This document shows, piece by piece, positions 1 to 64,000 of a stretch of DNA of 64,000 bases; positions within the stretch are counted from its first letter, which is position 1, and the number at the start of each line of letters is the position of its first letter. Position numbers and translations under genes: made by a program. The notes beneath the pieces are model-generated. The model was not told the origin of the DNA. It was given only the letters and a program-made list of their open reading frames with translations, and did not search any database. The DNA comes from Anoxybacter fermentans. Its GTDB lineage: Bacteria > Bacillota > Halanaerobiia > DY22613. The DNA is taken from NCBI RefSeq assembly GCF_003991135.1, contig NZ_CP016379.1, positions 124,001 through 188,000 of the forward strand, written 5' to 3'.

Positions 1-2
1 TT

Positions 3-350
3 ATCTATTATATAGATCATGTAGAAGAGAGAAATCGAATAGCAACTAATGGATATAAGAGAACAATAAGTCAGCACAGATTTGAAAATAGATTAGAAAA
101 AATGATGGATATTGTTAAAGAACATCTTCAGCAAGAAATAAGGTATTTAACTTCTCCTCAAATGATAAAACAGGGAAGACTTGTTAAAAGTAATAAGGCT
201 GCAGTTTACTTTATAATTAATGGTAAAAAACACTTAATTCAGAATGTAAGAACTTTTAACAGTTTGGGTTTTGATTGGAAGGATATAGAAGTGTTTTCCC
301 AAAAAGAGATTGACCAGATACCGGGGGGTGTTACTATCAAGATTGAATAA
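3..350 (+). CDS. CgeB-like glycosyltransferase, C-terminal fragment (cut by window edge)
   Basis: The reading frame is open to the first base, so this is the last 115 codons of a longer gene whose start lies outside the window. The visible N-terminal part reads HVEERNRIATNGY followed by SQHRFENRLEK. That pattern is typical of the C-terminal helix of group-1 glycosyltransferases of the CgeB/spore-coat type (Glyco_trans_1_2), where an E-R-x-x-I-A-x-x-G-Y motif is followed by H-x-F-x-x-R. The last 60 residues form a small basic extension with no motif I recognise. The family transfers sugars to surface or spore components; the substrate cannot be read here. A hairpin terminator follows immediately and is shared with the convergent glgP gene. 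Confidence 0.6.
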   Translation: MYYIDHVEERNRIATNGYKRTISQHRFENRLEKMMDIVKEHLQQEIRYLTSPQMIKQGRLVKSNKAAVYFIINGKKHLIQNVRTFNSLGFDWKDIEVFSQKEIDQIPGGVTIKIE

Positions 351-357
351 ATGAAAA

Positions 358-385
358 AGGACTGTTGAAGTAATTCAACAGTCCT
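358..385. terminator. Bidirectional terminator between the glycosyltransferase fragment and glgP
   Basis: A perfect 12-bp stem (AGGACTGTTGAA / TTCAACAGTCCT) with a 4-base loop is flanked by A-rich sequence on the left and GAGGTTTTT on the right. It can therefore end transcripts from both converging genes. Confidence 0.85.
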
Positions 386-398
386 GAGGTTTTTATGT

Positions 399-2009
399 TT
401 ATCTGTTGGTATACAGCCGTTCATAGTATTCTTTAACCATCCGGGTAGCAGAGAACTTTTCATAGGTGGATTTAATACTGGCCCGCATCATCTTAATCCA
501 TTTGGCCCGGTCTTCATAATAGGTTGGAACAACCTCTTCTAAAAGAACTTTATAAAGGGCCCGTAAGTCATGCTCATCCTGCCCTTCTCCTTCGTATCCA
601 TCACCAAACTGCCAGCCGTTGACTCCGTGTTCGCATGCCTCTGGCCACCATCCATCCAGGGTAGAGAGGTTTAGAACACCGTTCATGGCTGCTTTCATAC
701 CGGAAGTACCCGAAGCTTCCATGGGTCGGCGTGGATTATTTAACCAGACATCGGTACCTCTTGTCAGCATACGGCCGATGGAGATGTCATAGTTTTCAAT
801 AAAGACGACGCTCTTTGGATATTTTTTCATCATCTTAACCAGATTGGCTACAATAGCTTTTCCGGTATCATCTAATGGATGTGCTTTACCGGAGAAAACA
901 ATCTGAATTTTTCCATCCTTTAATAATGGGTCAATCACTTCAGGATTGGTAAAAATCAAATCACTCCGTTTATATGGAGCAGCCCTACGTGCAAAACCGA
1001 TGAGGAGAGCATCAGGGTTCAGTTCTACACCGGTCCGTTCTTTGATAAATCCGATACATTCTTTTTTAATTTCCATATGGGCATTCCAGAGATCATCGTC
1101 ATTTTCTAGATTTTTCTGAATCCTTGGGTCAACCCAGGTGCCGTGGTGAACACCATTGGTAATAGCAATAATAGGTGCACTATCTTTTACATCTGCCCAC
1201 ATCTTCCGTGCAGTCTGACCGTGAAGTTGGGCTACAGCATTGGCAATCCGGGAGAGACGTAAACCAGCTACTGTCATGTTAAAAGGTGCGCCACCGATCT
1301 GAACCATTTGATCTAAGGTTAGACCATTATTGGCACCCATATATATTAAGGTTTCTAAGGAATGGCTTTCATTACCGGCTTTTACCGGAGTATGAGTGGT
1401 GAAGACGATTTCTTTGCGGGTCTTTTCCCAGGCCTCTTCAAAGGACAGACCTTTTTCCATTTTTTCACGGATTAACTCCAGACCTGCTAAAGCAGCATGG
1501 CCTTCATTAAAGTGGTAAACATCTACATCAATACCCAGCTTGCGGAGAGCACGAACTCCACCAATACCCAGGATCATTTCTTGAGCAATTCGGGTTTCGC
1601 TGAATCCGCCGTAAAGCTGTCCTGTGATCCATTTACCGGGGTTGTCAGGTAGATTAGTATCCAATAAATAAAGAGGTGCATTACCGTATTTATCAACTTT
1701 CCAGACCTTTGCTTTAACTTCTTCACCGCGGATTTTAACACTGACTGTTACACCGGTGTCTTTTAAAAAGTCGTATTCATAGTTGTGGTAACAGTCATAA
1801 GGTTTTCCGTCTTCTCCGATTAATTGGCGGGTGTATCCCTGTCTCCAAAGGAGGCCAATCCCTACTAAAGGGAGATCCAAATCTTTTGCGGCCTTTAAGT
1901 GGTCGCCGGCAAGAATTCCCAATCCACCGGCATAGAGATGAAATTCTTCATGTAAGCCGTATTCCATACAAAAATAGGCCACACGAGGCAGTTTCTGAGT
2001 TTCTTTCAT
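399..2009 (-). CDS. glgP: Alpha-glucan (glycogen/maltodextrin) phosphorylase, short form
   Basis: A 536-residue GT35 phosphorylase that releases glucose-1-phosphate from alpha-1,4-glucans in the cytoplasm. The N-terminus has the family signature YFCMEYGLHEEF...YAGGLGILAGDH. The pyridoxal-phosphate lysine sits in EASGTSGMKAAMNG in the C-terminal third. At 536 residues it belongs to the compact bacterial class (about 540-600) rather than the 800-residue muscle/E. coli type. The start is an ATG preceded by AGGAGG at good spacing. The gene is divergent from the GT28 gene, and the shared upstream region carries a LacI-family/CcpA-like palindrome, which suggests carbon-source control. Lone glgP genes without a glycogen synthesis operon beside them are common in anaerobic Firmicutes. 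Confidence 0.93.
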   Translation of the reverse strand: MKETQKLPRVAYFCMEYGLHEEFHLYAGGLGILAGDHLKAAKDLDLPLVGIGLLWRQGYTRQLIGEDGKPYDCYHNYEYDFLKDTGVTVSVKIRGEEVKAKVWKVDKYGNAPLYLLDTNLPDNPGKWITGQLYGGFSETRIAQEMILGIGGVRALRKLGIDVDVYHFNEGHAALAGLELIREKMEKGLSFEEAWEKTRKEIVFTTHTPVKAGNESHSLETLIYMGANNGLTLDQMVQIGGAPFNMTVAGLRLSRIANAVAQLHGQTARKMWADVKDSAPIIAITNGVHHGTWVDPRIQKNLENDDDLWNAHMEIKKECIGFIKERTGVELNPDALLIGFARRAAPYKRSDLIFTNPEVIDPLLKDGKIQIVFSGKAHPLDDTGKAIVANLVKMMKKYPKSVVFIENYDISIGRMLTRGTDVWLNNPRRPMEASGTSGMKAAMNGVLNLSTLDGWWPEACEHGVNGWQFGDGYEGEGQDEHDLRALYKVLLEEVVPTYYEDRAKWIKMMRASIKSTYEKFSATRMVKEYYERLYTNR

Positions 2010-2085
2010 TTAATATTCCTCCTATTCTAATACAGTTTATTCTGTAAAATTGTTTCGACATAAAAGGGTAATTCCCTGCAAAAAT

Positions 2086-2101
2086 TGCGAAAACGTTTGC
2101 A
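2086..2101 (-). promoter_or_regulatory. cre-like / LacI-family operator upstream of glgP
   Basis: TGCGAAAACGTTTGCA is a near-palindrome centred on ACGT. Read on the glgP strand (TGCAAACGTTTTCGCA) it fits the catabolite-responsive element consensus TGNAANCGNTNNCA except for one base at its end. It lies about 77 bp upstream of the glgP start. Binding by CcpA or another LacI-type regulator is an inference from the motif. Confidence 0.45.
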
Positions 2102-2242
2102 CATTTTTTTTGGAAATAGAGAATTTCCCCACTGCTAAAAAAGGTTTTTTTAAAAAATTGAAGAAGATTATTTAACAAATCATTATGTCCTTGAATATAA
2201 TCTTTAAGTATGGCAGTATAATATATGGGTAGTGGTACTGCA

Positions 2243-2249
2243 AAGGAGG
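2243..2249 (+). promoter_or_regulatory. Ribosome binding site fixing the GT28 gene start
   Basis: AAGGAGG lies 8 bases before the ATG at 2258. An in-frame ATG at 2225 lacks any such site, so the shorter start is preferred. Confidence 0.7.
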
Positions 2250-2257
2250 GAGATGCG

Positions 2258-3397
2258 ATGAGTAAGGTGATGATTCTTACTGCTTCGACAGGTGGTGGGC
2301 ATAATAGTGCAGCCCGGGCCATTGCCACAGCGTTTAAAGAAGAAGGATGTGAAGGGGTTATTATTGATGGAATCCGAACCGTTAGTCCTCTTTTGGATAA
2401 AATAATCTCTGAGGGATATGAGAATTCAGCTAAATATACTCCCAGAACTTATGGTAAACTTTATAAACTGACCGATACACCATATCTGAACCAGGAACAT
2501 GCAACTATTATTAATTCACTGCTTAAAAATAAAATTAAACAATTGATTGATGAACATAAACCGGACCTTATCGTTGGTACTCATCCTTTTCCATTGATGG
2601 CAGCAGCACGATTAAAAGAGATAGGAAAGATTGATATTCCTATCATGGCGGTTCTAACAGATTATACAACTCATGCTTCCTGGGTAAAACCTGGGATTGA
2701 TGCGTATGTAGTGGCAGCAGATGATTTGAAATATCTTTTAGAAGAAGAAGGTGCAGATATAAGTCAAGTTTATCCATTTGGAATTCCTGTCAATCCTGAT
2801 TTCTTAAAGCCCCGGGACTTGGATAAAGTACGTCAAGAATTGAAGCTTAAAGATAAATTTACCATTTTATTGATGGGCGGTAGTTTTGGCGCTGGGAATA
2901 TGAAAGATTTTTTATGCGAATTGGCTGAGCTTAAGGGTGATTTTCAGATTGTGGCTGTAACTGGGCGAAATTCTGCTTTAAAAGAAAAGTTGGATCAGGT
3001 AGTTAAAAAGAGAGATCTTGAGGAAAATGTGCGGGTTTTGGGTTATACACGGTTGGTTTCTGAACTGATGTCCATTGCTAATGTTTTGGTTACCAAGCCG
3101 GGTGGTTTGACCACAACAGAAGCACTTTTAAAACAGATACCAATTGTAATACCTTTCTTTATTCCAGGCCAGGAAGAGGAGAATGTAGATTTCCTTTTAA
3201 ATCACGGGTTGGCATTTAAGACTAGCCGGAAGTATTCACTAAAGATTATTGTTCAATCTTTGATGGATAATCCAGAAAGGTTAAAAGAGATGAGTGAACG
3301 GATGAGACGTTATGCAAAACCCAATGCTGCCCGTGATCTGGCTCAGTTAGGAATAAAAATGATAAAGTCTAAAGGTATAGTTGCGAATAGTGTCTAA
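2258..3397 (+). CDS. MGDG-synthase-type glycosyltransferase (GT28), diacylglycerol glucosyltransferase-like
   Basis: A 379-residue protein with the two-domain GT-B layout. The N-terminal MGDG-synthase domain opens with ILTASTGGGHNSAARAI. The C-terminal GT28 domain has LLMGGSFG near residue 205 and the nucleotide-sugar binding loop TKPGGLTTTEALLKQIPIV near residues 280-300. Relatives (UgtP/YpfP, plant MGD1) add glucose or galactose to diacylglycerol on the inner membrane face to make glycolipids and lipoteichoic acid anchors. No transmembrane segment is seen, as expected for a peripheral enzyme. It is monocistronic, with a hairpin terminator just after the stop. The exact sugar and number of transfers cannot be inferred. 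Confidence 0.85.
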   Translation: MSKVMILTASTGGGHNSAARAIATAFKEEGCEGVIIDGIRTVSPLLDKIISEGYENSAKYTPRTYGKLYKLTDTPYLNQEHATIINSLLKNKIKQLIDEHKPDLIVGTHPFPLMAAARLKEIGKIDIPIMAVLTDYTTHASWVKPGIDAYVVAADDLKYLLEEEGADISQVYPFGIPVNPDFLKPRDLDKVRQELKLKDKFTILLMGGSFGAGNMKDFLCELAELKGDFQIVAVTGRNSALKEKLDQVVKKRDLEENVRVLGYTRLVSELMSIANVLVTKPGGLTTTEALLKQIPIVIPFFIPGQEEENVDFLLNHGLAFKTSRKYSLKIIVQSLMDNPERLKEMSERMRRYAKPNAARDLAQLGIKMIKSKGIVANSV

Positions 3398-3402
3398 AGA
3401 TG

Positions 3403-3430
3403 AGGACAGCTTGTTAGCTGTTCTTTTTTG
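3403..3430 (+). terminator. Terminator after the GT28 gene
   Basis: A 9-bp stem (AGGACAGCT with AGCTGTTCT, one G-U pair) with a 4-base loop is followed by a run of T. Confidence 0.8.
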
Positions 3431-3485
3431 TATGTTGGGGGAAGGAAAGGAAATAATTTTAATTTTCTGAAAATTTGCAGAACTA

Positions 3486-3514
3486 TTGACCTGACATTAA
3501 ATCTTTGTTACAAT
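3486..3514 (+). promoter_or_regulatory. Sigma-A promoter of the lysE leader
   Basis: TTGACC and TACAAT are separated by exactly 17 bases. The predicted start point is near 3521, about 155 bases before the lysE start codon. Confidence 0.7.
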
Positions 3515-3520
3515 AAATAA

Positions 3521-3600
3521 CAAACACCAACATAATTTGAGGATTTAAGAACGCCTGGATGATCTACATAGGGGGTAGATTGTCTGGGTGTTTTTTATTT
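3521..3600 (+). ncRNA. Short leader RNA ending in a terminator-like hairpin upstream of lysE
   Basis: A promoter at 3486-3514 would make an RNA of about 80 bases. It ends in a 17-bp stem (arms about 3551-3567 and 3575-3591, several G-U pairs) followed by GTTTTTTATTT. The lysE start comes only at 3678. A second, weaker promoter (TTGTTT-16-TATAGT, 3622-3649) could serve lysE directly. The arrangement suggests either attenuation of lysE or a free small RNA. I do not recognise a known riboswitch in it. Confidence 0.4.
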
Positions 3601-3677
3601 GATTTTTAAAGGGGTTAAATATTGTTTGGTCAAATATAATAGGTATAGTGAATTGAAGGTATAAGGAGGGCTAATCG

Positions 3678-4325
3678 ATGTCGATACTAGAATTGTTTGT
3701 TTCAGCATTTATTATAGGGCTTTCTGGAGCTATGATGCCTGGCCCGCTTTTAACTTATGTTATTAATAGTAGTCTTAGAAGAGGATTTATTGCCGGGCCT
3801 CTTTTGGTATTTGGCCATGCTCTTTTGGAATTGACATTGGTTATTTTGATGATTCTTGGTTTGAGTAAGTTGTTTGCTAATTCCACTTTTACTGCAGTGG
3901 TTGGAATTATAGGTGGTAGTGTCCTTTTCTGGATGGGATATGGAATGATCAAAGCTGCTATAAAAAAGGAAATTTCCATTGAAGATGCGTCTCCTAAGGA
4001 AGGAAAGGTATCCGGATTGATCTTACCTGGAGCTATTGTCAGTGCTTCTAATCCTTATTGGATTCTCTGGTGGGCAACTGTTGGGATGACTTATCTGGCA
4101 AATGCATCTAAACAGGGAATTATGGGTGTAAGTGCATTTTATTTTGGTCATATTTTTTCTGATCTTATCTGGTATTCTTTTGTAGCCTGGATTGTGGCTT
4201 TTGGAAGGAAAGTTTTAAATGATAAGATGTATCGGGGATTGGTTGCTGTTTTTGGGGTAGTATTGATTTATTTTGCAGCTACATTTATTATCGATGGGTT
4301 CAGATATTTTGGCTTTATATGGTGA
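3678..4325 (+). CDS. LysE-family exporter
   Basis: A 215-residue membrane protein with about six hydrophobic segments. The N-terminus carries the family signature GLSGAMMPGPLLTYVINSSLRRGF, here cited only for its G-A-x-x-P-G-P core at residues 16-24. The central ASNPYWILWWATVG segment is also typical of LysE/RhtB translocators. These proteins export amino acids or related small cations across the cytoplasmic membrane. The start ATG follows AAGGAGG by eight bases. It stands alone between the leader RNA and the accessory island. The substrate is not predictable. Confidence 0.85.
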   Translation: MSILELFVSAFIIGLSGAMMPGPLLTYVINSSLRRGFIAGPLLVFGHALLELTLVILMILGLSKLFANSTFTAVVGIIGGSVLFWMGYGMIKAAIKKEISIEDASPKEGKVSGLILPGAIVSASNPYWILWWATVGMTYLANASKQGIMGVSAFYFGHIFSDLIWYSFVAWIVAFGRKVLNDKMYRGLVAVFGVVLIYFAATFIIDGFRYFGFIW

Positions 4326-4456
4326 TGTTTTTTATTCCTGGCCCGGGTTATTTGTGCGGAAATTTTGATTTGGATGAAATGATTTTACTAAGCAGGGAAT
4401 AATAACCTGATAGAGAAGGAGTATATAGAATAATTTTATTTAAAGGAGTGAAAATA

Positions 4457-6157
4457 TTGAAGCTCCCGTATGGTATATCAGATTTTGAGGTTATCCGTAA
4501 AGAGGGATATTTATATGTTGATAAAACAAAATATATAGAGCAATTAGAAGAAATAGGAAGATATCTTTTTTTTATAAGGCCGAGACGTTTTGGGAAGTCT
4601 CTTTTTCTTTCAACTTTGGAACATTACTATGACATTAATAGAGGTTCCCAGTTTGAAAGGTTATTTGGGGGGTTATATATCGGAAAGAATCCTACTGATT
4701 TGAGAAATAAGTTTGCAGTTTTAAAACTCAATTTTTCCGGGTTAAAAACTGATTCAAAAGGAAATGTGGAAGAATCATTTAGAAAAACTGTATTGAGTGG
4801 GTTAATTCAGTTTGTTGAAAGCTATTACCGGTTTTTTAATCATCCAGAAGAGATCATTTACAGGTTAGAAAAAGAAACAGACTTAAAACACATGTTAGAA
4901 ATTGTCTATAATGCGGTAAGAAAAATTGATAAAAAAATTTATTTAATCATTGATGAATATGACCATTTTGCCAATGATATTATTGCTATGGGAGATGAGA
5001 TATATTATCAGAATATTGTGCGTGCCAGCGTTTTTGTCCGGGATTTTTATGAGACTATAAAAATTGGAACTCAGGGTGTTATTGATAGGATATTTATAAC
5101 TGGAATTTCGCCCATTATGTTAGATGATTTAACCAGTGGTTTTAATATTATTTTAAATATTACTATGGACCCTGTTACCAATGAAATGTTGGGTTTTACA
5201 GAAGAGGAAGTAGAAGAGATCATTAAACAGATTAAAATTAGTGAAGATGTATTAGATCATAAAAGATTAAAGAAGCTTTTAGAGGAATATTATAATGGGT
5301 ATCTATTTAATGAAGACTGTAGTAAACGGGTTTATAATCCGGATATGATTTTTTATTATTTTGACCAATGGTTGAGACATAAAAAACCTCCAAAAGTGCT
5401 AATTGCTGATAATGTGAAAACTGATTATGGTAGGTTAAATCGTTTGGTTAAAAATAAAGCCAATCGTGAAATTATGGAGAATATTATTAAGAATGAGAAG
5501 ATAACAGCAGATATTGTTTCAAAGTTCTCCTTTGATAGGATGTATGATCAGAAATACTTTGTTTCTCTTCTCTTTTATCTAGGACTTTTGACCATTGATC
5601 AAAAGATCAGGACACGCCTTTTATTGAAAATACCCAATTTTGTGATTAAAACAGTCTTTTGGGAGTACTTTGAACAGAAATTGACTGAAGAGTATAAGTT
5701 GGTATTAAAAGAGGAGGAATTGAAAACAGCAATAGAAGCTATGGCTTATGATGGAGAAATAAAACCGTATATAGAGTTTATTAGTAAGAATGTTTTAAAG
5801 GTTTTATCTAATCGTGATTTGATGAAGTTTGATGAAAAATATTTGAAGGTTATTCTAATTAGCTTTTTGATTCAGAGCAATATTTATAAACCAATTAGTG
5901 AAAGAGAAGTTGAAAATGGATATATTGATATTTTTCTTGAAAAGGATATTGGTTTTGTTGATGTTAAGTATGAGTGGTTGTGGGAGTTGAAATATATAAA
6001 AAGAAGAGAAAAAGACCAATTGGAACGGATTAGAGAAGAGGGGCTGGCTCAGTTAAGAGAATATGCTGACAGTAATGTATTTAGAGATAAAAAGAATTTG
6101 AAAAAAGCATTGATAATTTTTATTGGAAAAGGAGAATATGAAATTGTGAATCTGTGA
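4457..6157 (+). CDS. AAA-ATPase-like / PD-(D/E)XK nuclease-like protein, copy 1 (TTG start)
   Basis: A 566-residue protein of the AAA-ATPase_like plus PD-(D/E)XK_9 (DUF1703) architecture. The N-terminal domain has the family's unusual P-loop RPRRFGKSL (K47), a Walker B strand ending DEYDHF (D166) and a conserved ITGISPIMLDDLTSGFN block. The C-terminal nuclease-like fold shows GYIDIFL (D491) and the E-x-K pair in WELKY (E510, K512). A TTG start at 4457 is preferred over GTG 4448. AAAGGAG overlaps that GTG but is correctly spaced from the TTG, and the paralogue at 17476 starts with ATG at the aligned position. The function of this widespread, often multicopy family is unknown. It is about two-thirds identical to the copy at 17476-19175, by eye. 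Confidence 0.8.
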   Translation: MKLPYGISDFEVIRKEGYLYVDKTKYIEQLEEIGRYLFFIRPRRFGKSLFLSTLEHYYDINRGSQFERLFGGLYIGKNPTDLRNKFAVLKLNFSGLKTDSKGNVEESFRKTVLSGLIQFVESYYRFFNHPEEIIYRLEKETDLKHMLEIVYNAVRKIDKKIYLIIDEYDHFANDIIAMGDEIYYQNIVRASVFVRDFYETIKIGTQGVIDRIFITGISPIMLDDLTSGFNIILNITMDPVTNEMLGFTEEEVEEIIKQIKISEDVLDHKRLKKLLEEYYNGYLFNEDCSKRVYNPDMIFYYFDQWLRHKKPPKVLIADNVKTDYGRLNRLVKNKANREIMENIIKNEKITADIVSKFSFDRMYDQKYFVSLLFYLGLLTIDQKIRTRLLLKIPNFVIKTVFWEYFEQKLTEEYKLVLKEEELKTAIEAMAYDGEIKPYIEFISKNVLKVLSNRDLMKFDEKYLKVILISFLIQSNIYKPISEREVENGYIDIFLEKDIGFVDVKYEWLWELKYIKRREKDQLERIREEGLAQLREYADSNVFRDKKNLKKALIIFIGKGEYEIVNL

Positions 6158-6186
6158 AAGCGATATCAATCTGGTATTGCTTTTTT
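6158..6186 (+). terminator. Terminator after AAA/PD-(D/E)XK copy 1
   Basis: An AAGCGATA / TATTGCTT stem (one G-U pair) with a 9-base loop is followed by TTTT. Confidence 0.65.
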
Positions 6187-6265
6187 AGAAGGTAGCGTCA
6201 AATGAAATATGAAGTTTTCTAGAAAATAGGGGTAGGTAGTAATTTAAAACCATTCTATGATTTTG

Positions 6266-6340
6266 CTGCAAAAGCTAATTTTTCGCTTCAAAAGAAATTT
6301 TTCGAATTATCTAAAGTTCGGTTTCAGTCGAAATAAGGCA
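6266..6340 (+). repeat. Left-arm remnant of the 220-bp palindromic element
   Basis: This stretch matches only the left arm of the repeat family (CTGCAAAAGCTAATTTTTCGC to AAATAAGGC). The right arm is missing. The rest of the 440-bp gap (6187-6599) holds no convincing gene. It contains an inverted pair GAATCCCTCC (6418-6427) / GGAGGGATTC (6483-6492), perhaps from a second decayed element. Confidence 0.75.
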
Positions 6341-6599
6341 AGTGGAGTCTGTAATCTGCAAAGGTGGTTTACCGCCAAATGAATCATGGGGTTTATGGTT
6401 GACAAATTATAACTTACGAATCCCTCCATTCTGGATGTAGTGAGTTGTGTTTTGGTCAACTATTACCTACTACTCCAGGGGGGGAGGGATTCCTTCTTTT
6501 TGAGGAAAATCCCGACCCTATGAGGAAAAATCAAACTTTTGTCTCTTAAAAAAGGGAGAAAATTTGACGGAACACATTATGATTCTGGAGGTATAAAAA

Positions 6600-7802
6600 A
6601 TGAAAAAACCAGATAACATATTTAAGTTTTACGTATTTACATTTCTTAGAAATTTTGAACTTGTCATGCCTGTCCTGGTGCTGTTTTATTTAGATAACAA
6701 TTTAACGTATGCAAATATTTTCTTCTTGCAGGCCTGGTTTACTTTAATTATTATGATTTTTGAAATTCCGTCGGGAGCACTTTCAGATTTTTTTGGGAGA
6801 AAAAAGACGCTTTTAATAAGTGGTTTTATACATGCTTTTGCCTGTTGGATTTATTCAATCTCCAAATCTTTTGGGATGTTTTTAGTTTGTGAGACATTTT
6901 GGGGAATCTCTGCTGCCTTTGCATCTGGTACTTTGCAAGCATTTGTATATGACTCTCTTAAAGATTATAAACGTGAAAATGAAGCCAAACAAGTTTTTGC
7001 AAAAGTCCAGACAATTAGTTTGCTTTCAAAAGCTGTTTCTGCTGTAATTGGTGCCTATATTGCCAGTATTTACAGCTATCGCTTTGTCTTTTTTTTAACT
7101 ACATTTTCCTTCCTGGCAGCTTTTATTACGAGTTTGTTTTTCAATGAACCGAAATGTTTGCAAACAGTAAAAAGAGTTACTTTAAGAGATTATATAAAAC
7201 AAATCAAAGATGGTCTTAATATTTTACGTGGAAGTTCAATTCTGATTTTTTTAACGGTTGAAAGTACAATTATAAACACTTGTATCGCTCTTTCTTTCTG
7301 GTTCTTTCAGCCATTGTTACAGTCTCGTGGTCTTGCAATAGCAAATTTTGGTCTTGTTATTGCTATGTTTAATATTTTTTCCGCAAGTGGAGTAATTTTG
7401 GCACCAAAATGTGAAAAAATGATTGGAGCCCAAAAAACTATTCTGTTTAGTGAATTATTTCCAACAATTTTTATGATTGTTGTTGGAATTTGGATTAATC
7501 TTTATGTTGCTATTATCGGCTTTATAATTATTCACGGTATAAATATGATTCGTATGGCGCTATTCAATGATTATTTTAATCGCTATATAGATACTCAACA
7601 AAGAGCCACGGTACTGTCCTTGATTAGTTTTTTAGGTTCATTATCCTATGCAATTCTTGGCCCCATTGTAGGAAAGATAACAGATTATACAGGTTTGGAT
7701 GTTATATTAACAGGTATTGGAGTTGTTACTGGAATTTTGATTATTATGTTGGGTTTTATGAGACAAAGGTTATCTCAAGACTTACAGAGTTTAAATGCTT
7801 AG
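6600..7802 (+). CDS. Major facilitator superfamily transporter
   Basis: A 400-residue integral membrane protein with about twelve hydrophobic segments. The loop after the second segment reads GALSDFFGRKKTL, a clear copy of the MFS signature G-x-x-x-D-x-x-G-R-R/K. The start ATG follows CTGGAGG. The closest style is the Firmicute drug-efflux or uncharacterised MFS group; the substrate is unknown. It is flanked on both sides by remnants or deletion derivatives of the palindromic repeat, so it probably belongs to the accessory island rather than to a conserved operon. Confidence 0.85.
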   Translation: MKKPDNIFKFYVFTFLRNFELVMPVLVLFYLDNNLTYANIFFLQAWFTLIIMIFEIPSGALSDFFGRKKTLLISGFIHAFACWIYSISKSFGMFLVCETFWGISAAFASGTLQAFVYDSLKDYKRENEAKQVFAKVQTISLLSKAVSAVIGAYIASIYSYRFVFFLTTFSFLAAFITSLFFNEPKCLQTVKRVTLRDYIKQIKDGLNILRGSSILIFLTVESTIINTCIALSFWFFQPLLQSRGLAIANFGLVIAMFNIFSASGVILAPKCEKMIGAQKTILFSELFPTIFMIVVGIWINLYVAIIGFIIIHGINMIRMALFNDYFNRYIDTQQRATVLSLISFLGSLSYAILGPIVGKITDYTGLDVILTGIGVVTGILIIMLGFMRQRLSQDLQSLNA

Positions 7803-7991
7803 TGTTTTATCTTAATTTTTAAATAATTCATCGATATCACCCCATACAAATAGTATATGGAAGTTGCTGGGGCAAAGGGAATTGTATACTAAGTCTTCTA
7901 ATAAAAAAAGGAAGGAATCTCAAGGGATATTGAAGAATAATAGTTTAAGATTTTTTCAAAATATTGGAAAAGAGAGGAAATTTGATGGAAT

Positions 7992-8145
7992 GATTAAACT
8001 GCAAAAAGCTAATTTTGAGCGACATAGAAATTTTTCGCCAAATCATCTTAGCGAGATTTCCGACGAAATAAGGCCTCATCACAGGAGGTGATTTAGATGA
8101 TTCGAAAAATTTCTCAAGAAGCGAAAAATTAGCTTTTTGCTAACC
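7992..8145 (-). repeat. Internally deleted, inverted copy of the palindromic element with 7-bp target duplication
   Basis: It is a 154-bp copy in the opposite orientation to the full-length ones. It starts GATTAAACTGC and ends in the complement of the other terminus, and it lacks about 65 bp of the centre. It is flanked by ATGGAAT on both sides (7985-7991 and 8146-8152), a clean target-site duplication. Any reading frame over this stretch is accidental. Confidence 0.8.
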
Positions 8146-8179
8146 ATGGAATAAATATATATGAGGGGGAAGTATAATC

Positions 8180-8470
8180 GTGAATAAAGGTGATAACCAG
8201 GTTGTTGAATACATCTTTGCAGATGAAAGCATAAAAAAAGAATGGGTAAAAAAGTCACAGTGGGATAAAGAGGTAATTCAACAACATATGCATCTGAAAA
8301 ATGGATTTTCTATCGTAGCAAAAATTGGTGGAGATTTAGTTAGTATGATTTCTGTTTACTGGAATAAGTTAGAAGAGCCAATACCCGAAACCTTGGAGGG
8401 ATATATTGATATTATTGAGGTGGTTAAAGAGTATAGAGGTAGGGGCATAGCTAGAGTGAATTTATTCTGA
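8180..8470 (+). pseudogene. GNAT N-acetyltransferase, truncated
   Basis: The 96 codons start with GTG after GAGGGG and show the first half of a GNAT fold. They end inside the acetyl-CoA binding motif A, reading VVKEYRGRGIAR followed after four residues by a stop. A working GNAT needs another 50-80 residues after the R-G-x-G-x-A loop, so this is probably a 3'-truncated remnant. A strong terminator follows 20 bases later. The deletion point may coincide with insertion of the cas operon. Confidence 0.6.
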
Positions 8471-8489
8471 ATAAAAAATTTTCGTGTTT

Positions 8490-8534
8490 CAACCAACCTG
8501 TTCAATTTTAACCGGTCAGGTTGGTTGTTTTTTT
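8490..8534 (+). terminator. Terminator upstream of the cas operon
   Basis: A perfect 11-bp stem CAACCAACCTG / CAGGTTGGTTG is followed by seven T. It isolates the cas operon from the truncated GNAT gene. The 170 bases between it and cmr1 are AT-rich and hold short scraps resembling the repeat ends. Confidence 0.85.
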
Positions 8535-8704
8535 AGGAAATTAAGGCGAAAAAAATTAGCTTTTAGCACCAAAATTAAAAATTTAGCTTTTAAAGAAATT
8601 TATTGGATTTTATTGCAGGAAAACAATATAAAAAGACGAAAATTATTATTATCAAAAAAATACCTTTTATTTAACAGAGTGTTAATCCAGGAGGTGGAAA
8701 GGGA

Positions 8705-9733
8705 ATGATGGAAAATACGGAAGAAAAAAATCCATTAACTATTAGAGTTAATATCCTTACAAAGCTATGGACAGGGGACATAGATGGCAAAAATTCTGAA
8801 AGACGTTTAACAGGAATCATCGGTTCTATACGCTGGTGGATGGAAGCATTGGTACGGGGCCTGGATGGGTTTGCCTGTGACCCGACTGACACAGATTCTA
8901 AATCGCTATATCGCAAATGTGAGTTTGATTCATCGACTTTTAAAAAAAAATTTAATGAAACTGGAAGTTATAGAAAGGCCTTTGAAGAAAGTTTAAAATC
9001 TATTTGTCCTGTATGTCAAATTTTTGGTTGTGGAGGATTGTCTTCAGCTTTTAGATGGGTTAAGAAAGAAGAAGATAATAGTTCATTTACTTTGGAATTA
9101 ATTCCTCTTCGGCCTGTTTCGCAAGAGTTGTGGTGGTTGTTAGACAAAACTCTCCATATAATAACAACTTATGGTGCTGTTGGTGGTAAAATAACCCAAA
9201 AGCCCTATCCTAACTCTGACATTAATTATGGAATAGTTGAATTTGCATATAATTTTTCAAATTTACATCAGAAAAAACTTTCAGATATAAAAACCTGGAT
9301 TAAGGATATTGGAGGAAGGCAAGCTGTTAATTCTTCTGATTTGCCAAATTTTAAATATTTCTGGTTTATTCCAGGCTTTCATTTGAAAAAAGATGAAATA
9401 AATAAATTTCTTAGATTAGATGATAACGGTAATAAGATTAATACTAATTTAGAAGATGATGAAGAAGATTTCTATGAATTTTTAAGGGGGAATATAGGAG
9501 AGTCTAAGAAAATTTTTTCTTTTCCTGGGAAAAGTATTGAAATAGATGAATATTCTCCATGGAAGAAACTTCATGAATTATTTTACTCAACTATCGAAAT
9601 AGAAAGGCTTTGGGGTTATGTTAGAGATGAGAAAGATGTGAACAAAGTAGAAAGTATATTGTCTCGATTGACCAGAAAAGAAATTATTAAAGAAAAAATT
9701 ATTATAGGAGTGGATTTAATTGAACAATTGTAG
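8705..9733 (+). CDS. cmr1: Type III CRISPR RAMP protein Cmr1 (Cas7 family)
   Basis: A 342-residue RAMP that opens the cas operon. The N-terminus carries the Cmr1 signature: KLWTGDIDGKN, then RRLTGIIGSIRWWMEALVRG (residues about 30-55), ACDPTD, and the cysteine pair in CPVCQIFGCGG (about 100-110). LIPLRPVS and AVGGKITQKP are also standard Cmr1 blocks. Cmr1 caps the crRNA-guided RNA-targeting complex near the 3' end of the guide. AGGAGG precedes the ATG by ten bases, with a possible alternative ATG three bases later. Only 12 bases separate it from the next gene. Confidence 0.85.
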   Translation: MMENTEEKNPLTIRVNILTKLWTGDIDGKNSERRLTGIIGSIRWWMEALVRGLDGFACDPTDTDSKSLYRKCEFDSSTFKKKFNETGSYRKAFEESLKSICPVCQIFGCGGLSSAFRWVKKEEDNSSFTLELIPLRPVSQELWWLLDKTLHIITTYGAVGGKITQKPYPNSDINYGIVEFAYNFSNLHQKKLSDIKTWIKDIGGRQAVNSSDLPNFKYFWFIPGFHLKKDEINKFLRLDDNGNKINTNLEDDEEDFYEFLRGNIGESKKIFSFPGKSIEIDEYSPWKKLHELFYSTIEIERLWGYVRDEKDVNKVESILSRLTRKEIIKEKIIIGVDLIEQL

Positions 9734-9745
9734 GTAGGTGATAAA

Positions 9746-10834
9746 ATGAGGGATTTTTTGTGTCATAAAGTAAAATCGATAATGGATGAAATTGGTGATT
9801 TAAAAAAGATTGATAGTTTTGAATTTAAGGGGACTTATTATAGAGTAGGTAGTATGTTTGAAAAATTAATCTGTTGTGAAATTAATAAACAATCTGATAA
9901 AGAACTCGAAAAAGAACTTAAAACAATAAAGGAAAATTTAGTAAAAAAGATGAGAGAAGAAATGAAAAAAGAAATTCAGAAAAAAGCAGAAGAATATGAT
10001 AACATTTTCTGTAATTTATACAATGAAAACATTGAAAAACTCCATAAATGGGCCTGTATGCTCAAAATTCATTTTGTCTTCAAAGAAAAATACATTAGCA
10101 GAGATGATGATAATTTTTATTTTATTGACAATCCTGTAGCCAAAGAAAAAATATTTAAAATCCCAATCATTCATGCCAGTAGTTGGAAAGGAAATCTCCA
10201 TTGGGCCAGCCTTAGAAATTATGTTGCTAAATACAATCTAGAAGAAAGAGATGCCGCGAAAAATCATAAAAAAGAGGCTATTTATGCTGATAGAGTCCGT
10301 TTAATAAAACTGTATGGAACAGAACATGCTGCTGTAACCCGCTATCTGGATGGATTATATAAAGATATTGGACTATCGGGAGATGAATTTAAAAAATTTG
10401 CAGCAGAGGAGTTAAAGACAGAAACTCTTGAAAGAAGAGGCCGACTGTCTTTTTATCCTAATTTTTTTAAAGAAATTGATTATGAGGTAATAAATCCCCT
10501 TGATCGTATGAAACGTAGTTCCAAAAAAGGCCCAATTGCCATTGAAGTAATTTCTTCTTCCAAAGAACAGGTATTAAAATTATTTTATCTTCCCTTTGAC
10601 CTTATAGGACAAAAGAAGGATGAACCAGAAAAAATTGAGGAGATTAAAGAGGATTTGGAAATTGTTCGCCTGGCGGTTGTTTCATTATTAGAAAAATACG
10701 GAATGTCAGCCAAAAGAAAAGCCGGATATGGAAAAGCTGAGATTACCGGAGTGGAGATTAAAGCAAATTTTTATAATTTTGAAAATCAGGCATTAGATAT
10801 CAGTAAAGAATATTTTGGAGTAGATTGGAGGTAG
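9746..10834 (+). CDS. cmr6: Type III CRISPR RAMP protein, Cmr6-like
   Basis: A 362-residue RAMP. Residues 1-110 are a lysine/glutamate-rich helical, probably coiled-coil, region. The conserved part starts at IIHASSWKGNLHWASLRNY, the RAMP helix after the first strand. It continues with GRLSFYPNFF, the short block VINPLDRMKRSS followed by KGPIAIEVIS, and ends with YGMSAKRKAGYGKAEI, the glycine-rich RAMP loop. This order (G-x-L-x-F-x then N-P, then P-I-x-x-x-x-I, then G-x-x-x-K-x-x-G-Y-G) is how Cmr6 proteins read. Placing it before cas10 is unlike the classical cmr1-2-3-4-5-6 order. Assignment as Cmr6 is by pattern. Confidence 0.65.
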   Translation: MRDFLCHKVKSIMDEIGDLKKIDSFEFKGTYYRVGSMFEKLICCEINKQSDKELEKELKTIKENLVKKMREEMKKEIQKKAEEYDNIFCNLYNENIEKLHKWACMLKIHFVFKEKYISRDDDNFYFIDNPVAKEKIFKIPIIHASSWKGNLHWASLRNYVAKYNLEERDAAKNHKKEAIYADRVRLIKLYGTEHAAVTRYLDGLYKDIGLSGDEFKKFAAEELKTETLERRGRLSFYPNFFKEIDYEVINPLDRMKRSSKKGPIAIEVISSSKEQVLKLFYLPFDLIGQKKDEPEKIEEIKEDLEIVRLAVVSLLEKYGMSAKRKAGYGKAEITGVEIKANFYNFENQALDISKEYFGVDWR

Positions 10835-10841
10835 TTAAAAT

Positions 10842-13800
10842 ATGGGAAAAGGATCTGTGGTTGAACTTACACCCAAAGAACGCAAATTCCTTCTCTTGAC
10901 AGAGGTATTAGGTATTTTACATGACATAGGAAAGTTAGCAGAATCTATCCAGAAGTCGACCTCAAATAATGGTAAAGTCCTATTACCTTTTAGTGTTCAT
11001 ATTTTACGTCCTTTTTACGAATGGAATTTAGATAAAATTGAAAGGTTAAAAAGCAGAAGTGGGAAATATAGTCAGTATAAAAATTCTTATCATTGGATAA
11101 GTAAAGATGATTTAAAATTTTTAACAACGAATGTCGAAAATAATGACAAAGATAACAGTGAAAAAAAAGATGAAAATGAAGATGAAAAAAAAGATTTTTC
11201 TCATTTAAATAAAGAATGGAATAATTTAAAGATTGAATCTAGTCTTGTCAATAAAAGTGAGAAAATTGGTTTAACAGCGTTAAAACATCATTTTAAATAT
11301 AAAGATTGTATTAAACCAGATTCTTCTTTGGCATATCTGATTGCCCAAGCAGATAATTTGGATGCCTATGAAGATCGTTCTACCGATATAGATTATGATA
11401 AAGGAACAGATTATGTTTGTAATCCTTTTGGAGGAATATTAGAAAAAGAAGATAGAGATAAACTTAGAAAAGAAGTTTATTCTAAATTAGGTTTATTTAA
11501 AGAATCAATAAAGGGAATTTTTGAGGGAATATTAAACCTAGAAGGTGATGATATAGATGAAATTAGTAAACTTCGTTGTAAGTTTTATAATATTGCAGAA
11601 GAGATGAATAAAGCTGCTGCCATGTCAGTCGTACCGGATAATGATACCACTGTTTGGGATCATGGTTTTGCCGTTGGAAGTATTACCAAAGCAATGGTTC
11701 GTGCAATATTTTTAACGGAGAAATTAGCAAAAGTAGATAAATCTAAGGCAAATATTTATGAAAACTTTGAAAAGTTGAGAAATCTTAAATGTAATAAAGA
11801 GGAAAATGAAAAATTAGCTTTATATCTTTATCTTGCTGAGAAAAAATTGGATAGAGATAAAATTGAAAAAATTATGCCTGAAAATATAAAGCTTGAAGAT
11901 GTTTTTGCTTTTGAATATAATGGCAGTTTCAAAAAAGAAAATGCGAAGTCAGATAAAATTTATGCAAATTTCTTTTTGATAAAATCCAGTGAAGATAGTT
12001 TTACAAAAAAGTTTAGAAAAACTATTAATGAGAAAATAAATATAAAAAAATATGGTTTTTTCCAGGTGCAGGGTAATAAAACGAAGTTTTATGTAAACTT
12101 TTTCAAAAGTGGCGGCGCTGGTTGGCTGGATGATGAGGGGCAAAAGGTTAAGGTTAACGTCTATGATTGTCTTTTCGGCACACCCCATATATTAGCCGTT
12201 CAATATCCAGGCCGGGATTTTTGTACACAGGTTTTTCGCATGCCTGATTTCATTGGTCGGAGGACTAAGTTGAAAAAAGTTCTGGAAAAAGTTAAAAATT
12301 TAGTTGAAGTTGAATATTCTCTCGGCAATTGTGTCTATGAAGACATTAATGGAATGTATTTTCTAATTCCAGATTTAAAAAATACTGGACTTGAAGAAGA
12401 TATAAAAGAAAAAATCCATAAAATCTTTGCCCAGGAAGATCTTAAGGGAGTTATCTTGCCCAGGATTAAAACTACACCCTGTATAAATGAATCTGATACT
12501 ATCAACTTTGGTAAAGCCATTGTCAAATTGAAAAAGGAATATGAGCAGAGCTTTAAAAAGAGATTAGCTCCCTATCGGGTTGAAAAAATTACTGATTTTG
12601 AGTGGATTGATGAGTGGAAAGATGAGAATAAAGGAATTTGTCCTCTTTGTAGAAAAATGCCCGGTACTGTAAAAGATAAAAAATATGAGAGAGAACCTAT
12701 TTGTAATTGGTGTAATTCCATACGAGAAAATGCTCTAGAGAACAAAGATGTTAATAGAAATTCAAAATATCGATTTGCCAGTTTGATTAATCAAGTCATG
12801 GATGATAATAGAAATATTGCTTTGCTGGTGGGGGATATTGGACTTTTTGATCTCTGGTTAAAGGGAGACTATGTTTATACAACTTTTAACGTCCGGGGAA
12901 AAAAGAAATATTCCAAAACTCCCAGTCCGTCGCGACTTCGTTCCATTATCCGAAATGTCAACGATTTTACCGGCAAACTTGAAGAGATATTAACTGGGGA
13001 TGTTAATTTAAGGAAAAGGTTAATGGGGATAACATTTAAGATTAATAATTCTATAATTGATGAATTTAATTTGAAAACAGGTTTCTGGATTCATAAATAT
13101 GATAGTAATGATTTAGAAAATTTGATTAAGAAACATATTAAGGATGACAATAAAGCACAGATTTTCAAAGAAAAATTGTTAAAATGGCAAAATGGTACTT
13201 TTAAAATATTAGTTCAGCGAAAAATTGATATTGGAAAAGACATTGTTAAATGTGATACTGTTTATCCAGAAAACTATTTTGAAGGTATTTTAAAAGATGA
13301 TACTAAAGTTAGAGAAATTTTAGAGAAAATTTTAGCAGAGTATTTTAATAAGGAAAGAAAATTTGAGATAGAAAAGTCAAGGATTGAAAAAGAAAAAAAT
13401 GAAGCAAATTCTGTTGAAAAAATGATTAAGCTTACGGTTAAACAGAGTTCAATTATCAGGGCCAGAGTTATTTATGGATTAACAGATGAATTTATGATTT
13501 TAGTTCCTGGAAGAGAAGCAATTGCCATTCTTGAAAAATTATATGACATATTTAAAGAACGGTTCGGAAGAGTCCAGGGGCGTTTATCATTAAATGTAGG
13601 AATAGTCTATGCGCGGCATAAGTATCCTTTGTATTTAATCCTTGATGCCGGCAAAAGAATGCTCAAAGAATTCAGAGAAGCTCTGCACCGAAACAAAAAT
13701 GTAGAAATTAAATGTGAGATATACGAAGCTAATATTGAAAAAGATGAGAAGAAACCTGAAGTTACAATCTTAACAGATGGATTGGAAGCTGAAGTTTTGG

Positions 13801-14570
13801 ATATTTCAGAATGTGGTGCAAATAATGAGTTTAAAAAAATTAAAATAAGATTTAGTGATCCTCTGTTCAAAGATAAAGAATTAAATATTAAAATTCCTGA
13901 AAAAATACTGCTAAGGAAAAAAGAGCAGAATGAAAAAGAAATATTAGACGATTTTTATCCAATCTGGATTGTAATTAAAAATAATAATGATAAAGGCAAT
14001 AATGATAATGAAGAAAATAGCAAAAAATTAAAATTAATGAGGAATTCCAGTAATAAAAATTCTGATGAAGATTATGCTGTTTTGGAGGCCGGAGATACCA
14101 TTCTCTATGCTCCCAGTCTGGTAGATTTTCAATTCTTATCAACGGTAAATGACAGGATAAATATTGCTTTAACTAAAGAGGGCAACAATTCCTGGGAGAA
14201 ACGGATTCACACCATTAGGCCTTTAAAATTAAGACCTTATTTAATGGAAGAGTTTTTAGCGTTAATAGAGATTAACAAAAAAATAGACGAAAGAAAAATT
14301 CCTGCCTCAGGGCTAAAGAATCTTGAAACTTTATTGGCAGGAGAAATAAACCGCTTTTTTAAAAATTATGCTGAATGGCATAGTGGGCAAAAAGGACAAC
14401 TGATGAATAATATTGTTTCGGCAATGGTGGCTAATATCAGTAAGTTGGACAGGTATTTCAAAGATGGTGAAAAAATAGATGAAAAAGCTAGAGAAGAATT
14501 TTATCAAATTTTAAAAGACGGAAGGTTTTTTGATTTGATGGAATTGCGCACTTTTATAGAAGCCTTTTAA
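10842..14570 (+). CDS. cas10: Cas10-like large subunit, Csx11 / subtype III-C type, cyclase motif degenerate
   Basis: A 1242-residue protein. The HD nuclease motif LGILHDIGKL lies at residues 23-32 (H27, D28), with a second HD-domain element TVWDHGFAVG near 267-276. A CPLC...CNWC zinc ribbon uses C600, C603, C621 and C624. Where canonical Cas10 has GGDD, the sequence reads IYGLTDEFMILVPG (G879 to E883), so one glycine and one aspartate are lost and cyclic oligoadenylate synthesis is unlikely. Large size, sequence divergence and inactive palm match what is known of subtype III-C (Csx11). It lies 7 bases after cmr6, with GGAGG inside the cmr6 end. Lys/Glu-rich low-complexity insertions occur near 100-125 and 1040-1075. 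Confidence 0.8.
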   Translation: MGKGSVVELTPKERKFLLLTEVLGILHDIGKLAESIQKSTSNNGKVLLPFSVHILRPFYEWNLDKIERLKSRSGKYSQYKNSYHWISKDDLKFLTTNVENNDKDNSEKKDENEDEKKDFSHLNKEWNNLKIESSLVNKSEKIGLTALKHHFKYKDCIKPDSSLAYLIAQADNLDAYEDRSTDIDYDKGTDYVCNPFGGILEKEDRDKLRKEVYSKLGLFKESIKGIFEGILNLEGDDIDEISKLRCKFYNIAEEMNKAAAMSVVPDNDTTVWDHGFAVGSITKAMVRAIFLTEKLAKVDKSKANIYENFEKLRNLKCNKEENEKLALYLYLAEKKLDRDKIEKIMPENIKLEDVFAFEYNGSFKKENAKSDKIYANFFLIKSSEDSFTKKFRKTINEKINIKKYGFFQVQGNKTKFYVNFFKSGGAGWLDDEGQKVKVNVYDCLFGTPHILAVQYPGRDFCTQVFRMPDFIGRRTKLKKVLEKVKNLVEVEYSLGNCVYEDINGMYFLIPDLKNTGLEEDIKEKIHKIFAQEDLKGVILPRIKTTPCINESDTINFGKAIVKLKKEYEQSFKKRLAPYRVEKITDFEWIDEWKDENKGICPLCRKMPGTVKDKKYEREPICNWCNSIRENALENKDVNRNSKYRFASLINQVMDDNRNIALLVGDIGLFDLWLKGDYVYTTFNVRGKKKYSKTPSPSRLRSIIRNVNDFTGKLEEILTGDVNLRKRLMGITFKINNSIIDEFNLKTGFWIHKYDSNDLENLIKKHIKDDNKAQIFKEKLLKWQNGTFKILVQRKIDIGKDIVKCDTVYPENYFEGILKDDTKVREILEKILAEYFNKERKFEIEKSRIEKEKNEANSVEKMIKLTVKQSSIIRARVIYGLTDEFMILVPGREAIAILEKLYDIFKERFGRVQGRLSLNVGIVYARHKYPLYLILDAGKRMLKEFREALHRNKNVEIKCEIYEANIEKDEKKPEVTILTDGLEAEVLDISECGANNEFKKIKIRFSDPLFKDKELNIKIPEKILLRKKEQNEKEILDDFYPIWIVIKNNNDKGNNDNEENSKKLKLMRNSSNKNSDEDYAVLEAGDTILYAPSLVDFQFLSTVNDRINIALTKEGNNSWEKRIHTIRPLKLRPYLMEEFLALIEINKKIDERKIPASGLKNLETLLAGEINRFFKNYAEWHSGQKGQLMNNIVSAMVANISKLDRYFKDGEKIDEKAREEFYQILKDGRFFDLMELRTFIEAF

Positions 14571-14595
14571 AAATGTAAAGAAGGGTGTGAAAAAA

Positions 14596-15606
14596 ATGAT
14601 TAAAGATATGTGTGAAAAAAAGATAGGATTATTAACGGCCATTGATCCCATTCATATCGGTACAGGTGGTTATCGGATGGATCGGGTGGACAACTCAATT
14701 ATAAGGGATGTGGATGGAATTCCCAAAATACCTGGGACAAGTCTGTCTGGAGCTGTAAGAAGTTATGCCGCATTACATTATAATGATAATAAATGTGGTG
14801 GTGCTAATAATTGTGGTGCTGAGAACTGTGAAATTTGTCAGACATTTGGTGTTACCGGTGACAAAGCATCTTTAAAAGGCCTTGTCAGTTTCTATGATGC
14901 TTTGATTCTCTTGTTTCCTGTGGCCACTGTCGCAGGGCCCATCTGGATTACAACTCCCAATAGAATTAAAAATTTCTTAAAAGAATTTCCTGATTCGGAT
15001 AAAAAGAAAAATTATTTAGACAAACTGCCGGAGATTAATGATAATGAGTGCTATTTAATGTCAACCAATACTGGAGAATTAAAAGATATTTCTGAAATTA
15101 ATTTAGGTTGGCTGTTGATAAATGTTAAAAAGCTGGAGAAAACAGATGAAGGCAAAGGAAATCAGGAAGCAAAAGAAGAGTCAGATAAGATTGAAAAACT
15201 TAAACAACTTGCAAAAGATATTGAGGAAAAAATCATTCTGAATGTTGATAACTTTATTAGAAAAAGAATTGCTCTGGTTAATGACAAAATTTTTAATCTG
15301 ATAGTCAATGACAATCTGGAAGTTAGAACTTCAGTGGCGATTGATCCTGTGACAGGTGCTGCAGTAGATGGAGCTCTATTTACATATGAAGCCATACCTC
15401 GACTGACGGTTTTTTATTCGATAACAATTATAGCTAAACCTGAATATTTTCAGAATTCAATTGAATATTCAAAAGCCAAAGAAATTGTAGAAAAAGGGTT
15501 TGAGTATTTAGAATATATGGGAATTGGAGGTATGACTACCCGGGGATTTGGTAGAATGCGTTATTTGGATATCTGGGCCAAGGAAGGGCAGGGTGGACAA
15601 CCATGA
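14596..15606 (+). CDS. cmr4: Type III CRISPR RAMP protein Cmr4 (Cas7 backbone, target RNase)
   Basis: A 336-residue Cas7-like RAMP. The N-terminus reads TAIDPIHIGTGG, then RVDNSIIRDVDG, IPKIPGTSLSGAVRSY. Residue D32 in VDNSII occupies the position of the target-RNA cleaving aspartate in Cmr4/Csm3. A cysteine-rich thumb follows (CGGANNCGAENCEICQTFG), and the C-terminus has the G-rich loop YMGIGGMTTRGFGRM. Cmr4 forms the helical backbone and cuts bound RNA every six bases. ATG 14596 is preferred over GTG 14587, which is too close to AAGGG. Its stop overlaps the next start as ATGA. Confidence 0.85.
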   Translation: MIKDMCEKKIGLLTAIDPIHIGTGGYRMDRVDNSIIRDVDGIPKIPGTSLSGAVRSYAALHYNDNKCGGANNCGAENCEICQTFGVTGDKASLKGLVSFYDALILLFPVATVAGPIWITTPNRIKNFLKEFPDSDKKKNYLDKLPEINDNECYLMSTNTGELKDISEINLGWLLINVKKLEKTDEGKGNQEAKEESDKIEKLKQLAKDIEEKIILNVDNFIRKRIALVNDKIFNLIVNDNLEVRTSVAIDPVTGAAVDGALFTYEAIPRLTVFYSITIIAKPEYFQNSIEYSKAKEIVEKGFEYLEYMGIGGMTTRGFGRMRYLDIWAKEGQGGQP

Positions 15607-16016
15607 GAGAATTAAAAAACTTAGAAAAGATTTGCGCTGAAAAAGGACATGATTTTGTAGAAAAAGTCAAGGAGAAGAATAAATCTTCTATTGTCAACAC
15701 TGTCAATAAAGCTATGGGAATATTGCAGGAGAATGGCATATATGCATATTTTATCTGGTTAAATTCCCGTTCATCAGATGAAGAAAAAGTAATAGCCCGA
15801 GAATTAATCAATACATCTGAGAACTTATTAGAAGATTATGATAAAGAAATTTTTAAATCCCAAAAAGGTTTTCAGAGTTTATTTGAAGCAGATGACATTA
15901 GATTAAACAGTTTTATAATGATGAAGAAATTACTTTATTTGATGTTGACTTATGCATTATATATAGCTAAAGGATTATCGGATAAAAGTGATGAACAGGG
16001 TGAGGATAATGGCTAA
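15603..16016 (+). CDS. cmr5: Type III CRISPR small subunit Cmr5 (Cas11)
   Basis: A 137-residue, almost entirely helical protein in the Cmr5 position, translationally coupled to cmr4 by a 4-base ATGA overlap. The segment VNTVNKAMGILQENGIYAYFIWLNS resembles the Cmr5 pattern of a mid-protein helix ending N-G-(I/L) and a following aromatic helix. Cmr5 forms the inner filament of the effector complex, contacting crRNA/target. The size is right (family about 120-170). Identification rests on position, size and this weak motif. Confidence 0.7.
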   Translation: MRELKNLEKICAEKGHDFVEKVKEKNKSSIVNTVNKAMGILQENGIYAYFIWLNSRSSDEEKVIARELINTSENLLEDYDKEIFKSQKGFQSLFEADDIRLNSFIMMKKLLYLMLTYALYIAKGLSDKSDEQGEDNG

Positions 16017-17055
16017 GTGGAGAGCAGTGGAAATAATTTTAGAAGCCAGATCGCCAATACATATTGGAGAGAGACGGATGGGTGTAGTAAATTTGACCAG
16101 GCGGTATATTCCAGGGAAAAATTTCTGGGGAGCATTTACGGCTATTATTGCCAGAGAGATGATGGATAATTATAATCCAGAGTTTTATTTAACTGTGGGA
16201 AAAGAGGTAAAAGAAAATATGCGTTTCAGTTATTTTTATCCCTATGATCTTAAAGAAAAAAAGGTTTTTATACCAATATATCTGAGAGACGGACTGGAAT
16301 ATCTAGTTTTTTCAGATGTTGATAAAACAGGTTATTTAATATCCGAATATGAATTTGATGGCAAATATGTAGAGAGTTATGCGTCAGCTGCCCTGGATTA
16401 TTCCAGTGGAACAGCTCAGGATCATTATCTTCATGAATTGGAGTATTTAAAACCAGGCCTGGGATTTAAAGGTTATATTTTTTACAAAGATAAAATGAAA
16501 ATTATTGATACTAAAACTATCGATATTGATGCCAAAATTGATGAATGGATTAATAAATTGGAGAATGTAGGAGTAGGCGGCGGCAGTACCCGGGGTTTTG
16601 GCCGGATGATGGTGATTGATACTAAATCAGTAGAGGGAAAGATTGATATTTTTGGTGATTTAACAAAGATTAATCTAAAGATTGGCCAGACTGTTTTAAG
16701 AAAGTGGCAAGTTAATTTAAAAGATGATTTGCCAATTGATTTAGTAAATAATGAAACAAATACAGTAAATAATGAAACAAATAAAAATAAAGCTGCCAAA
16801 AAATTGGATATAGCTCTTATGCCATTGGTAATAAAATCTTCAGATAATAATAAAAAAAATATTGAATTAACAGCTTTGAGAAATTTTAATGGCGACATTG
16901 AGCCAGTGGTAGGCCGAAACTGGTCCAAAACATCAGGTGCCGGTCAAAAGTTTTCAAAGGCGGATATAACCATAAGTCCCGGTTCCACCTTTGAAAGTGA
17001 AATTGAGGAGAAATTAATTTTAGATAGTTTTGGTTTGATTTATTTACAATCTTAG
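16009..17055 (+). CDS. Type III CRISPR RAMP protein, Cas5-like (Cmr3/Csx10 position)
   Basis: A 348-residue RAMP closing the operon. It begins AVEIILEARSPIHIGERR, then RRYIPGKNFWGAFTAII, the beta1-loop-helix of a RAMP fold, and has the glycine-rich loop GVGGGSTRGFGRMMV near residue 190. A second domain without cysteines follows a linker containing two repeats of NNETN (about 245-258). The operon has Cmr1, Cmr6, Cas10, Cmr4 and Cmr5 but no other candidate for the group-5 subunit that binds the 5' handle of the crRNA, so I infer this fills the Cmr3/Csx10 role. ATG 16009 (after AGGGTGAGG) is preferred over upstream ATG 15988, and it overlaps cmr5 by eight bases. Confidence 0.6.
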   Translation: MAKWRAVEIILEARSPIHIGERRMGVVNLTRRYIPGKNFWGAFTAIIAREMMDNYNPEFYLTVGKEVKENMRFSYFYPYDLKEKKVFIPIYLRDGLEYLVFSDVDKTGYLISEYEFDGKYVESYASAALDYSSGTAQDHYLHELEYLKPGLGFKGYIFYKDKMKIIDTKTIDIDAKIDEWINKLENVGVGGGSTRGFGRMMVIDTKSVEGKIDIFGDLTKINLKIGQTVLRKWQVNLKDDLPIDLVNNETNTVNNETNKNKAAKKLDIALMPLVIKSSDNNKKNIELTALRNFNGDIEPVVGRNWSKTSGAGQKFSKADITISPGSTFESEIEEKLILDSFGLIYLQS

Positions 17056-17072
17056 TTGGTCTGGTGTGAATT

Positions 17073-17105
17073 CTCCCTGTACTGGATTTATCCAGTATCA
17101 GGGAG
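17073..17105 (+). terminator. Hairpin after the cas operon
   Basis: CTCCCTG-TACTGGA pairs with TCCAGTA-(T)-CAGGGAG around a 4-base loop. The T-run is weak (GTATTTTATAT), so termination may be partial. Confidence 0.6.
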
Positions 17106-17119
17106 GTATTTTATATAAT

Positions 17120-17342
17120 GATTATACTGCAAAAAGCTAATTTTTCGCTCAAGGAGAAATTTTTCGAACCATCTAAAGCTCGATTTCAGTCGAAATAAGG
17201 CACACTAATCAATGGGGCCTTCCTGGCCCTTGATTAGCTCATCACATCCTGTGATGAGGCCTTATTTCTCCTTCAATTTCGCTAAGATGGTTTATCGAAA
17301 AATTTCTATATCGCTCAAAATTAGCTTTTTGCAGTATAATCA
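17120..17342 (+). repeat. Full-length palindromic element with 7-bp target duplication
   Basis: A 223-bp copy. It runs from GATTATACTGCAAAAAGC to the complementary end GCTTTTTGCAGTATAATC(A). It is flanked by ATATAAT on both sides (17113-17119, 17343-17349). The arms pair along almost the whole length, with an inner hairpin around GGGCC and a second short palindrome around ATCACATCCTGTGAT. The remaining 130 bases before the next gene are AT-rich without a gene. Confidence 0.85.
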
Positions 17343-17475
17343 ATATAATGAGTTCAGAAAATCTAAAGAAAACAGGTAAAATTTTATCACTGTAGGGAAA
17401 TCGAATAAAGGAAAATAGATTTGATTGGAGAAACTAAGTGAATAGAAGTTAGATGATTTTTCAGGAGTGAGAAAG

Positions 17476-19175
17476 ATGAAGTTGCCCTATGGTATAACTG
17501 ATTTCAAAAAAATAAGGGAAAAAAATTATCTATACATAGATAAAACAAAATATATTAAAATATTAGAAGATTTAAATTCCGATTATCTTTTTTTTATAAG
17601 ACCCAGGCGATTTGGAAAATCTCTTTTTTTATCTATGCTGGCATGTTATTATGATTTGAATTTAGCATCGGATTTTGACAGTTTATTTGGAGATTTATAT
17701 ATTGGTAAAAATCCAACTGATTTAAGAAATAGCTATATGATTTTAAAAATGGACTTTTCAGGTTTAAAGACGATTCAAAAGAAAATTTAGAAGATTCTTT
17801 TAGAAAAACAGTTTTGAGCAGTTTAACTCAATTTATTGAAGTAGATTATAGCCGATTTTTTTCTGATTCTAAAGAGATTGTTCACTTATTAGAAAAAGAA
17901 ACCGATTTAAAACGGATGTTGGAAATTGTATATAATGTTGTGAAAAAAGCTGATAAAAAAATATATTTAATTATTGATGAGTATGACCATTTTGCCAATG
18001 ATATTATTGCCATGGGAGATAGTGAATATTATCAGAAGATTATACAGGCCAGCGGCTTTGTGCGGGATTTTTATGAGACATTAAAAATTGGAACTAAGAG
18101 CGTTATTGATAAAATTTTTATTACCGGAATTTCTCCAATAATGTTGGATGATTTAACCAGTGGATTTAATATTACTATGAACATTACAATGGAACCTCTG
18201 ACCAATGAAATGTTAGGTTTTACTGATGAAGAAATAGATCAGATTATTAACAGGGTTAAAATAGATTTAGAACAAATAAGTCAAATAAAAGTTCAGTTAA
18301 AGGAATATTATAATGGGTATTTATTTAATGAGGAATGTAAAAAACGAGTGTATAATCCAGATATGGTTTTGTATTATTTTGATCAATTATTAAGATATAA
18401 TAAGCTACCCAGAGAATTAATTACAGATAATGTTAAAACTGATTATGGTAGATTAGACCGCTTAACAAGAAATCAGGAAAATCGAAAAACATTAGAAAAG
18501 ATTATTTTAAATGAAGGAATAATAACAAAAATTGTTTCCAAATTTTCTTTTGATCGGATATTTGAACAGGAATATTTTATCTCACTTCTATTTTATATGG
18601 GGCTTTTGACTATTAATGGTACAAAATATGGTTTACTTCAACTTGGGATTCCTAACTATGTGATTAAAACGATCTATTGGGAATATATTGAGAAAAAATT
18701 AAGAGAAGATTATAAAATAAATTATGATCTGGTAGAGTTACAGAAAGTAGTATGGCAAATGGCATATGATGGCAAATTAGAACCTTTTTTAAAGTTTATT
18801 ACAGAGAATGTGTTAAATATTTTGTCTAATCGTGATATGATTAAATTTAATGAAAAATATTTAAAAGTAATTTTATTTAGTTATCTTGTCTTAAGCAATT
18901 TATATAAACCTACCAGTGAAAAAGAAGTGGAAGGTGGATATATAGATATTTTTTTAGAGAAAGATATTCGTTTTTCTGATGTTAAGTATGAATGGTTGTG
19001 GGAATTAAAATATTTGAAGAAAAATGATACCGAACAGTTGGAGCAAGTGAAAGAAGAAGGATTAAGACAACTAAAAAAATATGCTGAAAGTAAAAAATTT
19101 AAAAACAAAGGGAACCTGAAACTGGCTTTAATTATTTTTATAGGAAAAGATGAATATGTGTTAGTGATGCCTTAA
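17476..19175 (+). pseudogene. AAA-ATPase-like / PD-(D/E)XK nuclease-like protein, copy 2 (frameshifted)
   Basis: A paralogue of the gene at 4457-6157, in the same orientation, 13 kb away on the other side of the cas operon. It has the same RPRRFGKSL P-loop, DEYDHF Walker B, DLTSGFN block and C-terminal GYIDIFL...WELKY nuclease motif. A one-base deletion near 17771 (LKT-DSK in copy 1 corresponds to AAG-AC-GAT here) throws the frame into a stop at 17790. The correct frame resumes immediately and runs to 19175. The break lies between Walker A and Walker B, so neither half would be a functional ATPase. The rest is undamaged, implying a very recent mutation or a base-calling error. Confidence 0.8.
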
Positions 19176-19316
19176 TAAAATCAACATTTTGTATATCTTT
19201 AAAGAGAATTGCACAATATATTGAAAGTAACTGGTGATAAAAGTGGACAATACTAAATTATCAATTGCTCAATAGGTGTTACCTTCAGGTGTTTAAAAAT
19301 TTTTTTAAAAAAGGTC

Positions 19317-19345
19317 TTGACAATCTTAAAATGAAATGCTAATAT
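19317..19345 (+). promoter_or_regulatory. rRNA operon promoter
   Basis: TTGACA, a 17-base spacer and TAATAT, with a TG two bases before the -10 (extended -10). An A/T-rich tract (AAAAATTTTTTTAAAAAA) sits just upstream as a possible UP element. Confidence 0.8.
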
Positions 19346-19389
19346 AAATGATGCCCGCGATGATAAAGCGGCAAACAAAATGACCTTTG

Positions 19390-19409
19390 AAAAGTGAACA
19401 GCAATCAGC
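19390..19409 (+). other. 5' half of the pre-16S RNase III processing stem
   Basis: AAAAGTGAACAGCAATCAGC is perfectly complementary to 21057-21076 downstream of 16S, so the precursor loops out the 16S rRNA on a 20-bp stem. Confidence 0.8.
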
Positions 19410-19467
19410 CAGAAGATTTCCTTTGAGTTAAGGAAATTAAGCACTTTAAAGTGCTTAAGATAGATTT

Positions 19468-21051
<1,584 letters not shown>

Positions 21052-21056
21052 AGAGT

Positions 21057-21076
21057 GCTGATTGCTGTTCACTTTT
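21057..21076 (+). other. 3' half of the pre-16S RNase III processing stem
   Basis: GCTGATTGCTGTTCACTTTT is the reverse complement of 19390-19409. Confidence 0.8.
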
Positions 21077-21104
21077 GAGAGGTCATAAGCCTTTCAGAAG
21101 TTAA

Positions 21105-21181
<77 letters not shown>

Positions 21182-21205
21182 AAGATGTGAAAGGAATATA
21201 TGTGT

Positions 21206-21281
21206 GGGGGTATAGCTCAGTTGGGAGAGCACCTGCCTTGCAAGCAGGGGGTCAGCGGTTCGAATCCGCTTACCTCCACCA
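21206..21281 (+). tRNA. tRNA-Ala (TGC)
   Basis: A 76-base cloverleaf with acceptor GGGGGTA/TACCTCC (G-U pair), anticodon TGC in CTTGCAA and encoded CCA. It is the second spacer tRNA. Confidence 0.97.
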
Positions 21282-21290
21282 TATTTCTGT

Positions 21291-21312
21291 ACTTTGAAAA
21301 CTGCATATTGGG
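21291..21312 (+). other. 5' half of the pre-23S processing stem
   Basis: ACTTTGAAAACTGCATATTG pairs, with two mismatches or wobbles, with 24319-24340 after 23S. This matches an RNase III stem. Confidence 0.7.
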
Positions 21313-21318
21313 GTTCGA

Positions 21319-24312
<2,994 letters not shown>

Positions 24313-24318
24313 GAAGAT

Positions 24319-24340
24319 CCCAGTATGCAGTTTTGAAAGT
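24319..24340 (+). other. 3' half of the pre-23S processing stem
   Basis: CCCAGTATGCAGTTTTGAAA is complementary to 21291-21312. Confidence 0.7.
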
Positions 24341-24352
24341 ACAGATAAATGT

Positions 24353-24428
24353 GGGCCATTAGCTCAGTCGGTAGAGCACCTGACTTTTAATCAGGGTGTC
24401 GGAGGTTCGATTCCTCCATGGCTCACCA
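24353..24428 (+). tRNA. tRNA-Lys (TTT)
   Basis: A 76-base cloverleaf, anticodon loop CTTTTAA, encoded CCA. It is first of eight tRNAs between 23S and 5S. Confidence 0.96.
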
Positions 24429-24433
24429 TTCAT

Positions 24434-24510
<77 letters not shown>

Positions 24511-24521
24511 ATTTTAAGCAA

Positions 24522-24598
24522 GCGGGAGTAGTTCAATTGGCTAGAGCATCAGCCTTCCAAGCTGAAAGTTGCGGGTTCGAGTCCCGTCTCCCGCTCCA
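24522..24598 (+). tRNA. tRNA-Gly (TCC)
   Basis: A 77-base cloverleaf, acceptor GCGGGAG/CTCCCGC, anticodon loop CTTCCAA, encoded CCA. Confidence 0.95.
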
Positions 24599-24610
24599 AC
24601 TTTTCAACAT

Positions 24611-24687
24611 GGGTCTATAGCTCAGTTGGCTAGAGCGTGCGGTTCATACCCGCAAGGTCAGTGGTTCGAATCCACTTAGACCCACCA
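24611..24687 (+). tRNA. tRNA-Met (CAT), elongator
   Basis: A 77-base cloverleaf, fully paired acceptor GGGTCTA/TAGACCC, anticodon loop TTCATAC. A CAT tRNA with a paired acceptor is elongator Met. A lysidine-modified tRNA-Ile(CAT) is the alternative. Confidence 0.85.
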
Positions 24688-24694
24688 ATTATGC

Positions 24695-24787
24695 GGAGAG
24701 ATACCCAAGTGGCTGAAGGGGCGGGTTTGCTAAACCTGTAGCAGGGGTCTTCCCCTGGCGAGGGTTCGAATCCCTCTCTCTCCGCCA
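24695..24787 (+). tRNA. tRNA-Ser (GCT)
   Basis: A 93-base class II tRNA with a long variable arm (AGCAGGGGTC...CCCCTGGC), anticodon GCT and encoded CCA. Confidence 0.95.
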
Positions 24788-24791
24788 TTAT

Positions 24792-24867
24792 GCTCCCATC
24801 GTCTAGCGGCCTAGGACACCAGGTTTTCAACCTGGCGGCACGGGTTCAAATCCCGTTGGGAGTGCCA
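24792..24867 (+). tRNA. tRNA-Glu (TTC)
   Basis: A 76-base cloverleaf, acceptor GCTCCCA/TGGGAGT, anticodon loop TTTTCAA between CCAGG and CCTGG, encoded CCA. Confidence 0.94.
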
Positions 24868-24871
24868 TTTA

Positions 24872-24947
24872 GGGCGCATAGCTCAGTTGGGAGAGCACCT
24901 GCCTTACAAGCAGGGGGTCATAGGTTCGAGTCCTGTTGCGCCCACCA
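24872..24947 (+). tRNA. tRNA-Val (TAC)
   Basis: A 76-base cloverleaf, acceptor GGGCGCA/TGCGCCC, anticodon loop CTTACAA, encoded CCA. Confidence 0.95.
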
Positions 24948-24953
24948 TTTTGC

Positions 24954-25030
24954 GGAGACGTGGTGTAGTTGGTTAACATATCGGCCTGTCACGCCGAAGA
25001 TCGCGGGTTCGAGTCCCGTCGTCTCCGCCA
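24954..25030 (+). tRNA. tRNA-Asp (GTC)
   Basis: A 77-base cloverleaf, acceptor GGAGACG/CGTCTCC, anticodon GTC, encoded CCA. It lies 20 bases before 5S. Confidence 0.95.
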
Positions 25031-25050
25031 TTTCAAAAGATAATAAAGTT

Positions 25051-25167
<117 letters not shown>

Positions 25168-25176
25168 TTATTTTTA

Positions 25177-25206
25177 AACTCTACGCATACGCGTAGAGTT
25201 TTTTTA
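25177..25206 (+). terminator. rRNA operon terminator
   Basis: A perfect 10-bp stem AACTCTACGC / GCGTAGAGTT with a 4-base loop, then an uninterrupted T run. Confidence 0.92.
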
Positions 25207-25303
25207 GTGTTTAGAAAATTATACTTTTGTAGTAAGATTATAATTGAAAATTTTTAAGAATGATTGTAATCGAAAAGATTAAGGATATAATAGGAGGAGA
25301 ATT

Positions 25304-25870
25304 ATGAGAATCTTTTGTCTAGGAGATAGTTTAACCCGGGGATATGGAGTAATGGCAGATAAGAGTTTTCCAATACAACTTAAGGAAATACTAAAAAAAA
25401 GAGGAATAACAGTAGAAGTTTATAATCTAGGCATAGATGGGCAAACATCAATGGAGCTGAAAAATCGATTTCTTGATCAACTTTCTGATGCCAAAAAGGG
25501 TGATCTGGTATTTTTGTTAATAGGAACAAATGATACTTTAGGACTTAGATTGGCAGTTGATCATTATATCAATAATCTCAGGGAGATGGTGAACTTAATT
25601 TTGATAAAAGGTTTGAAATTATGCATTGCAACTTTACCACCGGTTGAAATAAACTATTTTTATGGTGAAGATCCAGGCCATAGAATACGAAAATATAATG
25701 CTGAAATCCGTAAACTGGCTCAGCAAAAACAGCTACCTTTAGTTGAACTCTCCGATATTGATGTTAACCTGACAATTGATGGTGTACATTTCGGAGAAAA
25801 AGGATACAAAGAGATTGCAGAACGTTGGGCTAAGCAGGTTATCTTTTTAGCTTCTAAGGCCAGTGGTTAA
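25304..25870 (+). CDS. SGNH/GDSL-type esterase or lipase
   Basis: A 188-residue single-domain SGNH hydrolase. Block I is CLGDSLTRGYGV (catalytic Ser9), the Gly block is within NLGIDGQTS, block III is LLIGTNDTLG, and block V is DGVHFGEKGY carrying the Asp-His pair. No signal peptide is seen, so a cytoplasmic acyl-ester hydrolase is expected. The natural substrate (lysophospholipid, acylated sugar or peptidoglycan) cannot be told. The start follows AGGAGG. Its 3' end overlaps the convergent EamA gene by 24 bases. Confidence 0.85.
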   Translation: MRIFCLGDSLTRGYGVMADKSFPIQLKEILKKRGITVEVYNLGIDGQTSMELKNRFLDQLSDAKKGDLVFLLIGTNDTLGLRLAVDHYINNLREMVNLILIKGLKLCIATLPPVEINYFYGEDPGHRIRKYNAEIRKLAQQKQLPLVELSDIDVNLTIDGVHFGEKGYKEIAERWAKQVIFLASKASG

Positions 25871-26791
25871 AGTTGATTCTTTTTTGTTGACTGCAATAAT
25901 TCCAACAACTACTAATACTAGAGCAGCTACTTTACTAAGAGTAAAGTGATCTGTCGGTATAAAAATAACTGATAATATAGATCCAGCCACAGGAATCATA
26001 AATTTATATAAAGAGATTTCCCCTGCTTTATTATATTTAAGAAGGGAATACCATAATGAGAAAGCAACGGCTGATAAAAAGGAAGAATAGATTAATAAAA
26101 TCCAGGCTTTAGTTGTAAATCTAAGTGTACCTGGCGCTAATCCTGATAATCCAAATCCAATGAGTAAAATTGAACCTATAAACATCTGCCACCCTGTAAC
26201 TAAAAAAGGATTAATTTTTGTGGAAAGTCTTTTTGCCAGTATGGTTCCCAAAGCGCCAGTAAGTCCAGCTAGAATTAAAAATCCTTCACCCTGAAAAGAA
26301 AAATCCAGAGTAAAATCTTTTCCCCAGTTGACCAAAAAAATTCCTGAAAAACCTGTAATCAAACCAATGATTTTTCGCCAATTTATTTTATCATTTTGGT
26401 AGATAAAGTGGGCCAGGATTACGACAAAAAATATTCCAATTGAATTAAGAATTGCAGCCTTCATTCCAGATGTATGAGCAAGACCATTATAAAAAAAGAA
26501 ATATTGTAGAGTGGTTTGTAAAATACCCAGTAAAATTAGCTCCAATAGATTTTGTTTATTCACTTTTAAAGACTGTTTTAAACCAAAACTTACTAAAAAG
26601 AACAATAATATAGAAGCTAAAAAGAACCGTGTCCCAGCTAAAACAATTTTCCCATACATATCCTGGGGTACTAACCCTAACTCTGTATAGGTAATTTTTA
26701 AGACTGGAAAAGCACTGCCCCATAAAAGAGAACAGATTAATGCAATCAGGATTACATAGTATGGATTGGTGAAGTATTTTTTAATATTCAT
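25847..26791 (-). CDS. EamA/DMT-family transporter
   Basis: A 314-residue membrane protein with ten hydrophobic segments in two EamA repeats (about residues 15-150 and 165-305). The first repeat opens with LLWGSAFPVLK, typical of the drug/metabolite transporter family. The charged C-terminal tail NKKESTL is cytoplasmic by the positive-inside rule. Such proteins export amino acids, metabolites or drugs. Nothing nearby reveals the substrate. Confidence 0.85.
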   Translation of the reverse strand: MNIKKYFTNPYYVILIALICSLLWGSAFPVLKITYTELGLVPQDMYGKIVLAGTRFFLASILLFFLVSFGLKQSLKVNKQNLLELILLGILQTTLQYFFFYNGLAHTSGMKAAILNSIGIFFVVILAHFIYQNDKINWRKIIGLITGFSGIFLVNWGKDFTLDFSFQGEGFLILAGLTGALGTILAKRLSTKINPFLVTGWQMFIGSILLIGFGLSGLAPGTLRFTTKAWILLIYSSFLSAVAFSLWYSLLKYNKAGEISLYKFMIPVAGSILSVIFIPTDHFTLSKVAALVLVVVGIIAVNKKESTLTTGLRS

Positions 26792-26905
26792 AATGCACCT
26801 CTTAATTTTTTAATAGTACTTTTTTTCTATTAGATATTTTATCAAACTTAAGATACTTTGTCCAAAATATTTTTAGGTGTTTTTAGACCTCTTGATGTTA
26901 ATATC

Positions 26906-26934
26906 TTGACAGATGTATTTTTTTCCATTATTAT
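26906..26934 (+). promoter_or_regulatory. Promoter upstream of the decayed metallopeptidase-like gene
   Basis: A perfect TTGACA, a 17-base spacer and TATTAT, 35 bases before the ATG at 26969. Confidence 0.7.
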
Positions 26935-26968
26935 GAAAGTAAATAATACCATTTTTGGGAGGTTGAAT

Positions 26969-28199
26969 ATGAGAATTAAGCTGGTTGAGCCAATTAGAAA
27001 TCCTGAAAGCATATTCAACTCAATTTCTTGAAATATGATTGATTTTACAGAATTTTGCCCGTTGAAAGGATTGGTTATAGTAGATAATGAACAGGAGATA
27101 AAAAAAGAAAATCTGTATTATAGTGCATTTAATACAGACCAGCAGGAGATAGAGGAATACGGTATTGAAAAAATATTTGGTCACAAATATGCTCACATTA
27201 TGTTTTATCTTTTAAATTTTAATCTGGAAAAACAGAGATCAAATAAATTTCATACCTGTACTGCAATCAGCGATTTTTATACTGCGTTTTTTGAAGGTTT
27301 TGCAGAACATCTTGAGATTGTTTCTATTGATTTAGGGTTAGAGGGTATGGTAAAATTAGATGGACTTTGGGATTATGGTTTGGAGTTAAATGCATGGCTT
27401 TCCTATCGTGATGCCCAATTACGATATTTTGCTGTCAAAAACAACTGTTTTTTTTATCATACAGCTTTACCGGATATAGAGGAATATGATAACTATATAG
27501 ATTTAGATTTTAGCCTCAGAAGGAGCTATAGTTTCTATCTTTTATCATATCTATGCTCATGATACTTTTAAGAATAAATATTTTTCAGATAATTTTTATT
27601 CTTCTTTTGGGGTTACAAAAAAAGATATCACACCTATAGAAAATCTTTATTTGAAAATATTTTTTGCATTGTCCAAAATAGAGTTTCAATCCTGTTCATT
27701 GCTTATGATTACATTTATTAAATCTTATGATAGATGTTTTCTTGAAGAAAAGAAAGATCTATATTCTTTATTTTTAGAATTAACCCACTATATTACAGTC
27801 TCTTTTGAAGCCGGTTCATTATTTGGTGAACTTTATCATAGAGGACGTCGGGGATTAATAGAAGAGTTTAAGGAGATATATTTAAAAGCAATGAATTTCA
27901 AAAAAGAGATATTAGAACAAGTGTTAAACAATAAACTGGCTTTTAATGCTGCAGTATATCCTGAGTTATGGGTGAAAAATCCTGATTGTAAAATTCCACC
28001 TTATCCCTGGATTCCTAAACGGATGGAAGAATATATTTTAGATTTAAATACGGCTACTATAATAGATTTTATGTTATTTAAGGGAATTGACTTAAAGAAA
28101 GCAAAAGCAATAGTGGAAACAAGAGAAAAACGAAGAGGTTTTGGCTCAATTGAAGAGTTTCAAAAGCTATACCCTGAGATCATACTGGAAAAAGTATAA
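26969..28199 (+). pseudogene. Metallopeptidase-like protein with C-terminal helix-hairpin-helix, decayed
   Basis: A single ancestral frame of about 410 codons, damaged in three ways. ATG 26969 has GGGAGG before it, but an in-frame TGA lies at 27029-27031 after 20 codons. The frame continues (ATG 27035) through FGHKYAHIMFYLL and later FFEGFAEHLE. This looks like a gluzincin HExxH...E arrangement in which the catalytic glutamate is replaced by lysine. Near 27505-27515 a frameshift breaks it. The correct frame resumes as ASEGAIVSIFYHIYAHD and ends with a ComEA-like helix-hairpin-helix (LNTATIIDFMLFKGIDLKKA). The strong promoter still present suggests recent inactivation. The original substrate is unknown. 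Confidence 0.6.
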
Positions 28200-28220
28200 A
28201 TCAAAAGGTGGTGTGGCTTT

Positions 28221-28769
28221 ATGGAAATTAGGATTAATGACACTAGACTAACACTGGTAAAAGGAGATATTACCCTACAGGAAACCGAAGCAATTGTTAA
28301 TGCTGCTAATTCCAGCCTTTTAGGAGGAGGCGGAGTTGATGGGGCAATTCATAGGGCTGGAGGCCCCAAAATTTTAGAAGAGTGCAAAAAAATTCGGGCC
28401 AGGCAGGGAGGTTGTCCAACAGGTGAGGCAGTTATTACCACAGGAGGTAATCTAAAAGCCAAATACGTCATTCATACAGTTGGCCCTATCTGGCGTGGAG
28501 GAAACTCTAATGAACCACAGCTTCTTAAAAACTGCTACATAAATAGTCTAAAACTTGCTAAAGAAAATAATATAAAGACTATTTCCTTCCCTTCAATAAG
28601 TACTGGTGCGTATAGATATCCAGTGGATAAAGCTGCGGTAATAGCATTGAGTGCTGTGATTGAATTCCTTCGTAAAAATAATGGTTTTGAAGAAGTAAGG
28701 TTTGTTTTATTTAGTGATGAAATCTTTGATACATATAAAGAGGCTTTGACCAGTTTATGTTCTAATTAA
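28221..28769 (+). CDS. Macrodomain protein, O-acetyl-ADP-ribose deacetylase-like
   Basis: A 182-residue stand-alone macrodomain of the YmdB/MacroD type. The binding loops are all there: [29 protein letters not shown] (loop 1, residues about 24-46), [10 protein letters not shown], and the diphosphate loop [13 protein letters not shown]. These enzymes remove ADP-ribose from proteins or hydrolyse O-acetyl-ADP-ribose. It starts 21 bases after the decayed gene and may share its promoter. The role may be NAD metabolite salvage or control of ADP-ribosylation. No toxin partner is visible beside it. Confidence 0.9.
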
Positions 28770-28771
28770 AA

Positions 28772-28994
28772 GATTTTACTACAAAAAGCTAATTTTTCGT
28801 TTCATAAAGAAATTTTTCGAACCATCTTAAAGTTTGATTTCAGTCGAAATAAGGCACACTAATCAAATGGGCCCTCCTGGCTTTTGATTAGCTCATCAAT
28901 CCTTATATGAGGCCTTATTTCGATTGAAATCTTACTAAGATGGTTAAACGAAAAATTTCTATGGTGCTCAAAATTAACTTTTTGCCGTTTAATT
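28772..28994 (+). repeat. Full-length palindromic element with 7-bp target duplication
   Basis: A 223-bp copy flanked by ATTAAAA on both sides (28765-28771 and 28995-29001). Its ends have drifted (GATTTTACTAC / GCCGTTTAATT) compared with the consensus. It sits between the convergent macrodomain and cca genes. The rest of the 366-base gap is AT-rich, apart from the cca terminator. Confidence 0.85.
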
Positions 28995-29082
28995 ATTAAA
29001 AATACAGAAGAATTTTTCCCAACCAGGAAAAGTAATTATAACAATCAAGTTGCTTAAAGGGAATAATAGCTAAGGATAAATC

Positions 29083-29104
29083 CCCTGACCATAATTGGTC
29101 AGGG
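29083..29104 (-). terminator. Terminator of the cca gene
   Basis: CCCTGACC / GGTCAGGG with a 6-base loop. On the minus strand it is followed by GATTTATCC, and on the plus strand by TTTATTTTA, so it may act on both strands. Confidence 0.65.
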
Positions 29105-29135
29105 TTTATTTTATAGAAGGGCCAGCACTCCCAGG

Positions 29136-30485
29136 TCATTTATCACCTATCTTTTTTAGAACTTTTTCATATATTTCTGGTATTAGATCAATCAGTTTTT
29201 CATGATGATTAAGTTCTGGATGATGGAGAACTCTCTTCAGTATTTCATCCAAAATTATTCCCACTATTGGGCCAGGTTCAATTCCTAAACACTCTAAAAC
29301 ATCCTTTCCATTAATCTTAAGATCACTGACTTTAAGAGGATACTTCTTTTTCCAGATTATCTCCATTCTGGATAAAAGATTTTGATATTCGGTGTATTCC
29401 TCAGTAAAATTTCCCCCTCTACCCATTCTATTAGCAAATCGTACCTTAGCAAAACGTATTGCCTGTTCCCGTGTTCCTAAAGAAGACATCAAGTATCTTA
29501 ATTTCCGATCAGATCCTCTTACTTTACGCATATGATGGCGTATTAGTTGAGCGACAGAATTCTTAATGTAATTGGAAAACTTAAGTCTTTCTAAAATATT
29601 AAAAGCTATTTTAGCACTTTCTTCTGCATGGTTATAAAAGTGGATTGTACCACTTTCATCCGCACTATAAGTTACGGTTTTTCCAATATCATGCAATAAC
29701 ACCGTCAGTCTAACAATAAGATCCTCTTCAGCGTATTTTAATGCGTGGGCCAAATGTCCAAAAAGATCATATTTATGATCAGATCTTTGCTGTACTCCTA
29801 CACATGCCTGCAGTTCAGGCAGAATATATTTGAGTAGATTGAGTTGAAGTAAATCATAGATTCCCTGAGTTGGGTCTTTTGCCATTATTATTTTGCATAA
29901 CTCATCAGCAATTCTCTCTTTACTTACATTATTGACCAGGTGAGCATTTTCTTTAATAGCTTGACTTAGAGTATCTGTTATTATAGTAAAACCCTTGTCC
30001 ACTTTGAATCTAATTGCGCGCATCATCCTTAATGGATCTTCTCTAATTCTTTCGACAGCAGATCCTACAGTTTTAAGGGTTTTGCTTTTAATATCCTGTA
30101 ATCCGTTAAAGGGGTCATAGATTATATTTTTAATGGGATCATAGGCGATGGCATTAATAGTGAAATCACGGTGTGCCAGATCTTCAGATAATTTGTCTGC
30201 ATATTTTGCGTTTTTTCTAAATGTAGTAACTTCAACTGTAAATTTTTTATCCAAAACAACCGTGATAGTTCCAAATCTCCTACCGGTAGGTATTGTATGT
30301 TCAAAGAGGGACTCAATCTGATCTGGAGAAGCATCAGTTGCTACGTCAAAATCCTTTGGTGTAAGACCAAGGGCGATATCCCTCAGTGCGCCCCCGACAA
30401 CATATCCAAGAAAACCTGCCTTATTAAGAGTTTCACAAATTGATTTAACGTAATTTGGGATTTTATCTGTGAATACATTTACCAT
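29136..30485 (-). CDS. cca: CCA tRNA nucleotidyltransferase with HD domain
   Basis: A 449-residue class II nucleotidyltransferase that adds or repairs the 3' CCA of tRNA. The head motif is GYVVGGALRDIALGL, followed by the catalytic DFDVAT pair, RRFGTITV, and DLAHRDFTINAIA. EDPLRMMRAIRF is the neck motif. An HD domain follows (RLTVLLHDIGK near residue 265), as in the long Cca/PcnB forms. All tRNA genes in this window already encode CCA, so repair is the likely main job. A poly(A) polymerase function cannot be ruled out from sequence alone. Confidence 0.88.
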   Translation of the reverse strand: MVNVFTDKIPNYVKSICETLNKAGFLGYVVGGALRDIALGLTPKDFDVATDASPDQIESLFEHTIPTGRRFGTITVVLDKKFTVEVTTFRKNAKYADKLSEDLAHRDFTINAIAYDPIKNIIYDPFNGLQDIKSKTLKTVGSAVERIREDPLRMMRAIRFKVDKGFTIITDTLSQAIKENAHLVNNVSKERIADELCKIIMAKDPTQGIYDLLQLNLLKYILPELQACVGVQQRSDHKYDLFGHLAHALKYAEEDLIVRLTVLLHDIGKTVTYSADESGTIHFYNHAEESAKIAFNILERLKFSNYIKNSVAQLIRHHMRKVRGSDRKLRYLMSSLGTREQAIRFAKVRFANRMGRGGNFTEEYTEYQNLLSRMEIIWKKKYPLKVSDLKINGKDVLECLGIEPGPIVGIILDEILKRVLHHPELNHHEKLIDLIPEIYEKVLKKIGDK

Positions 30486-30657
30486 TTTAGACAGACTCCC
30501 TTCAAGAATAACTTACTTAAAGTAGCTGATCCTGTTATCTTTAATTCTGTAATGCTGTTATAGTTTCCTCTCTTGACTATCATTATTACCCGGTTAACAT
30601 AACAGGATTTGTTGATTATTGCCAGGGGAATTTTTTTGAGAAAAATAAAAAGTATAC

Positions 30658-30686
30658 TTGAATAATAATTATTTTTTGTGTATAAT
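30658..30686 (+). promoter_or_regulatory. Promoter of the amino-acid ABC operon
   Basis: TTGAAT, a 17-base spacer and a perfect TATAAT, 33 bases before the ATG. The -10 box lies inside the palindrome at 30678-30693. Confidence 0.8.
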
Positions 30687-30693
30687 TATACAC
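30678..30693. promoter_or_regulatory. ARG-box-like operator overlapping the -10 box
   Basis: GTGTATAATTATACAC is a perfect 16-bp palindrome and fits the ArgR/AhrC half-site pattern TGNATWWWWATNCA. Its overlap with TATAAT implies repression by steric block, probably when arginine is plentiful. This is inferred from motif and context. Confidence 0.6.
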
Positions 30694-30719
30694 ATTAAAA
30701 GGATAAGGAGGGAGCTAAA

Positions 30720-31475
30720 ATGAAAAAAATAAGTCTAATTTTATCTATGTTAGTACTTATGTTAGGAGTGGTGGTTGGTCTTTCAGGGTGTACCTCAAAC
30801 AAATCGGTACTAAAGGTTGGGTCAGATATATCTTATCCTCCATTTGAATATGTGGATGAAAAAACCGGGGAATTTATGGGTTTTGATATTGATCTGATCA
30901 GAGCACTTGGTAAAGAGATGGGTTATGAAGTAGAGATTATAAATGCTGCATGGGAAGGAATTATTCCTGGGTTGATAAATGGGAACTATGATCTTATCAT
31001 TTCGGCAATGACCATTACTGATGAAAGAGCCCAGGCAGTTAATTTTTCTGATCCATATTTTACTGCCGGTCAAGTTATTGTTGTCAGAAAGGATAATGAG
31101 GAAATTAAAGAACCCGCTGATTTAAAGGGTAAGGTGGTTACAGTACAGATAGGAACTACCGGTCAATTTGCAGCTGAAAAGATTGAGGGTATTAAGGAGA
31201 TCAAAAAGTTTAATACAACTCCAGAGGCCTTACAGGAGTTGAGAAATGGTTCTGCTGATGCAGCAGTTGTTGATCTGGCGGTGGGTGAGTTATATGTAAA
31301 AGAACATCCAGATGCTAAAATCGTAGGCAAGCCATTTACCGTTGAATATTATGGCATTGCCGTTAAAAAGGGAAATGAAAAATTATTGAAAGAAGTAAAT
31401 AAAGCTCTGGCTACATTAAAGGCAAATGGGAAGTATGATGAGATTTACGAAAAATGGTTCTCAAGCGGGAAGTAA
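30720..31475 (+). CDS. Amino-acid ABC transporter, substrate-binding lipoprotein
   Basis: A 251-residue family-3 solute-binding protein. The signal peptide ends in a lipobox LSGC (Cys24). The mature part begins LKVGSDISYPPFEYVDEKTG, with GFDIDLIRALGKEMGYEVE and AMTITDERAQAVNFSDPY, the classic polar amino-acid binding signature. The lid region VQIGTTGQFAAEK and the final YDEIYEKWF are standard. With the ARG-box upstream, arginine, lysine or ornithine is the most likely ligand. It is the first gene of a three-gene uptake operon. Confidence 0.9.
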   Translation: MKKISLILSMLVLMLGVVVGLSGCTSNKSVLKVGSDISYPPFEYVDEKTGEFMGFDIDLIRALGKEMGYEVEIINAAWEGIIPGLINGNYDLIISAMTITDERAQAVNFSDPYFTAGQVIVVRKDNEEIKEPADLKGKVVTVQIGTTGQFAAEKIEGIKEIKKFNTTPEALQELRNGSADAAVVDLAVGELYVKEHPDAKIVGKPFTVEYYGIAVKKGNEKLLKEVNKALATLKANGKYDEIYEKWFSSGK

Positions 31476-31486
31476 AGGAGTGGGTA

Positions 31487-32158
31487 ATGGTGGATTTTCG
31501 CATAGATTTAATTTTGCAATCCCTGCCTGTGTTGGGGCAGGGACTCTTAATGACATTAGAGTTAACAGTTCTTGCAGTGGCGATTGGTACAGTTCTAGGA
31601 ACATTATTTGGCTTGATGCGGGTATCAAAGAACAAAATCTTTTACTTTCTTGCATCAATGTATGTAGATTTCTTTCGCGGTACTCCCCTATTGGTTCAAC
31701 TTTTTCTGGTTTACATGGGATTACCTCAGATTCTTGGTTTCCCGTTAGATAGATTTACAGCGGCTATTGCTACCCTTAGTCTGAATAGTGGAGCCTATAT
31801 TGCCGAAATAGTAAGAGCCGGGATTCAGTCCATTGATAAAGGACAATGGGAAGCTGCACTATCTTTAGGGATGAATTATCAACAGATGATGAGATATGTT
31901 ATTTTACCTCAGGCATTTAAAAGAATTATACCAGCCCTTGGCAATGAATTTATTGCTATGCTGAAGGACTCATCACTTGTAGCTGTTATATCTTTAGAGG
32001 AGTTATTGAGAAAGGGACAATTGATAATCACCCGGACTTTTAGACCTTTTGAAATTTATTTTGCTGTAGCTATTTTATATCTACTGCTAACTACCCTGAT
32101 TTCCCGATTTATTGCCTATACAGAAAGGAGGCTTAATATTGAGTCAACCGATAATTGA
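31487..32158 (+). CDS. Amino-acid ABC transporter, permease
   Basis: A 223-residue HisM-type permease with about five membrane segments. The cytoplasmic EAA loop reads [21 protein letters not shown] and contacts the ATPase (residues about 122-142, motif cited in part). [13 protein letters not shown] is the conserved early block. ATG 31487 is chosen because AAAGGAG precedes it by eight bases. An ATG at 31454, inside the preceding gene, has no site. It is 11 bases downstream of the binding protein and overlaps the ATPase gene. Confidence 0.9.
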
Positions 32159-32873
32159 AATTAAAGATGTCAATAAATATTTTGGTTCACTTCATGTTTT
32201 AAAAGATATTAATAACCAGGTAAAGCAGGGAGAAGTTCTGGTTATAATCGGGCCAAGTGGCTCGGGTAAAAGTACTCTCTTACGCTGCATTAATCTATTA
32301 GAAGATATAACATCAGGTGAAATTCTTTTTAAGGGGAAAAAGATAAATGATCCTGAGGTAAATATTACTCAGATCCGGCAGGAAATTGGGATGGTATTTC
32401 AGCATTTTAATCTATTTCCTCATAAAAGTGTAATAGAAAATATTACATTGGCTCCTGAAAAAGTAAAAGGACTGGACTTAGAAGAAGCAAGGGAGATTGC
32501 CCTTAATTTGCTTGAAAGAGTTGGTCTAAAAGATAAAGCAGATAATTATCCTGATCAATTATCAGGAGGGCAAAAACAGCGGGTTGCTATTGCAAGAGCC
32601 CTTGCCATGCAGCCCGAGGTAATGCTTTTTGATGAACCAACCTCTGCCTTAGACCCGGAGATGGTTGGGGATGTGTTAGAGGTAATGAAAGAATTGGCAA
32701 AGGATGGTATGACCATGATTGTTGTGACCCATGAGATGGGTTTTGCCAGAGAAGTGGCTGATAGGGTAATTTTTATGGATGGGGGTCAGATTGTGGAAGA
32801 GGGAACACCTGAAAGGATTTTTAACAATCCTTGTGAAAAAAGAACCCGGGAGTTTTTGAGTAAAGTATTATAG
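32139..32873 (+). CDS. Amino-acid ABC transporter, ATP-binding protein (TTG start)
   Basis: A 244-residue GlnQ/HisP-type ATPase. Walker A is GPSGSGKST, the Q-loop is [12 protein letters not shown], the signature is LSGGQKQR, Walker B is [12 protein letters not shown], and the H-loop is VVTHEMGFA. The start is TTG at 32139, seven bases after AAAGGAGG. The in-frame ATG upstream would place the ribosome site inside the coding region. The gene overlaps the permease by 20 bases, which suggests translational coupling. It energises uptake of the ligand bound by the lipoprotein. Confidence 0.92.
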
Positions 32874-32877
32874 ACTT

Positions 32878-32993
32878 TAAAAAGCTGATGTTTTCATTTT
32901 AAAAGAAATTTTTCATTAAACCGTCTTTTTCTTCTATTTAATTAAGATGGTTTAATGAAAAATTTTATGGTGGTCAAAATCAGTTTTTTATGA
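32878..32993 (+). repeat. Short, diverged relative of the palindromic element
   Basis: The arms AAAAAGCTGAT...GAAATTTTTCATTAAACCGTC and the matching right side pair around an unrelated AT-rich centre. The ends and arm sequence resemble the 220-bp family, but the GC-rich centre is absent. No target duplication is visible. It sits directly after the ABC ATPase stop and could act as its transcript end. Confidence 0.55.
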
Positions 32994-33071
32994 TAAAGCA
33001 ATTATAATTTACAAAAAGATAAGTAATACAAAAAGGTATCTAGAATAATATGTTATGTATAAATTTATTAT

Positions 33072-33123
33072 AACCCGCCAGAAAATGCTCCGATTTGTTG
33101 GAGTGATTAAAGGCGGGTTTTTA
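33072..33123 (+). terminator. Branched terminator hairpin
   Basis: AACCCGCC pairs with GGCGGGTT around a 32-base loop that itself contains a CTCC/GGAG hairpin, followed by TTTTTAA. Confidence 0.65.
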
Positions 33124-33299
33124 ATATATTGATAAAAATTGTTAATTTATAATTGAATTTAATGATTAAATATATTATAATATAGTTGGCATAAATATTG
33201 GAAAATTAATCTTAAGTAGTTTTTTATACGTTTTTTTAAATGTAATTTATTTTTTTATAAATTATTGTTTTACAAATAATTTTAAAGGCGGGAGAGTTT

Positions 33300-34065
33300 A
33301 TGGAGGTTTATAAAATAACAAATTTATGTAAAACTTACAAAAAAGGTTCTGTTATTGCCAATAAGGATATTAATTTAACTATTAAAGAAGGAGAAATATT
33401 TGGCTTATTGGGCCCAAATGAGGCGGGAAAGACAACTCTGGTAAAACAGATGGTCGGGCTTTTAAAGCCTACGAAAGGAAGTATTAAATTTTACGACCAG
33501 GAAGTGAGTTCAAATCCTGAAGTAGTTACTCATTTTATTGGTTATATGACACAGAGAATAGGGACATTGGGTGATTTGCGGGTACATGTTAGATGAATCT
33601 ACCAATTACCTTGATCCCGTACATCGCAAACAGGTCTGGGACAAATTATTGGAATTAAATAGAACACAGGGTTTGATTATTATTCTGGTAACACATAATG
33701 TTATCGAAGCGGAAAAAGTGTTGCAAAAAGTGGGATTGATTAATCATGGCGAAGTAAGAGCTATTGATACAGTAGGGGAGTTGAAAAAGAGAATTTCCCG
33801 TAAAGTAAAATTGGAGATGAAATTAAATTCCACTGCGGAGGGCCTGGATTTCATTTTATTATAGAGTCAAAAATTTCAGATTGTTCCTCAGGGAGAAAAT
33901 CAATGGACAATTTATATTGAAGAAAATGACCTTGAAGATGCTGTGCATTTTGTTATTGAAAACATAGGTTTAAAGAAGTTGAATGATTTTAGAATATTGA
34001 CTCCAACATTAGAAGATGTATATATTCAACTGAGTGGGAGGGTTAAAAACGATGAGAGTAATTAA
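33300..34065 (+). pseudogene. ABC-2 type transporter ATPase, decayed
   Basis: An N-terminal part (33300-33596) has a damaged P-loop GPNEAGKTT (a glycine of GPNGAGKTT became glutamate). A deletion then removes the Q-loop to signature region and shifts the frame. The sequence resumes at LDESTNYLDPVHRKQVWDKL (Walker B/D-loop), then hits TAG at 33862. The same frame continues to a normal ABC-2 ATPase tail ending TLEDVYIQLSG. Three independent lesions show a long-dead gene. It would have paired with the permease remnant that follows. Confidence 0.75.
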
Positions 34066-34727
34066 TGCTTATGTTAGTAATAATGGTAGAGTGGTAATTG
34101 ACAAAGGGAAGTTAATGTCCAGAATATACAGATAATTTTAGGTGTATTTTAACCTGGCTTTTGTTCGGTGGGCAAATGTTCGGAATGAGTAGTATTTTCA
34201 TATTTTAATTGGCCCATTGTTTCCATTGTGAAAATGATCTGGATTATTTTGCAACGCTTCCTTTTTCTAAACTTCAATTGATTTTAGGATTTACGACTAT
34301 AAGTACAATTTTTACTATTCCTGGTATGTTGTTAACATTGTTTATTGGTAAATTATGGTTAAATTTCCCCATTGTATTTCATCCCATGATTGTTGTAGTA
34401 ATGATTTTCTCCGGTTTATCGATGGTTGGTTTAGGAACACTGTATGGGGTTTGTGCCAGAAATGGACACCATGCCAATATGTTGAATAATATAACAATGA
34501 TGATTATAATGTTTTTATCTCCGGTATTGATTCCAATTGAGAATTTACCCGTTATATTCAGATATACTTCCAAGTTGTTTCCCACAAGTTATGCAGCCGA
34601 TGCATTCAGGTCAGTTTTGTTGGGAGTGGTAGATAAGACTTTTTATATTAATCTAACATGTCTAATATTGTTTACTATTGGTCTGTTGTATTTTGCTGTC
34701 AAAAAATTAGACTGGCGGGTAGAATAA
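34052..34727 (+). pseudogene. ABC-2 type permease, decayed
   Basis: An intact-looking start (ATG 34052, overlapping the ATPase end, MRVINAYVSNNG) stops after 27 codons. About 60 bases later a C-terminal half appears (LDYFATLPFSKLQLILGF onward). It has four to five hydrophobic segments and the ABC-2 block SPVLIPIENLPVIFRY...FPTSYAADAFRSVLLG. The middle of the gene is deleted. After it, an imperfect inverted repeat (about 34731-34750 with 34795-34812) may be its old terminator. Confidence 0.7.
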
Positions 34728-34929
34728 GGATTCCATTAATTATTTTCAGATTAAGCTTTTATTTTAACTTAAAATCGGCAAGTAAACCGAAAATAAATGG
34801 AATTCTCTCTTAAACAGATGTCCTAAAGCCAGTTTTACGCTTTTTGATCTTTAAAAACTACATATTAGTAACTAATGTAAAGCAAACGTCCATATTGATG
34901 CGATAGAAATTAAGCCACCTTTCGGGGTT

Positions 34930-35214
34930 TTGCAAAATGAATGTTGTCCAACTGTCTTTTTATGCAAAAACAACAGTTTTAAAGAAGCATTTAAGCCTGT
35001 GGCGGATATAATTGTTTACTCTTTCAAGCCATTTACTTGGAACAAATCTAATATATTTAAAGTATTATTAGATATAGAAAATGATATTTATGAAAATTTT
35101 AAAATAGTCACTTACCCATCGTTAATTTTTATAAATGAAAAAAGTCAAGTTGAAAAAATATTAGTTGGCTGGAAAAAGAGCCATATGAAAGAAATTAACA
35201 ATTTTATAAAATAA
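34930..35214 (+). CDS. Small thioredoxin-like remnant or hypothetical protein
   Basis: The frame is open from about 34876 but has no ATG. A TTG at 34930 is the nearest start and lacks a clear ribosome site. The product (about 94 residues) has a C-terminal half reading NFKIVTYPSLIFINEKSQVEKILVGW, the cis-proline strand and following hairpin of a thioredoxin fold. The N-terminal NECCPTVFLCK has cysteines but not a normal WCxxC context. It is embedded among pseudogenes, so a fragment is likely. Function is not assignable. Confidence 0.3.
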   Translation: MQNECCPTVFLCKNNSFKEAFKPVADIIVYSFKPFTWNKSNIFKVLLDIENDIYENFKIVTYPSLIFINEKSQVEKILVGWKKSHMKEINNFIK

Positions 35215-35249
35215 TTTCATTGGATTATAAAATAACTTTATCAGGGGGT

Positions 35250-35522
35250 ATGAAAATGCAAGAGTACATAATTAAAACTAATAATTTATCTAAAAAGTTT
35301 GGTGATAGAGAGGTTGTTAAAAAACTTAACCTGAAAATTAAAAAAGGAGAAATATATGGTTTAATCGGACCAAACGGAGCGGGTAGAACTACTACAATAC
35401 TGTTGTTAAATGGGTTTTACAGGCCAACCAATGGGAGCATATATATAAATAATATTGATGTGACAAAAGATGAAATTAGTCATAAAAAAAATTGGTTCTC
35501 CGTCAAATGTTGTGAAAGATAA
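35250..35522 (+). pseudogene. ABC transporter ATPase, N-terminal fragment truncated near the IS
   Basis: It starts at ATG 35250 after AGGGGG. It covers only the first strand, a P-loop GPNGAGRTT (the essential lysine is arginine) and GFYRPTNGSIYINNID. Homology to ABC ATPases stops near 35495, about 30 bases before the ISL3 element. No downstream half is found on the other side of the IS, so a deletion accompanied or followed insertion. Confidence 0.7.
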
Positions 35523-35524
35523 GT

Positions 35525-36833
35525 TGGCTCCGTTGAATTGATTGGTGAAGTGATTTTGGAATAAACATTTAAATTTAATAACTTAACATTGCATTAAATA
35601 CTCTTCTCCTTAGATTCATAACATTTGGAACACCATATCCAATCCTTTTGATCAATTTAATCTTGTTATTGATACCCTCAGCAAAGCCATTGGTTATCTT
35701 AGTCTTAAAATAATTTAGTATTTTTTCTTCCCATCTTTGTATTATCTTTTTTACCTGGTAAAAAGGTATCAGCTTGCTTTTTATTACTTCTTTATACCAC
35801 CTTTTTAGAGCTCTGGTAGCTTCTTTTACATCATCTAGCTGCAATAAGTCTCTGAATTCCTCTTTTAGTTCCCAGGCTTTTTCTAAAGCTGGGCTGAGTT
35901 CAAATAATTCGATGAGCTTTTCATGTTCTTCATCTGTCAGTTCTTCAGCTCGTTTTTGGAGTAATAAACGAATTTGAAAAAACTTTCTTCTCTGATGATT
36001 ATTTACTGTTTGTTGAACTTGTTTTCTAACTTCGTCAAGGGCTTTGTTCATTAAAGTTACAAGGTGAAATTTATCTATAACAATTTTTGCATGAGTAAAT
36101 GCTGCATCTGCTACTGCTTTGAACGGCCGCCACATATCCATAGAAATCGATTGAATTTGCCGTCTTTGTTCATCTTCCCAACAATTAAAGTAGTTAATTA
36201 AATCATCCTTTTTGCGAGTAGGTAAAATGTCAATTAACTCCCGATTAATTGGATCTGTAATGCTAACTCCATATTTATGGCGTTTTAAAACTGCAAATTC
36301 ATCGATACTGATGGCTTTTAATTGACTAAGTTTTGAAAGTTGTTGTTCAATGAGAGGGTCAATTACTTTTTTAACTGCATTATTAACAGCTGTATAACTT
36401 AACCCGTTTTCTCTAGCAACTTTAGAATAATCCTTGCTGACAGTTTCTTTAGCAAGATATTTATCAAAGCGTTTGGTTTTACGGGCATATTTATCAATAC
36501 TTTCATATTTTTCAGGGATACCCCTCTTATGACAATAAGGACAACGATATCTTTTCTTTAGAAGTCTAATGATTACTAGTTTACCTCTTATGGGGATGTC
36601 TCTAATATTTTGCCATTTTGTATCATGGATTTTATTAGTGATATTACCACACTGAGGACACACAATATGATTTTTCTTTGCTTCAGCAATAAAAATATAT
36701 CTGTCCTCCGTTGAAATAATTTCAGTTGCAATAATGTCTGGCAAATCAAGAAATTTTATGATATTATTATCTTGCATTTGCTGGGCTCCTTTCTTTGGTT
36801 TTTAGTTCGCAACTAATTAATTCAACGGGGCCA
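35525..36833 (-). mobile_element. ISL3-family insertion sequence
   Basis: The element is bounded by imperfect inverted repeats, TGGCTCCGTTGAATTGATTG on the left and the complement of TGGCCCCGTTGAATTAATTA on the right. It encodes one transposase. No convincing target duplication is seen. An 11-bp inverted pair AATGTTGTGAA (35506-35516) and its complement (36866-36876) lies outside both ends, with unknown meaning. Confidence 0.8.
35575..36777 (-). CDS. ISL3-family transposase
   Basis: A 400-residue, apparently intact transposase. The N-terminal zinc fingers are CPQCGN and CPYCHKRG, with a helix-turn-helix region near residue 110 (KVARENGLSYTAVNNAVKKV). The DDE catalytic core includes ISIDEFAVLKRHKY (first Asp), DMWRPFKAVADAAFTHAKIVID with KFHLV (second Asp region), and the C-terminal TNGFAEGINNKIKLIKR with the catalytic Glu. 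The ISL3 family usually makes 8-bp duplications. The gene reads opposite to its neighbours. It could still be active. Confidence 0.93.
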   Translation of the reverse strand: MQDNNIIKFLDLPDIIATEIISTEDRYIFIAEAKKNHIVCPQCGNITNKIHDTKWQNIRDIPIRGKLVIIRLLKKRYRCPYCHKRGIPEKYESIDKYARKTKRFDKYLAKETVSKDYSKVARENGLSYTAVNNAVKKVIDPLIEQQLSKLSQLKAISIDEFAVLKRHKYGVSITDPINRELIDILPTRKKDDLINYFNCWEDEQRRQIQSISMDMWRPFKAVADAAFTHAKIVIDKFHLVTLMNKALDEVRKQVQQTVNNHQRRKFFQIRLLLQKRAEELTDEEHEKLIELFELSPALEKAWELKEEFRDLLQLDDVKEATRALKRWYKEVIKSKLIPFYQVKKIIQRWEEKILNYFKTKITNGFAEGINNKIKLIKRIGYGVPNVMNLRRRVFNAMLSY

Positions 36834-36937
36834 GCAAATGCCTTTTTATTTTTTATAATTTTTTCTTCACAACATTAATTATAGACCCAATAAAATTTAC
36901 TCTATTTTGAAGTGGAGAATTATAAGTTCGATTTTTA

Positions 36938-37045
36938 TTGCTGCTGTAATTGTATTTGGCCCGGTTGATTAGGTGAGTAAAATATCTCTCACCTTTCAAA
37001 TAATTCACAGTAAATAAAAAGGAATCTTGATTTTTAGGAAGAATT
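36938..37045 (+). pseudogene. Decayed 3' end of a prsW paralogue
   Basis: About 105 bases run parallel to the 3' end and downstream flank of the intact prsW gene (about 42886-42990). Shared stretches include ATTGCTGCT, TGGCCCG, CACCTTTCAAATAATT/CGCCTTTCAAATAATT and the following AGTAA-CAAA-AGGAAT. Read in the corresponding frame it has two stops. The rest of the 460-base gap after the IS holds no gene, only AT-rich sequence leading to the next operon. Confidence 0.6.
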
Positions 37046-37299
37046 TATTAAAGAAAGGTAATAAAATATAAAGTTTCAAATAAGTTTTGTGTAATTTGCA
37101 TGCTATTTTTAATACAGATATACAATTTTCCTTACCAGTATATTCTGAATCATCTAACAATTCCAAATGATTGTTTTACTATTTTTTGGTAGAAAATCCC
37201 TGACTGTCCTTCTTTAATTCCCTTTTGGTTGATTAATCAGAAGATATATTTATCTTGATTTAAATATCAATCATTAAACTAAAAAAGGGGGATTTAAAA

Positions 37300-38298
37300 A
37301 TGATGAAAAGGGGTCTAACTCTGGTTATTTTGGTTGGGGTCTTGCTTTTGTCCATTACAGGGATGGTATTGGCAAAGGGTAGAGTGGCAATTATTTTTGC
37401 TACAGGGGGTTTAGGTGATAAGTCCTTTAACGATTCTGCTTATGAAGGAATGCTTTTGGCAAAAGAAAAATTTGGAATTGAATTTGATCAGGCTGAACCT
37501 ACAGCAATTGCTGAATATGAAACTTTTTTGACTCAGTTTGCTAATACCCGTCGATATGATTTGATTATTTCCATTGGGTTTGATCAGGCTGATGCCTTAA
37601 GTAAAGTTGCTGACAGGTTTCCCAATCAAAAATTTGCTATTGTTGATATGGTAGTTGATAAACCAAATGTGGCATCTTATGTTTATAAAGAAAAAGAGAG
37701 AGGATTTCTTTTGGGAGTAGCTGCTGCTCTTATGACAACCAGAGCTGATGATCCTAGAGTTAATCCAGAAAAAATAGTTGGGGTTATTGGGGGAATGAAA
37801 ATTCCATTAATTGATGCTAATATAGCAGGTTTTATTGCCGGAGCAAAATATATCGATCCAGAGGTTAAAGTTCTTTATTCCTATGTTGGTAGTTGGGCAG
37901 ATCCAGCTAAAGGTAAAGAATTGGCCCTTTCTATGTTTGAACAGGGCGCAGATATTATCTGGGGAGCTGCTGGTAGATCCGGTCTGGGAGTTATTAAAGC
38001 TGCTGAAGAGCAAAATCGTTTTGTTATTGGTGCAGACTCAGATCAAGGTTATTTAGCACCTAATAATGTTTTAACTAATGGTATGAAATTTGTTAATAAT
38101 ACTGTTTTAATTGCTATCAAACAGGTTTTGGATAATGAATTCCAACCCGGTATTCATTTATTGGGAGTTAAAGAAAATGCTTTAGGTTATACAAAGAATC
38201 TTTTACCGGATGATATTATTAAAAAATTAGAGGAAGTTAAGATTAAAATGATAAATGGTGAAATAGAGATTCCAGATAAAATTGAAGATATAGAATAG
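37300..38298 (+). CDS. BMP-family nucleoside ABC transporter, substrate-binding protein
   Basis: A 332-residue BMP/Med family protein (PnrA-like). RVAIIFATGGLGDKSFNDSAYEG is the family N-terminal signature (cited in part). GFDQADALSKVADRFPNQKFAIVD, KERGFLLGVAAALMT and VIGADSDQGYLAPNNVLT follow in the usual order. Relatives bind purine nucleosides such as guanosine, inosine and adenosine. The signal peptide ends GMVLA-KG without a lipobox cysteine, unlike most Gram-positive BMP proteins, which suggests release to a periplasm or the outside. It begins the operon that continues with an ATPase and two permeases. Confidence 0.9.
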   Translation: MMKRGLTLVILVGVLLLSITGMVLAKGRVAIIFATGGLGDKSFNDSAYEGMLLAKEKFGIEFDQAEPTAIAEYETFLTQFANTRRYDLIISIGFDQADALSKVADRFPNQKFAIVDMVVDKPNVASYVYKEKERGFLLGVAAALMTTRADDPRVNPEKIVGVIGGMKIPLIDANIAGFIAGAKYIDPEVKVLYSYVGSWADPAKGKELALSMFEQGADIIWGAAGRSGLGVIKAAEEQNRFVIGADSDQGYLAPNNVLTNGMKFVNNTVLIAIKQVLDNEFQPGIHLLGVKENALGYTKNLLPDDIIKKLEEVKIKMINGEIEIPDKIEDIE

Positions 38299-38301
38299 TA
38301 G

Positions 38302-38328
38302 GATAAGGGGCATCTTTTGCCCCTTATC
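38302..38328 (+). terminator. Intra-operon hairpin after the binding-protein gene
   Basis: A perfect 10-bp stem GATAAGGGGC / GCCCCTTATC with a 7-base loop but no strong T-run. It probably stabilises the binding-protein mRNA and partially terminates, giving more binding protein than membrane components. Confidence 0.7.
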
Positions 38329-38385
38329 TGATAGAATTTTCTTTAAAACCTTTAGATAAAATTTAAGTTTGGGAAGTGATGAGTA

Positions 38386-39918
38386 ATGAAAGCGGTGATG
38401 TTAAAAAACATAACTAAACGTTTTGGAGATATAATAGCCAATAATTCCGTTAATTTAGAGGTAAACAAAGGAGAGATTCATTGTATTTTAGGAGAAAATG
38501 GTGCTGGAAAGACTACTTTGATGAAGATTCTCTTCGGATTGTATTCAAAGGATAGTGGAAGTATTTATATTAATGAAAAGGAAGTAGAGATTAATAGTCC
38601 GCGGGAAGCAATTGCTCTGGGGATTGGAATGATTCATCAACATTTTATGTTGGTTAATCGTTTGACAGTGACGGAAAATATTGTTGCCGGCCTTGAACCG
38701 AAAAATGGAATTTTTATAGATCAGGCCAGAGCTAAAAAGGCAGTCAGGGAGTTATCAGAAAGATATGGTTTGAAAGTTAATCCTGATGCTAAAATTGAAA
38801 ATATTTCTGTGGGGGAACAGCAGAGGGTGGAAATATTAAAAGCCCTTTATCGCCAGGCTGATATTTTGATTTTAGATGAACCTACGGCTGTTTTGACTCC
38901 CCAGGAAGTAGAAGAACTTTTTGCTGTTATGGAGAAATTAAAAAAAGACGGAAAAACTATTATTTTCATTACTCATAAATTAAAAGAGACGATGGCTATC
39001 TCTGATCGGATAACTATCTTAAGAGATGGTAAAAATGTGGGTACTGTTAAAACAGAGGAGACTACTCCTAAGGAACTTGCCCGAATGATGGTGGGCCGTG
39101 AAGTTATTTTAAAAGTTGATAAACAGTTTAAAAATCCAGGTGATGTTGTACTACAGGTTGAGAACCTGTATGCTACCAATAAAAAAAGTTATTTAAGGCT
39201 TAAAAATATAAATTTTTCGATAAAAAGGGGAGAAATATTGGGTGTTGCAGGCGTAGAGGGAAATGGTCAATTAGAATTAGAGGAGATATTGATGGGATTA
39301 ATGGAGGTTGACCAGGGAAAAATTTTCTTTAATAATCAGGAGATAACTAAATTAAGTACAGCAGCTAGAAGAGAGTTAGGGCTGGCTCATATTCCTTCAG
39401 ACCGACTTAGACGGGGATTGATTGGCAATTTTGATCTGGAGAGAAATATTATTCTGGGTTTAGAGTGGAATAAACCTTTTGCTAAAAAAGGTATATTGGT
39501 CCATAATCAAATTCAAAGTTATAGTCAAAAGGTTATGAAACAATTTGATGTACGGAGTATTAGCAGTAAAGCAAGAGCCTTTGAGCTTTCTGGGGGAAAT
39601 CAGCAGAAGTTGATTATTGGCAGGGAGTTGTCCCGCAATCCTGAGTTGATTATAGCTGCCCAACCGACCCGGGGTGTTGATGTGGGAGCTATTGAATATA
39701 TTCATAAATTATTGTTAGAGATGAGGGATAAGGGGAAAGGGATTTTATTAATCACTGCTGAATTGGATGAATTACGGGCATTAAGTGATAGAGTAATTGT
39801 TCTTTATGAGGGAGAGATTGTGGCAGAAGGTAAGATAGATGATTTTACCGATGAAGAGTTGGGCTTGTTGATGGCTGGTCAAGGATTGGAGGAGATAAAA
39901 GATGCCGGAAGGAGTTAA
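38386..39918 (+). CDS. Nucleoside ABC transporter, tandem ATP-binding protein
   Basis: A 510-residue protein with two ATPase modules (NupO/YufO type). The N-terminal module is complete: GENGAGKTT (about residue 36), IHQHFMLV, signature ISVGEQQRVEI, DEPTAVLTP, ITHK. The C-terminal module has a degenerate P-loop GVEGNGQLELE, then LSGGNQQKLIIGREL and AQPTRGVDVGA in place of the usual DEPTRGVD, so only one ATP site is fully canonical, as is common in this family. It overlaps the following permease by 17 bases. Confidence 0.92.
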   Translation: MKAVMLKNITKRFGDIIANNSVNLEVNKGEIHCILGENGAGKTTLMKILFGLYSKDSGSIYINEKEVEINSPREAIALGIGMIHQHFMLVNRLTVTENIVAGLEPKNGIFIDQARAKKAVRELSERYGLKVNPDAKIENISVGEQQRVEILKALYRQADILILDEPTAVLTPQEVEELFAVMEKLKKDGKTIIFITHKLKETMAISDRITILRDGKNVGTVKTEETTPKELARMMVGREVILKVDKQFKNPGDVVLQVENLYATNKKSYLRLKNINFSIKRGEILGVAGVEGNGQLELEEILMGLMEVDQGKIFFNNQEITKLSTAARRELGLAHIPSDRLRRGLIGNFDLERNIILGLEWNKPFAKKGILVHNQIQSYSQKVMKQFDVRSISSKARAFELSGGNQQKLIIGRELSRNPELIIAAQPTRGVDVGAIEYIHKLLLEMRDKGKGILLITAELDELRALSDRVIVLYEGEIVAEGKIDDFTDEELGLLMAGQGLEEIKDAGRS

Positions 39919-40987
39919 AGTTATAAATAGGTTAAAAAATCTGTCGGGAATATCTGATTTAATTTATTCTTTGATTGCTATTATTATCGCGTTGTTGATA
40001 GGTGCAGTTTTGATATTTGTCTCCGGTTATAATGTGATTGATGCTTATTATAATTTGTTTTATGGCGCTTTTGGCAATATTTATAATCTGTCTCAAACAT
40101 TATTAAAGACTACACCTTTGATCTTTACTGGTCTTGCGGTAGCTATTGGATTTAAAACCGGTTTGTTTAATATTGGGGGAGAAGGTCAATTATATTGGGG
40201 GGCCTTAGCTACTGCAATAGTTGCCTTGACTTTTTCAAATTTAAACAGTTTTATTTTAATACCTTTATCTTTGTTGGCAGGTGCTTTAGTTGGAGGGATC
40301 TGGGGGGCTATTCCTGGTTATTTAAGGGCAAAAACCGGAGCTCATGAAGTGATAACGACCATTATGTTAAATTATATAGGTATTTTAGCTACCACCTTTT
40401 TGTTAAAAAACTATTTTAAGGAACCTGGACCAGTAGATCAGACTGCTCTGATTCCAGAAGCTGCCCGTTTAACTGAATTAATCCCCTATACTCGTTTAAC
40501 CTGGGCAATTTTTTTAGGGGTATTTGTAATAATAATAATTGATTTATTATTTAAAAAAACATCTTTGGGTTATGATTTGCAGGCAGTAGGTGAAAATCCG
40601 GCTGCTGCTGAATATGCTGGCATTCGTCCGGAGAAAATGATAGTGTTTTCAATGATTATCAGTGGAGCTGTAGCTGGTCTGGCAGGAAGTACTATGGTAA
40701 TGGGAGTTTTGCACCGTTTTATAACAAACTTTTCTCCTGGTTATGGTTTTACCGGTATTGCCGTGGCTGTTTTGGGGAGAAATAAACCCTGGGGTGTGTT
40801 GTTGGCTGCCTTGTTGTTTGGAGCCCTGGAAGCTGGAGGAATGTCGATGCAGCTTTTCGCCAAAATTCCCATGGATTTAATGACCATCGTTCAGGGATTA
40901 GTAATCCTCTTTGTAGCTGCTCCTGCCCTGATTCAGATACTATCTGAAGTATTTAAGAAAAGCAGGGGAGGTGGTTATAGTGAATGA
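39902..40987 (+). CDS. Nucleoside ABC transporter, permease 1
   Basis: A 361-residue BPD_transp_2 permease with eight to ten membrane segments. FKTGLFNIGGEGQLYWGA and GAIPGYLRAKTGAHEVITTIMLNYI (both cited in part) are the conserved RbsC/YufP blocks. It starts at ATG 39902 after GGAGGAG inside the end of the ATPase gene. With the second permease it forms a heterodimeric channel for nucleosides. Confidence 0.92.
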   Translation: MPEGVKVINRLKNLSGISDLIYSLIAIIIALLIGAVLIFVSGYNVIDAYYNLFYGAFGNIYNLSQTLLKTTPLIFTGLAVAIGFKTGLFNIGGEGQLYWGALATAIVALTFSNLNSFILIPLSLLAGALVGGIWGAIPGYLRAKTGAHEVITTIMLNYIGILATTFLLKNYFKEPGPVDQTALIPEAARLTELIPYTRLTWAIFLGVFVIIIIDLLFKKTSLGYDLQAVGENPAAAEYAGIRPEKMIVFSMIISGAVAGLAGSTMVMGVLHRFITNFSPGYGFTGIAVAVLGRNKPWGVLLAALLFGALEAGGMSMQLFAKIPMDLMTIVQGLVILFVAAPALIQILSEVFKKSRGGGYSE

Positions 40988-41918
40988 TGTTATTAGTACT
41001 ATTTTTAATATAAATACCTTAGCAGCAGCTATTCGTATGGCTACTCCTATTGCTTTAGCAGCTATGGGAGGGGCCTTTTCCGAACGATCAGGAATAATTA
41101 ATATTGGTCTGGAAGGTATGATTCTTATAGGTGCTTTTGCTGGCGTTCTTGGCTCTTTTTATACTGGTAGTCCCTGGTTTGGAGTATTTCTGGCTATGGT
41201 TGCAGGTGGTTTATTGGGAGCTATTTTTGCCCTCTTTACAATAAAATTTAAGGCAGATCATGTTGTGGCAGGGGTTGGATTAAATATTCTGACTTTAGGG
41301 TTTACCACCTGGTTAATGCAGATTTTATGGGGTAGCCGCGGTACTTCTCCCAATGTAAACGGTTTAAAAGAAATTTCAATACCCGTATTAAAAGATATTC
41401 CTGTAATTGGTAAGTTGCTGGGAACTCAATCTCCCCTGGTTTATTTGATGTTTATTCTGGTATTTTCAGGATGGGTACTTTTATTTAAAACACCTCTAGG
41501 CTTAAGGATTAGAATAACTGGTGAACATCCAGAAGCAGCAGATACATTGGGTATAAATATTAAAGGGATACAGTATTTCAGCGTGATTTTAAGCGGTATT
41601 TTATCCGGGTTGGGTGGTGTGTATCTTTCTCTTGGTCATTTAAACTGGTTTAGTATGAATATGTCAGCAGGAAGGGGGTATATGGCCCTTGCTGCTAATA
41701 TCTTTGGTCAGTGGAATCCTTTGGGAGGATTAGCAGCCAGTTTTCTCTTTTCTTTTACTGATGCTATTCAGATGCGATTGCAGAGTCTTAATATTGGTAT
41801 AGCCAGTGAATTGATTCAGATGTTACCTTATTTATTAACTATTGTCGTACTAGCTGGAGCCGTTGTTCGTTCCCGTCCGCCCGAGGCTTTAGGGAAACAT
41901 TATGAAACAGGGAAATGA
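40980..41918 (+). CDS. Nucleoside ABC transporter, permease 2 (GTG start)
   Basis: A 312-residue YufQ-like permease with about nine membrane segments. Signature blocks are FSERSGIINIGLEGMILIGA and GLGINIL-like VGLNILTLGFTTWL. GTG 40980 is chosen because GGGGAGG ends eight bases before it; an in-frame GTG at 40971 falls in that site. It overlaps permease 1 by eight bases. It is the last gene of the operon. Confidence 0.9.
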   Translation: MNDVISTIFNINTLAAAIRMATPIALAAMGGAFSERSGIINIGLEGMILIGAFAGVLGSFYTGSPWFGVFLAMVAGGLLGAIFALFTIKFKADHVVAGVGLNILTLGFTTWLMQILWGSRGTSPNVNGLKEISIPVLKDIPVIGKLLGTQSPLVYLMFILVFSGWVLLFKTPLGLRIRITGEHPEAADTLGINIKGIQYFSVILSGILSGLGGVYLSLGHLNWFSMNMSAGRGYMALAANIFGQWNPLGGLAASFLFSFTDAIQMRLQSLNIGIASELIQMLPYLLTIVVLAGAVVRSRPPEALGKHYETGK

Positions 41919-42092
41919 AAATATTATGTTAATAAAGCTAAGTTTCTGATTACCGAAGGTTGTTGGGAATAGATGGAACGGGTTAAGAAGAAAGGAGATA
42001 GAGGAAATTAACGAAGTATATATCACATTAGCTTAAATGGAGATTGAGGAAGTTTTTACTGCAGATGCACTGATAAAGATTGGCCTTTTAAA

Positions 42093-42118
42093 TTCCCGGG
42101 CTGGCCCGGGATTTTTTT
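42093..42118 (+). terminator. Terminator of the nucleoside transporter operon
   Basis: A GC-rich hairpin TTCCCGGGC / GCCCGGGAT with a short loop, followed by seven T. The 170 bases between the last permease and this hairpin hold no credible gene. Confidence 0.85.
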
Positions 42119-42138
42119 AATGTTTAGGAAATCATACT

Positions 42139-42192
42139 TTATTTCGACTGAAATCGAACTTTAGATGGTTCGAAAAATTAGCTTTGTACAGT
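42139..42192 (-). repeat. Inverted left-arm remnant of the palindromic element
   Basis: The complement matches the left arm (AAAGCTAATTTTTCGAACCA then TCTAAAGTTCGATTTCAGTC to AAATAA), with about 15 bases missing between the outer end and the inner arm. Confidence 0.7.
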
Positions 42193-42282
42193 GACCAAAG
42201 GGCATTTTGTTCTGCCATTCATTTTACTGAATGATGTTAGAATAAGTAGGGCATATTGAAAATATAACAAACTGGAGGTGGA

Positions 42283-42954
42283 ATGATGGATTTTATCTTA
42301 TTGTTTGGAGTTTCGATTTTGCCGGGGATATTCTGGGTCTGGTACTTTTATAGGCAGGATTATCTGGATCCGGAGCCATGGGGATTAGTCTTTCGATCAT
42401 TTATTGCTGGAGCTTTGACGGTGATTCCAGTCAGCCTTATTGAAACTTCCTTTGCTATTGAGATCAATCGGCCAAATAATTTAATCGATTTATTGTTTTT
42501 ATCTATCTTTATTATCGGTGTTACAGAGGAAGTCTTTAAATTTCTTGCTGCCTATTTTTCTGTTTATCGAAATAAGGAGTTTAATGAAGTAATGGACGGA
42601 ATTATTTATGTGGTAACAGCTGGATTGGGGTTTGCAGCAGTTGAGAATTTGTTCTATACAACGGTTTTTGGTTATAAAGTAGGGGTCATCAGGGCGGTGG
42701 TGACAAGTCTGGCTCATGCAGGTTTTTCTGGAATCGTAGGGTTTTATTTTGGAATGGCCAGATGTTATCCAGAAAGGAGTAAATTCTACATCTTATATGG
42801 TCTGGCCTGGGCCAGCCTGTTGCATGGTTTTTATGATTTTCTGGTTATAAGTAGATTGGTTGGCTTTACTATGACTATTGGAATTGTATTGCTGCTACAA
42901 TTATATCTGGCCCGATTGATCAGGCGAGCAGAATTTCTTTCGCCTTTCAAATAA
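42283..42954 (+). CDS. prsW: PrsW-family intramembrane metalloprotease
   Basis: A 223-residue protein with about eight membrane segments. It has the PrsW/CAAX-protease-like motifs: GVTEEVFKFLA (the E-E-x-x-K motif, near residue 80), GLGFAAVENLFY (E-N motif) and conserved histidines in SLAHAGFSG and SLLHGFYDF. PrsW in Bacillus performs site-1 cleavage of the anti-sigma factor RsiW. No anti-sigma gene is adjacent here, so the substrate is unknown. The start follows GGAGGTGG. A decayed duplicate of its 3' end lies at about 36938-37045. Confidence 0.88.
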   Translation: MMDFILLFGVSILPGIFWVWYFYRQDYLDPEPWGLVFRSFIAGALTVIPVSLIETSFAIEINRPNNLIDLLFLSIFIIGVTEEVFKFLAAYFSVYRNKEFNEVMDGIIYVVTAGLGFAAVENLFYTTVFGYKVGVIRAVVTSLAHAGFSGIVGFYFGMARCYPERSKFYILYGLAWASLLHGFYDFLVISRLVGFTMTIGIVLLLQLYLARLIRRAEFLSPFK

Positions 42955-43019
42955 TTACAGTAAGCAAAGAGGAATTTTAATTTTTAAGGAGAACTATTTT
43001 AAGTTGGGGAGGGAAGGGT

Positions 43020-43472
43020 ATGAACCGGAAAGAAAAAATAAAAATTGCAGTAATTGACGGAATGGGAGGCGGTCTTGGAAGTCAGATAGTCACCCAACTT
43101 GTAGAAAAGTTAGGAGATCAGGTTGAAATTATTGCCCTTGGTACCAATGCCATGGCCACAGGTCGAATGATGCAAAGTGGTGCTAAAAGAGGTGCCACTG
43201 GTGAGAACGCCATCAGGGTCAATATAGAGAAAGTTGATTTGATTGTTGGCCCTTTAGGAATTATGATGCCAAATGCCTTAATGGGTGAAATTACTCCCAG
43301 GATGGCTGAATGGATTGGGCTTGCCAGGGGTAAGAAATTTTTACTTCCGGTTATCCAACCTCATTTTACACTGGTTGGGTTGCAGAATGCACCCATGTCT
43401 GATCTTATTAATGAGTTGATTTTGCTGATTGAGGGGGAAGTGAAAAACCATGGTAAAGAAAAAGAATTATGA
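43020..43472 (+). CDS. DUF3842 family protein
   Basis: A 150-residue protein with the DUF3842 pattern: IAVIDGMGGGLGSQIV at the N-terminus (a glycine-rich loop like a nucleotide-binding Rossmann turn), ALGTNAMATGRMMQSGA, RGATGENAI, VDLIVGPLGIM and GEITPRMAEWIG. The function is unknown. In Clostridia and relatives it is often next to a large FAD oxidoreductase, as here, where the two genes overlap by 23 bases. A shared role is plausible but unproven. Confidence 0.8.
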   Translation: MNRKEKIKIAVIDGMGGGLGSQIVTQLVEKLGDQVEIIALGTNAMATGRMMQSGAKRGATGENAIRVNIEKVDLIVGPLGIMMPNALMGEITPRMAEWIGLARGKKFLLPVIQPHFTLVGLQNAPMSDLINELILLIEGEVKNHGKEKEL

Positions 43473-44844
43473 TGTGATTATTGTTGGGGCTGGCCCTGCT
43501 GGAATTTTTACAGCCCTGGAATTAGTAAAAAGTGGCAAGAAACTGGATATTTTAATGTTGGAAAAAGGGCGGAGTTTAAAAGAACGGGACTGTCCAATGA
43601 AGTCCAGAAATATTAATTGTATTAAATGCCCTAGCTGTGCAGTTGTCAGTGGTTGGGGTGGTGCAGGTGCTTTCAGTGATGGTAAATTAACCCTATCCAC
43701 TGAAATAGGTGGACATATGCCTGAGTATATCGGCAAAGAAAAACTGGCTGAGTATATCAAAAAAGCTGATGATATCTATCTACAATTTGGTGCAAGAGAT
43801 AAGATTTATGGTATATCACCCGAAAAAGCTGAAGAGATTGCCGACCGGGCAATTATGGCTAATCTTAAATTTATCCCTGCACGTCTCCGTCATCTGGGAA
43901 CGGGTTATAGCAAAGTAGTTTTGCAGGGAATGATGGATTATTTAATCGAAAATGGTGTAGAAGTGGTACTTGGACAGCGTGTGGTTGAACTTTTGGCAGA
44001 AAACGGTCGGATTAAGGGAGTCAAATTGAAAGATGGAACGATTCTTGAATCCAGATATGTAACTGTTGCTCCCGGTCGGGAAAATGCTGAATGGTTGAGC
44101 AAAGAAGCTGCCCGGTTGGGAATTGATATGGCCATCAATCCTGTAGATATCGGTGTCCGGGTAGAATTACCAGCAGCTATAATGAAAAATCTGACAGATG
44201 AAATTTATGAATCAAAATTGGTCTTTTATAGCAAAAAATTCGAAGATAAGGTAAGAACTTTCTGTATGTGTCCAAATGGTGAGGTTGTTCAGGAAAACAA
44301 TCAGGGTTTGATAACTGTAAATGGTCATACTCATTCCCATATCAAAACCAAAAATACTAACTTTGCGCTGTTAGTAAGTAAAACTTTTACTGAACCATTT
44401 AAAGAGCCCATTACTTATGGACGCTATATTGCTAGCCTGGCAAATATGATAGGGGGCGGTGTTATTGTTCAAAAATTGGGTGACCTTTTGAGTGGACGCC
44501 GTTCTACTGAAGATAGGATTCAAAGAGGTCTTGTGGAACCGACCTTAAAAGATGCTACACCTGGGGATTTGAGTCTGGTCTTTCCACATCGATTCCTGGA
44601 AGCAATAGTTGAGATGCTGGAAGCGCTAGATAAGCTGTCACCAGGCGTTTACAACAGGGATACTCTGTTATACGGGGTAGAGGTTAAGTTTTACTCTTCC
44701 CGCTTAAAAGTAAATAACAATCTGGAAACTCAGATTGAGAATCTCTATACTGGCGGTGATGGGGCAGGAATCACCCGTGGTTTGATGCAGGCTTCTGTTT
44801 CCGGTATGGTAATTGCAGATGATATTGTTCGTAAAGAAAGTTAA
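43450..44844 (+). CDS. FAD-dependent oxidoreductase
   Basis: A 464-residue flavoprotein. The dinucleotide-binding motif is DVIIVGAGPAGIFTALEL (residues 7-24). A cysteine-rich stretch DCPMKSRNINCIKCPSCAV near residues 50-68 is followed by GWGGAGAFSDGKL. The C-terminus has the FAD closing motif LYTGGDGAGITRGLMQASVSG. This resembles the group of uncharacterised NAD(P)/FAD-dependent dehydrogenases sometimes named FAD-dependent dehydrogenase YhfW/HI0933-like. The substrate is unknown. Translation is probably coupled to the DUF3842 gene. Confidence 0.85.
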   Translation: MVKKKNYDVIIVGAGPAGIFTALELVKSGKKLDILMLEKGRSLKERDCPMKSRNINCIKCPSCAVVSGWGGAGAFSDGKLTLSTEIGGHMPEYIGKEKLAEYIKKADDIYLQFGARDKIYGISPEKAEEIADRAIMANLKFIPARLRHLGTGYSKVVLQGMMDYLIENGVEVVLGQRVVELLAENGRIKGVKLKDGTILESRYVTVAPGRENAEWLSKEAARLGIDMAINPVDIGVRVELPAAIMKNLTDEIYESKLVFYSKKFEDKVRTFCMCPNGEVVQENNQGLITVNGHTHSHIKTKNTNFALLVSKTFTEPFKEPITYGRYIASLANMIGGGVIVQKLGDLLSGRRSTEDRIQRGLVEPTLKDATPGDLSLVFPHRFLEAIVEMLEALDKLSPGVYNRDTLLYGVEVKFYSSRLKVNNNLETQIENLYTGGDGAGITRGLMQASVSGMVIADDIVRKES

Positions 44845-44853
44845 AATTTCTTG

Positions 44854-44886
44854 GCCAGCCTTTTAGCTGGCTTCTCTTTTTTTAAC
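44854..44886 (+). terminator. Terminator after the FAD oxidoreductase
   Basis: GCCAGC / GCTGGC stem with a 6-base loop, followed by TTCTCTTTTTTT. A frame extending the next gene back across it is rejected. Confidence 0.75.
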
Positions 44887-44913
44887 AAAATTTCAAAAAA
44901 AGGGTTGGGAAAA

Positions 44914-46155
44914 ATGTTTGTGTTATTTCATAATTATTATACCAGGTTAATCCGATTTTCCAAGAATGTGAAGCTGTATCTTTTGGCTTTGACTTTAAAC
45001 TCTATTGGTACCGGAATGTTTCTTGTTTTATATAACTTATATTTAAAAGAGTTGCAGTATAATGAAGCTTTTGTGGGTCGTACTGTCTCGTTAAAAGCTT
45101 TAGCAGCAGTATTGATTCTTTTACCGGCGGGTGTTTTCAGTGACAGGTTAGGACGGCGGAAGGCAATGATCACAGGAGCGGTATTTTCAGGAATTTCTTT
45201 TGCTATTTTAAGTCTATTGGAAGATGCTAATATAATCCTCATATTTATTTTTTGTAATGGAGTTTTTAATTCATTTTTTATGGTAGCCCAGGCACCCTTT
45301 ATTATGGAAAATACAACCCCGAAGGAAAGGATACATCTTTTCAGTATCAATTCAGCATTGATGGTGGGGGCCTGGATGTTGGGGAATATTATCGGTGGAT
45401 GGATTCCCGATATTTTGACATATTGGTTTACTACACTGGTAGCGATGAAAATTACCCTGATGATTTCTGCTCTGATTATTTTTTTGGGGGCTGTACCATT
45501 AATTAAGATCAGGGAGATTCAGACTCATCAACAGCGTAATTTTGATGAAATTATTAAAATGCTTAGGGATAAAAAAGAGCTTTTAACTCTAGGTAAATTC
45601 ATTTTACCTTCTGCACTGGTTGGTTTTGGGGCCGGGTTATTTGTACCCTATACCAATCTTTATCTGGCAAATCAGTACGGAATGACAACTTCGCTTATTG
45701 GAATTGTAATGGCTTTAAGTCAGATAATGACGGCTTTTGCAACGCTTTTTGCTCCAGTATTGGTAAAACAGGTTGGACGGGTCAAAGGAATTTTTATCTT
45801 TCAGATGTCTTCAATACCGTTTCTCTTTATTATGGCTACCACTTCAAATGTATTCCTTGCTATGGTGGCAGTTCTCCTTAGAACTGCTTTGATGAATGCT
45901 GCTAATCCCATTACTTCCAATCTGATGATGGAAGAAGTAGGAGATAAAGTAAAAGGAATAGCTAATAGCTTAAGTCAGATGGCATTTCAGCTGGGATGGG
46001 TAGTTATGGGGCCAATTAGTGGAATGATTATTGCAGAATACGGATATAGTTATGTCTTTTTTCTTGCCATGTTTTTTTATCTTGGTTCTGCACTCTGTTA
46101 TTTTATTTTCTTCCGTCATCTGGATGAAGAAAAGGTTCAAAGTGCTATTTATTAA
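44914..46155 (+). CDS. Major facilitator superfamily transporter
   Basis: A 413-residue membrane protein with about twelve hydrophobic segments. The signature GVFSDRLGRRKAMITG after the second segment is the classic MFS loop. ATG 44914 is taken as start because GGGTTGGG precedes it and the upstream in-frame TTG lies in a terminator. The second half contains FQMSSIPFLFIMATTSNVF and an FQLGWVVMGPISG motif typical of the YfmO/drug-efflux-like group. The substrate is unknown. Confidence 0.85.
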   Translation: MFVLFHNYYTRLIRFSKNVKLYLLALTLNSIGTGMFLVLYNLYLKELQYNEAFVGRTVSLKALAAVLILLPAGVFSDRLGRRKAMITGAVFSGISFAILSLLEDANIILIFIFCNGVFNSFFMVAQAPFIMENTTPKERIHLFSINSALMVGAWMLGNIIGGWIPDILTYWFTTLVAMKITLMISALIIFLGAVPLIKIREIQTHQQRNFDEIIKMLRDKKELLTLGKFILPSALVGFGAGLFVPYTNLYLANQYGMTTSLIGIVMALSQIMTAFATLFAPVLVKQVGRVKGIFIFQMSSIPFLFIMATTSNVFLAMVAVLLRTALMNAANPITSNLMMEEVGDKVKGIANSLSQMAFQLGWVVMGPISGMIIAEYGYSYVFFLAMFFYLGSALCYFIFFRHLDEEKVQSAIY

Positions 46156-46205
46156 TGGGTAATGTGCGGTAAATTGGTTTCTGAATTTAATAGGGAGGTG
46201 GATTG

Positions 46206-46430
46206 ATGGGGTGTCTCGGGCATTTGTTGGGTATGATTTTAGGTTTGATTGGGGGAGTTATTGGTCTTGTCTTTGGAATTTTTGGTAGTCTTATTGGAGT
46301 TGTTGTCGGAGGTATAGGAATTATCATTGGAATTATCGTTCCTATGCTTATCTTTGGTATTCCTGTACTTCTCCTTATTGCAGGAGTCTGGTTTTTGTGG
46401 TGCCGACCAAAAGGAGAAAAAACTAATTAA
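46206..46430 (+). CDS. Small glycine-rich membrane protein
   Basis: A 74-residue protein, start ATG after GGGAGGTGG. It is almost entirely hydrophobic with regular glycine/isoleucine alternation (GLIGGVIGLVFGIFGSLIG), likely two closely packed helices, and ends in a basic tail CRPKGEKTN. No family function is recognised. Small glycine-zipper proteins of this kind are often envelope-stress associated, but nothing here proves it. The palindromic element begins two bases after the stop. Confidence 0.7.
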   Translation: MGCLGHLLGMILGLIGGVIGLVFGIFGSLIGVVVGGIGIIIGIIVPMLIFGIPVLLLIAGVWFLWCRPKGEKTN

Positions 46431-46431
46431 G

Positions 46432-46653
46432 GATTAAACTGCAAAAAGCTAATTTTTCGCGTCTTGAGAAATTTTTCGAATCATCTAAAGTTCAATTTCC
46501 GCCGAAATAAGGCTTCCTGACTCAAAGGGCCCTCCTGGCCCTTGATTAACTCATCACCTCCTGTGATGAGGCCTTATTTCGTCGAAAATCGAGCTAAGAT
46601 GATTTGGCGAAAAATTTCTATGTCGCTCAAAATTAGCTTTTTGCAGTATAATC
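46432..46653 (+). repeat. Full-length palindromic element with target duplication
   Basis: A 222-bp copy from GATTAAACTGC to GCAGTATAATC. ATTAAG (extendable to ATTAAGGAT if the first bases are counted as target) occurs at 46426-46434 and again at 46654-46662. Confidence 0.85.
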
Positions 46654-46713
46654 ATTAAGGATGAAGATAAAAGGTTTAAAGATGTATGTATAGAATTTAA
46701 TTGAGGTGAGATA

Positions 46714-47130
46714 ATGAAAGGAAAAATTCAATTTCGGGTGCGATATGCAGAGACAGATGCAATGGGTATTGTTCATCATGCCAATTATTATATCTGGTTT
46801 GAGATGGGAAGGACTGAGTTACTGCGAGAATTGGGTCTGGAATATCGTTCTATGGAGAAAAAGGGGATTTTTTGCCCTGTGATTGAGTCCCGTTGCTATT
46901 ATAAAAATTCAGCCAGGTATGATGATTTTTTGACATTGGAGACAGAGATTAAAAGTGTGAATAAAGCTACATGGACTTTTAGCTATCGGGTTTTGCGGGA
47001 TGATCAGCTATTGGCAGAGGGTTATACAGTTCATTGTTTTATAAATCGGGAAGGTAAACCAGTAGCTTTAAAGAAAGCAAATCCTGAAATGTATCAAGTG
47101 ATGGTAGAGAAGGGTTTAATTGAGAAATAA
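46714..47130 (+). CDS. Acyl-CoA thioesterase, YbgC/4-hydroxybenzoyl-CoA thioesterase family
   Basis: A 138-residue single hot-dog domain. The catalytic block RYAETDAMGIVHHANYYIWFE lies at residues 10-30, with the active Asp in ETDAMG; the family consensus is (Y/F)x(D)TDxxGhVhhxxY. The length is typical (about 130-145). Family members hydrolyse short- to medium-chain acyl-CoA or acyl-ACP in the cytoplasm. It is monocistronic, ending at a clear hairpin just before the oppositely oriented tRNA-Pro. Confidence 0.9.
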   Translation: MKGKIQFRVRYAETDAMGIVHHANYYIWFEMGRTELLRELGLEYRSMEKKGIFCPVIESRCYYKNSARYDDFLTLETEIKSVNKATWTFSYRVLRDDQLLAEGYTVHCFINREGKPVALKKANPEMYQVMVEKGLIEK

Positions 47131-47132
47131 AA

Positions 47133-47157
47133 AAAGACCACTTTCAGAGTGGTCTTT
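47133..47157. terminator. Terminator between the thioesterase gene and tRNA-Pro
   Basis: A perfect 10-bp stem AAAGACCACT / AGTGGTCTTT with a 5-base loop. It works for both converging transcripts. Confidence 0.85.
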
Positions 47158-47169
47158 ACTTACAAAAAA

Positions 47170-47247
47170 TGGTCCGGCTGCCGGGATTTGAACCCGGGAC
47201 CTCTTGCTCCCGAAGCAAGCGCGCTGACCAAGCTGCGCTACAGCCGG
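47170..47247 (-). tRNA. tRNA-Pro (CGG)
   Basis: Minus-strand cloverleaf with acceptor CCGGCTG/CAGCCGG, anticodon loop TTCGGGA between CTTGC and GCAAG, T-arm CCGGG-TTCAAAT-CCCGG and encoded CCA. Confidence 0.94.
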
Positions 47248-47307
47248 GTAATATCAATCTGAATAATATTATATCGTCAAAATTGAAATTTGTAAAGAGT
47301 TTTTATG

Positions 47308-47628
47308 TTATTTTTGGATCTTTAGAGTTATCAATGGGCCTGGAGATAAATATTGCTCTTCTTTTAAGTAAAGGACAATACCTCCGATTTTACTGGCTGC
47401 CAGATTATATATCCAGGTTGCTATTGCAGCTCCTATGGCTCCCATCAGTGCATAAATACAGATAAAAAAGAAGGCTGAAATTAAAGTTGGCCAAAATGCG
47501 CGGGGTGAGGAAGCAACTATTGCAAATACGGAAAACATCCCTGCAATTAGTCCAAAGATTAATCCAAAGATAAGATAAAGTTTAGCAACACTTTTGATAT
47601 CAATTTTCTTAAGTTGATATTTTTTCAT
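47308..47628 (-). CDS. Small membrane protein, DUF3566-like
   Basis: A 106-residue protein with two long hydrophobic helices (about 17-42 and 50-75). The N-terminus KKYQLKKIDIKSVAKLYLIFG resembles the start of DUF3566 transmembrane proteins (basic strand, then D-x-x-S-V-A-K; motif given in part). AAGGAGG precedes the ATG by about ten bases. Function is unknown. It is divergent from the VanZ-like gene, with only 50 bases between. Confidence 0.65.
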   Translation of the reverse strand: MKKYQLKKIDIKSVAKLYLIFGLIFGLIAGMFSVFAIVASSPRAFWPTLISAFFFICIYALMGAIGAAIATWIYNLAASKIGGIVLYLKEEQYLSPGPLITLKIQK

Positions 47629-47678
47629 CTACATAAAACCTCCTTGAAAGAATTTTCGAAAAGCGATACAATATAAAA

Positions 47679-48089
47679 ATGAGAAAGAAAGTAGGGGTAC
47701 CTGTGAAATGGCGAATTTTTAGTGAGTATACTTCTGCATTGTTTTTATTGAGTTATATGGGACTTATTTTTTATCTTTCATCAATTCCAGGGTCAGAGCT
47801 TAAAGTTGAGACACCTGATTATATTCTTCATGCTCTGGCTTTTGGTGGCTTTTACTTTTTTTCAACCTTATTTTTACTTCATCAGATGAAATTAAAACAG
47901 AGTCTACTCTCTGGTCTTTTTTTCACCTTTCTTTTCGCTCTCAGTGATGAAGCTCATCAATATTTTGTTCCAGGTCGTACACCTGACTTACGGGATATTG
48001 CTGCAGACCTTGTGGGTGCTTTGTTTGTTTTGGTAATGTTAATCTTTATTTTTCGATTTTATGCTTTTGTTAAGTCAAAAAAAGGATAA
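47679..48089 (+). CDS. VanZ-family membrane protein
   Basis: A 136-residue protein with four hydrophobic segments. It carries the VanZ signature FALSDEAHQYFVPGRTPDLRD (given in part) and the following AADLVGALFVL, with FYLSSIPGSEL early in the chain. VanZ itself confers low-level teicoplanin resistance, but most VanZ-like proteins have no assigned role. No vancomycin-type genes are nearby. Confidence 0.85.
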   Translation: MRKKVGVPVKWRIFSEYTSALFLLSYMGLIFYLSSIPGSELKVETPDYILHALAFGGFYFFSTLFLLHQMKLKQSLLSGLFFTFLFALSDEAHQYFVPGRTPDLRDIAADLVGALFVLVMLIFIFRFYAFVKSKKG

Positions 48090-48452
48090 AACCTGCTATA
48101 ATTAGCAATGAAGGCCAATAGGTTTTAATGTAATCCAAATACTGTTCCGGTATAAAGGTGAAGTCAAACTCAATAATTAGAGCAAAGAGTATTAAACCCA
48201 GGCCCGGATATAATTATTCAATTTTGGCCAATATGTCTGTTCCATCAACAGGATATAAAGACCCAGCCAGATCAGGATGGAGCTTGTGATTAAAAAACCT
48301 AATATACGGTGAGTGATAAAATATGCTGTTAGAAAAGCACTACCTAAAAGAAGTAAAAAGATATCTCCATCAATTAACCGGAACCGTTCCAATGAAAGAA
48401 AAATTCCGACAATGACTAGAAAAATACCGAAGAGGCGATTTCCTTTGGTCAT
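48070..48452 (-). pseudogene. Small LiaI/LiaF-like transmembrane protein, apparently frameshifted
   Basis: The first 86 codons (48452 down to 48192) encode three hydrophobic helices and end YWPKLNNYIRAWV-stop. A shift of frame near 48205-48210 continues as PGLGLILFALIIEF, then a second YWPSLLIIAGFILFLT ending at 48070. Two YWPxL-helix repeats are usual in LiaI/LiaF-TM-like proteins, so the continuation looks genuine and the gene interrupted. It overlaps the VanZ gene's end by 20 bases on the other strand. The shift could be a sequencing artefact. Confidence 0.5.
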
Positions 48453-48472
48453 GGAACTAACTCCTTTCTAGA

Positions 48473-48973
48473 TTAAAAGTAAAACCGAAAACCGCCCCGA
48501 TAAATAGCTTTACCTGTTTCCGTTAAAGGAAGTTTGGTTTCAGAGAAGAAAAAAAGAAAATCAGTTCCAAATAAAACATAGGGATTGAAATTTTGATTAT
48601 TTCTTGAAAAAGTACATTCTCCACCCAGGTAGAAATGCCATATGATATACTTACGTGGAATACGATACAGGTTTCCAAAACTTAATAATAGATCATTGTT
48701 AATATTGTCAAATTCACAGTTAAAGGTGGCAAAATAATCGGTAATCATCTGATACTTTAACCCAAAGGCTTTAATATTGAAATATTTGTATAGATCAAAG
48801 GCAAAACGGTGCGGCTCATGGTATTCACGATCCAGTCTAAGACATTCTTCAACTACAAAAGGAGTTTTGACTTCAATTGTTGTTTCTTTTTTTATTACTC
48901 GTTCACCTGCTAAAACAGGAAAATTTAAAACCAGTATCAGACAAATTAGGATAATTACTGCCGGAGATCTCAT
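48473..48973 (-). CDS. Secreted beta-rich protein, possible small outer-membrane barrel
   Basis: A 166-residue protein with a clear signal peptide (MRSPAVIILICLILVLNFPVLA, cleaved before GERV; sequence given for function, not homology). The mature part alternates polar and aromatic residues in short stretches (NIKAFGLKYQMITDYFATF, KYIIWHFYLGGECTF) and ends in a terminal aromatic strand IYRGGFRFYF, a typical beta-barrel ending. That fits an outer-membrane protein of a diderm Firmicute. It is 20 bases upstream of the small membrane gene, probably the same transcript. Confidence 0.5.
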   Translation of the reverse strand: MRSPAVIILICLILVLNFPVLAGERVIKKETTIEVKTPFVVEECLRLDREYHEPHRFAFDLYKYFNIKAFGLKYQMITDYFATFNCEFDNINNDLLLSFGNLYRIPRKYIIWHFYLGGECTFSRNNQNFNPYVLFGTDFLFFFSETKLPLTETGKAIYRGGFRFYF

Positions 48974-49007
48974 GATACCCCTCCCTATTTATAATATTCT
49001 TATATAT

Positions 49008-49225
49008 GGTTAAACTGCAAAAAGCTAATTTTTCGCTTTTTGAGAAATTTTTCGAATCATCTAAAGCTCGATTTCCGCCGAAATAAGGCTTCCTGACTCA
49101 AAGGGCCCTCCTGGCCCTTGATTAGCTCATCAATCCTCAGATGAGGCCTTATTTCGTTGGAAATCTCGCAAAGATTTAGCGAAAAATTTCTATGTCGCTC
49201 AAAATTGGCTTTTTGCAGTTTAATC
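49008..49225 (+). repeat. Full-length palindromic element
   Basis: A 218-bp copy from GGTTAAACTGC to GCAGTTTAATC, flanked by ATATAT (49002-49007 and 49226-49231). The internal arms are very similar to the 46432 and 63118 copies. Confidence 0.85.
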
Positions 49226-49267
49226 ATATATTACTAATTTAAGTATATTTGATATTCATATCTGGTG

Positions 49268-49795
49268 TCAAGGAGTGGTAATTTCTATTTTTTCTTTAAA
49301 ATAGGTCATCAATTGCTCAGAAGAGATTAATTCTTGAAAATAAAATATTTCATATTGACTATTGGTTAAAAGTATCAAAGTTGGTACGATATAAATTCCC
49401 ATTTTTTGAGCCAGTTCGGCTTTGAAGTCGATAAAAAAATTGAATTCTGGTTTATTTAAAAATGGGAGGGGACGGTTCATTCTCCCAATATGAATGAGAA
49501 TGATGGCTATATTGTCGGGAATTTCTGAAGCAATTTTTGTAATTTCGTTAAGCTGTTTGAGAGAGGTGGGAGATGTATCGATAAAGAAGAGGATCAGGTA
49601 ATCTTTATTAGGAAATTGGGTAGGAATATCGACTATTTCACCTGATAAATTTTTTAATTGATGGGTTGGCAGAGGGTGATATACCAGCTCCTTATACCTG
49701 GGAGTTATAATATTCAGGATGATAAAGAAAAAAATAAACAAAATTAGAGTAATGCTAAACTGCTTTAGGTTAAATTTGAGGCTGATTTTTTTCAT
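49268..49795 (-). CDS. Membrane-anchored thioredoxin-like protein lacking both active-site cysteines
   Basis: A 175-residue protein. An N-terminal membrane anchor (residues about 13-30) is followed by a TlpA/ResA-like domain: LPTHQLKNLSGEIVDI, DYLILFFIDTSPTSLKQLNEI, AIILIHIG, IYIVPTLILL with the cis-proline. In TlpA-type proteins the helix after the strand carries WCxxC. Here the aligned positions read S-P-T-S, so both cysteines are serine. It therefore cannot do thiol exchange and may be a binding or structural derivative. No cytochrome biogenesis gene is near. Confidence 0.65.
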   Translation of the reverse strand: MKKISLKFNLKQFSITLILFIFFFIILNIITPRYKELVYHPLPTHQLKNLSGEIVDIPTQFPNKDYLILFFIDTSPTSLKQLNEITKIASEIPDNIAIILIHIGRMNRPLPFLNKPEFNFFIDFKAELAQKMGIYIVPTLILLTNSQYEIFYFQELISSEQLMTYFKEKIEITTP

Positions 49796-49885
49796 TTTAT
49801 TTCACCAACCGATAGACTCTTACCAATTTAATTTTATTTATTAAAAGGAAGAAATATAACATTTTCAATGAAGAAGGGGTTTATT

Positions 49886-50327
49886 ATGGGTAAAATTACT
49901 TATGATCAGGGTGTTTATATCATTGAAATGGTATTAAAAAAATCTATCTGTATTAAGATTGGCAAATTAGGTACATATGAGCTAAATCCCGGTTATTACT
50001 ATTATATAGGAACAGCTCAAAGGAACTTAAAGGCACGTATTGCTCGCCATTTGCAAAAAGAGAAGAGGCTGAGATGGCATATTGATTACCTGTTACAATA
50101 TGCTGAAGTTTTGCAGATATATACCTGGCCGGGGGAGAGAGATGGAGTGTATGTTAGGACAACGGCTTATGAAATTTCCTGCTGTATTTACTCCCATTTC
50201 CGGGTTTGGCGCCAGTGATTGCAGTTGTCCAGCCCATCTATTTTATTTTATCTATCGGCCAAATATGGAAAATTTATTATACATGATTAAAGAAGAAACA
50301 GGGTTAACCTGTAAATTGGTCTTATAA
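49886..50327 (+). pseudogene. DUF123 GIY-YIG nuclease-like protein, frameshifted
   Basis: The start ATG 49886 has AAGGGG before it. The first frame gives GVYIIEMVLKK...KIGKLGTYELNPGYYYYIGTA, then RIARHL and RLRWHIDYLL, all DUF123 hallmarks. Near 50129-50145, in a run of five G followed by GAGAGAG, the frame is lost. The other frame continues MECMLGQRLMKFP, then FGASDCSCPAHLFYF and a normal C-terminus ending at 50327. The two parts fit together as one protein of about 147 residues. The homopolymer context makes sequencing error a real alternative. Confidence 0.7.
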
Positions 50328-50353
50328 AGTTTTTTAAGGGAGGAAGTATTAAA

Positions 50354-54594
<4,241 letters not shown>

Positions 54595-54596
<2 letters not shown>

Positions 54597-54634
54597 AAGT
54601 TACCCCAGAAGTTAATACTTCTGGGGTAACTTTT
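54595..54634 (+). terminator. Terminator after ligA
   Basis: A perfect 17-bp stem (AAAAGTTACCCCAGAAG and its complement) with a 6-base loop, ending TTTT. It is one of the strongest hairpins in the window. Confidence 0.9.
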
Positions 54635-54745
54635 AGGTTGTTGACAAACATTGGTTTTTCACTGCAATTTATCTGGATTCTTAAAATGAAATAGTTTAAG
54701 CCGATAAATTAAGCAACTTTTCTAAAAGAATCTGTTATAAAATCA

Positions 54746-54950
54746 GGGTGCTGTCCCAAAAGTATAAAAGAAGTTGGTAATTGTGAGTATCAAATATTTT
54801 TGGATAGAAAATGTGCAAAATTTTTATTAGAAATTTTATGCTTACCGTATACTGGGAAAATTTTTTGATCATCCAGAGAAATATCATTTAAAAGAAGAAT
54901 CAGAGCGTCTATTTTTTATCAATGAGCTAAAAACTTACATAGAATTATAA
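54746..54950 (+). other. Remnant region with a decayed protein tail
   Basis: A 600-base gap between ligA and the phospholipase gene holds no intact gene. At 54746 GGGTGCTGTCCCAAAAGT looks like the end of an IS1182/IS4-type element. At 54831-54950 a frame preceded by an in-frame TAG reads ILGKFFDHPEKYHLKEESER and then a further 12 residues to TAA. It resembles the tail of a real protein but I cannot name it. The remaining bases up to 55200 are AT-rich, with a short palindrome AAAAGTTAAAATAACTTTT at about 55087. Confidence 0.35.
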
Positions 54951-55200
54951 TTCAAGTAGATGGATAAGAAAAGATCCTAAATTTTTTTTATATCTCTAAA
55001 GTTAAATTAAAGAAAATTAAAACAATTTTAGCAAAAAAATAATTTAAACAGAGGAAATCATAACTTTATGTAGAATAATTTCTATAAAAAGTTAAAATAA
55101 CTTTTGAAAGGGAAAGGGGGTATATAAACTAATTTTATCAATTCAAAAGTGCTTATGTATAATTTATGTTCAAAAATAATGAAAAAGGGGGATATCTCAA

Positions 55201-56802
55201 ATGAAAAAGAATTGTTATCATTTGTTGGTGTTGGTTTTGGTTCTTTCTTTGATTTTAATGCCTTCAGTTGTAGGTGCATGGTCTAATTTGCGGTATGAAT
55301 CCAGAAGTGGTGATAATTATCATAAGGAGTTCTACGGTCGTCTAGGTCATTATAAATATCAAAGTTCTGCTGATTATTCTCCAAGTGATATAGGGACGTA
55401 CTATAACTATGGAAACCATGATTTCATCCTGGAAAGAGCTATGGATTATATAGATGTAGCTGATAATGGTGTGCGTGATTATTCTGCCTTTACCGTAATC
55501 GAGTCTCATTTAGATTGGGATATCGCTCTCTCTCATACCGATAATCCTGACTATGATTACCATAACTTCTCTGAACATTATTGGCAGCCAAATGATGATC
55601 CGGGTGCATCCTGGGCTGGTTATCCGGACGGTGAAGATGTTTTTCGTAACCGTGGTGCTGCTCACTTCATTGAACGAATGATTGAAGTATATATTGCCTA
55701 TGCTAAGCTTTATAAAGCAACAGGAGATATATTCTACAAAGATGCTGCTCTGGAAACTTTAGGTTCTCTGGCTCATGTAATGGGTGACCTTTCAAATCCT
55801 TTCCATACTTCCAATATGATCGTTTACAACCATACTTATAATAAATCAGGTCAGGATCCATTATTGGATGATAAACCTGCCGGTGTTGGTGGTCCTATGT
55901 GGTGGGAATATAACTATGGTAGCGGTTCTTCTTCAATCCATTCAGAGTATGAATATACTACATCTCAGTACGATATCATGGATTATGTCAATGCAGCAAT
56001 GGCTAATAATTATAATCCACAGGATATTACTACTGGTATCAAGGATTTTGTAATCAATTTTGCAACCGAAATAAATGAAGGATGGGGTTATTATCCAGTT
56101 AATCGTGAACATTACACTATTGAAGTTAACTATGATGAAGATATCTATGATAAAGATTTCCCGGTTGAACTTAGAAATCCTGATGTTACTTACGCTCAAG
56201 ATGGTTATGAAACCACTCCTAATGTTGGTGCACAGGTAAAAGATCTACTTCATAGCTACTATGTTAATCTGCGAGATGGTGTTTCCAATTACGGTCAAGA
56301 TGGTTATGATGCTCATATAATGGAGATTACTCAAAGAATCCATCAGCTTGGTGCTTACCGGATGGCTGATCTGTTACAATATGCTGAAAATCGAATTAAA
56401 AATGAAAGCATCAGCGCAGCTCCTGTTGTAGCTATTGTTGGCTGGGAAAATGTAGATGTAGGATTAGAGAGAAATGTTACCGGAATAGGTGATTTATCTA
56501 TCATTGAAGCTCCGCGTACTATAGATTTGATTGGCTTTGCTGTTAATGATGATGGCCCATGTACCTTTACCTGGAAGGTAAATGGTCAGGTAATTGGGTC
56601 AGGTACTATGTGGGTACACCCACCTCAAGTTGCTTACTCTGACCGGAACGGTACCGGCTACTCCTGGAATACAGGTGAAACTAATGGAAATGTCTTTATG
56701 GGTTATACCTTCGATTCTGCAGGTACTTATACCATTACCCTGGAAGTTACTGATGGAAATGGTAATATCGGTACTGACAGTATTACAGTTGAAGTCCGTT
56801 AA
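55201..56802 (+). CDS. Secreted zinc-dependent phospholipase C with C-terminal Ig/PKD-like domain
   Basis: A 533-residue secreted protein. The signal peptide ends VVGA before WSNL. The mature first residue would be Trp, which in Bacillus cereus PLC is a zinc ligand through its free N-terminus. The catalytic domain shows HDFILERAMDYID, LAHVMGDLSNPFHTSN (His and Asp zinc ligands) and HFIERMIEVYIAYAK. Residues about 430-533 form a PKD-like domain (LIGFAVNDDGPCTFTWKVNG, then FDSAGTYTITLEVTDGNGN). The family hydrolyses phosphatidylcholine and other phospholipids. Start ATG after AAAGGGGG. Confidence 0.85.
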   Translation: MKKNCYHLLVLVLVLSLILMPSVVGAWSNLRYESRSGDNYHKEFYGRLGHYKYQSSADYSPSDIGTYYNYGNHDFILERAMDYIDVADNGVRDYSAFTVIESHLDWDIALSHTDNPDYDYHNFSEHYWQPNDDPGASWAGYPDGEDVFRNRGAAHFIERMIEVYIAYAKLYKATGDIFYKDAALETLGSLAHVMGDLSNPFHTSNMIVYNHTYNKSGQDPLLDDKPAGVGGPMWWEYNYGSGSSSIHSEYEYTTSQYDIMDYVNAAMANNYNPQDITTGIKDFVINFATEINEGWGYYPVNREHYTIEVNYDEDIYDKDFPVELRNPDVTYAQDGYETTPNVGAQVKDLLHSYYVNLRDGVSNYGQDGYDAHIMEITQRIHQLGAYRMADLLQYAENRIKNESISAAPVVAIVGWENVDVGLERNVTGIGDLSIIEAPRTIDLIGFAVNDDGPCTFTWKVNGQVIGSGTMWVHPPQVAYSDRNGTGYSWNTGETNGNVFMGYTFDSAGTYTITLEVTDGNGNIGTDSITVEVR

Positions 56803-56912
56803 GATACCAGATAATACATAAAGGAAAATCTTAAAAAGAACTGAATATATCAAATATACAACCTATTAAATTTGTACTGCTTACACTATCAGATGAAGAA
56901 GGAGTTGAAATA

Positions 56913-57698
56913 ATGAAAGCAATATATCAGAAATTTTTAAGTTTAACTCTGGTTACTGCTTTTGCTGGTATTACTGTTGTTGCTCCTGCTAAAGCGGCTG
57001 AACCTATACATAAAGTTCGGTCGGGTGAGAGTTTGTGGAGTATTGCACAGAAATATCATATGGATGTAGAGACTTTGGCTAGAATCAACGGAATCCGGAA
57101 TCCTGAATATATTAAAGTAGGAATGGAGTTAAAACTTGGGAAAGGTCCACAGATTTATAAGGTCAAACCTGGAGAAAGCATATGGTCCATTTCTAAGAAA
57201 TTTGGGATAAGTTATAAGACTCTAGTCAGGTATAACAATTTGAAAAATCCGGATAAGATTTTTCCCGGTATGGAAATTAAGATACCTGCTAAAGTAGGAG
57301 TTAAATCAAAGCATAAACAGCGTTACTTTATCTGGCCAGCGAAAGGTAGGGTTTCTTCTTCATTTGGATTCCGCTGGGGCCGTATGCATAATGGAGTTGA
57401 TATTGCCCTGCCTGTCGGACGGGATGTACGTGCTGCTGCCGGAGGTAAAGTAATCTGGGGCGGTTGGATAAATGGTTACGGTTATACAGTGATTATTGAA
57501 CATAGTGATGGTTATCGTACTCTCTATGCCCATAACTCACGGGTTTTGGTTAGAGGAGGAGATTGGGTAAAGCAGGGGCAGATTATTGCCAAATCAGGTA
57601 ACACTGGTCGTTCTACCGGACCTCACCTACATTTTGAGATACAAAAAGATGGACGGCCTGTGGACCCCATGATTTATATTAAAGACCTCAGGAGATGA
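56913..57698 (+). CDS. LysM-domain M23 peptidoglycan endopeptidase
   Basis: A 261-residue exported protein. The signal peptide is cleaved near PAKA-AEP. Two LysM repeats follow (HKVRSGESLWSIAQKYHM and YKVKPGESIWSISKKFGI, residues about 33-120), then a LytM/M23 domain with both zinc motifs, HNGVDIA (H-x3-D) and HLHFE (H-x-H). The LysM repeats bind glycan chains while the M23 domain cuts peptide cross-links. Its likely role is cell-wall remodelling in elongation, division or sporulation. The stop lies within its own terminator hairpin. Confidence 0.93.
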   Translation: MKAIYQKFLSLTLVTAFAGITVVAPAKAAEPIHKVRSGESLWSIAQKYHMDVETLARINGIRNPEYIKVGMELKLGKGPQIYKVKPGESIWSISKKFGISYKTLVRYNNLKNPDKIFPGMEIKIPAKVGVKSKHKQRYFIWPAKGRVSSSFGFRWGRMHNGVDIALPVGRDVRAAAGGKVIWGGWINGYGYTVIIEHSDGYRTLYAHNSRVLVRGGDWVKQGQIIAKSGNTGRSTGPHLHFEIQKDGRPVDPMIYIKDLRR

Positions 57699-57719
57699 TT
57701 CTCCCTGAGGTTTTTTTTT
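57685..57719 (+). terminator. Terminator overlapping the end of the M23 gene
   Basis: ACCTCAGGAGA pairs with TCTCCCTGAGGT (one bulged base) and is followed by nine T. The left arm contains the last codons. Confidence 0.88.
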
Positions 57720-57803
57720 GAATAATGATTACTAAAAAAGAAGGAAAATATGTTGTTAGCTAGAAATTTAAAATAAAGTCTGTTAAATACTAGGAGGGAA
57801 AAT

Positions 57804-59132
57804 ATGGAATTTAAGAAAAAACTTTTTATTTTAGATACCAATGTGTTATTAACTGATCCCCATGCTATTTTTGCTTTTCAGGAGAATGATGTAATTATTC
57901 CAATTGCAGTTATTGAAGAGATTGATGCGATGAAATCACGGAATGATAGTATCGGTTTTAATGCCCGTTATACTTCACGACTTCTGGATAAATTGCGGGA
58001 ACAAGGACGCCTGGATGAAGGAGTTTTTCTTGAAACGGGTGGAATTTTAAGGATTGATATAGACAGAAATAATCATCATATTCCTGAAGGGCTGGCCCAG
58101 GATAAAATGGATAACCGGATTTTAAGTGTGGCTTTTTCGGCTAAAGATAACTTAAAGGACCGGTATAAGAAAATTATCCTGGTTTCCAGAGATATTAACA
58201 TGCGAATTAAAGCAAATGCCTTTGGTCTGGATGCGGCTGATTATATTAAAGATAAGATTGAATATGAGAGTTCTTATGTAGGGATGTTGGAACTGAAAGT
58301 TTCACCGGAGGTCATTAATTCTTTCTATGCCAAAGGCTATGTCAAGCTGGAAGGTCATAATCTTCATGCCAATGAATGTGTGCATTTTAGATCAGGAAAT
58401 CAATCTGCTCTGGGGATTTATAAAAAGGAGAAGGATCTTATAGAGAAATTGGTCTTTCAAGAGGTTACCCCCTGGGGAATACGGGCCAGGAACCGGGAAC
58501 AGAGATTTGCCCTGGAATTATTGCTAGATGATAATATTAAAATTGTAACTATTGTAGGTAGAGCCGGAACTGGTAAAACTCTTCTAGCTTTAGCGGCGGG
58601 ACTTTATAAAGTGATAGATGAAGAGGTCTATCGAAAACTTTTAGTTGCAAGACCAGTTATTCCCATGGGGCGGGATATTGGATATCTTCCTGGAGATAAA
58701 GATGAAAAACTTAGGCCCTGGATGCAGCCTATTTATGATAATTTAGAGTTTCTTCTGTATGGTGAGGAAAGCGGTAAGAAAAAAGAAGAAGCTCATTTGA
58801 GTGTGGAGTTTTTAGAACAGAAGGAATTTATTCAAATTGAACCATTGACCTATATTCGCGGCCGTTCAATTCCACATCAATACATAATTATTGATGAAGC
58901 TCAAAATTTGACCAGACATGAGATCAAAACCATCATTACCCGTGCTGGAAAAGGAACCAAAATTGTCCTTACAGGGGATCCAGAACAGATTGATAATCCT
59001 TATCTTGATGAAAATAGCAATGGACTTACTTATGTTGCTGATCGCTTTAAAGATATTGAAATTGCCGGACATATAACTCTAATTAAGGGTGAACGCTCAC
59101 CTCTGGCTGAGATTGGAGCCAGAATTTTGTAA
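57804..59132 (+). CDS. PhoH-family ATPase with N-terminal PIN domain
   Basis: A 442-residue protein of the YlaK/PhoH2 type. The PIN ribonuclease domain opens FILDTNVLLTDPHAIFAF, with conserved acidic residues in EEIDAMK and ILVSRDINMRIKA. The PhoH helicase-like domain has Walker A VGRAGTGKTLLALAAG (near residue 255), RPVIPMGRDIGYLPGDKDEK, Walker B IIDEAQNLT and VLTGDPEQID. PIN-PhoH proteins unwind and cleave RNA in other species. The start follows AGGAGGG. It is monocistronic with its own terminator. Confidence 0.92.
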   Translation: MEFKKKLFILDTNVLLTDPHAIFAFQENDVIIPIAVIEEIDAMKSRNDSIGFNARYTSRLLDKLREQGRLDEGVFLETGGILRIDIDRNNHHIPEGLAQDKMDNRILSVAFSAKDNLKDRYKKIILVSRDINMRIKANAFGLDAADYIKDKIEYESSYVGMLELKVSPEVINSFYAKGYVKLEGHNLHANECVHFRSGNQSALGIYKKEKDLIEKLVFQEVTPWGIRARNREQRFALELLLDDNIKIVTIVGRAGTGKTLLALAAGLYKVIDEEVYRKLLVARPVIPMGRDIGYLPGDKDEKLRPWMQPIYDNLEFLLYGEESGKKKEEAHLSVEFLEQKEFIQIEPLTYIRGRSIPHQYIIIDEAQNLTRHEIKTIITRAGKGTKIVLTGDPEQIDNPYLDENSNGLTYVADRFKDIEIAGHITLIKGERSPLAEIGARIL

Positions 59133-59158
59133 ATCACTTCAACTTTGAAGTGATTTTT
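59131..59158 (+). terminator. Terminator after the PhoH gene
   Basis: AAATCACTTCAA / TTGAAGTGATTT stem around a short loop, then TTT. Confidence 0.8.
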
Positions 59159-59228
59159 CTTTATAAAAAATTAGGGTATGCTAAAAGATGGGGTTTAAGC
59201 TTGAATAGTAGTGATTAAACCTACCTGG

Positions 59229-59257
59229 TTGTAAGTTTTTTTGCTTTATGTTATAAT
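59229..59257 (+). promoter_or_regulatory. Promoter of the gatCAB operon
   Basis: TTGTAA, a 17-base spacer and a perfect TATAAT, about 40 bases before the gatC start. Confidence 0.75.
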
Positions 59258-59298
59258 TAGCTGAAAAAGATTTTTTTGAAAGGATGGTGGTTTAAAAG

Positions 59299-59589
59299 AT
59301 GATCCAAAGATCGGATGTGGAACATGTGGCAAAACTGGCCCGTTTAAAACTCTCGGATGATGAGATAGAAACTTTTACTCAACAATTAGGTGATATCCTT
59401 GATTATGTACATAAATTAGAGAAAATAGATACGGAAAATGTACAACCGACTGCCCATGTCTTGCCATTATGTAATGTATTCCGTGAAGATAAAGTGAAAG
59501 ATTCATTAGATCGGGAGATTGCTCTTTCTAATGCTCCTGAAAAAGAAGGCGCATATTTCAAAACACCTAAAATTCTGGAGTCGGAATAA
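59299..59589 (+). CDS. gatC: Asp-tRNA(Asn)/Glu-tRNA(Gln) amidotransferase subunit C
   Basis: A 96-residue GatC. VEHVAKLARLKLSDDEIETF is the family N-terminal helix and REDKVKDSLDREIALSNAPE the C-terminal signature (both given in part). It braces GatA and GatB in the complex that converts misacylated Glu-tRNA(Gln) or Asp-tRNA(Asn). It is first in an operon with gatA 15 bases downstream. Confidence 0.96.
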   Translation: MIQRSDVEHVAKLARLKLSDDEIETFTQQLGDILDYVHKLEKIDTENVQPTAHVLPLCNVFREDKVKDSLDREIALSNAPEKEGAYFKTPKILESE

Positions 59590-59604
59590 GGGAGGAATGT
59601 TAGA

Positions 59605-61068
59605 ATGGCATTATATTTCAAAACAGCCCACGAATTGCGGGATATGATCTGGAATCGGGAAATTTCAGTAGAAGAATTAATTAATGCTCAATTTGAAAGA
59701 ATTGAAGAAGTAGAGGATAAGGTTAAATCATATGTGACATTAAATAAAGAGGGAGCCTTGAAAAAAGCTCGTGAGTTAGATGAAGTAATTGGTCGTGGTG
59801 AAGAGTTGGGGGATTTAACAGGAATTCCCATCGCTATAAAAGATAATATTTGTACTAAAGGAATTCGGACAACCTGTTCTTCCAGGATTTTAGAAAATTT
59901 CATTCCACCATATAATGCGACTGTAGTAGAAAAATTGGAAAAAGCAAATACTGTGATGATTGGAAAGACCAATTTAGACGAGTTTGCCATGGGTTCGTCC
60001 ACTGAGAATTCAGCATTTTTTCCAACTCATAACCCCTGGGATTTAGAGCGGGTTCCTGGAGGTTCTAGTGGTGGTTCGGCTGCGGCTGTTGCTTCGGGTG
60101 AAGCTGTGATTAGCCTGGGATCTGATACCGGTGGTTCAATTCGCCAACCGGCTGCATTTTGCGGAATTGTGGGAATGAAACCTACGTACGGTTTTGTTTC
60201 CCGGTATGGTCTGGTTGCTTTTGCATCCAGCCTGGATCAGATTGGACCTTTTACCAGAGATGTGACTGACTGTGCTCTGGTGATGAATTATCTGGCAGGT
60301 CATGATGATAGAGATTCTACATCAGCTTTAAAAGAACCCGAAGATTTTACTAAAGCACTTGTGGCAGATGTAAAGGGATTAAATATCGGAGTTCCTAAAG
60401 AATATTTCGGTGAAGGTATTGATACTGAAATTATAAATAAAATAAATGAATGTATTAAACTGTTGGTTAAATTAGGAGCAGATGCGGAAGAAGTTTCTAT
60501 GCCTCATACAGAAGCTGCACTTCCAGCATATTATATCATTGCTCCTGCGGAAGCCAGTTCTAATCTGGCCAGATATGATGGAGTTCGTTATGGTTATCGG
60601 GCAGAAAATACTCGCGGTCTTTTAGATATGTATAATACTACTCGAAGTGAAGGTTTTGGGCCAGAGGTTAAACGCCGGATTATGTTAGGTACGTATGCCT
60701 TAAGTTCGGGTTATTATGATGCATATTATCTGAAGGCACAGAAGGTTCGTACCCTGATCAAGGATGATTTTGATCGGGCCTTCAGTAAATATGATGTCCT
60801 GATCTCTCCTACTACACCAACTACTGCTTTTAAATTGGGTGAAAATGTAGATAACCCATTAGCTATGTATATGAGTGATATCTGCACTGTGCCTATAAAC
60901 CTGGCTGGTGTACCTGCTATCTCCATACCTGTAGGATTTGATTCCAATGGATTACCCATTGGCTTACAGATTATTGGTAAACATTTTGCTGAAGCTACCA
61001 TCTTAAGAGTAGCTTATACCTTAGAACAGGAACTTAGAGTAAAGGATAAGCATCCTGTGCTGGGTTAG
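59605..61068 (+). CDS. gatA: Asp-tRNA(Asn)/Glu-tRNA(Gln) amidotransferase subunit A
   Basis: A 487-residue amidase that releases ammonia from glutamine. The Ser-cisSer-Lys triad is visible: Lys in [11 protein letters not shown] (about residue 79), cis-Ser in [14 protein letters not shown], and the nucleophile in [16 protein letters not shown]. The length is standard (480-490). The RBS is GGGAGG. It is followed after 10 bases by a GNAT gene that separates it from gatB. Confidence 0.97.
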
Positions 61069-61078
61069 GGGGGAAAGA

Positions 61079-61573
61079 ATGAAAGAAAAACTGGCCTTTG
61101 AAATCGTGAATGCGAAAGAAAAAGATCGCCAGTGGCTTATAAAATATGTATCTGAAAATTGGGGTTCATCAAAGATTGTTAGCCGGGGGAAAGTCCATCA
61201 GGTGGAAGAACTGCCTGCTCTTATAGCAAAAACCCTGGATGGTGAGTATGTTGGACTTTTATGTTATCGAATCGATAGTGATGAGTGTGAAGTAGTGGTA
61301 TTGGAGAGTTTAAAAGAAAATTGCGGGGTTGGAACAGCTCTAATGGAGCGGGTTCAATCTATCGCAAAAGAGGCTCGTTGCAAGCGGGTCTGGTTGATTA
61401 CTACCAATGATAATCTTCATGCTCTGAAGTTTTATCAAAAGCGGGGCTACAGCCTTGTGGCAGTATACCGTAATGCAGTAGAAGAAGCCCGACGGTTCAA
61501 ACCCCAAATTCCTTTGATTGGCAATGATGGTATTCCCGTGCGCGATGAGATTGAGTTAGAGATGATACTTTGA
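61079..61573 (+). CDS. GNAT-family N-acetyltransferase within the gatCAB operon
   Basis: A 164-residue GNAT. Motif A reads LKENCGVGTALMERVQSIAKE (given in part, residues about 85-100), preceded by EYVGLLCYRIDSDECEVVVL and followed by ALKFYQKRGYSLVAVYRN. The C-terminal IPLIGNDGIPVRDEIELEMIL block is typical of Firmicute RimI-like or YhhY-like acetyltransferases annotated next to aminoacyl-tRNA genes. The substrate is unknown. Spacing of 10 bases after gatA and 30 before gatB means it is co-transcribed with both. Confidence 0.85.
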   Translation: MKEKLAFEIVNAKEKDRQWLIKYVSENWGSSKIVSRGKVHQVEELPALIAKTLDGEYVGLLCYRIDSDECEVVVLESLKENCGVGTALMERVQSIAKEARCKRVWLITTNDNLHALKFYQKRGYSLVAVYRNAVEEARRFKPQIPLIGNDGIPVRDEIELEMIL

Positions 61574-61603
61574 GATATATTTAAAATAATGGAGGTGTTA
61601 ATT

Positions 61604-63058
61604 ATGCCTGAAGGTTTTGAAATAATCATCGGACTTGAGGTTCATGCCCAACTGGCAACAAAGTCCAAGATCTTTTGCGGATGCAGTACTGAATTTGGTG
61701 CAGAACCAAATGTGCATACCTGTCCGGTTTGTCTGGGAATGCCGGGTGTTTTACCTGTTTTGAATAAAAAAGCGGTAGAATATGCTGTTAAAGCTGGCCT
61801 TGCTTTGAACTGTGAAATTGCTTCTTTTAGTAAATTTGATCGTAAGAACTATTTCTATCCAGATTTGCCTAAGGCCTATCAGATCTCCCAATATGATCTA
61901 CCTCTCTGCAAAAACGGTTATATAGATGTAGAAGATGATAATGGGGAGACTTTCCGGGTACGGATTAACAGGATTCATCTAGAAGAAGATGCAGGAAAAC
62001 TGGTACACGGTACTGGAGCAAATATAACTGAATCTGACGCAGCACTGGTGGATTTAAATCGTGCTGGGGTACCGCTGATTGAGATTGTAACTGAGCCTGA
62101 TATCCACAGTCCTGCCCAGGCAAGGGCTTATTTGATTACTCTCAAGTCCATTCTTAAATATCTGGGTGTATCTGATTGTAATATGGAAGAAGGTTCTTTA
62201 AGGGTTGATGCCAATGTTTCCATTAGACCTGTAGGTTCTAAAGAGTTTGGAACCAAAACTGAATTAAAGAATATGAACTCTTTTAAAGCATTGGAACGGG
62301 CTTTAGAGTATGAAGTTGAGCGACAGGCGGAAGTTATTAAGAGCGGTGGTAAGGTGGTTCAGGAGACCCGGACATGGGATGAGAAAGCCGGTAAAACTGT
62401 CTCTATGCGGAGTAAAGAAGAAGCTCATGATTATAGGTATTTTCCTGAACCTGACCTTGTGCCCATTAAACTGGATAGAGAATGGATTGAGGAGATTCGT
62501 GCATCCATTGGTGAACTGCCTAAAGAGAAAAAACAGCGATTTATTGAGCAATATGGTTTGCCTGAATATGATGCGGGTGTTCTGACTCAGGATAAGGCAT
62601 TGGCCGACTTTTTTGAAGATGCTGCTAAAGAATATCATGATCCAAAAGCCGTATCAAATTGGGTCATGGGTGATTTCTTACGTCTGGTTAAGGAAGAGAA
62701 TATTGATTATGGTGATTTGAAAATAACAGGTAGCCAGTTAGCAGAGATGTTGAAATTGATAGATAAAGGAACCATCTCCTCAAAGATTGCTAAAACTGTC
62801 TTTGAAGAGATGTTCAAGACAGGTAAGAATCCGAAGACTATTGTTGAGGAGAAAGGTTTAATCCAGATCAGTGATGAGAGTGTACTGGAAGGTATTGTAC
62901 AAAAAGTTCTAGATGCCAATCCGCAGGCAATTGCTGATTATAAAGCCGGTAAAGATCGGGCCATCAAATTCCTCATGGGTCAGGTAATGAAAGAGACCCG
63001 GGGTAAGGCTAACCCACAATTGGTTAATAAGATACTCATGGAAAAATTGAATGCTTAA
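61604..63058 (+). CDS. gatB: Asp-tRNA(Asn)/Glu-tRNA(Gln) amidotransferase subunit B
   Basis: A 484-residue GatB. It opens [20 protein letters not shown], then zinc ligands CGCSTEF and [42 protein letters not shown] and [14 protein letters not shown] are the kinase-like core blocks. A YqeY/GatB tail binds tRNA. ATG 61604 with GGAGGTG seven bases before it is preferred over ATG 61589, which would lie in that site. It phosphorylates and amidates the misacylated tRNA with GatA-derived ammonia. Confidence 0.96.
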
Positions 63059-63073
63059 AGGAATGAGTGGATG

Positions 63074-63110
63074 ATAGACAGGCCGATGAATGGGTCTGTC
63101 TATTGTTTTT
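63074..63110 (+). terminator. Terminator of the gatCAB operon
   Basis: ATAGACAG / CTGTCTAT stem extended by a GCC/GGT wobble, followed by TGTTTTT. Confidence 0.8.
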
Positions 63111-63117
63111 AATAAAT

Positions 63118-63338
63118 GGTTAAACTGCAAAAAGCTAATTTTTCGCTTCCTGAGAAATTTTTCGAATCATCTAAAGCTCGATTTCCGCCGAAATAAGGCT
63201 TCCTAATCAAAGGGCCCTCCTGGCCCTTGATTAGCTCATCACATCCTGGGATGAGGCCTTGCTTTGTCTGAAATCTCGCTAAGATGGTTTAGCGAAAAAT
63301 TTTTATGTTGCTTAAAATAAGCTTTTTGCAATAAAGTC
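63118..63338 (+). repeat. Full-length palindromic element, right end diverged
   Basis: A 221-bp copy starting GGTTAAACTGC and ending GCTTTTTGCAATAAAGTC. The centre matches the 46432 and 49008 copies, including GGGCCCTCCTGGCCC. No target duplication is recognisable, so this copy is older or rearranged. Confidence 0.8.
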
Positions 63339-63446
63339 ACTTTAAAATTTTCCAGGTAACCTTTTGGAGTATAATAAAATATAGAGAGGAAAATAAATTA
63401 TCGGTGGAGAAATTTTAAAGAAAAAATCAGGCAGGGAGAAGAGAAA

Positions 63447-64000
63447 ATGAGAGTTATAAGGGAAGATTTGTTTTTTGATTATCTTTATAACAAGTTAGTA
63501 AAAAGTGTAAAATTACGAATCGGTCAAGGGTGTAGTGGTGAATGTTCTTTTTGCAATATCCGTGAAAAAGAAGGAGAAGAAGTAATTTATCCTCCGGCAG
63601 ATAAAATTAAAAAAGGATTACTTGAGCTGTGGGAGAGTGGGGTTAGACACCTTGATTTTATGGATGATACGTTCCTGTTAAATGGCGATGAAATGGGGAA
63701 TATTTTAAGAAACTTGATGGAGAGGGGAGTCGGTTTTACTTTTTCTATTGTCAGTCCGGTAAAAACTCTCATTCGTAATCAAAAATATCTAACCCCCTTT
63801 AAACAATTGGGATTACGACGGATAACTTTGCGGGTGGAAAATTCCAATGAGGATGTTTTAAGTCGTTATAACATTAAAGCAACCAGGGCCGATAAGCAGT
63901 ATGCGATTCAAATATTGCAGGCATTGCGGTTTCAGATTCACCTTCATTATATTCTTTTTGAACCTTTGACTACCCTTGAGCATTTGAGAAATGATTTTAA
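63447..64000 (+). CDS. Radical SAM protein, N-terminal part (cut by window edge)
   Basis: An open frame of 184 codons runs off the window end. ATG 63447 follows AGGGAG. The iron-sulfur cluster motif is GCSGECSFCNI (C-x3-C-x2-C, near residues 30-38), with the flanking RIGQGC and later HLDFMDDTFLLNG and GLRRITLRVENSNEDVL, matching strands and loops of a radical SAM TIM barrel of the B12-type/MiaB-like superfamily. No B12-binding domain precedes the barrel. The reaction cannot be predicted without the missing C-terminal part. Confidence 0.85.
   Translation, partial: MRVIREDLFFDYLYNKLVKSVKLRIGQGCSGECSFCNIREKEGEEVIYPPADKIKKGLLELWESGVRHLDFMDDTFLLNGDEMGNILRNLMERGVGFTFSIVSPVKTLIRNQKYLTPFKQLGLRRITLRVENSNEDVLSRYNIKATRADKQYAIQILQALRFQIHLHYILFEPLTTLEHLRNDF

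Follow-up and report, generated by a model that had tools for sequence, protein, structure and literature searches.

The type III-C operon in the 64,000-nucleotide stretch of DNA analysed here (the window) encodes a Cas10 protein whose second palm domain (palm2) has lost both glycines of the GGDD cyclase motif, yet retains the acidic residues D882 and E883 at the motif and D665 at beta-1. Judged from sequence, the complex is likely to recognise target RNA, to cleave it through Cmr4 and to act on DNA through the HD domain of Cas10, using guides supplied in trans and producing no second messengers.

The operon holds the complete type III-C gene set in the order cmr1-cmr6-cas10-cmr4-cmr5-cmr3, with all six reading frames open:

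8705..9733, + strand: cmr1, Cas7-group RAMP (NCBIfam TIGR01894, E 1.7e-12, over cut-off; PADLOC Cmr1)
9746..10834, + strand: cmr6, Cas7-group RAMP (PADLOC Cmr6, E 3.2e-60)
10842..14570, + strand: cas10, type III-C family (Csx11-like), 1242 aa (PADLOC Cas10c PDLC01314, E 5e-69; NCBIfam csx11, E 3.9e-32, below its own cut-off; III-C clade, support 99/99)
14587..15606, + strand: cmr4, backbone RNase subunit (TIGR02580, E 1.6e-38)
15603..16016, + strand: cmr5, small subunit of III-C type (PADLOC Cmr5, E 1.1e-25; III-C model PDLC01471, E 2e-23)
15988..17055, + strand: cmr3, Cas5 group (PADLOC Cmr3, E 1.8e-56)

Membership of type III-C is indicated by a Cas10 of the Cas10c/Csx11 family, by five Cmr-type subunits and by the absence of a palm2 cyclase motif, whilst the marks of an active Cas10 that synthesises cyclic oligoadenylate (cOA), i.e. 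GGDD or an effector-linked variant of it and an effector gene in the locus, are both missing, the latter among the ten flanking ORFs scanned. In Cmr4, D35 (14689-14691) aligns with D26, the RNase residue, of Pyrococcus furiosus Cmr4 (alignment to 4w8w/4wnz). No Rfam family was matched between window positions 7000 and 19000. AAA-ATPase/PDDEXK paralogues lie on either side of the operon region (4448-6157 and 17467-19175), the second being split into ORFs 17467-17790 and 17814-19175 and probably a frameshifted copy. A dispersed repeat of ~230 bp with inverted ends is present at window positions 7990-8140, 17116-17345, 28780-29008, 46423-46657, 48999-49227 and 63109-63352, and copies of it flank the operon. 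With 636 genomic occurrences of its 18-base arm, CTGCAAAAAGCTAATTTT, over both strands, it is a very abundant MITE-like element.

Within Cas10 the following features could be placed:

10920..10925, + strand: HD motif, H27-D28
11286..11354, + strand: further HD-domain residues, H149 and H150 (11286-11291) and D171 (11352-11354), common to the MAG homologue described below
12639..12713, + strand: zinc-finger cysteines C600, C603, C621 and C624, conserved throughout, or nearly throughout, a set of 12 III-C Cas10s
12834..12836, + strand: palm2 beta-1 Asp, D665 (in LLVGDIG), which pairs with the YADGNNFG Asp of a GGDD Cas10
13479..13490, + strand: LTDE, residues 880-883, the true counterpart of GGDD by phmmer, hhalign and MAFFT alignments

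The predicted HD nuclease set thus comprises the motif, which the earlier note had correctly described as intact, together with the distal His and Asp residues (H27, D28, H149, H150 and D171), all of which are common to the nearest homologue.

The register of the palm2 motif required correction. The segment IYGLTDEFMILVPG at window positions 13470-13512 corresponds to residues 877-890 and falls, as first reported, inside palm2 (residues 858-951; Pfam Cas10-Cmr2_palm2, E 9.4e-08); from it the earlier note had concluded that GLTD replaces GGDD. It is true that palm2 contains no GGDD, and a search of the whole ORF found no canonical GGDD elsewhere, but the proposed register is off by one residue, the counterpart being LTDE (880-883). 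A phmmer search with residues 869-953 against PDB sequences matched P. furiosus Cmr2 (3ung, 4h4k, 4w8y, 3w2v), weakly (E 0.3-0.5), and in this match VIYGLTDEFMILVP pairs without gaps with LIYAGGDDVLAILP; profile-profile alignment with hhalign, of the window Cas10 plus its homologue against GGDD Cas10s, sets IYGLTDEF over VFSGGDDT; and a MAFFT alignment of 32 Cas10s places LTDE under GGDD in the same columns. All three methods disagree with the GLTD register, which is rejected. At beta-1, LLVGD665 lines up with IYAD of a GGDD Cas10 in the hhalign comparison, anchored by a common D-N-x-I-A segment just upstream, this piece scoring low alone.

An error of one residue alters what can be claimed about catalysis. 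In the LTDE register the two glycines have become leucine and threonine, the first aspartate is kept (D882) and the second is replaced by glutamate (E883). In the GGDEF enzyme PleD, the magnesium ligands are the beta-1 Asp D327, the motif residue E370 and one main-chain carbonyl (PMC7288161); D665 and D882 of the window Cas10 match the positions of D327 and E370. The hairpin otherwise resembles that of type III-B Cmr2 (P. furiosus; 4w8y, 3ung), to which it aligns without gaps and with which the operon shares Cmr-type subunits, although the window protein has LTDE for GGDD and a large insertion, the stretch of ~200 residues that separates beta-1 from the hairpin. It is also reminiscent of degenerate GGDEF domains (Caulobacter CC3396, Bacillus subtilis YybT) in that the hairpin ends in DEF and the metal-ligand positions are kept whilst the canonical motif is lost; the protein context is different. 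AlphaFold models of residues 437-1242 and 851-961, each built with one homologue, reached pLDDT values of 34 and 58, and Foldseek and VIA-align comparisons with the small, low-confidence model (851-961) returned nothing meaningful and no Cas10 rows; the models are too poor for structure to provide evidence either way on palm geometry.

With both glycines gone from the palm2 hairpin, this Cas10 most likely makes no cOA, and the remaining palm2 acids are probably remnants of the ancestral site. The published description of type III-C is of systems with neither a cyclase active site nor known effectors, half of whose loci retain HD (PMC11229360), and III-C (Csx11, MTH326-like) has been regarded as an inactivated-polymerase group since 2011 (PMC3150331; also PMC6013697). 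The lost cyclase motif is a known property of the subtype and not a special replacement, and the earlier proposal that this complex does not signal is essentially the published view of III-C, supported here but not new. That proposal, i.e. defence by RNA cleavage and HD DNase without a second messenger, agrees with the III-C operon and with the intact HD and Cmr4 aspartate; the retained acidic metal-ligand positions fit it less well. The case for an inactive cyclase is built on III-C membership and the missing glycines, and not on any loss of catalytic acids. Against it stands the retention of D665, D882 and E883, unlike in other sampled III-C Cas10s, with which metal or NTP could still be bound.

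The nearest homologue is encoded in a Halothermothrix MAG (contig JAENYK010000010.1; G404, L037/L043) and is 41% identical to the window Cas10; it carries FVYQMADEFMLLLPG at the motif site, with MADE over GGDD, and LLVGDIGMFD at beta-1. Searches of genome and viral contigs, plasmids, phages and three class-level genome sets yielded no further member of the branch, so that it is represented by one close homologue only. In this MAG (L037:16024-18690) the related III-C operon has a CRISPR array ~2 kb away, whose repeat core, AATCCACGCACCCGCATAGGGTGCGACT, resembles a type I-C repeat. A maximum-likelihood tree pairs the window Cas10 with its homologue (100/100) and places them as a deep branch beside the 21 other sampled III-C Cas10s, their sister group (94/96), within a III-C group supported at 99/99. 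The window system shares with type III-C (Csx11/MTH326-like Cas10) its gene set, Cas10c profile match, degenerate palm2 and the absence of an effector found nearby, but its Cas10 is ~20% identical to the other III-C Cas10s and differs from them in keeping the beta-1 Asp, the acidic pair (LTDE or MADE) and the full HD set. In the other 21 the beta-1 Asp is lost (G-Q/K-F, T-L-S and similar) and the motif site reads EPRA, TPLL, RPER and the like, the first D persisting in just one (L003, FPDQ). The HD motif is variable among them and lost in five (L013, L014, L015, L017 and L021), a subclade in which the palm carboxylates have also gone and neither active site is recognisable.

The retained carboxylates invite a different, though rather improbable, interpretation by analogy, in which the degenerate palm2 would bind nucleotide and metal without cyclising and so regulate the complex; it might, for instance, sense ATP and thereby gate HD. 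Both branch members retain all three ligand carboxylates, whilst LT in one and MA in the other stand where the glycines had been, and there are precedents among degenerate GGDEF domains, some of which bind GTP or hydrolyse ATP, that of Caulobacter CC3396 binding GTP and thereby activating its EAL domain (PMC7288161). However, only two sequences are compared, and since they have ~43% of all aligned D/E residues of the palm2 region in common in any case, the retention of these three is not significant. A broader form of this idea, to which we likewise give little weight, is that the lineage keeps a half-degraded palm2 that still binds both nucleotide and metal and either controls the HD or RNase function or yields an unusual product; it would then be a surviving halfway stage between signalling type III Cas10s and the dead cyclase of the other III-C systems.

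The earlier note had taken the lack of a CARF, Csm6 or Csx1 gene in the window as fitting the absence of signalling. The ten flanking ORFs indeed gave no PADLOC defence-effector match, the only match to the Csx1 model in the genome (3.56 Mb, one contig) lying at 643 kb, but this says little, because at 637-645 kb, ~0.5 Mb from the window operon, the genome has a type III-A locus encoding a GGDD Csm1, a Csx1/Csm6-like CARF-HEPN protein and a Cas6. The cell thus probably has cOA signalling at its disposal, even if this does not run through the window complex. That the window Cas10 is itself a working cyclase despite its atypical motif, signalling in trans to the III-A effector at 643 kb, is highly improbable: the carboxylates are retained, a CARF-HEPN effector is present in the genome, and GGDE and AGDE variants do occur in effector-bearing loci, but none of the published active variants found with effectors lacks both glycines (PMC11229360), both are substituted here, the effector adjoins its own GGDD Csm1, and the window Cas10 falls inside the III-C clade.

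Non-signalling defence by the window complex would depend on guides from elsewhere in the genome. CRISPR arrays, sought by one repeat-end pattern that may miss other repeat types, were located at genome positions 636741-636895, beside the III-A locus, and 717394-740216; none was detected within the window, and no Cas1 was detected in the genome. Two repeat families, GTTTGTAGCCTACCTATGAGGAATTGAAAC and GTTTGAATGCAAGTTCCACTAAAACAAGGATTGAAAC, are present in these arrays and alternate block by block at 717-740 kb. Guides would probably be drawn in trans from the arrays at 636.7 kb and 717-740 kb after processing by the III-A Cas6; Cmr4 would then cut the target RNA and, once RNA is bound, the Cas10 HD domain would cut single-stranded DNA. 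The lack of Cas1, of a nearby array and of adaptation genes, together with the split AAA-ATPase gene alongside, could instead mean that the locus is decaying and inactive; this seems very unlikely, given six open operon genes, intact HD and Cmr4 residues, and arrays and a Cas6 elsewhere in the genome.

Another III-C operon, a canonical one, occupies 37.7-44.9 kb of the same genome and is nested in a BREX operon in the arrangement brxC-pglX-[III-C]-pglZ-brxL (L038:276-17541, ~32.3-49.5 kb of the genome). In four other genomes (L069, L070, L071 and L072) III-C lies beside or between BREX genes (brxC/pglXI/brxH/pglZ/brxA), within ~10 kb, so that 5 of ~22 III-C loci are BREX-linked and this RNA-guided system recurs as a partner of BREX. 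None of the papers searched brings BREX, PglZ, CRISPR and Cas10 together, and the association may merit more attention than the Cas10 motif finding itself.

For the III-C family, the simplest reading of the sequences is that the glycines of the cyclase were lost first and the carboxylates later, the window branch, known from two sequences, holding the earlier state. A lineage without the glycines but with the carboxylates suggests a sequence of steps by which the cyclase was taken apart, and would offer a clean test of ATP binding by a degenerate palm.
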